Shown in pieces: positions 1 through 20,641 of a stretch of 20,641 nt of DNA. The stretch is taken from IMG/VR virus record IMGVR_UViG_3300042991_000658, positions 1 through 20,641 of that record; one strand, written 5' to 3'. The notes below the pieces were generated by a model, which worked only from the letters and a program-made list of their open reading frames with translations, made no database searches and was not told where the DNA came from. The position numbers and the translations under genes were made by a program. Source of the DNA: a virus. Position 1 is the first letter of the stretch; the number at the start of each line of letters is the position of its first letter.

Positions 1-164
1 GTGAACTTCGTGGACGTGTACCCACGTCCACGGCATGGCACGTGAACTTCGTGGCCGTGTACCCACGTCCACGGCATGGCACGTGAACTTCGTGGCCGTG
101 TACCCACGTCCACGGCATGGCACGTGAACTTCGTGGACGTGTACTCACGTCCACGGCATGGCAC
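1..164. repeat. 41-bp tandem repeat array, left end (4 units)
   Basis: Four consecutive 41-bp units start at 1, 42, 83 and 124, each beginning GTGAACTTCGTGG and ending CATGGCAC. Within a unit GTGGACGTG and CACGTCCAC form a 9-bp inverted repeat around TACC. Some units carry GGCCGTG instead of GGACGTG, which puts one mismatch in the stem, and one has TACTC in place of TACCC. The period is not a multiple of three, so a conserved repeat protein is unlikely. The same array closes the right end of the window in the same orientation. Confidence 0.95.
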
Positions 165-384
165 GTGAACTTCGTGGTCGTGGTGCAAGAAGGGAATTGC
201 GCCGGCTGGCCGCTCCTCGCTCTTGTCCAGCCTGGCGCAAGGAATGAATTGCAACCACGTCCACGGCATGGCACGTGAACTTCGTGGTCGTGGTGCAAGA
301 AGGGAATTGCGCCGGCTGGCCGCTCCTCGCTCTTGTCCAGCCTGGCGCAAGGAATGAATTGCAACCACGTCCACGGTATGGCAC
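165..384. repeat. Two 110-bp direct repeats nested in the 41-bp array
   Basis: Two nearly identical 110-bp units (165-274 and 275-384) begin and end with 41-bp-repeat sequence but hold an insert of about 70 bp. The insert has an imperfect inverted repeat, TTGCGCCGGCTGG against CCAGCCTGGCGCAA, so each unit could fold into a second hairpin. The units differ by CATGG versus TATGG near their ends. It looks as if a hairpin module entered one 41-bp unit and was then duplicated with it. Confidence 0.93.
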
Positions 385-457
385 GTGAACTTCGTGGACG
401 TGTACTCACGTCCACGGCATGGCACGTGAACTTCGTGGCCGTGTACCCACGTCCACG
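385..457. repeat. 41-bp repeat, last units of left array
   Basis: One full 41-bp unit (385-425, TACTC variant) is followed by a partial unit that stops after the right arm of the hairpin at about 457. Unique sequence beginning TGGAGCCTGCG follows. Confidence 0.9.
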
Positions 458-756
458 TGGAGCCTGCGACGTGGGGAACCTATCCCCGGCGCGCTGGAAC
501 TGTGTTCGTGGGTTGAGCGGGCGGGGCTGTACTCAGCCGCCGTCCCGCTGAACCCACGACTACCGACAGTTGTTTTTCCTGGAAGGGATTGAGTTACCTT
601 GCGGTGCGGCGCTTTTCGCACGGCAAGGAATGACGCTGGGAACCTATCCCCGGCGCGTTGGAAGGGATTGAGTTGCGCGGGGGCGACGCGGCCACTGTAC
701 CCGACGCGAGAAGCGGTTCGTCATCTTCCAGAAAAGAATGAAATAAACCCCTGCCC
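458..756. other. Gene-free, hairpin-rich region
   Basis: No convincing gene is visible. Two strong hairpins occur: arms 507-521 and 544-558 (15 bp, one mismatch) and arms 597-608 and 617-628 (12 bp, one mismatch). Two direct repeats also occur: a 26-bp repeat with one mismatch at 474-499 and 638-663, starting GGGAACCTATCCCCGGCGCG, and TGGAAGGGATTGAGTT at 580-595 and 659-674. The second motif resembles AAGGAATGAATTGC in the 110-bp repeats, so the same modules seem to have been shuffled. This could be structured RNA, protein-binding DNA or decayed repeats. Confidence 0.7.
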
Positions 757-785
757 TTGACAACCTTTCCCAACTTGCCTATAAT
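757..785 (+). promoter_or_regulatory. Consensus sigma70-type promoter for the HTH gene
   Basis: TTGACA at 757-762, a 17-bp spacer, and TATAAT at 780-785 match the consensus perfectly. The expected transcript start, about 7 nt past the -10, falls on the ATG at 792, so the mRNA should be leaderless. Confidence 0.85.
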
Positions 786-791
786 GCCTAT

Positions 792-1025
792 ATGACTAAA
801 GCCATCCCCGTCCCCGATGAAATGACCACTGCTGAAGCCGCCCAGGAATTGCACTGCTCTGAGCGGACAGTAAGGAACATGATTAAACGTGGAACACTTA
901 ACGCGCGTAAACTGGACCCGACTGCAAAAAGCATTTATTACGTCTCGCGTGTGGAAGTTTTTGCTTTGGCTATGGGGAATTCCGCCCGCGGAAAGAAACC
1001 AACCCGAAGAACTAAAGCCGCTTGA
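792..1025 (+). CDS. Excisionase/MerR-type helix-turn-helix protein
   Basis: This 77-aa protein has an N-terminal HTH at about residues 11-33 (MTTAEAAQELHCSERTVRNM), the pattern of the helix-turn-helix-17/excisionase family. A KSIYYVSRVEVFAL segment follows, placed like the recognition wing of those proteins, and the tail is very basic. Family members bind DNA as recombination directionality factors or small regulators. It lies on the far side of the att-like tRNA fragment from the integrase and is transcribed the opposite way, which fits an Xis or a regulator of integration. The ATG lies at the predicted transcript start with no Shine-Dalgarno. Excisionase versus transcription regulator cannot be settled from sequence alone. 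Confidence 0.8.
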   Translation: MTKAIPVPDEMTTAEAAQELHCSERTVRNMIKRGTLNARKLDPTAKSIYYVSRVEVFALAMGNSARGKKPTRRTKAA

Positions 1026-1077
1026 CCTATTAGGTATCCTGCTGGGAGTGCTGGCAATCGTCGCCGTCTTCCACAGA

Positions 1078-1117
1078 TAAAACAAACCCCGCTCTCATGC
1101 GAGAACACGAGAGCGGG
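1078..1117 (-). terminator. Rho-independent terminator, leftward
   Basis: A perfect 9-bp stem, CCCGCTCTC (1088-1096) with GAGAGCGGG (1109-1117), encloses a 12-nt loop. On the minus strand it is followed by GGTTTGTTTTA, so it suits leftward transcripts leaving the integrase and tRNA fragment. Confidence 0.65.
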
Positions 1118-1176
1118 AGCGACGGCCCTAAACGTCGCAAGGTGACTGTAGCACCTTAACAATCGAATAGGGACAG

Positions 1177-1225
1177 AGCGGGTGATCGGACTCGAACCGA
1201 CGATATCTTGCTTGGGAAGCAAGCG
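1177..1225 (-). other. Partial tRNA-Gly(CCC) 3' part, candidate attP core
   Basis: On the minus strand this reads as tRNA positions about 25-73: anticodon stem CTTGC/GCAAG around loop TTCCCAA (anticodon CCC), a 5-nt variable loop, T-arm GTCGG-TTCGAGT-CCGAT, the acceptor strand CACCCGC and discriminator T. The D-arm and the partner acceptor strand GCGGGTG are absent upstream, so it is not a full tRNA gene. Elements that integrate into tRNA genes carry such a 3' copy in attP next to the integrase, which restores the host tRNA on integration. The integrase stop codon is 11 bp away. If the element were integrated, the same fragment would mark one chromosomal junction. Confidence 0.85.
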
Positions 1226-1236
1226 TTCCCAAGTAT

Positions 1237-2064
1237 TTATTTGAGCCGCTTCATGGGCAGGTAATCTCGCATTGCTTCGAGCTTCAAAGTCCGCGTATAC
1301 CTGATAATCATATCGGAATGCGACCAGCGTCCCCCTTCCATGAGTACACGTTCAGGCGCGCCGCAGACGGTTGCCATTGTTGCGAATGAACGGCGGAAAT
1401 CATGGGGTGAAAGTTTGATCCCGATCCGTTCACCCCAAAGGTGAACAATTGTATTGAGACCTTCGGGAGTCAAACCCTGACCCTTGCACTTTCGCACCGC
1501 CACAAAAAGAAAACCACGCGGAAACAAATTCTTTCGATACTCTTTCCAATATTTGATATGAGCCGCCGTCTCAGACGAAAAGACCGCCGCCCGATACTGA
1601 CCGCCTTTCACCAGGACTTGAAGCACACATCGTTCCGTGTCTGTGTCGGCTTGTTGAAGACGGCACAACTCAGACGCACGTAAACCAGTATCTAATGCCA
1701 GCGCGCAGAGAGCCAGGTCCCGGGCGCCGACGGCAGTAAAGCGGTCAAACGAAGCCAGCAAGATTTCAGCGGTTTTGAAATCAATCGCTCTTTGCGGTTT
1801 GCCGAGGATCCGTTTTAAGCGGGCAGTTAGCGCAGGATGGGAATTTCCATAACGCCAGGCCAGGAATGAGCGGCAGGCGGCTAATGCCATGCACTGACGG
1901 GCGTTCCCCCACTTCTGCTTTTGTAGAAATGAAAGCAGGCCTGAAGCGGTCAAATCCATTTGGGGAAATTCAAGCGCGAAGCGATTGAGTACATCTCGAT
2001 ATGTACGTTTCGTTGTTTCGGCGTAACCGCTTGACGCCAAAAACTCATCGACATCCCTATTCAA
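1237..2064 (-). CDS. int: Tyrosine recombinase / integrase
   Basis: This 275-aa site-specific recombinase should cut and rejoin DNA between attP and a host tRNA-Gly gene. The N-terminal part, to about residue 85, resembles a SAM-like core-binding domain. The catalytic set is visible: R129 in DTGLRASEL, K153 in VKGGQ, H221 and R224 in SPHDFRRSF, H249 in RWSHSD, and nucleophile Y256 in IIRYTR. Length is normal for the phage/XerD group. The start is TTG at 2064, because GGAG lies 7 nt upstream and the nearby ATG frame stops after four codons. The 3' end abuts the tRNA fragment, the usual int-att arrangement. Confidence 0.95.
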   Translation of the reverse strand: MNRDVDEFLASSGYAETTKRTYRDVLNRFALEFPQMDLTASGLLSFLQKQKWGNARQCMALAACRSFLAWRYGNSHPALTARLKRILGKPQRAIDFKTAEILLASFDRFTAVGARDLALCALALDTGLRASELCRLQQADTDTERCVLQVLVKGGQYRAAVFSSETAAHIKYWKEYRKNLFPRGFLFVAVRKCKGQGLTPEGLNTIVHLWGERIGIKLSPHDFRRSFATMATVCGAPERVLMEGGRWSHSDMIIRYTRTLKLEAMRDYLPMKRLK

Positions 2065-2298
2065 TTTTCATCTCCATAGGCTTATTCAGGCTTGCCATCC
2101 CGCCAGCCTGTTGACGCATCTCACGCCGCAAACGTGGGAACAAACAGACGCTCGCCTGCCAGCAGAGTTTCCACACAGAGCGAGAGGCGAGCGCCCGCAA
2201 ACATTCTATCGCGAAAGGAGATTTTTGTAACAATCAATTTCTGCCTGGCACTGCCAAATCGTATCCAAGTATTTTCAATTCAAAAGGAGAGTTTCCAC
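2065..2298. promoter_or_regulatory. Divergent intergenic region with stem-loop
   Basis: This spacer separates the leftward integrase from the rightward early genes and should hold both promoters, but no consensus pair is clear. A perfect 9-bp inverted repeat, CGCTCGCCT (2149-2157) and AGGCGAGCG (2185-2193), has a loop that contains GAGTTTCCAC, the tail of the leader motif found before three genes here. A Shine-Dalgarno-like GAAAGGAG near 2213-2220 has no usable start after it. Confidence 0.45.
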
Positions 2299-2448
2299 AT
2301 GGCTACCATTCCTATGACCAACGGCAAGTTCAAGAAAATTCCGCACGTTACCGCTGTCATCCGTCCCGGCACGAACCCGAAGATGCCGACTGGAAAAGGC
2401 ACGGGCAACATCCGCCCGAAGCCAGCCCCCGCCCCCAAACCCAAATGA
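2299..2448 (+). CDS. Small basic Pro/Lys-rich protein, unknown function
   Basis: This 49-aa protein starts MATIPMTNGKF and ends in a Pro-Ala-Lys tail (PKPAPAPKPK). I do not recognise it. The frame is open further upstream, but ATG 2299 is chosen because AAAGGAGAGTTTCCAC directly precedes it, the same leader used by two other genes in the window. Its stop overlaps the next start as ATGA, implying translational coupling with the LexA-type protein. The basic, low-complexity sequence would suit a nucleic-acid-binding peptide, but that is only composition. Confidence 0.65.
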   Translation: MATIPMTNGKFKKIPHVTAVIRPGTNPKMPTGKGTGNIRPKPAPAPKPK

Positions 2449-2669
2449 CCACACGCGAGAGAGTCTTTATCGCGATCCTGAAATTCTGGCGGGAGAATGC
2501 CATCCCGCCAGTCATTCGTGACCTGATGAAAGAAGTCGGCTTGAAGTCTACCAGCGCGGTACGGTTTCATATCTACGCACTGGAAAAAGACAAGCGACTT
2601 CGGATGATCAGGAGTCACCCTGTTCCTACTGAAATCGAAAAACTAATCAAAGGAGAGTTTCCACAATGA
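2445..2669 (+). CDS. LexA-type winged-helix DNA-binding protein (stand-alone)
   Basis: This 74-aa protein matches the N-terminal DNA-binding domain of LexA in layout: RERVFIAILKFWRENAIPPV, then IRDLMKEVGLKSTSAVRFHI as helix-turn-helix, then a short wing. The C-terminal S24 autoprotease domain of full LexA is missing, so it cannot be inactivated by RecA-driven self-cleavage. It is probably a small repressor or activator of element genes. Starts and stops overlap as ATGA with both neighbours, so the three genes from 2299 to 3433 form a coupled operon. It also supplies the ribosome-binding site of the next gene within its own 3' end. Confidence 0.75.
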   Translation: MTTRERVFIAILKFWRENAIPPVIRDLMKEVGLKSTSAVRFHIYALEKDKRLRMIRSHPVPTEIEKLIKGEFPQ

Positions 2670-3433
2670 ACGCACAAGATCAGTCCATCAAGGACATTAT
2701 GAACGAACGTATCAAAGGCTTGTTACGCAAGCCTGCCCAGGCGCAGAAAGAGAAACGTCCCCACAATAAATTGTGGATTGCATCCGTAGGCTTCAACGCT
2801 ACGATGTTCTTTCTTGATTTCGTTTCTGCTGTGACTGTTGCCATCCTGACCAACGTCATGTACGGCGTGATGACCTTTCTGGCTGGTTTTCTAGCCCTGC
2901 TCCTGCATGAAAACCTGTTTACTAATGCTCATGCTGACAGATCGCAAAAGAATATCGCCATCGGTGGCGGCGTCCTGGCTATTGTTTCCACCGTTGCTAT
3001 CGGCGTCCTGGCGGGCATCGTCAACGTGACCAACATTGTTGGCCTGCTTCCCACTCTCTCGCTTGAGGTGGGTATTGTTATCTCGCTGGTCGGTGTTGCA
3101 GGTATTCACGGTGTTTTATGGGGCATCTACTTCTTCATGGACGAAGGTCACCAAACCGCCATGAAAGTAAACTCCAATATGGCCTACCGTGAACGTCAAC
3201 GCCAGCAATTCGATGACGCCAAGAAAGATATTCTGGCCGTGAAAGAAATCGCGAAGGAACTGGATGCGATGGGCGATGATGCCGACCTGATCGGAGAAGC
3301 CTATCGCGAGAATACAGGCAAAGACTTGATCAATGCATCCCAGCCTGCTCCTGCACTGGCTGATCAGTTATTCATGCGAAAGGAGGCCGAAGCCGGCAAC
3401 TCCTTTCGTCCCGACGGAGAAGTTCAGTCGTAA
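2666..3433 (+). CDS. Four-helix membrane protein, unknown function
   Basis: This 255-aa protein has a charged N-terminus (1-35), four likely membrane helices at about 36-60, 64-82, 97-118 and 133-158, and a hydrophilic, charged C-terminal region of about 95 residues with helical segments (RERQRQQFDDAKKDILAVKE). No signal peptide or known catalytic motif is seen. The leader AAAGGAGAGTTTCCACA precedes the ATG and the gene is coupled to the LexA-type gene. Membrane proteins in early phage operons often act in exclusion of other phages or in host membrane takeover, but I cannot assign a role. Confidence 0.8.
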   Translation: MNAQDQSIKDIMNERIKGLLRKPAQAQKEKRPHNKLWIASVGFNATMFFLDFVSAVTVAILTNVMYGVMTFLAGFLALLLHENLFTNAHADRSQKNIAIGGGVLAIVSTVAIGVLAGIVNVTNIVGLLPTLSLEVGIVISLVGVAGIHGVLWGIYFFMDEGHQTAMKVNSNMAYRERQRQQFDDAKKDILAVKEIAKELDAMGDDADLIGEAYRENTGKDLINASQPAPALADQLFMRKEAEAGNSFRPDGEVQS

Positions 3434-3443
3434 GCATCGCCCC

Positions 3444-3584
3444 GTGATCACCAGGCTCTGCGCTTGCGGATGTGGTGAAACGTTTCAGACCACCTTCCCG
3501 AACAAGACCACCAAGAACGACGCCCACCGCAAGCGTCTGTCACGGCTAAATGTCACGGAACGCTCTGTGACAATCGAAGTGTAA
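3444..3584 (+). CDS. Mini-protein with CACGCG zinc-binding-like motif
   Basis: About 46 aa if it starts at GTG 3444. The frame is open back to an ATG at 3333, which would overlap the membrane-protein gene and has no good ribosome-binding site; the true start is uncertain. The core RLCACGCGETF followed by NDAHRKRLSR resembles a small zinc-ribbon-like motif, with three closely spaced cysteines and a later His in place of Cys. The C-terminus of the second methyltransferase (16019-16765) has nearly the same layout, RLCACGCGRTV and AGCRKRMQR. A nucleic-acid-binding role is plausible. Confidence 0.55.
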   Translation: MITRLCACGCGETFQTTFPNKTTKNDAHRKRLSRLNVTERSVTIEV

Positions 3585-3595
3585 TAGGAGAAACC

Positions 3596-3799
3596 ATGCA
3601 AATCTACCATGTCATAGTGATTGATGATCGCGTCAACGTTCCGCTCAGGTATATCGTCAGCGCGCCTGACGAAGCCACGGCCTGCACGTATGCTACAGCG
3701 CGCGCATGTGTGGACGCGGGCCTGCCCTTTTCTGCCTGTCCGCCGTTTTCTGTACTTGAAGTAGAGATGGCGAAACCAGAATACCTGAGGGTGGTGTGA
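3596..3799 (+). CDS. Hypothetical small protein
   Basis: This 67-aa protein begins MQIYHVIVIDD and is not recognised. It shows alternating strand-like stretches (IYHVIVID, LRYIVSA, SVLEVEMA) and an alanine-rich helix, suggesting a small alpha/beta fold. The start is well supported by TAGGAG placed 6 nt before the ATG. It lies in the early operon between the CACGCG mini-protein and the next unknown gene, with one base between its stop and that gene's ATG. Confidence 0.7.
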   Translation: MQIYHVIVIDDRVNVPLRYIVSAPDEATACTYATARACVDAGLPFSACPPFSVLEVEMAKPEYLRVV

Positions 3800-3800
3800 G

Positions 3801-4184
3801 ATGCCGCGCAAATCTGTAAAAGAGAACATTCGGCGCATTTACGAACAGCGCGCTGACAACTACAAACATCATTTTGAATGTCGGTTACAAATCAAAACGA
3901 TGAGTGAAGACACGCGCAACACTTACGCCCACGCCGCCGGCCACCTGCAAACACCTAAGCTTTCTGTCTTTGGAGCCACCGACTACACCAGGGACGAAGG
4001 AGCTGTCTTGATTCAACTCGCCAATCAGATCGGAAGTCGTGACCCCTGGCTGATCAATCCCTGGTATACGAGCGAAGCCGGCTGGAAAGCGCTTCAGGAA
4101 GCCTGGGACAACCTGCCCGAGCCAGTAGATTTTCTCACAAGCAAACGCGAGTTATCCACAGTTCAGAACGAGAGTACTACCTAA
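3801..4184 (+). CDS. Hypothetical protein ending at the origin region
   Basis: This 127-aa protein has a basic N-terminus (MPRKSVKENIRRIYEQRADN) and Trp-rich C-terminal half (DPWLINPWYTSEAGWKALQEAW). I do not recognise the family. It is the last gene before the DnaA-box cluster, and the first perfect box (4152-4160) lies inside its 3' coding end, so its C-terminal sequence is partly shaped by that site. Position beside the candidate origin makes a replication-related role worth testing, but no primase, helicase or initiator motif is visible. Confidence 0.7.
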   Translation: MPRKSVKENIRRIYEQRADNYKHHFECRLQIKTMSEDTRNTYAHAAGHLQTPKLSVFGATDYTRDEGAVLIQLANQIGSRDPWLINPWYTSEAGWKALQEAWDNLPEPVDFLTSKRELSTVQNESTT

Positions 4185-4435
4185 ACTACGAGAGCAAGAG
4201 TTAAATGCTGTCAAAGTTATGCACAGCCCTGTGGATAACTGCCAAGTTATCCACAGGGCGGACAAGTAAAACCAGACAGTACAGGCCAAAGTAAAAAGTT
4301 ATCCACAGTGTATGTGGATAAATCACAAAGTTATCCACAGGTGGCTGTGGATAAAATGATAGTAAATTTCTCTCGTGAAAATGGAAAGGCGAAATGATTT
4401 CTACTCGCAGACCAAAAGTTATCCACATATCCACA
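4152..4435. other. Candidate replication origin: DnaA-box cluster
   Basis: Eight perfect copies of TTATCCACA or its complement occur at 4152-4160, 4230-4238 (-), 4247-4255, 4299-4307, 4313-4321 (-), 4331-4339, 4346-4354 (-) and 4419-4427. TTATGCACA at 4217-4225 and ATATCCACA at 4427-4435 are near matches. Three pairs form inverted repeats: CCCTGTGGATAACT with AGTTATCCACAGGG around 4 nt, 4299-4321 around 5 nt, and 4331-4354 around 6 nt. This density matches a DnaA-dependent origin. No replication initiator gene is recognisable in the window, so the element may rely on host DnaA. A DnaA-titrating site is the main alternative. Confidence 0.75.
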
Positions 4436-4467
4436 GCCCCCTACTACGACATACTAACAAGGTAAAC

Positions 4468-4800
4468 ATGATATTACATAAACTTTTCCTATTCATAGCC
4501 CTGACGCAAATTGCGTGCGTCACAAGTGCGGCCATGATTGCGCCCACGTCCACGCTCACGCCAACCGTCACGGAGGCTTACTCAGGCGCAGTCTGGACGC
4601 CATCTGTGGCCGCCCCTGATGAGACAATCTGCCTGCGCGCGCAGACTGACCTTTACATTCGCACCCATCCAAGCGAGTCATCCCGCGTCTTGTCCTGGCT
4701 GTACGAAGGCAATGAAATTCACGTCGCCGCCCTCGGTGCCGACTGGACATGGGTGGGGCAGGGGTACGTCCGCTCGAAATATCTGGAGTTGTGCAAATGA
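4468..4800 (+). CDS. Exported SH3b-domain protein, possible lipoprotein
   Basis: This 110-aa protein has a hydrophobic N-terminal segment (MILHKLFLFIALTQIAC) that looks like a signal peptide. Cys17 could be a lipid-attachment site, though Gln at -3 is unusual for a lipobox. A Thr/Pro-rich linker leads to a bacterial SH3-like domain at about 55-109 (DLYIRTHPSESSRVLSWLYEG ... WTWVGQGYVRSKYLEL). Such domains often bind cell-wall peptides. Cys55 and Cys109 could pair once exported. The frame is open from 4375, but that upstream part lies in the DnaA-box region, and ATG 4468 gives a clean signal peptide. Its stop overlaps the methyltransferase start as ATGA. Confidence 0.75.
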   Translation: MILHKLFLFIALTQIACVTSAAMIAPTSTLTPTVTEAYSGAVWTPSVAAPDETICLRAQTDLYIRTHPSESSRVLSWLYEGNEIHVAALGADWTWVGQGYVRSKYLELCK

Positions 4801-5435
4801 GAAATTTAAGGCTACTCGATTTATTCTGTGGCGCGGGCGGAGCAGGGGAAGGCTATCACCGCGCAGGCTTCGAGGTTGTGGGCGTGGATAAAGAGCCTCA
4901 ACCGCATTATCCCTTTGAGTTCCACTTGGCAGATGCGTTCGAATATCTTGCAAAGCATTATCAAGAATTCGATATTATTCATGCAAGCCCGCCATGTCAG
5001 AGATATTCGCGGATAACTGGACGCAAAGAAGATCACCCTGATCTACTACAAGTCACGCTTGATGCACTCAGGAAAACAAACAGGCCATATATTTTGGAAA
5101 ACGTGCCTGGGGCGCCAATGCAAAATTACGTCATGTTATGTGGAACAATGTTCGGGTTGCGAGTATTCAGGCACAGGCTTTTTATGTGCAATCCGCAAAT
5201 CACATTCGCGCCGGCCTTATGCAACCATTATGATCACTCTTCCAACGGCGGACGCAATGGCGACAAGAAATATCCAGATGCAAAATTCATTACCGTCACA
5301 GGATCAGTGCATCCAATCGCTAAAGCAAAAAAAGCAATGGGCATCGAATGGATGACCCGAGCCGAACTCGTGGATGCCATCCCGCCAGCGTATACGGAAT
5401 GGCTGGGCAAAACCATGATGGGATTACTCAAATGA
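4797..5435 (+). CDS. C5-cytosine DNA methyltransferase (first copy)
   Basis: This 212-aa enzyme should transfer a methyl group from S-adenosylmethionine to cytosine C5. Motif I is LLDLFCGAGGAGEGY (6-20), catalytic Cys67 is in ASPPCQ, ENVPG (101-105) is motif VI, FRHRLF (124-129) occupies motif VIII, and AIPPAYTEWLGKTMM is the motif IX/X region. It is much shorter than typical restriction-linked enzymes, with a target-recognition part of perhaps 50 residues. ATG 4797 is chosen because of the ATGA overlap and motif I close to the N-terminus. No cognate nuclease is adjacent, so it is probably an orphan enzyme against host restriction or for regulation. Confidence 0.92.
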   Translation: MRNLRLLDLFCGAGGAGEGYHRAGFEVVGVDKEPQPHYPFEFHLADAFEYLAKHYQEFDIIHASPPCQRYSRITGRKEDHPDLLQVTLDALRKTNRPYILENVPGAPMQNYVMLCGTMFGLRVFRHRLFMCNPQITFAPALCNHYDHSSNGGRNGDKKYPDAKFITVTGSVHPIAKAKKAMGIEWMTRAELVDAIPPAYTEWLGKTMMGLLK

Positions 5436-5767
5436 CTGCGCCGCGCAAACTCCAACGCCTGCACAAGAAACTCAAATCCTACCAGGCTGTTGCAAAAGCT
5501 CAAAATGTCAATGTTTTTTGGGTCATTCAGGTATTGACCGAGACGGGCCGGGAACCTGTCAGCAAAGATATTCGCGCAAAACTCTTCCTACCCTTGACAC
5601 ATCGAGCGAAGCCAGGCACAAAGCAGGATGCGCCCGTGCCGCCGTATCTCAATTGGTGGCGGCATCTGACGAAGGAAGAACGCCGGAAGATTATGTTGAT
5701 GGCGTATATCGAAAAAAAATCAGAAGAAGCAACACTCGCTTTTCAAAAGGAGATACTATGTCCCTGA
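5432..5767 (+). CDS. Hypothetical protein coupled to the methyltransferase
   Basis: This 111-aa protein starts MTAPRKLQRLHKKLKSYQAV and is basic at the N-terminus. A helix-rich segment (VFWVIQVLTETGREPVSKDI) and a Trp-containing part (PYLNWWRHLTKEERRKIMLM) follow. The ILTETGREPVSKDIRAKL stretch looks like a short helix-turn-helix, but I do not recognise the family. Its ATG overlaps the methyltransferase stop as ATGA, and it overlaps the next gene by 10 bases, so it sits in a translationally coupled operon. It may partner the methyltransferase; that is inference from position only. Confidence 0.7.
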   Translation: MTAPRKLQRLHKKLKSYQAVAKAQNVNVFWVIQVLTETGREPVSKDIRAKLFLPLTHRAKPGTKQDAPVPPYLNWWRHLTKEERRKIMLMAYIEKKSEEATLAFQKEILCP

Positions 5768-6084
5768 CAGACCAAATCCAAAAGTTGATCAATCTCGCCC
5801 AGGTCACAAATGTACCTGTTCACACCAAGTTATTAAACGGCTTGCATCTATGGCTGGTATTCAACGGCACGAATAAATTCAAGTTCATCATTGGCCGCCA
5901 GAAGGTGACACCGTCCTTTCGGGAATGGAATACTTGTTTGGATTACTGGCCGTATCCGGTTCCGATTAGCACGCCGCGTCGGAGTCAGGATGAGCATGGG
6001 AGAAATTTTTACCTGACCGGCTTTGTGCCGTTCCTGCCAACTCTCAATGATGCGGACGGTCAAACGCCGCCGCATATCTCATAG
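5758..6084 (+). CDS. Hypothetical protein, last gene of early operon
   Basis: This 108-aa protein starts MSLTDQIQKLINLAQVTNVP and continues with a strand-rich stretch (NGLHLWLVFNGTNKFKFIIG) and an aromatic, proline-rich end. No known family is recognised. The frame is open upstream to 5518, but ATG 5758 is chosen because AAAGGAG lies 5 nt ahead of it; the longer form would lie almost wholly inside the preceding gene. A strong terminator follows within 15 bases, so it closes the operon. Confidence 0.72.
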   Translation: MSLTDQIQKLINLAQVTNVPVHTKLLNGLHLWLVFNGTNKFKFIIGRQKVTPSFREWNTCLDYWPYPVPISTPRRSQDEHGRNFYLTGFVPFLPTLNDADGQTPPHIS

Positions 6085-6098
6085 TTTGCCAAGTTTAT

Positions 6099-6128
6099 CC
6101 CCCGCACAGGAGAGCGGGGGATTTTAGT
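6099..6128 (+). terminator. Rho-independent terminator
   Basis: CCCCCGC (6099-6105) and GCGGGGG (6114-6120) form a 7-bp GC stem with an 8-nt loop, followed by ATTTTAGTT. It separates the early operon from the virion operon. Confidence 0.85.
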
Positions 6129-6160
6129 TAACTAAAAGTCCATGAAACCACTAGGACATA

Positions 6161-6189
6161 TTGACTTTGTAATTTATTTATGCTACAGT
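6161..6189 (+). promoter_or_regulatory. Promoter of the virion operon
   Basis: TTGACT at 6161-6166, a 17-bp spacer ending in TGC (extended -10), and TACAGT at 6184-6189. It lies just after the terminator and upstream of the structured leader and all packaging genes, so it probably drives the late operon. Confidence 0.6.
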
Positions 6190-6195
6190 GTGCGA

Positions 6196-6248
6196 GGCCG
6201 TCCCGCAACCCAACGCGGACGGCCAGTCTTTTAATTGGGTTGCGGGAC
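6196..6248 (+). promoter_or_regulatory. Leader with two mutually exclusive hairpins
   Basis: Hairpin A pairs GGCCGTCC (6196-6203) with GGACGGCC (6217-6224). Hairpin B pairs GTCCCGCAACCCAA (6200-6213) with TTGGGTTGCGGGAC (6235-6248), a perfect 14-bp stem. The left arms overlap at 6200-6203 and the right arm of A lies in the loop of B, so only one can form at a time. The predicted transcript starts near 6196. This is the layout of an attenuator or RNA switch, though neither hairpin ends in a U-run. It could also be a DNA operator. Confidence 0.55.
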
Positions 6249-6268
6249 TCTCCCATAATGGAGTCGCA

Positions 6269-6520
6269 TTGCCAAACTCAGATGATCGCATTCAACAACT
6301 CGAAGATGAACTCACAGCCACGCGCTCTGAGCGCAATAAATATCACGCCGAACTGGTGGATATTCGTTTGTCGTCGCTTGAAGATGTCAAAGACGACCAT
6401 GAGAAACGTATCCGCCTGGTTGAAGAGGTGGCTACAAAATTTAACCTGGTTATGGCGTTATCCATCGGTGGGGGATCGTTATCTGCAATCGTTCTCTTGA
6501 AAACTTTGATAGGTATCTAA
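6269..6520 (+). CDS. Coiled-coil protein with C-terminal membrane helix (XhlA-like)
   Basis: About 83 aa with a TTG start at 6269, chosen because GGAG lies 5 nt upstream. A GTG at 6188 would start before the expected transcript and run through the leader hairpins. Residues 5-55 are heptad-like and charged (IQQLEDELTATRSERNKYHA), and a single membrane helix lies at about 59-80 with a glycine patch (SIGGGS). The design resembles small phage XhlA-type proteins, which cooperate with holins in lysis. A holin-like gene occurs downstream at 12601. The family match is by architecture, not by a diagnostic motif. Confidence 0.6.
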   Translation: MPNSDDRIQQLEDELTATRSERNKYHAELVDIRLSSLEDVKDDHEKRIRLVEEVATKFNLVMALSIGGGSLSAIVLLKTLIGI

Positions 6521-6524
6521 TCTA

Positions 6525-6866
6525 ATGGCCGCTAGGAAAGGCAACAAGAACGCATTCAAACACGGCATTTACTCCCGCGTCATCGCCGTCGATGATGAGG
6601 AAGATATGGCTGGAATGTCGGATGAAGACACAAAGGATGAGCTCGCATTGGCAAGAGCGAGACTGGCAAACGCGCTGACAGAATGCAAGGATTGCATAGA
6701 TCCAAAAGACAAGCTTGGTTGGGATTATGCCTGTCGTCATTGGACAGAGATCATCGCTGGGATGAAGTTTCGTAATGTGGACAAACGCCAGACTGAGAAC
6801 ATTGTTTTTACCAGTCTGATTGAAGCGGTCAGGGCCGCGAATGATAAGCAAAATGTTATACGTTGA
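6525..6866 (+). CDS. terS: Small terminase subunit-like protein
   Basis: This 113-aa protein starts MAARKGNKNAFKHGIYSRVI. The basic GNKNAFKHGIYS opening is common in small phage proteins encoded just before the large terminase. An acidic segment and helical stretches follow (DELALARARLANALTECKD). The small terminase would recognise packaging DNA and load the motor. It is immediately upstream of the large subunit, whose ATG overlaps its TGA. It is shorter than many TerS proteins and lacks an obvious N-terminal HTH, so the call leans on the opening motif and position. Confidence 0.7.
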   Translation: MAARKGNKNAFKHGIYSRVIAVDDEEDMAGMSDEDTKDELALARARLANALTECKDCIDPKDKLGWDYACRHWTEIIAGMKFRNVDKRQTENIVFTSLIEAVRAANDKQNVIR

Positions 6867-8344
6867 TGGAACTCACGAAGACCGCCAAACGACATATCCG
6901 CGAAGCCGCGACGAATGTCCGGCATTTTGCGAGAAGGTACATTGGTGTGATCCTGCGTCCGTACCAGGTCGAAGCGGCGCAAGCGATCATCGATTCGGTC
7001 TTTGCGCGCGACGGCCTGACGATTGTGGTCATTTTTTCGAGACAATCGGGCAAAGACGAAATGCTGGCATTGACTTTTTTGTTTTTGATGTTCCGTTTTT
7101 TCGAGTGGGGAATCGAGATGGTGTGCGCGCAACCGACATTCAAACCGCAGACGATTACCGCCATGGAGCGGTTGAAAAAGCGCGGCATGAATTTCGGGAA
7201 GAAGTTGGGGCGCACGGCGGGATACATCTTCCGACTTGGAGCGGCGCGCATGAGTTACTTTAGCGCAGAGCCGACTGCCAACGTGGTCAGCGCGACTGGC
7301 CGCCTAATCGTGGGCAACGAAGCCCAGGACATCGGCGCGGGAATTTGGGACGGAAAATTCTCGCCGATGGGCGCCAATGAGAACGCTACGAAAGTTTTGA
7401 GTGGCACGCGCTGGGTTGATGGTACGTTGCTCGAACGTGAATTGAAGATTGCCCTTGAACTTCAAAAGAGGGATGGCAGGCGGCGCGTGTTTATGGTGGA
7501 CGCGGATCAGGTGCGTAAGAGCAATCCATGGTATGGAAAATACGTGGATTCGGAAATCCTGAAACTCGGGCGGCAACATCCGCTGATCAAGAGTCAGTAC
7601 TTCAACGAATTGATTGATGCCAAAACTGGCATGTTTCCTGCCCGTCGTTTGGCGCTCATGCTTGGCGACCAACCGGCGCAAGCGGAGCCGATAGCGGGTC
7701 GTATTTACGCCATGACGGTTGACGTGGGCGGGCAGGATGAAGCCCTGATGAATCTGGATGGCATGGGCAACCCGGGGCGCGATTACGTGACCGCGGACAT
7801 CCATGACGTGGATCTGTCCAGCCTGGCGACATTGCAAGCCCCGATCTATCGGTGTGTGAATCGCACGTCATCGCAAGGCGTGAATCACGTGAATGTGTTC
7901 GGTGGATTGTGCGCGTTGATAGATGCCTGGAACATTCAGCATATTGTCATTGATGCAACCGGGGTGGGGGAGGGGTTGTGGGGCATGCTTGTCAAGAAAT
8001 ACCCGACTCGAGTCATTGCGGTCAAGTTTTCTCAGCAGGTGAAAAGTGAGATCGGCTACGCTTATCTGGGCGTGGTGGAAACGGGACGCTTTCGGGACTG
8101 CGCGCGCACCGAAGAAGTGCGGATGCAGTACGAGAAATGCCAGAGCGAGATATTGCCGGGGCCGGCGAAGACCATGCGATGGGGCGTGAAGGACGGGACG
8201 CGCGACCAGTCTACGGGACTGCTGGTACACGATGACTGGTTGCTGGCGGATAGCCTGGTGATTGAGTTGGATAAATTGGAGTGGATCGTTTCTACAAAAG
8301 CAGTGCAGGTGATTACCAACCAGGAGCGCGTCAATGTTCGCTAG
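6866..8344 (+). CDS. terL: Large terminase subunit (packaging ATPase/nuclease)
   Basis: This 492-aa motor protein should translocate DNA into the prohead and cut it. The Walker A-like loop is FSRQSGKDE (57-65), and LIVGNEAQDI (147-156) occupies the Walker B region with Glu152. The C-terminal RNase H-like nuclease shows D286 in TVDVGGQDE and D363 in VIDATGVGEGLW, with HDD at 455-457 as a possible third metal ligand. Length is typical of a complete TerL. ATG 6866 follows an in-frame TTG at 6863; both overlap the end of terS. The portal gene begins 11 bases before its stop. Confidence 0.92.
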   Translation: MELTKTAKRHIREAATNVRHFARRYIGVILRPYQVEAAQAIIDSVFARDGLTIVVIFSRQSGKDEMLALTFLFLMFRFFEWGIEMVCAQPTFKPQTITAMERLKKRGMNFGKKLGRTAGYIFRLGAARMSYFSAEPTANVVSATGRLIVGNEAQDIGAGIWDGKFSPMGANENATKVLSGTRWVDGTLLERELKIALELQKRDGRRRVFMVDADQVRKSNPWYGKYVDSEILKLGRQHPLIKSQYFNELIDAKTGMFPARRLALMLGDQPAQAEPIAGRIYAMTVDVGGQDEALMNLDGMGNPGRDYVTADIHDVDLSSLATLQAPIYRCVNRTSSQGVNHVNVFGGLCALIDAWNIQHIVIDATGVGEGLWGMLVKKYPTRVIAVKFSQQVKSEIGYAYLGVVETGRFRDCARTEEVRMQYEKCQSEILPGPAKTMRWGVKDGTRDQSTGLLVHDDWLLADSLVIELDKLEWIVSTKAVQVITNQERVNVR

Positions 8345-9653
8345 ATTTTTCAAGAAAACAATCCGAACGGTTACAAATGCGTTGTCTGTGGCAGAAACCG
8401 AAAGCACTATCACGAAAGGGGCATCGGTTTGGAAAAGCATGTTCCGTGACCGCGCCAACTGGTCGCGCTCTGATTTATTGACGCAATGCTTCAATGCCTG
8501 GCGCTCAAACCCAATCGCAAAGCGTTTGGTGGAAATCACCACTGAATTTGTGATCGGTGACGGACTGGTATTCAAGTCTACAAACAAGCGCGCAAATAAA
8601 TTCGTAAAACGCCTGACCAGTGATCCGCTCAACGACTTCGAAGCGCAGATCCCTGAATGGTGTAACGAGACCTGGCGCGGGGGTGACTTGTTCCTCGTTG
8701 GCAAGTCTGACGCGGGCGGCATGACCTACTGGCGCGGCTTTCCAGCTGAAGGCATACAACAGATTGTGACCAAAAGCAATGATTACCGTCAGCCTGAGTT
8801 TTTCCAGACCGGCGCAATCGAAGGCGAAGGTTTTCCGGCCTATCAGAAAGGGATGAAGGCGGGCACGGAATTCATGCTTCATTTCCCACTTAATCGACCA
8901 GTGGGAAGTGTCTTCGGAGAATCCGACCTGGCTTCAGTAGTTTATTGGATCGGGTTGTATCAGCAATGGCTACAAGATCGTGCTACGCTCAATTATTTCC
9001 GTTCTCTCTTTTCGTGGATCGTCAAGAAGGCTTTCGCCAACAATACAGAAAAAGAAGCCTACATCAAGACCGCGCCACAACCCAAGCCAGGCTCGATCAT
9101 GTACGTTGACCCGGATGAAGAATGGGAAACGAAAGCGCCCGCCCTGGATGCCCAGGATGCAGAGAAGGACGGCCTGTCTATTAAGCGCATGATTGCCATC
9201 GGCTTTCAAGTGCCAATGCACTACCTGGCCGAATCCGAAGGTTCCACTCGCACCACTGCTGAAGCGGCCGGTACACCCACGTTCAAACGTTTCAAGTCAC
9301 GCCAGAAATTTATTGTCAAAGCCATTCAGCGCGTGCTCGAAGTCTCGTGGGAAATTTTTGCTCCTTCCGGCTACGGTGATATTACATTTGAGATCGAATA
9401 TCCCGACATCACCGAGAAAGATAACGCCAACCTTGCCCTCGGTGTCCAGCGTATCGTGACAGCCTTCATGCCGCTCTACAATGCCAGGATTGTGACCTAC
9501 GAAGAATTTATCCGCTTGGTCTATCGTTTCCTGGCTGAGACGCCGCCAGAGAAACTGCCAAATCCTGACGCCATCATTGCAAATGTGCCCGCCGCACCAG
9601 ACACCGCGCCAGCCGATCCAGAACCGAAGCCAGTCGAGGAGAATGAGGAATGA
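8334..9653 (+). CDS. Phage portal protein
   Basis: This 439-aa protein should form the dodecameric channel at one capsid vertex, bound by the terminase during packaging. Features fit the SPP1/HK97 portal group: a helical N-terminal part (WRSNPIAKRLVEITTEFVIG), a central beta-rich region, SVFGESDLASVVYWIGLYQQ, and FQVPMHYLAESEGSTRTTAE followed by a long helix, as in the portal stem and crown. The C-terminus is Pro/Glu rich. The gene sits between terL and the capsid fusion, with overlaps at both ends, the canonical order. Length is normal, with no sign of damage. Confidence 0.88.
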   Translation: MFARFFKKTIRTVTNALSVAETESTITKGASVWKSMFRDRANWSRSDLLTQCFNAWRSNPIAKRLVEITTEFVIGDGLVFKSTNKRANKFVKRLTSDPLNDFEAQIPEWCNETWRGGDLFLVGKSDAGGMTYWRGFPAEGIQQIVTKSNDYRQPEFFQTGAIEGEGFPAYQKGMKAGTEFMLHFPLNRPVGSVFGESDLASVVYWIGLYQQWLQDRATLNYFRSLFSWIVKKAFANNTEKEAYIKTAPQPKPGSIMYVDPDEEWETKAPALDAQDAEKDGLSIKRMIAIGFQVPMHYLAESEGSTRTTAEAAGTPTFKRFKSRQKFIVKAIQRVLEVSWEIFAPSGYGDITFEIEYPDITEKDNANLALGVQRIVTAFMPLYNARIVTYEEFIRLVYRFLAETPPEKLPNPDAIIANVPAAPDTAPADPEPKPVEENEE

Positions 9654-11755
9654 AAAAGACAGAACCAATTGCCATGTTTTCCGAAGTCCTGTATACCGCG
9701 CCGCCTGCCGTCACGAACAGGGTACAAATGCTGGCCGACATCGAAAGCGGCGCGCTGGAATTCATCGAGTTCGTTGCGAATGTTTATCGCTTTGTGGATA
9801 ATCGTAATCATATGACCTTTTACGAAAAGGATTTACCTGCGCTGGCCGCTTCATACGTAAACATGCCGTTCCTGCGCGACCACGACTTCTACAACCTGGA
9901 CTCACGTGATGGCGTTGTCAAAGAGTCACAGCTCGAAGCCGGCAGTTTCATTCAGAAAATTCGCCTGACCACTCGCAAGGGCATGACTGATTACGTGGAA
10001 GGCCGCATAGACCGCTTTTCCATCTCGTGGCACTTCGATGATATTGACTGCTCCATCTGCGGAACATCGTGGTTTGGGTGTACGCACAACCCGGGGCAGA
10101 AGTATAAATCTAATGGCAAGGAGGAAGTATGTAACCTGATCTATGTTAATCCCAAAGGCAAGGAGACAAGCGCGGTCAACGCGCCGGCCATAGACGGCAC
10201 TCAAATCATTTCCCAACTCAGCACAATCAGGAGCGATCCAATGTTACGAAAATCTTTGTTCAATTTCAGCCCTGACGGTGACGGCGGCGATGCTTCGCAC
10301 CCTGTTGAAGATGCCGCCCTGAACGACCGTCTCAAAAAGAACGTTGCCGCCATGGAGTCTTTTCTCCAGGTGACCGACGCTCAGAAGATCGCCGATGAGC
10401 AGATGGCGAAGTCTAACGCAATCCTCGCCCAACAGTGCGGTATCCTGCTCAATGCCGCCTTGCAGGTTGCCAACCTGCCCGAGCCCACCGAGAAGCGCAT
10501 CCGCGCGCAATTCAAAGATAAGGTCTTTGAAGCCGCCGAATTGCAAACGACCATTGACGGCGCGCGCGAGGAGATCAGCGCCATCATGGGCAGTGGCGCT
10601 GTTTCGGATGGCGGAGTCCGTATCCGCTCGATGTTCAACAGCGACGAGCACCTGCAGGCCGCCGTGGATGACCTGCTCGGCGCGCCGCGTGACACGGGCA
10701 AAGAGTCGTTGAAGGCCGCGCGCTTGTCGGGCATCAAGGAACTCTATCTTGGCCTGACCGGTGACATTGACTTCCACGGCGGCATCTTCCCGTCTCAACG
10801 CAACCCGGCCTTTTCTAGCACCACGCTCAACTTCCCCTACCTGGTGAAGAACGCCCTCAACAAAGCCATCGTGAACGCCTGGGACAGCCTGGCCGAAGCC
10901 TATGGCTGGTGGGAAGCCTTTACCACCATCGAAAAGTTCGACAGTCTCAACGATGTCACCTGGATGGTGGTCGGCACGATTGCCAGCCTGCCCGAAGTTG
11001 GCGAAGGCGAAGAGTACAGCGAATTGAAGATGGGCGATGTCGGCGAAGTGTCGGCCTTCGTGAAATACGGCGGCTACCTGGAATTCACGCTCGAATTGCT
11101 CGACCGTGACAACACTGGCAAGATTCGCAAAGCGCCGAAAGAGATCGCTTTCGCCGCGCGTCGTAACGTCTCCGAACAGATCGCCGCGCTGTTCACCATG
11201 AACAGCGGAGCGGGTCCGCTCTGCGCAGATACCGGCTATGCTTTCAACGCCACCGCCCTTACCACCCTCGGCGGACACGCCAACCTGCTCACCGCCGCAC
11301 TGGACGCCACCGCTTTCAAAGCCATCCGCACGAAGATGTACAACCAGCCCATGCTTGTTTCCCAGGACTTGCTCGGCACTGGCAAGAAACAGGCCGTCTA
11401 TCCGAAGTATGTCGTCATCCCAGAAATTCTCTCGGACACGGCCTACGACCTGTTCAAAAACGAGTGGTTGACGACCGACAACAAGCACAGCAAAAACATC
11501 AACTTCCGCCGTTGCGAACCCATCGTCTGCCCCGAGTTCACAGACGAGACCGACTACGTCTCCATCGCGCCGAAAGAAATGTTCCCGTCCATCATGCTCG
11601 GTCATCGCTTCGGCCTCGCGCCCGAAGTGTTCATTGCTGGCAATGAAACCGACGCGGCCATGTTCGAGAACGATGCCTCGCGCGTCAAAGTACGCCACTT
11701 CCTGGCGAAAGGCCTTGCTAACTGGCGCGCCATCGTCAAATCCAACGTGGCATAG
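9650..11755 (+). CDS. Protease-scaffold-major capsid fusion protein
   Basis: This 701-aa protein appears to join three functions that are usually separate. Residues 1-190 resemble a prohead protease: NMPFLRDHDFYNLDSRDGVV supplies His78, IDRFSISW supplies Ser124, and a C134/C137/C144/H146 cluster (CSICG, CTHNPGQ) may bind metal. Residues about 220-345 are helical and charged, as in a scaffold (delta) domain. Residues about 350-701 look like an HK97-fold capsid protein of the Mu gpT type (EYSELKMGDVGEVSAFVKYG). The ATG overlaps the portal stop as ATGA. No internal stop splits the regions. Maturation would need cleavage inside this chain. Confidence 0.82.
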   Translation: MKKTEPIAMFSEVLYTAPPAVTNRVQMLADIESGALEFIEFVANVYRFVDNRNHMTFYEKDLPALAASYVNMPFLRDHDFYNLDSRDGVVKESQLEAGSFIQKIRLTTRKGMTDYVEGRIDRFSISWHFDDIDCSICGTSWFGCTHNPGQKYKSNGKEEVCNLIYVNPKGKETSAVNAPAIDGTQIISQLSTIRSDPMLRKSLFNFSPDGDGGDASHPVEDAALNDRLKKNVAAMESFLQVTDAQKIADEQMAKSNAILAQQCGILLNAALQVANLPEPTEKRIRAQFKDKVFEAAELQTTIDGAREEISAIMGSGAVSDGGVRIRSMFNSDEHLQAAVDDLLGAPRDTGKESLKAARLSGIKELYLGLTGDIDFHGGIFPSQRNPAFSSTTLNFPYLVKNALNKAIVNAWDSLAEAYGWWEAFTTIEKFDSLNDVTWMVVGTIASLPEVGEGEEYSELKMGDVGEVSAFVKYGGYLEFTLELLDRDNTGKIRKAPKEIAFAARRNVSEQIAALFTMNSGAGPLCADTGYAFNATALTTLGGHANLLTAALDATAFKAIRTKMYNQPMLVSQDLLGTGKKQAVYPKYVVIPEILSDTAYDLFKNEWLTTDNKHSKNINFRRCEPIVCPEFTDETDYVSIAPKEMFPSIMLGHRFGLAPEVFIAGNETDAAMFENDASRVKVRHFLAKGLANWRAIVKSNVA

Positions 11756-11763
11756 GTGAAACG

Positions 11764-12012
11764 ATGAACGTCAAACTCTTGCAAGCCTTTGCCACGACTC
11801 GCAAAGCGATTGTCGTTGACTTTCGTGAACAGGAAGACAAGTCTGTGACTTTCGTCCTGTCTAACGGTCAGAAATTGACCATGACCGACGCGCAATTGCA
11901 AACCGCCGTCGATGAAGTCGCGCTGAAATTGCACGCAGAAGAAGCGGCCAGCGCGGCGGCCTTAGAAGCGCTGACGGCGAAGGCTAAAAAACACGCCGGA
12001 AAAAAGGAGTAA
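11764..12012 (+). CDS. Small virion-operon protein, unknown
   Basis: This 82-aa protein has a strand-rich first half (KAIVVDFREQEDKSVTFVLS) and an alanine- and lysine-rich helical tail ending KAKKHAGKKE. It lies directly between the capsid fusion and a probable structural protein, where phages often encode head decoration or joining proteins. No family is recognised. The ribosome-binding site is weak (GGTG), so expression may depend on read-through from the capsid gene 8 bases away. Confidence 0.7.
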   Translation: MNVKLLQAFATTRKAIVVDFREQEDKSVTFVLSNGQKLTMTDAQLQTAVDEVALKLHAEEAASAAALEALTAKAKKHAGKKE

Positions 12013-12015
12013 GTC

Positions 12016-12543
12016 ATGTCCCGCAATAACCACAACTTCTACAAGTGGATTCCCGCCAACAAATTTCACTACGTGACCGGCACCTGGGCAATGACCGCCG
12101 GACCGGTGGCAGGCACAATCGCGCATCGTAAGACTGCCGGTGCGGAAACGTCTGTCATCAGCATCCCGATTGATTTGCCGTCCAACGCCAAAGGCAACGC
12201 GGGCAGTCTGATCAAGTCCATCTCGGTGGACTTCGAGATCACCGTTGCCGCGTTGACCACGCTGACCGCCGTGCTGAACAAGATCACGCGCGGCGAGGAT
12301 GGCGCGGCGGCCACCGTGACTGCCATCACAACGTGGGATTACGATACCGGTCACGATTCCGCCGCCGAACGTGTGGACGTTGACCAGCACCGCATGACCA
12401 TCACGCCCAACTCGCCCACGTCCAATCCGGGCATCTGGATTGACGATGAAGACGAGTACGTGTTGCAGTTGACCGCGGTCTGTGCCGCTACTTCTGTGCT
12501 CGAGTTCCTGGGCGCGGTCGTGAAATATTGGGATGTTGGATAG
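12016..12543 (+). CDS. Probable virion structural protein
   Basis: This 175-aa protein is rich in beta-strand-like, Thr/Ala/Val stretches (VDFEITVAALTTLTAVLNKI) and ends LEFLGAVVKYWDVG, which looks like a beta-sandwich protein. GGAG lies 6 nt before the ATG and the gap to the upstream gene is 3 bases. Its position after the capsid suggests a head decoration or capsid-stabilising protein. No specific family motif is seen. The low cysteine count and even composition fit a structural role, but this is inference. Confidence 0.68.
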   Translation: MSRNNHNFYKWIPANKFHYVTGTWAMTAGPVAGTIAHRKTAGAETSVISIPIDLPSNAKGNAGSLIKSISVDFEITVAALTTLTAVLNKITRGEDGAAATVTAITTWDYDTGHDSAAERVDVDQHRMTITPNSPTSNPGIWIDDEDEYVLQLTAVCAATSVLEFLGAVVKYWDVG

Positions 12544-12600
12544 TCCCATCTTCAAGAATTTCCTCGCTGGCGCAAGTCAGCGGGGAAATGAAAGGACATC

Positions 12601-12783
12601 ATGAAACCCTTCTACCAGTCCAAGACCCTTTGGTTCAACCTGCTTACCATCCTGGTTGCAGTCGCGGCCCTGTTTGGATGGGACACCTTCGAGCCGAGCG
12701 CTACCACACAGGAAATCGTGTTGTTGGCGGTTGGCGTGATCAATCTCATCCTGCGCCTGCTCACCAAGTCTGAAATTGCCTGA
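12601..12783 (+). CDS. Holin-like small membrane protein
   Basis: This 60-aa protein begins MKPFYQSKTLWFNLLTILVA. It has two membrane helices at about 10-27 and 38-54 separated by a short acidic loop, and ends in LRLLTKSEIA. The SKTLWFNLLT...VVAVINLILRLLTK pattern is common to small phage proteins annotated as holins. AAAGGAC lies 4 nt before the ATG. It would open the membrane at the end of infection, but no endolysin is recognisable nearby. Confidence 0.72.
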   Translation: MKPFYQSKTLWFNLLTILVAVAALFGWDTFEPSATTQEIVLLAVGVINLILRLLTKSEIA

Positions 12784-12811
12784 AAAGCGGTTCGCGCCCC
12801 TTCTCCCCAAG

Positions 12812-12836
12812 CCCCTGATAATCGAATTATCAGGGG
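12812..12836. terminator. Perfect 11-bp hairpin after the holin-like gene
   Basis: CCCCTGATAAT (12812-12822) and ATTATCAGGGG (12826-12836) pair perfectly around CGA. There is no U-run on either strand, so it may be an mRNA stabiliser, a processing site or a factor-dependent terminator rather than an intrinsic terminator. Confidence 0.5.
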
Positions 12837-12913
12837 CAAGGACGCACGCAATTATCAAATCCGAGTAATCTACTGCATAGGTCATAATAAATGCGTAGAA
12901 AGGCCGTTTTCCC

Positions 12914-13534
12914 ATGACTACGCTCACCGACTTTCTCACAAAAACCGCGCAAATTCTGGCTGATCCATCTTACGGCAAATTCGATACCACCGAGTTGACC
13001 CAGGCCGTCCGCCAGGCGTTGGCCGATTACGATTCCCGCCGCCCTGCAAAATCGGTTCAGGTTCACGAAGCGGACGGCTTGCGCAGGCAAGTACTCGATG
13101 TGGATTTCCAGCCGATTGATATTCTAGGTGTGGAGGAGTATGACGACGACCCGAGTCGTGATAACGAGATTGCGTTCCTGCCTGAATACGTGGACGGTCA
13201 ATGGCAATTCGAGACCGATCCCGCCATCACTGCCGGCACGTCGCTTAACATAAAATATTCCGCGTCCAATACCATCCTGAATTTGGATGATGGCGGTGTA
13301 ACCACTATTTTGATTGGGGACTTTGAAGCCTTCTGCATCGGCGCGGCGGGATATGCCTTACTCAGCCGCTCCATTGATAAAAGCGAGAGCATCAATCTTC
13401 AGGAGGGCGTGCAAGCGGCACTTGAAAAAACCGCTAATCAACACCTCAACCTTTTTAGAAAACTGACACCCGCCATCAAAGCGGGGGCAACTCTTTCTCA
13501 TTCGCCTTACACCATACCAGCAGTTAGATTCTAA
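12914..13534 (+). CDS. Head-tail connector-like protein
   Basis: This 206-aa protein has a helical start (MTTLTDFLTKTAQILADPSY) with KFDTTELTQAVRQALADYDS, resembling head-completion or adaptor proteins, which begin with a D....(F/Y)....l..ai..A..dy pattern. The middle is beta-rich, and the C-terminal third has a long helix (EGVQAALEKTANQHLNLFRK). In that role it would form a ring under the portal and receive a tail. GAAAGG lies about 10 nt before the ATG. The assignment rests on layout and gene order; a minor structural protein is the alternative. Confidence 0.55.
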   Translation: MTTLTDFLTKTAQILADPSYGKFDTTELTQAVRQALADYDSRRPAKSVQVHEADGLRRQVLDVDFQPIDILGVEEYDDDPSRDNEIAFLPEYVDGQWQFETDPAITAGTSLNIKYSASNTILNLDDGGVTTILIGDFEAFCIGAAGYALLSRSIDKSESINLQEGVQAALEKTANQHLNLFRKLTPAIKAGATLSHSPYTIPAVRF

Positions 13535-13556
13535 TGCGCAGCATGCGGGGTACCTA

Positions 13557-15437
13557 ATGTCACGTTCCATTGATCCCATTCTCGAAGCCGCACTCGCCAA
13601 CCAGCAGGGCGAAGTCATTATCCGCGTACTCACCTGGGCCGACGCGGACGCCTACAACGCCGCGCCGACCGTCCCCGAATACACTTGGGTATGCAAGGAC
13701 TTCGATCTCTACAACACCCAATCAAAAGCGACATTGATCACCGCCAACGATTACACCGTGAGTGATTTCACAGTCTTCATCATCGAGCGCGGCGTCAAAT
13801 TGGATGGCGTGGAGTACACCATCCAAAGCGGTTTGATGCACGTCCGAAACTACAAAGAGAGTTACGGCGAAATTCTCCTCGAAGGCAGCAGCTTTCCAAA
13901 TATCAAAGTCTCGATCGCAGGCGATGAAACTTATGAAAACGTCATCACCGCCTTTTGTACCGCCATCGGAAAAACAGCCATCTTCAAAAACGCAGACGCC
14001 CCCTGGCTTGGTTACAAATTCCTGCCATACGGAAAAACGCTTTCACTCAATCGTGCTGAATTGTTTGAGAATTTCATCCGCCAAAAATACTGTATCTTGG
14101 TCTACGAGGAAAGTCCCAATAATCTCATCTTCTATAATCTTGATGACGGATCATCGGAAGCGGACTTTGCACTTTCATACCAGGACGGGCCAGCGTGCTA
14201 CATTGACCGCAGAAAATCAGAAGTTCATTTTTTCTGGCGTGATGAGAACGCAGAAATGCACACCAGCGGAGACGAGTTACTTCCGCAATGGCATCTCGGC
14301 TATCTCGAAAGCACAGACGACCCGCCTGCCACACGCGCCGACGCTTTCTACAAAATCTATCTATTGAAAGCGCCCATCCGCCTCGACATCACCGACAGCG
14401 ACAAAGTCCATTTCACACCTTACTGGTCCGTAGACCCAGGCCAAACCATTGACGCCATGATGCAAATCTCCGAGCATTTGCACTTGTCCAAGTCCCCCAC
14501 TTGGTATCAGGAAATCACGTCCATTGCCATGTTCACCAGCACAGAAGGCGGAGCCTTACCGTCCACCATCGAGCGCGTAGCGGCCTACACACCATTGGTT
14601 TCCACCAGCTTTGATGGCAACCTTACCCCGTCAGTCAACAATCTACAAGCCCTTGCCGAAGCAGTCGATGATTTATATCTCTATTTCCCACCTGCCACCA
14701 CCGCGGCTAATGATATCCAGGTCGGCGACGGTGCAGGGAATTGGATCAAGAAAACTATCGCGCAATTCGTGTCACTTCTCAGGTCGTCACTTGACTCTGT
14801 TTACGCATCCCTTTCCAGTGGCGTCACCAATGGCAACAGCCACGATCACAGCGGCGGAGATGGCGCACAAATACCAACAGGCGGCATTGTAGATGGCGCA
14901 GTAACCAACGCTAAACTTGTCTGTGCATACAATACTGTAAAGGGGCGTATCGTTGACGAAGGAACCGGTCCAGCGCAAGACATAAGTTTCAGCGATCTAC
15001 GACACCAGCTTTTTCTCGACCATGACGACATCCTGATGTCAGCAAACAACAACCTTACTCTTGACCCTGGCTTATGGCAAAGCACAAACCTATCCCTTTG
15101 GCTCAATGCTGGAACTCATCTCGTGATAGCAACCGTGCGCGGCGCGTTGCGCGGCAATGCAGGTTCGGGCTGGTGGCTGACCACCCGTTTGTGGAACATC
15201 ACCGAACTCACCGCAATACCGTACTCCGAACGCATGATAGTTTATACAAACACCAATACGCAAAACTCACAGGCTTGCGTAACGCTGGTGTGTTTTGTAA
15301 CTGTCACCGCATTCAGGGAAATTATTGTTCAGGCATCGCGCAATGGCGTCGGAACACCGCTGACTTTTTACCAATCAGCCATAACAACCGGCACAACAGG
15401 CTATTCAAACATAGTAAGTATCAGAATAGGTAACTAA
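13557..15437 (+). CDS. Tail-fibre / receptor-binding-like virion protein
   Basis: This 626-aa protein is the largest after the capsid fusion. Residues 1-330 form a mixed, Trp/Tyr-rich region of unknown type. Residues 360-470 contain LQALAEAVDDLYLYF and then HDHSGGDGAQIPTGG (429-443), a collar-like motif frequent in phage fibre proteins. The last 140 residues are beta-rich (LWLNAGTHLVIATVRGALRG ... GYSNIVSIRIGN), like a trimeric globular receptor-binding head. It is the only obvious candidate for host recognition. Its stop shares one base with the next ATG. It lacks enzyme motifs that I can identify. Confidence 0.65.
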   Translation: MSRSIDPILEAALANQQGEVIIRVLTWADADAYNAAPTVPEYTWVCKDFDLYNTQSKATLITANDYTVSDFTVFIIERGVKLDGVEYTIQSGLMHVRNYKESYGEILLEGSSFPNIKVSIAGDETYENVITAFCTAIGKTAIFKNADAPWLGYKFLPYGKTLSLNRAELFENFIRQKYCILVYEESPNNLIFYNLDDGSSEADFALSYQDGPACYIDRRKSEVHFFWRDENAEMHTSGDELLPQWHLGYLESTDDPPATRADAFYKIYLLKAPIRLDITDSDKVHFTPYWSVDPGQTIDAMMQISEHLHLSKSPTWYQEITSIAMFTSTEGGALPSTIERVAAYTPLVSTSFDGNLTPSVNNLQALAEAVDDLYLYFPPATTAANDIQVGDGAGNWIKKTIAQFVSLLRSSLDSVYASLSSGVTNGNSHDHSGGDGAQIPTGGIVDGAVTNAKLVCAYNTVKGRIVDEGTGPAQDISFSDLRHQLFLDHDDILMSANNNLTLDPGLWQSTNLSLWLNAGTHLVIATVRGALRGNAGSGWWLTTRLWNITELTAIPYSERMIVYTNTNTQNSQACVTLVCFVTVTAFREIIVQASRNGVGTPLTFYQSAITTGTTGYSNIVSIRIGN

Positions 15438-15754
15438 TGGACAACAACTTCCCCAACCTAACCGCCGCACAATGGACAAGATTACTCGGCGACATTCACG
15501 CCGACGAGAGCGAACGCGCCCCCGATCCCCCCGCTATTCTCTACAAAGCAGTTATCATTTGGAGCGGAGCCAATATCCGCCGTCAACCCGCCATCGGAAA
15601 TAACGTCATCAGAACTGCCAAGAACGCCGAGACCTTCATCACCGAACATACTGAGACCACAGACATAGACGGCAACCGCTGGATACAAATTCCAGATGGC
15701 TTTATCTGCACTTACTACAATCGTACTCTTCGAGCCACGGTTACGAAGATATAA
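15437..15754 (+). CDS. SH3b-like protein, end of virion operon
   Basis: This 105-aa protein has an SH3-like region at about 37-103: NIRRQPAIGNNVIRTAKNAE, then DGNRWIQIPDGFICTYY. That is the usual VR..P...s.vi..l..G....v...W..v..G.i pattern. It lacks a signal peptide. Such domains often bind peptidoglycan, so as a virion protein it could help contact the cell wall or form part of a lytic device, but no catalytic domain is attached. The start overlaps the fibre-like gene by one base. A second SH3b protein lies at 4468. Confidence 0.72.
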   Translation: MDNNFPNLTAAQWTRLLGDIHADESERAPDPPAILYKAVIIWSGANIRRQPAIGNNVIRTAKNAETFITEHTETTDIDGNRWIQIPDGFICTYYNRTLRATVTKI

Positions 15755-15835
15755 AAATATCAGCGTGTAGCCAGAAGGGGACGGTTACATTGGTGGATTA
15801 CTCGGCGTTGGTGGGAAAACTCGTCAGCGCGCGTA

Positions 15836-15912
15836 TTGCTCTTGTATTTCAGGGGGACTTTTGAAGGTCGGATAATTTTTGGTTTTGAACTTGCTCTTGC
15901 ATTTCAGGGGGA
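15836..15912. repeat. 22-bp direct repeat pair
   Basis: TTGCTCTTGTATTTCAGGGG at 15836-15855 and its copy, with C for T at base 10, at 15891-15910 are 55 bp apart; identity continues for two more bases. The second copy runs into the 31-bp repeat that flanks the methyltransferase gene. The surrounding 264 bases after the SH3 gene hold no gene that I can support. Confidence 0.8.
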
Positions 15913-15937
15913 TACCGCAGGGTCTACGAATCATTGT
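15907..15937. repeat. 31-bp direct repeat, left copy
   Basis: This sequence begins GGGGGATACCGCAGG and ends CGAATCATTGT. It is identical to 16897-16927, exactly 990 bp away, and the two copies flank the second methyltransferase gene. Confidence 0.93.
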
Positions 15938-15983
15938 CTGTGACTTCTCGACCGCTGTGTGACCTGGCCTGGTCACGAATCGT

Positions 15984-16012
15984 TTGACAAGTCACGGGTT
16001 TTGTTGTAGGAT
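15984..16012 (+). promoter_or_regulatory. Leaderless promoter of the second methyltransferase
   Basis: TTGACA (15984-15989), a 17-bp spacer and TAGGAT (16007-16012) precede ATG 16019 by 6 nt, the same geometry as the promoter at 757. An inverted repeat GTGACC/GGTCAC at about 15958-15975 just upstream could be an operator. Confidence 0.65.
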
Positions 16013-16018
16013 GGGGGC

Positions 16019-16765
16019 ATGGAACTTGTGTTGTCCCTTTTTCCCGGTATTGATTTGCTCGGCCGCGGCTTCGAGGCCGAAGGTTTTTGCGTTGTGCGCG
16101 GTCCCGATTTGGTTTGGGGCGGCGATATTCGAACGTTCCACGCGCCACGTGGTCGGTTCGATGGCGTGATCGGGGGGAGTCCGTGCCAGGATTTCAGCCG
16201 CGCGAATCGGAGGCCTGGGGGATATAGCCTTGAAATGCTTCACGAGTTCGAGCGTGTAGTGGCAGAGTGCTGGCCGGCGTGGTGGTTGTTGGAGAATGTT
16301 CCCACGGTGCCGGATGCGAGAGTGGAAGGTTACGCGGTTCAACGTCTCGACCTGAACGCGCGGGAGTGTGGCCTGCGGCAGGTGCGCCTGCGACATTTTC
16401 AGTTCGGCTCGCTGGACGGGTCTGTTATCTCTCCTGAACGGCGTGCGCCTGTGGGGAGTCCGCTGGCGATTGCGTTGGCTTCGGAAGGTGAGCGGACGGA
16501 TCGGCGTGGCTGGCCTGATTTTTGCGAAGCGCAGGGATTGCCGCGAGATTTCGATGTTGAGATGAGCGTCTCTGCAAAGTATCGTGCGGTGGGGAACGGA
16601 GTCCCGGTGCCGATGGCGCGCGTGATTGCACGTGCGATAGCGGAGCGCAAGGTGTCACACGGCTTGCGGCTGTGCGCGTGCGGGTGTGGTCGTACAGTTA
16701 CAGGTAAGCAGGTGATGGCGGGGGCGGGTTGTAGGAAGCGGATGCAGCGCAGGCGGCGTGACTGA
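16019..16765 (+). CDS. C5-cytosine DNA methyltransferase with CACGCG tail (second copy)
   Basis: This 248-aa enzyme has motif I LSLFPGIDLLGRGFEAEGF, catalytic Cys56 in GGSPCQDFS, ENVP (92-95), QVRLRHF (121-127), and motif X AVGNGVPVPMARVIARAI. The target-recognition part is short. After motif X comes an extra region, RLCACGCGRTV (217-227) then AGCRKRMQRRRRD, which looks like a zinc-binding DNA-contact tail and resembles the mini-protein at 3444. Expression should be leaderless from 15984. It is clearly different from the first methyltransferase, so the two probably have different target sites. No nuclease gene is adjacent. Confidence 0.92.
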   Translation: MELVLSLFPGIDLLGRGFEAEGFCVVRGPDLVWGGDIRTFHAPRGRFDGVIGGSPCQDFSRANRRPGGYSLEMLHEFERVVAECWPAWWLLENVPTVPDARVEGYAVQRLDLNARECGLRQVRLRHFQFGSLDGSVISPERRAPVGSPLAIALASEGERTDRRGWPDFCEAQGLPRDFDVEMSVSAKYRAVGNGVPVPMARVIARAIAERKVSHGLRLCACGCGRTVTGKQVMAGAGCRKRMQRRRRD

Positions 16766-17047
16766 GTTCGTGTGACTGTGCCAGGAGGGGTCACGGTCGA
16801 GTAGTCACGATGGAAAGCCAGCAAGTTACAGCCTTTGGGGTGGGAGATGAAAGTTTCGGCGGCGTGCCGAGGAGTCTGCTGGGGGGCGCGGTTCAGGGGG
16901 GATACCGCAGGGTCTACGAATCATTGTTCAGCGGTGGAGTCGGCTGGCCCGCGCACGTGCTGTCGGTGACGGTGGCAGGCGTCGGGTTTGGACGCTGAAA
17001 GCGCTGGCGGGACGCCAGGACGCGCGAAAACTTTCAGGAAATAAGAG
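16766..17047. other. Gene-free spacer after the methyltransferase
   Basis: Nothing here supports a gene. A 62-codon frame from 16810 has no ribosome-binding site and runs through the 31-bp repeat. The notable content is that repeat and several GTGAC/GTCAC half-sites (near 16770, 16789 and 16803) like those upstream of the methyltransferase. Confidence 0.6.
16897..16927. repeat. 31-bp direct repeat, right copy
   Basis: Identical to 15907-15937 in the same orientation; the preceding TTCAG is also shared apart from one extra G. The pair brackets the second methyltransferase gene and its promoter. Confidence 0.93.
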
Positions 17048-17076
17048 AAACCCTGCCGTAATTGACAGGGTTTTTT
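17048..17076 (+). terminator. Rho-independent terminator
   Basis: AACCCTG (17049-17055) and CAGGGTT (17066-17072) form a 7-bp stem with a 10-nt loop, running into six Ts. It would stop rightward transcripts from the methyltransferase before the leftward operon. The opposite side is only weakly T-rich. Confidence 0.85.
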
Positions 17077-17127
17077 GGTTGGGGGGAACGGATTGTGTTT
17101 CGCGCGTGGTTGAATTGAGAGTTGGCC

Positions 17128-17151
17128 GCCCTCGGCCACCACGCCGAGGGC
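17128..17151 (-). terminator. GC-rich hairpin at the end of the leftward operon
   Basis: GCCCTCGGC and GCCGAGGGC pair perfectly (9 bp) around a 6-nt loop, 20 bases beyond the last stop codon of the leftward operon. No U-run follows, so it may stabilise the mRNA end or act with the next terminator. Confidence 0.5.
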
Positions 17152-17171
17152 GTTGGAAAATTACTGAAACA

Positions 17172-17606
17172 TCACGCCAGGCCAATGATTTTATACGGTG
17201 TGACGCGTGTCTCTTTGGTGTCCTTGTCGTAGTAGTCGTGCATCTCTACCAGGACGTTGATCGGCTTTTCCAGTTGGGTCACGCCATGCGCGAGTGTGGC
17301 GGCGTCCAGTCCTAGCACGGGCAGGACTTCGGGCCAGACTCGGACTCCCTTTTGGCTGTATGGTCCGCCGCGCATCTTGTAAAACTCTTTGCCGTTGTCG
17401 TCAATGCCATGGACGATGGCGACGGCTAGAAATGATTTAGTCTGTCCGCTCAGCGGGCGGATGTCGGGGGCGGTGGCCGCGTGAGTGAGACCGTCGCGGA
17501 TCTGTGTGATTTCGGCGTGCATCTGCTCGATCTCTGAACGCATTTGATCGAGGAGCGCCATCATATCGGCGCGGAATTGCTCGGTGGGGGAAAGTGGGGT
17601 GGACAT
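17172..17606 (-). CDS. Hypothetical protein, last gene of leftward operon
   Basis: This 144-aa protein has a coiled-coil-like N-terminus (FRADMMALLDQMRSEIEQMHAEI, about 11-38), a linker, then a compact domain from about 52 to 144 with MRGGPYSQKGVRVWPEVLPV and a strand-rich end (INVLVEMHDYYD ... TRVTPYKIIGLA). I do not recognise the family; the C-terminal part could be a small beta-barrel. AAGGAG lies 7 nt before the ATG. The gene ends a four-gene operon with 11 bases to the DUF1419-like gene. The coiled coil suggests oligomers. Confidence 0.75.
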   Translation of the reverse strand: MSTPLSPTEQFRADMMALLDQMRSEIEQMHAEITQIRDGLTHAATAPDIRPLSGQTKSFLAVAIVHGIDDNGKEFYKMRGGPYSQKGVRVWPEVLPVLGLDAATLAHGVTQLEKPINVLVEMHDYYDKDTKETRVTPYKIIGLA

Positions 17607-17617
17607 GGAATTTCTCC

Positions 17618-17926
17618 TTAATTAGAATTTGCAAACTTGGCACGGACTTCCCGCTTGTATTGAGCGGGGTCAAAACTGTGGATAGGGGCAGGTCGCCAGA
17701 AGAAACGACCATCAACTTCGACATAAGCATCATACAGCGCGCCGGCTTCGCTATGTGTGACACATTCGCCAACCATGAAAGCGCCATCTTTCCAGCGGGC
17801 TGGGGGCAGGACTTCGAGCATCTCGTTGAACGTTTCGCAGTCGGTCTCTTCCCAAAGGTCTGTGAGTTCGGCGGCTGTCATCTTTCCGATTTTCTTATAG
17901 TATTCGAGCAGTGCATTTGTATCCAT
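17618..17926 (-). CDS. DUF1419-like protein
   Basis: This 102-aa protein resembles DUF1419, a family of unknown function seen on plasmids and other mobile DNA. The supporting core is FNEMLEVLPPARWKDGAFMV, GECVTHSEAGALYDAY and GRFFWRPAPIHSF, which together give the expected order of Pro-Pro, Trp, Gly-Glu and Tyr/Phe positions. The N-terminus is helical (TNALLEYYKKIGKMTAAELT). It lies 3 bases after the upstream gene, with CAGGA as ribosome-binding site. I recall the family from sequence pattern only, so a profile search is the test. Confidence 0.68.
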   Translation of the reverse strand: MDTNALLEYYKKIGKMTAAELTDLWEETDCETFNEMLEVLPPARWKDGAFMVGECVTHSEAGALYDAYVEVDGRFFWRPAPIHSFDPAQYKREVRAKFANSN

Positions 17927-17929
17927 TTT

Positions 17930-18202
17930 TTACCAATCCTGGTTTACATCAATCGCGGACTCACGTTCGTTCGCGAGTTGCATCGCCATCTGCCAGTCCA
18001 GCGGTAGCGGTATCGGTTGCGAGATCGGGACGACTTCAAACCCGCGCCCCGAACGGCGGATGTATTGCGTGGGTGTGTTCTTCGGGAAGTAGTCTTGTCC
18101 GTGACAGATTATTTTTCCGTAGCGGATGACTTCGACCCAGTGGACATCAATGCAATCATCACAATATGTCTTCTCGAAGTAGGGGATGTGCTCGGCGTTC
18201 AT
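17930..18202 (-). CDS. Hypothetical protein with CDDC motif
   Basis: This 90-aa protein begins MNAEHIPYFEKTYCDDCIDV. A Cys-Asp-Asp-Cys pair near the N-terminus could bind a metal. A strand-rich part follows (HWVEVIRYGKIICHGQDYFP) and the C-terminus is helical. No family is recognised. The start is supported by AGGAGG 7 nt upstream, and the ATG overlaps the previous stop as ATGA, so it is translationally coupled within the leftward operon. Confidence 0.7.
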   Translation of the reverse strand: MNAEHIPYFEKTYCDDCIDVHWVEVIRYGKIICHGQDYFPKNTPTQYIRRSGRGFEVVPISQPIPLPLDWQMAMQLANERESAIDVNQDW

Positions 18203-18462
18203 GCTTCCACCTCCTGGTACTGCACCCAGGCGGGGACGCTGGCCGCGGGCGGTCTGCCGAATGCCTGGAGGACGCGATTGCCTTCGTAGAGTGCGACAGA
18301 TTGCAGGGCGGAGAATGGGACGGCGTGTGTACAGAGATCATCGGGGGGCAAAACGTATGCGGTGCGCGTGTTCCCATCGGCGCTGTAAATTTCCGCGTGA
18401 TATGTTTGTTTGTGGTCGGGGCTTGTTACCCATGCCATGAGACGAACTGTATTATTAACCAT
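18199..18462 (-). CDS. Hypothetical protein, first gene of leftward operon
   Basis: This 87-aa protein begins MVNNTVRLMAWVTSPDHKQT. It looks mainly beta-stranded (YHAEIYSADGNTRTAYVLPP) with a Pro/Ala-rich end. The frame stays open far upstream, to 19449, but ATG 18462 is chosen because AAAGGAGAGTTTCCAC directly precedes it, the leader motif also used at 2299 and 2666. The upstream part of the frame overlaps the SLOG gene and looks non-coding. Function is unknown. It heads the four-gene leftward operon; I see no convincing promoter just upstream. Confidence 0.72.
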   Translation of the reverse strand: MVNNTVRLMAWVTSPDHKQTYHAEIYSADGNTRTAYVLPPDDLCTHAVPFSALQSVALYEGNRVLQAFGRPPAASVPAWVQYQEVEA

Positions 18463-18595
18463 GTGGAAACTCTCCTTTTTTGTGTACCCGCCCCTCGAGG
18501 ACGGGTTTTGAAAATGTATTATTTTGCGTGTCTGGCGGGTGGTACTCCACACCGTCCAGACTAAGCAATTACCGAAGCCTGTACTTAGTCCTGCC

Positions 18596-18633
18596 CTGGT
18601 TTTAGTGCATGGCAACCCATGCACTAAAACCAG
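18596..18633. other. Perfect 17-bp palindrome
   Basis: CTGGTTTTAGTGCATGG (18596-18612) and its complement (18617-18633) flank CAAC with no mismatch. It lies 10 bases past the SLOG gene stop and upstream of the leftward operon. No U-run follows on the minus strand. Its arms contain AGTGCATGG, also found in the iteron array at 20001-20009. It could be a terminator-like structure, an operator or a nicking site. Confidence 0.8.
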
Positions 18634-18643
18634 AACGCGACCG

Positions 18644-19225
18644 CTAAAAGAGCGCGCCCTGAACGGGCGGAGCGAACAACCAAAACGACTGCCCGAGCCA
18701 CGAGACCAGAACGGACGGGACGGCCAAAACGGGCGCGGATGACAAGCCGACGCATGACACCAGAACAGGGATGCCAGCGCGCAGAGCATGACGAGCGACC
18801 TTGAGCGAGCCGACACCAGGCGCAAAAAACACGGCGGCAGAACAGCCAGCGAGGGCGGCAACCGAACGAGCCATGAGACGAGCGACCAGAGGCACGGACA
18901 ACGAGCCGCCAGCCAGCCAGGACACAGACCCGCCGAGGGACGCGAAACGCTGAACGGTGGAAACCGCCGAACCGCCAAAAGCACCTGCCCCTGACGGGGC
19001 GAATGCGGCGAAAACATGGCTGGAATAGGGGTGGGGATCAAACCCCAACGCCAGCACAGCCGCCTGATCTGCGCCAGTGGCACAGCCGACATGGACGGCA
19101 TGAGTGCAAGCCTGCGAGAACGACTGACACGCAACCCAGGCGGGAGAACCCGCGACCAGGGCGCGCGAGCCGCCAACGAGAACGGACGCATCAGCGGGAA
19201 GGGAGAAGGGGAGAGGGTGAGACAT
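18644..19225 (-). CDS. SLOG / DprA-like Rossmann-fold protein
   Basis: This 193-aa protein resembles the SLOG superfamily (DprA/Smf, LOG, YpsA). It starts with a strand and GSR turn (ASVLVGGSRALVAG, 13-26), then HAVHVGCATGADQAAVLALG (42-61), the classic strand-GCA.GAD-helix nucleotide site. An APSGAGAFGG segment, GGS at 98-100 and 106-108, and AVFFAPGVGSLKVARHALRAGIPV follow. SLOG proteins bind or process nucleotides, or in DprA bind ssDNA and load RecA. ATG 19225 is chosen because the first strand follows closely; the frame extends upstream into probable non-coding DNA. It stands alone between hairpin-rich spacers. Confidence 0.75.
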   Translation of the reverse strand: MSHPLPFSLPADASVLVGGSRALVAGSPAWVACQSFSQACTHAVHVGCATGADQAAVLALGFDPHPYSSHVFAAFAPSGAGAFGGSAVSTVQRFASLGGSVSWLAGGSLSVPLVARLMARSVAALAGCSAAVFFAPGVGSLKVARHALRAGIPVLVSCVGLSSAPVLAVPSVLVSWLGQSFWLFAPPVQGALF

Positions 19226-19267
19226 GGAGACCTTGCCTTTGGGGAACGGATGATTGAACATGCCCAC

Positions 19268-19296
19268 ATGATAACAGAAGAGGGAAGAAAAAGCAA
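19268..19296 (-). promoter_or_regulatory. Possible promoter of the SLOG gene
   Basis: On the minus strand TTGCTT (19291-19296), a 17-bp spacer and TATCAT (19268-19273) lie about 43 bases before ATG 19225. The -10 is good and the -35 is weak. Confidence 0.4.
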
Positions 19297-19581
19297 GCAA
19301 AAATAGCATGACAAATGACACCAAAAAGACATGACAAAGCGGACAAAATTGACCCAAAAACCCAACACGCAAAACCAAAGAAAATGGAACGGAAACGGCA
19401 GGGAGTTGGATTGGCTTGGGGGAGAGAAATGCCTGGGAGACCGCGACAACTTTCAGGGCGGGAAGAAGCGAACCTGTCCTTACGCGCCCGCTCCGTAGCA
19501 CAAGAAAACCCCCACCCAAAAACCCACACGCAAGAACCTGAAGGCGGAAGCAAACGGCAAAAGCAACCACGGGGCATAACG
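19297..19581. other. Spacer with no supported gene
   Basis: Open frames exist on both strands, but none has a ribosome-binding site or a recognisable protein pattern. The sequence is A-rich on the plus strand to about 19400. I see no clear repeat or structure here. Confidence 0.5.
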
Positions 19582-19704
19582 ATGCATGGGTGGGCGCTGG
19601 CCGCAACTGTTTACCAAAAGTGCCGTTGGGGGCGTTCTTCCCCCAATGGAACTTTTGGGACGGTTGCGAGTCCAGCGAGTGTACTCACGTCCCATCCCAT
19701 GCTA
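19582..19704. repeat. Long imperfect palindrome
   Basis: The left arm (about 19582-19634) pairs with the complement of the right arm (about 19640-19704) around a short TTCTT-type loop. Matching blocks include GCATGGG, TGGG, CGCTGG, CGCAAC, CCAAAAGT and TTGGGGG. The right arm has about 13 extra bases containing GTACTCACGTCC, a piece also present in the 41-bp repeat. It could form a long hairpin RNA or cruciform. A decayed inverted-repeat mobile element is an alternative. Confidence 0.7.
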
Positions 19705-19828
19705 CGATGCCCAACGTGGTGCTTGCCGTATGCTACCCGCCCACAGGTACAGCGGTGTTTTGGGGAGTTGCGCGAAGGATGGAGGATAACAGAACCAACT
19801 TCGGGGAAGGGAATTGCTTTTGAACTGG

Positions 19829-20035
19829 GTGGCTCTTGAACTGTGTGGGTTATAGAAAAGAACTGAGTGGCACGTACAGAAGTGTATGGTACTTTCAAGA
19901 GTGTATGGGTTATAGAAAAGAACTGAGTGGCACGTACAGAAGTGTATGGGGCTTTCAAGAGTGTATGGGTTATAGAAAAGAACTGAGTGGCTCTTTCAGA
20001 AGTGCATGGCTCTTTCAGAGGTGCATGGGGCTTTC
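19829..20035. repeat. 60-bp tandem repeats made of 20-bp sub-repeats (iteron-like)
   Basis: A 60-bp unit containing GGTTATAGAAAAGAACTGAG recurs at about 19848, 19908 and 19968. Each unit consists of three related sub-repeats of the form (G/A)TGG followed by CTTTCAGAAG-like sequence. The TGG marks are spaced 19, 19 and 22 bp in rotation, close to two helical turns, so bound proteins would sit on one DNA face. The array ends just upstream of the promoter of the RHH-like gene. This resembles plasmid iterons, a partition centromere or an operator array. Confidence 0.85.
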
Positions 20036-20076
20036 GCGCACGTTTGCCGAAACAATGAGGAACAATTCCGCAAGCA

Positions 20077-20106
20077 TTGACAAGAAGCAAGACGTAAGCG
20101 TATAAT
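20077..20106 (+). promoter_or_regulatory. Consensus promoter of the RHH-like gene
   Basis: TTGACA (20077-20082), an 18-bp spacer and TATAAT (20101-20106). A normal leader with AGGAG lies between the -10 and ATG 20128, unlike the two leaderless promoters in the window. Confidence 0.8.
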
Positions 20107-20127
20107 GCAAGCAAGGAGAAATAAACG

Positions 20128-20358
20128 ATGGAAGAACAAGTGAAATACATAACAAAGAAATCTGCCAAGAAAATGGGTCGGCACGAAGTGGAACATGCGC
20201 GCGTCGGTCGGCTGACGGTCAGGTGGTCGGACCTGGATGCGGAGCGGCTGGCGCGCGTGCAGGCGTTGCTCTCGCCGCGGGTGGCGATCTCGCAGGGGAA
20301 AGCGATGTCGGCGGCGCTGGAATTGGCAGAGAAGGCGTTGCAGGCGAGGCCTGAATAG
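20128..20358 (+). CDS. Ribbon-helix-helix-like DNA-binding protein
   Basis: This 76-aa basic protein has one predicted strand (GRLTVRW, about 27-33) followed by two helices (SDLDAERLARVQALLSPRV and ISQGKAMSAALELAEKAL), the order of ribbon-helix-helix repressors such as CopG, Arc or ParR. Those act as dimers on short direct or inverted repeats. The lysine-rich N-terminus (VKYITKKSAKKMGRH) could contact DNA. The iteron-like array sits directly upstream, a natural candidate target. AGGAG lies 9 nt before the ATG. Copy control, partition and self-regulation are all possible; no ParM or ParA partner is visible. Confidence 0.65.
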   Translation: MEEQVKYITKKSAKKMGRHEVEHARVGRLTVRWSDLDAERLARVQALLSPRVAISQGKAMSAALELAEKALQARPE

Positions 20359-20384
20359 GTCGTATCTTTCAATGCACTTTCCTT

Positions 20385-20641
20385 CACGGCATGGTACGTG
20401 AACTTCGTGGACGTGTACTCACGTCCACGGCATGGCACGTGAACTTCGTGGCCGTGTACCCACGTCCACGGCATGGCACGTGAACTTCGTGGCCGTGTAC
20501 CCACGTCCACGGCATGGCACGTGAACTTCGTGGCCGTGTACCCACGTCCACGGCATGGCACGTGAACTTCGTGGACGTGTACCCACGTCCACGGCATGGC
20601 ACGTGAACTTCGTGGCCGTGTACCCACGTCCACGGCATGGC
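20385..20641. repeat. 41-bp tandem repeat array, right end
   Basis: About six 41-bp units in the same orientation as the left array, starting 27 bases after the RHH-like gene and running off the window. The first unit has TACTC, then three GGCCGTG units, one GGACGTG unit and a last partial unit. If the ends are joined, the repeat phase continues with only two bases (AC) missing. Confidence 0.95.

Follow-up and report, generated by a model that had tools for sequence, protein, structure and literature searches.

Does a prominent array of direct repeats upstream of a small gene serve as the binding site of that gene's own product? This question is posed by one end of an IMG/VR virus record, analysed here over its full length of 20,641 bases (the window), in which such an array precedes a gene for an RHH-like protein of 76 amino acids. 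The initial annotation likened the arrangement to a partition centromere with a ParR-type protein or to a copy-control operator. Comparison with related phages suggests instead two nearby promoters as the protein's sites of action, the array being a variable extra. Since the relatives point to action at the promoters and the array varies, the repeat-array locus is probably an ordinary one, illustrating that a striking repeat array does not have to be bound by the product of the gene next to it.

The array itself is real and stands well above chance. TRF reported a period of 60 with 3.1 copies, 90% matches and a score of 290 at 19842-20029, and autocorrelation reached 0.77 at lag 60 and 0.51 at lag 19, compared with a maximum of 0.38-0.39 in 2000 dinucleotide shuffles. 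Anchoring on TGN(A/G)TGG gives eleven sub-repeats (at 19826, 19842, 19864, 19883, 19902, 19924, 19943, 19962, 19984, 20003 and 20022), made up of three 60-bp units plus flanking copies and spaced by 16 bp and then by three rounds of 22, 19 and 19 bp. This bears out the ten or more sub-repeats in 60-bp units that had been proposed, three to each unit; the start given at 19829 truly lies slightly further left, and the sub-repeats measure 19-22 bp rather than 20 bp. TG..TGG is kept in all eleven copies even though the sub-repeats differ at up to half of their bases. One 60-bp unit corresponds to 5.7 helical turns, which places the units out of exact helical phase. The array ends about 40 bp before a promoter with a 12/12 consensus match, so that the repeats do lie upstream of a consensus promoter and a small gene, as originally described (Table 1). 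Two other readings of the array were discarded: structured RNA was ruled out by a folding z of 0.15, and an 89-aa frame with a TTG start (19836-20105), which would make the array a coding repeat, was set aside by inspection as it has no ribosome site.

Table 1. Features at and around the repeat array (positions in the window)
Feature	Position	Strand	Basis or remark
Perfect 17-bp palindrome, some 10 bp past the SLOG stop codon	18596..18633	.	Intercistronic
SLOG-type gene (193 aa), transcribed away from the RHH gene	18644..19225	-	Relatives known from 12 viral contigs and a Methylocaldum plasmid
Promoter region of the divergent SLOG gene; operator-like repeats at 19291 (AAGCAAGCAAAA), 19304 and 19327	19240..19340	-	Matrix from relatives
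Giant imperfect hairpin, flanked by the SLOG promoter and the array	19566..19715	.	-94.5 kcal/mol, z -8.8
Repeat array: 11 sub-repeats (16-22 bp), three in each 60-bp unit, with the core GAA(C/G)TGN(A/G)TGG	19816..20041	+	TRF, autocorrelation, anchor motif
RHH-gene promoter and proposed operator: four GCAAG words (20070, 20087, 20107, 20111)	20065..20116	+	Consensus match, matrix
Gene for the 76-aa RHH-like protein	20128..20358	+	Conserved family; low-confidence 24-residue N-terminal tail
41-bp tandem array, downstream of the 76-aa gene	20385..20641	.	TRF; runs on at 1-182 if circular

That the open reading frame next to the array is a real gene follows from its exact consensus promoter (TTGACA-N18-TATAAT at 20077-20106), the AGGAG ribosome site and ATG downstream of it, and the existence of homologues. 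Within this promoter, the four GCAAG words fall inside 46 bp. The encoded protein is 33-45% identical to four homologues in related phage contigs, and the small gene noted beside the array is thereby a conserved one. Conventional searches had little to offer: profiles from Pfam, PHROG and NCBIfam gave zero matches to the protein, the RHH_1 profile (PF01402) was unmatched in the record while its control matched in 8 genomes, the sole PDB sequence match was ribosomal and irrelevant, and phage and plasmid collections gave no useful match to it.

The predicted fold is compatible with the RHH class, whose defining feature was taken to be a beta-alpha-alpha chain that dimerises by swapping one strand. 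AF2, run on a five-sequence alignment, returned a mean pLDDT of 71 (core 84-88, tail about 47; single sequence, a poor 54) and placed an extended segment ahead of helices at residues 35-48 and 56-73, consistent with the RHH-like fold initially suggested. The protein ends three residues past the second of these helices, leaving the model without a ParR-type C-terminal domain. Foldseek against the PDB found no match at E 0.001 or better; the only solved structures that align reasonably with the model are TCP domains (Z 2.5-3.6), which have been described as RHH-type (PMC10049435), and two phage proteins of about 50 aa match it with probabilities of 0.93 and 0.91 at E 0.4-0.7. An RHH fold for the 76-aa protein is in our judgement quite probable, a likely assignment on the strength of a low-to-moderate-confidence model and matches reaching Z 3.6.

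Relatives became accessible through the divergently oriented neighbour, whose product we take to be of the SLOG type from its motifs VLVGGSRA and GCATGADQA. Scans with one protein at a time (RHH, portal or integrase) had no hits, and related phages were reached only via a SLOG alignment and afterwards via RHH alignments. The SLOG alignment, consisting of the window protein and a Methylocaldum plasmid frame of about 45% identity, retrieved twelve related loci on contigs that also encode counterparts of terminase, portal, capsid, integrase and other proteins of the window, so several of the contigs are true relatives. An RHH homologue adjoins the SLOG gene in two of them, and a scan with the RHH alignment added two more, bringing the family to five members with the window. 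The RHH gene is divergent from SLOG in L003, L006 and L028, as it is in the window; L030 has an RHH homologue and gave no SLOG match. A small and so far unnamed phage protein family can now be defined together with its likely operator; the phage group in question also has the SLOG gene and a giant hairpin conserved in position, with hairpins of different sequence at the equivalent place in L003, L005, L006, L028 and L007. As a side observation, L028 (10650-10800) and L030 (after the RHH gene) share a conserved, RNA-like non-coding stretch (GGGGGCTGGCTCGGTGTGCCGTCCGTTGA...) that has zero matches in Rfam.

Across these relatives, the place of the array is common property while its sequence is not. 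An array matrix found zero sites upstream of the RHH homologues, and the array sequence itself was not found in the relatives. Their spacers carry different short repeats at this place, TCTTTCTAAAAAC twice in L006 and TCTAAAAACT in L030, words that occur nowhere else in the contigs searched, and further unrelated arrays lie beside SLOG in L005 (42 bp, at the contig end and adjoining the hairpin) and L014 (64 bp). Nevertheless, 9-letter words common to the window spacer and the relatives are more numerous than in shuffles (p=0.005). Among them is AATTGCTTTTGA, which L028 shares with the left edge of the window array, and part of the array edge may thus be conserved.

What the relatives do conserve is a TGCAAGACAA-like direct repeat of 10 bp at the RHH promoter and at the divergent promoter, where copies recur at 10-bp steps. 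The shared repeat of L003 is TACAATGCAATACAAA, present twice (16 bp exact), both promoters of L030 share AATGCAAGACAA (12 bp exact) and those of L028 share ACAATG(C/T)AAGACAAA (14/15), each at p<=0.005 against shuffles; the repeat common to the L006 promoters is weaker (p=0.025). The window's own two promoters, compared only with each other, gave a best match that is not significant (p=0.22), and the window joins this pattern by way of a matrix built from eleven repeat copies of the relatives and none of its own. Among about 41,000 window positions, this matrix ranks the SLOG promoter first (AAGCAAGCAAAA at 19291) and the RHH promoter eighth; 6 of its top 50 sites fall in the two promoters (mean of column-permuted matrices 1.88, with 2/200 as high) and 0 of them within the array. 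A correspondence between the array sub-repeats and the relatives' motif (CTTTCTAAAAACTG), good by eye, was dropped: a matrix of that motif placed 1 of its top 100 sites in the array, and 23/100 permuted matrices scored as high. The claim that the 76-aa protein binds the array therefore finds no support, since the conserved cis-element is this other, 10-bp-spaced promoter repeat, which is missing from the array, and since the array's sequence was not found in relatives. A different regulator, for instance the LexA-like protein encoded at 2445-2669, could also be the one that uses the candidate operator.

The array, promoter, gene family, divergent order and shared promoter repeats were all computed directly. 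From them, we infer dimerisation, DNA binding, repression and dispensability of the array. Most likely, the 76-aa protein would be a homodimeric autorepressor whose dimer binds TGCAAGACAA-like short direct repeats, represented in the window by GCAAG(C/A)(A/C) words. The bound repeats would overlap the promoter of the 76-aa gene as well as, on its -35 side, the divergent SLOG-operon promoter, and binding there would keep the two transcripts at a fixed level. Lying between the giant hairpin and the RHH promoter, the 60-bp array would be a lineage-specific amplification of a spacer in which repeats arise readily throughout the family, and a neutral or accessory upstream element rather than the main operator. 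Taken as a whole, an autoregulated RHH control locus on two divergent promoters at 19226-20358, with an accessory or neutral array, is our preferred reading, one whose chances we regard as evenly balanced.

Several known systems resemble this proposal. AvtR of Acidianus filamentous virus 6 is likewise a small virus-encoded RHH-type protein, and it controls its own and an adjacent promoter via several intergenic sites, as proposed here; yet AvtR is a monomer with two RHH units that uses imperfect inverted repeats in an archaeal virus (PMC5569661), whereas the window protein has one RHH-like unit and would use direct repeats in a bacterial-type promoter. Type Ib centromere-binding proteins such as ParG and omega are of similar size and have an unstructured N-terminal tail, a C-terminal RHH, direct repeats near the promoter and a repressor role (PMC5016525); for the window protein, the tail and the RHH are predicted and the repressor role is proposed. 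Their layout agrees with the AF2 model (tail pLDDT about 47), with no sequence relation detected; as differences, no ParA-type ATPase was found in the record and the array is not conserved along with the protein. Type II ParR-parC combines an RHH-type DNA binder, predicted here, with an upstream iteron array, but ParR has a C-terminal domain for ParM (PMC5016525), whereas the 76-aa protein stops behind its second predicted helix and the window array neither flanks nor overlaps the promoter. A partition centromere of the ParR type is conceivable but unsupported. Finally, StbA of plasmid R388 stabilises its plasmid through direct repeats, the stbDRs, upstream of the gene for this small DNA-binding protein, without needing an ATPase partner (PMC3098194); the stbDRs, unlike the window array, consist of two sets of five 9-bp repeats that surround the promoter.

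The window, a small temperate phage probably present in its excised circular form, carries genes for integrase, excisionase-like protein, terminase, portal and protease-capsid fusion. Both record ends share an exact 80-bp repeat inside the 41-bp tandem array; the record is likely a circular genome broken within that array, whose repeats make the end overlap less decisive. Directly after the integrase gene lies a tRNA 3′ half (about 1165-1222, minus strand; read as tRNA-Gly, anticodon CCC), followed by a CTATTCGATTGTTAAGGTGC stretch of which slightly changed copies follow different tRNA halves in related phages. Together they look like attP, so that the DNA on both sides is phage DNA. Genome scans matched no genome contig that would point to a host, and scans for the array word, for the 41-bp unit and for the tRNA half gave zero matches. 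A cluster of DnaA boxes (TTATCCACA) at 4152-4435 comprises eight exact copies, some as inverted pairs, plus two with one mismatch, where 0.16 exact boxes would be expected in the whole window. Not seen in the related contigs, this cluster is a candidate oriC-like origin or DnaA-titration site and, on its sequence, a better origin candidate than the repeat array.

Against this background, it is unlikely that the array is a binding platform for the RHH protein, a centromere or extended operator on which dimers cooperate along 19-22-bp iterons in motor-less segregation or copy control like that of R388 StbA. A series of eleven direct repeats at regular spacing ahead of a small RHH-like gene, the small size and disordered N-terminal tail reminiscent of type Ib proteins and a DnaA-box cluster suggesting that the phage can replicate as a circle would all fit, and because StbA works through direct repeats without an ATPase, a motor-less system is compatible with the sequence. 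Standing in the way are an array that is not conserved alongside the protein and lacks the conserved promoter motif, units out of helical phase, the missing motor-binding domain and a phage equipped with integrase and attP. Nor was a ParA-type motor ATPase found, in keeping with the initial annotation, which saw no motor ATPase: the ParA-type profile PF13614 matched 0/7 records (the window and relatives, possibly fragments; control 14/14). The profile of the actin-like ATPase ParM (PF06406) gave 0/7 with a control that matched nowhere either. The specific version, a phage that also persists as a circle with a DnaA origin and whose one RHH protein turns the 11-copy array into a motor-less centromere or a site of copy control, is very unlikely in our estimate; if true, a bound array would provide a case of motor-less segregation in a phage.

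Somewhat less doubtful, albeit still short of probable, is a neutral satellite, i.e. a tandem duplication in an unconstrained intergenic spacer without any bound protein. The 41-bp array on the other side of the 76-aa gene, the unrelated arrays of L005 and L014, the unconserved array sequence and its lack of RNA structure speak in its favour; the regular spacing, the TG..TGG kept in every copy and the recurrence of repeat-rich spacers at the same place in the family do not. That the array and giant hairpin form an origin of replication or a packaging element, occupied by some other protein of the phage or its host, seems highly improbable: the hairpin is conserved in position and no replication initiator was recognised among the proteins scanned, but relatives keep the hairpin without the array, and the eight exact DnaA boxes 16 kb away (about 4.5 kb on the circle) form the stronger origin candidate.

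The palindrome beyond the SLOG gene had been put forward as a second target of the protein. The sub-repeat word AGTGCATGG is indeed present in its arms, but it also occurs exactly at 1887, and the sharing of array 9-mers with the rest of the window is at chance level (18 observed, shuffle mean 18.7). Together with its location just past the SLOG stop codon, this led us to reject it as a target; it is best read as an intercistronic hairpin, and hairpins of other sequence occupy the same junction in L003 and L006.

Minor observations concern other parts of the window. The units of the 41-bp array contain inner 10-bp inverted arms, and a second exact consensus promoter (TTGACA-N17-TATAAT) lies at 757-785, upstream of the excisionase-like gene. 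At 15836-15902 (minus strand), two operator-like words, ATACAAGAGCAA and ATGCAAGAGCAA, stand 55 bp apart upstream of a methyltransferase gene at 16019 and its TTGACA-N17-TAGGAT promoter, making this a possible third regulated promoter.
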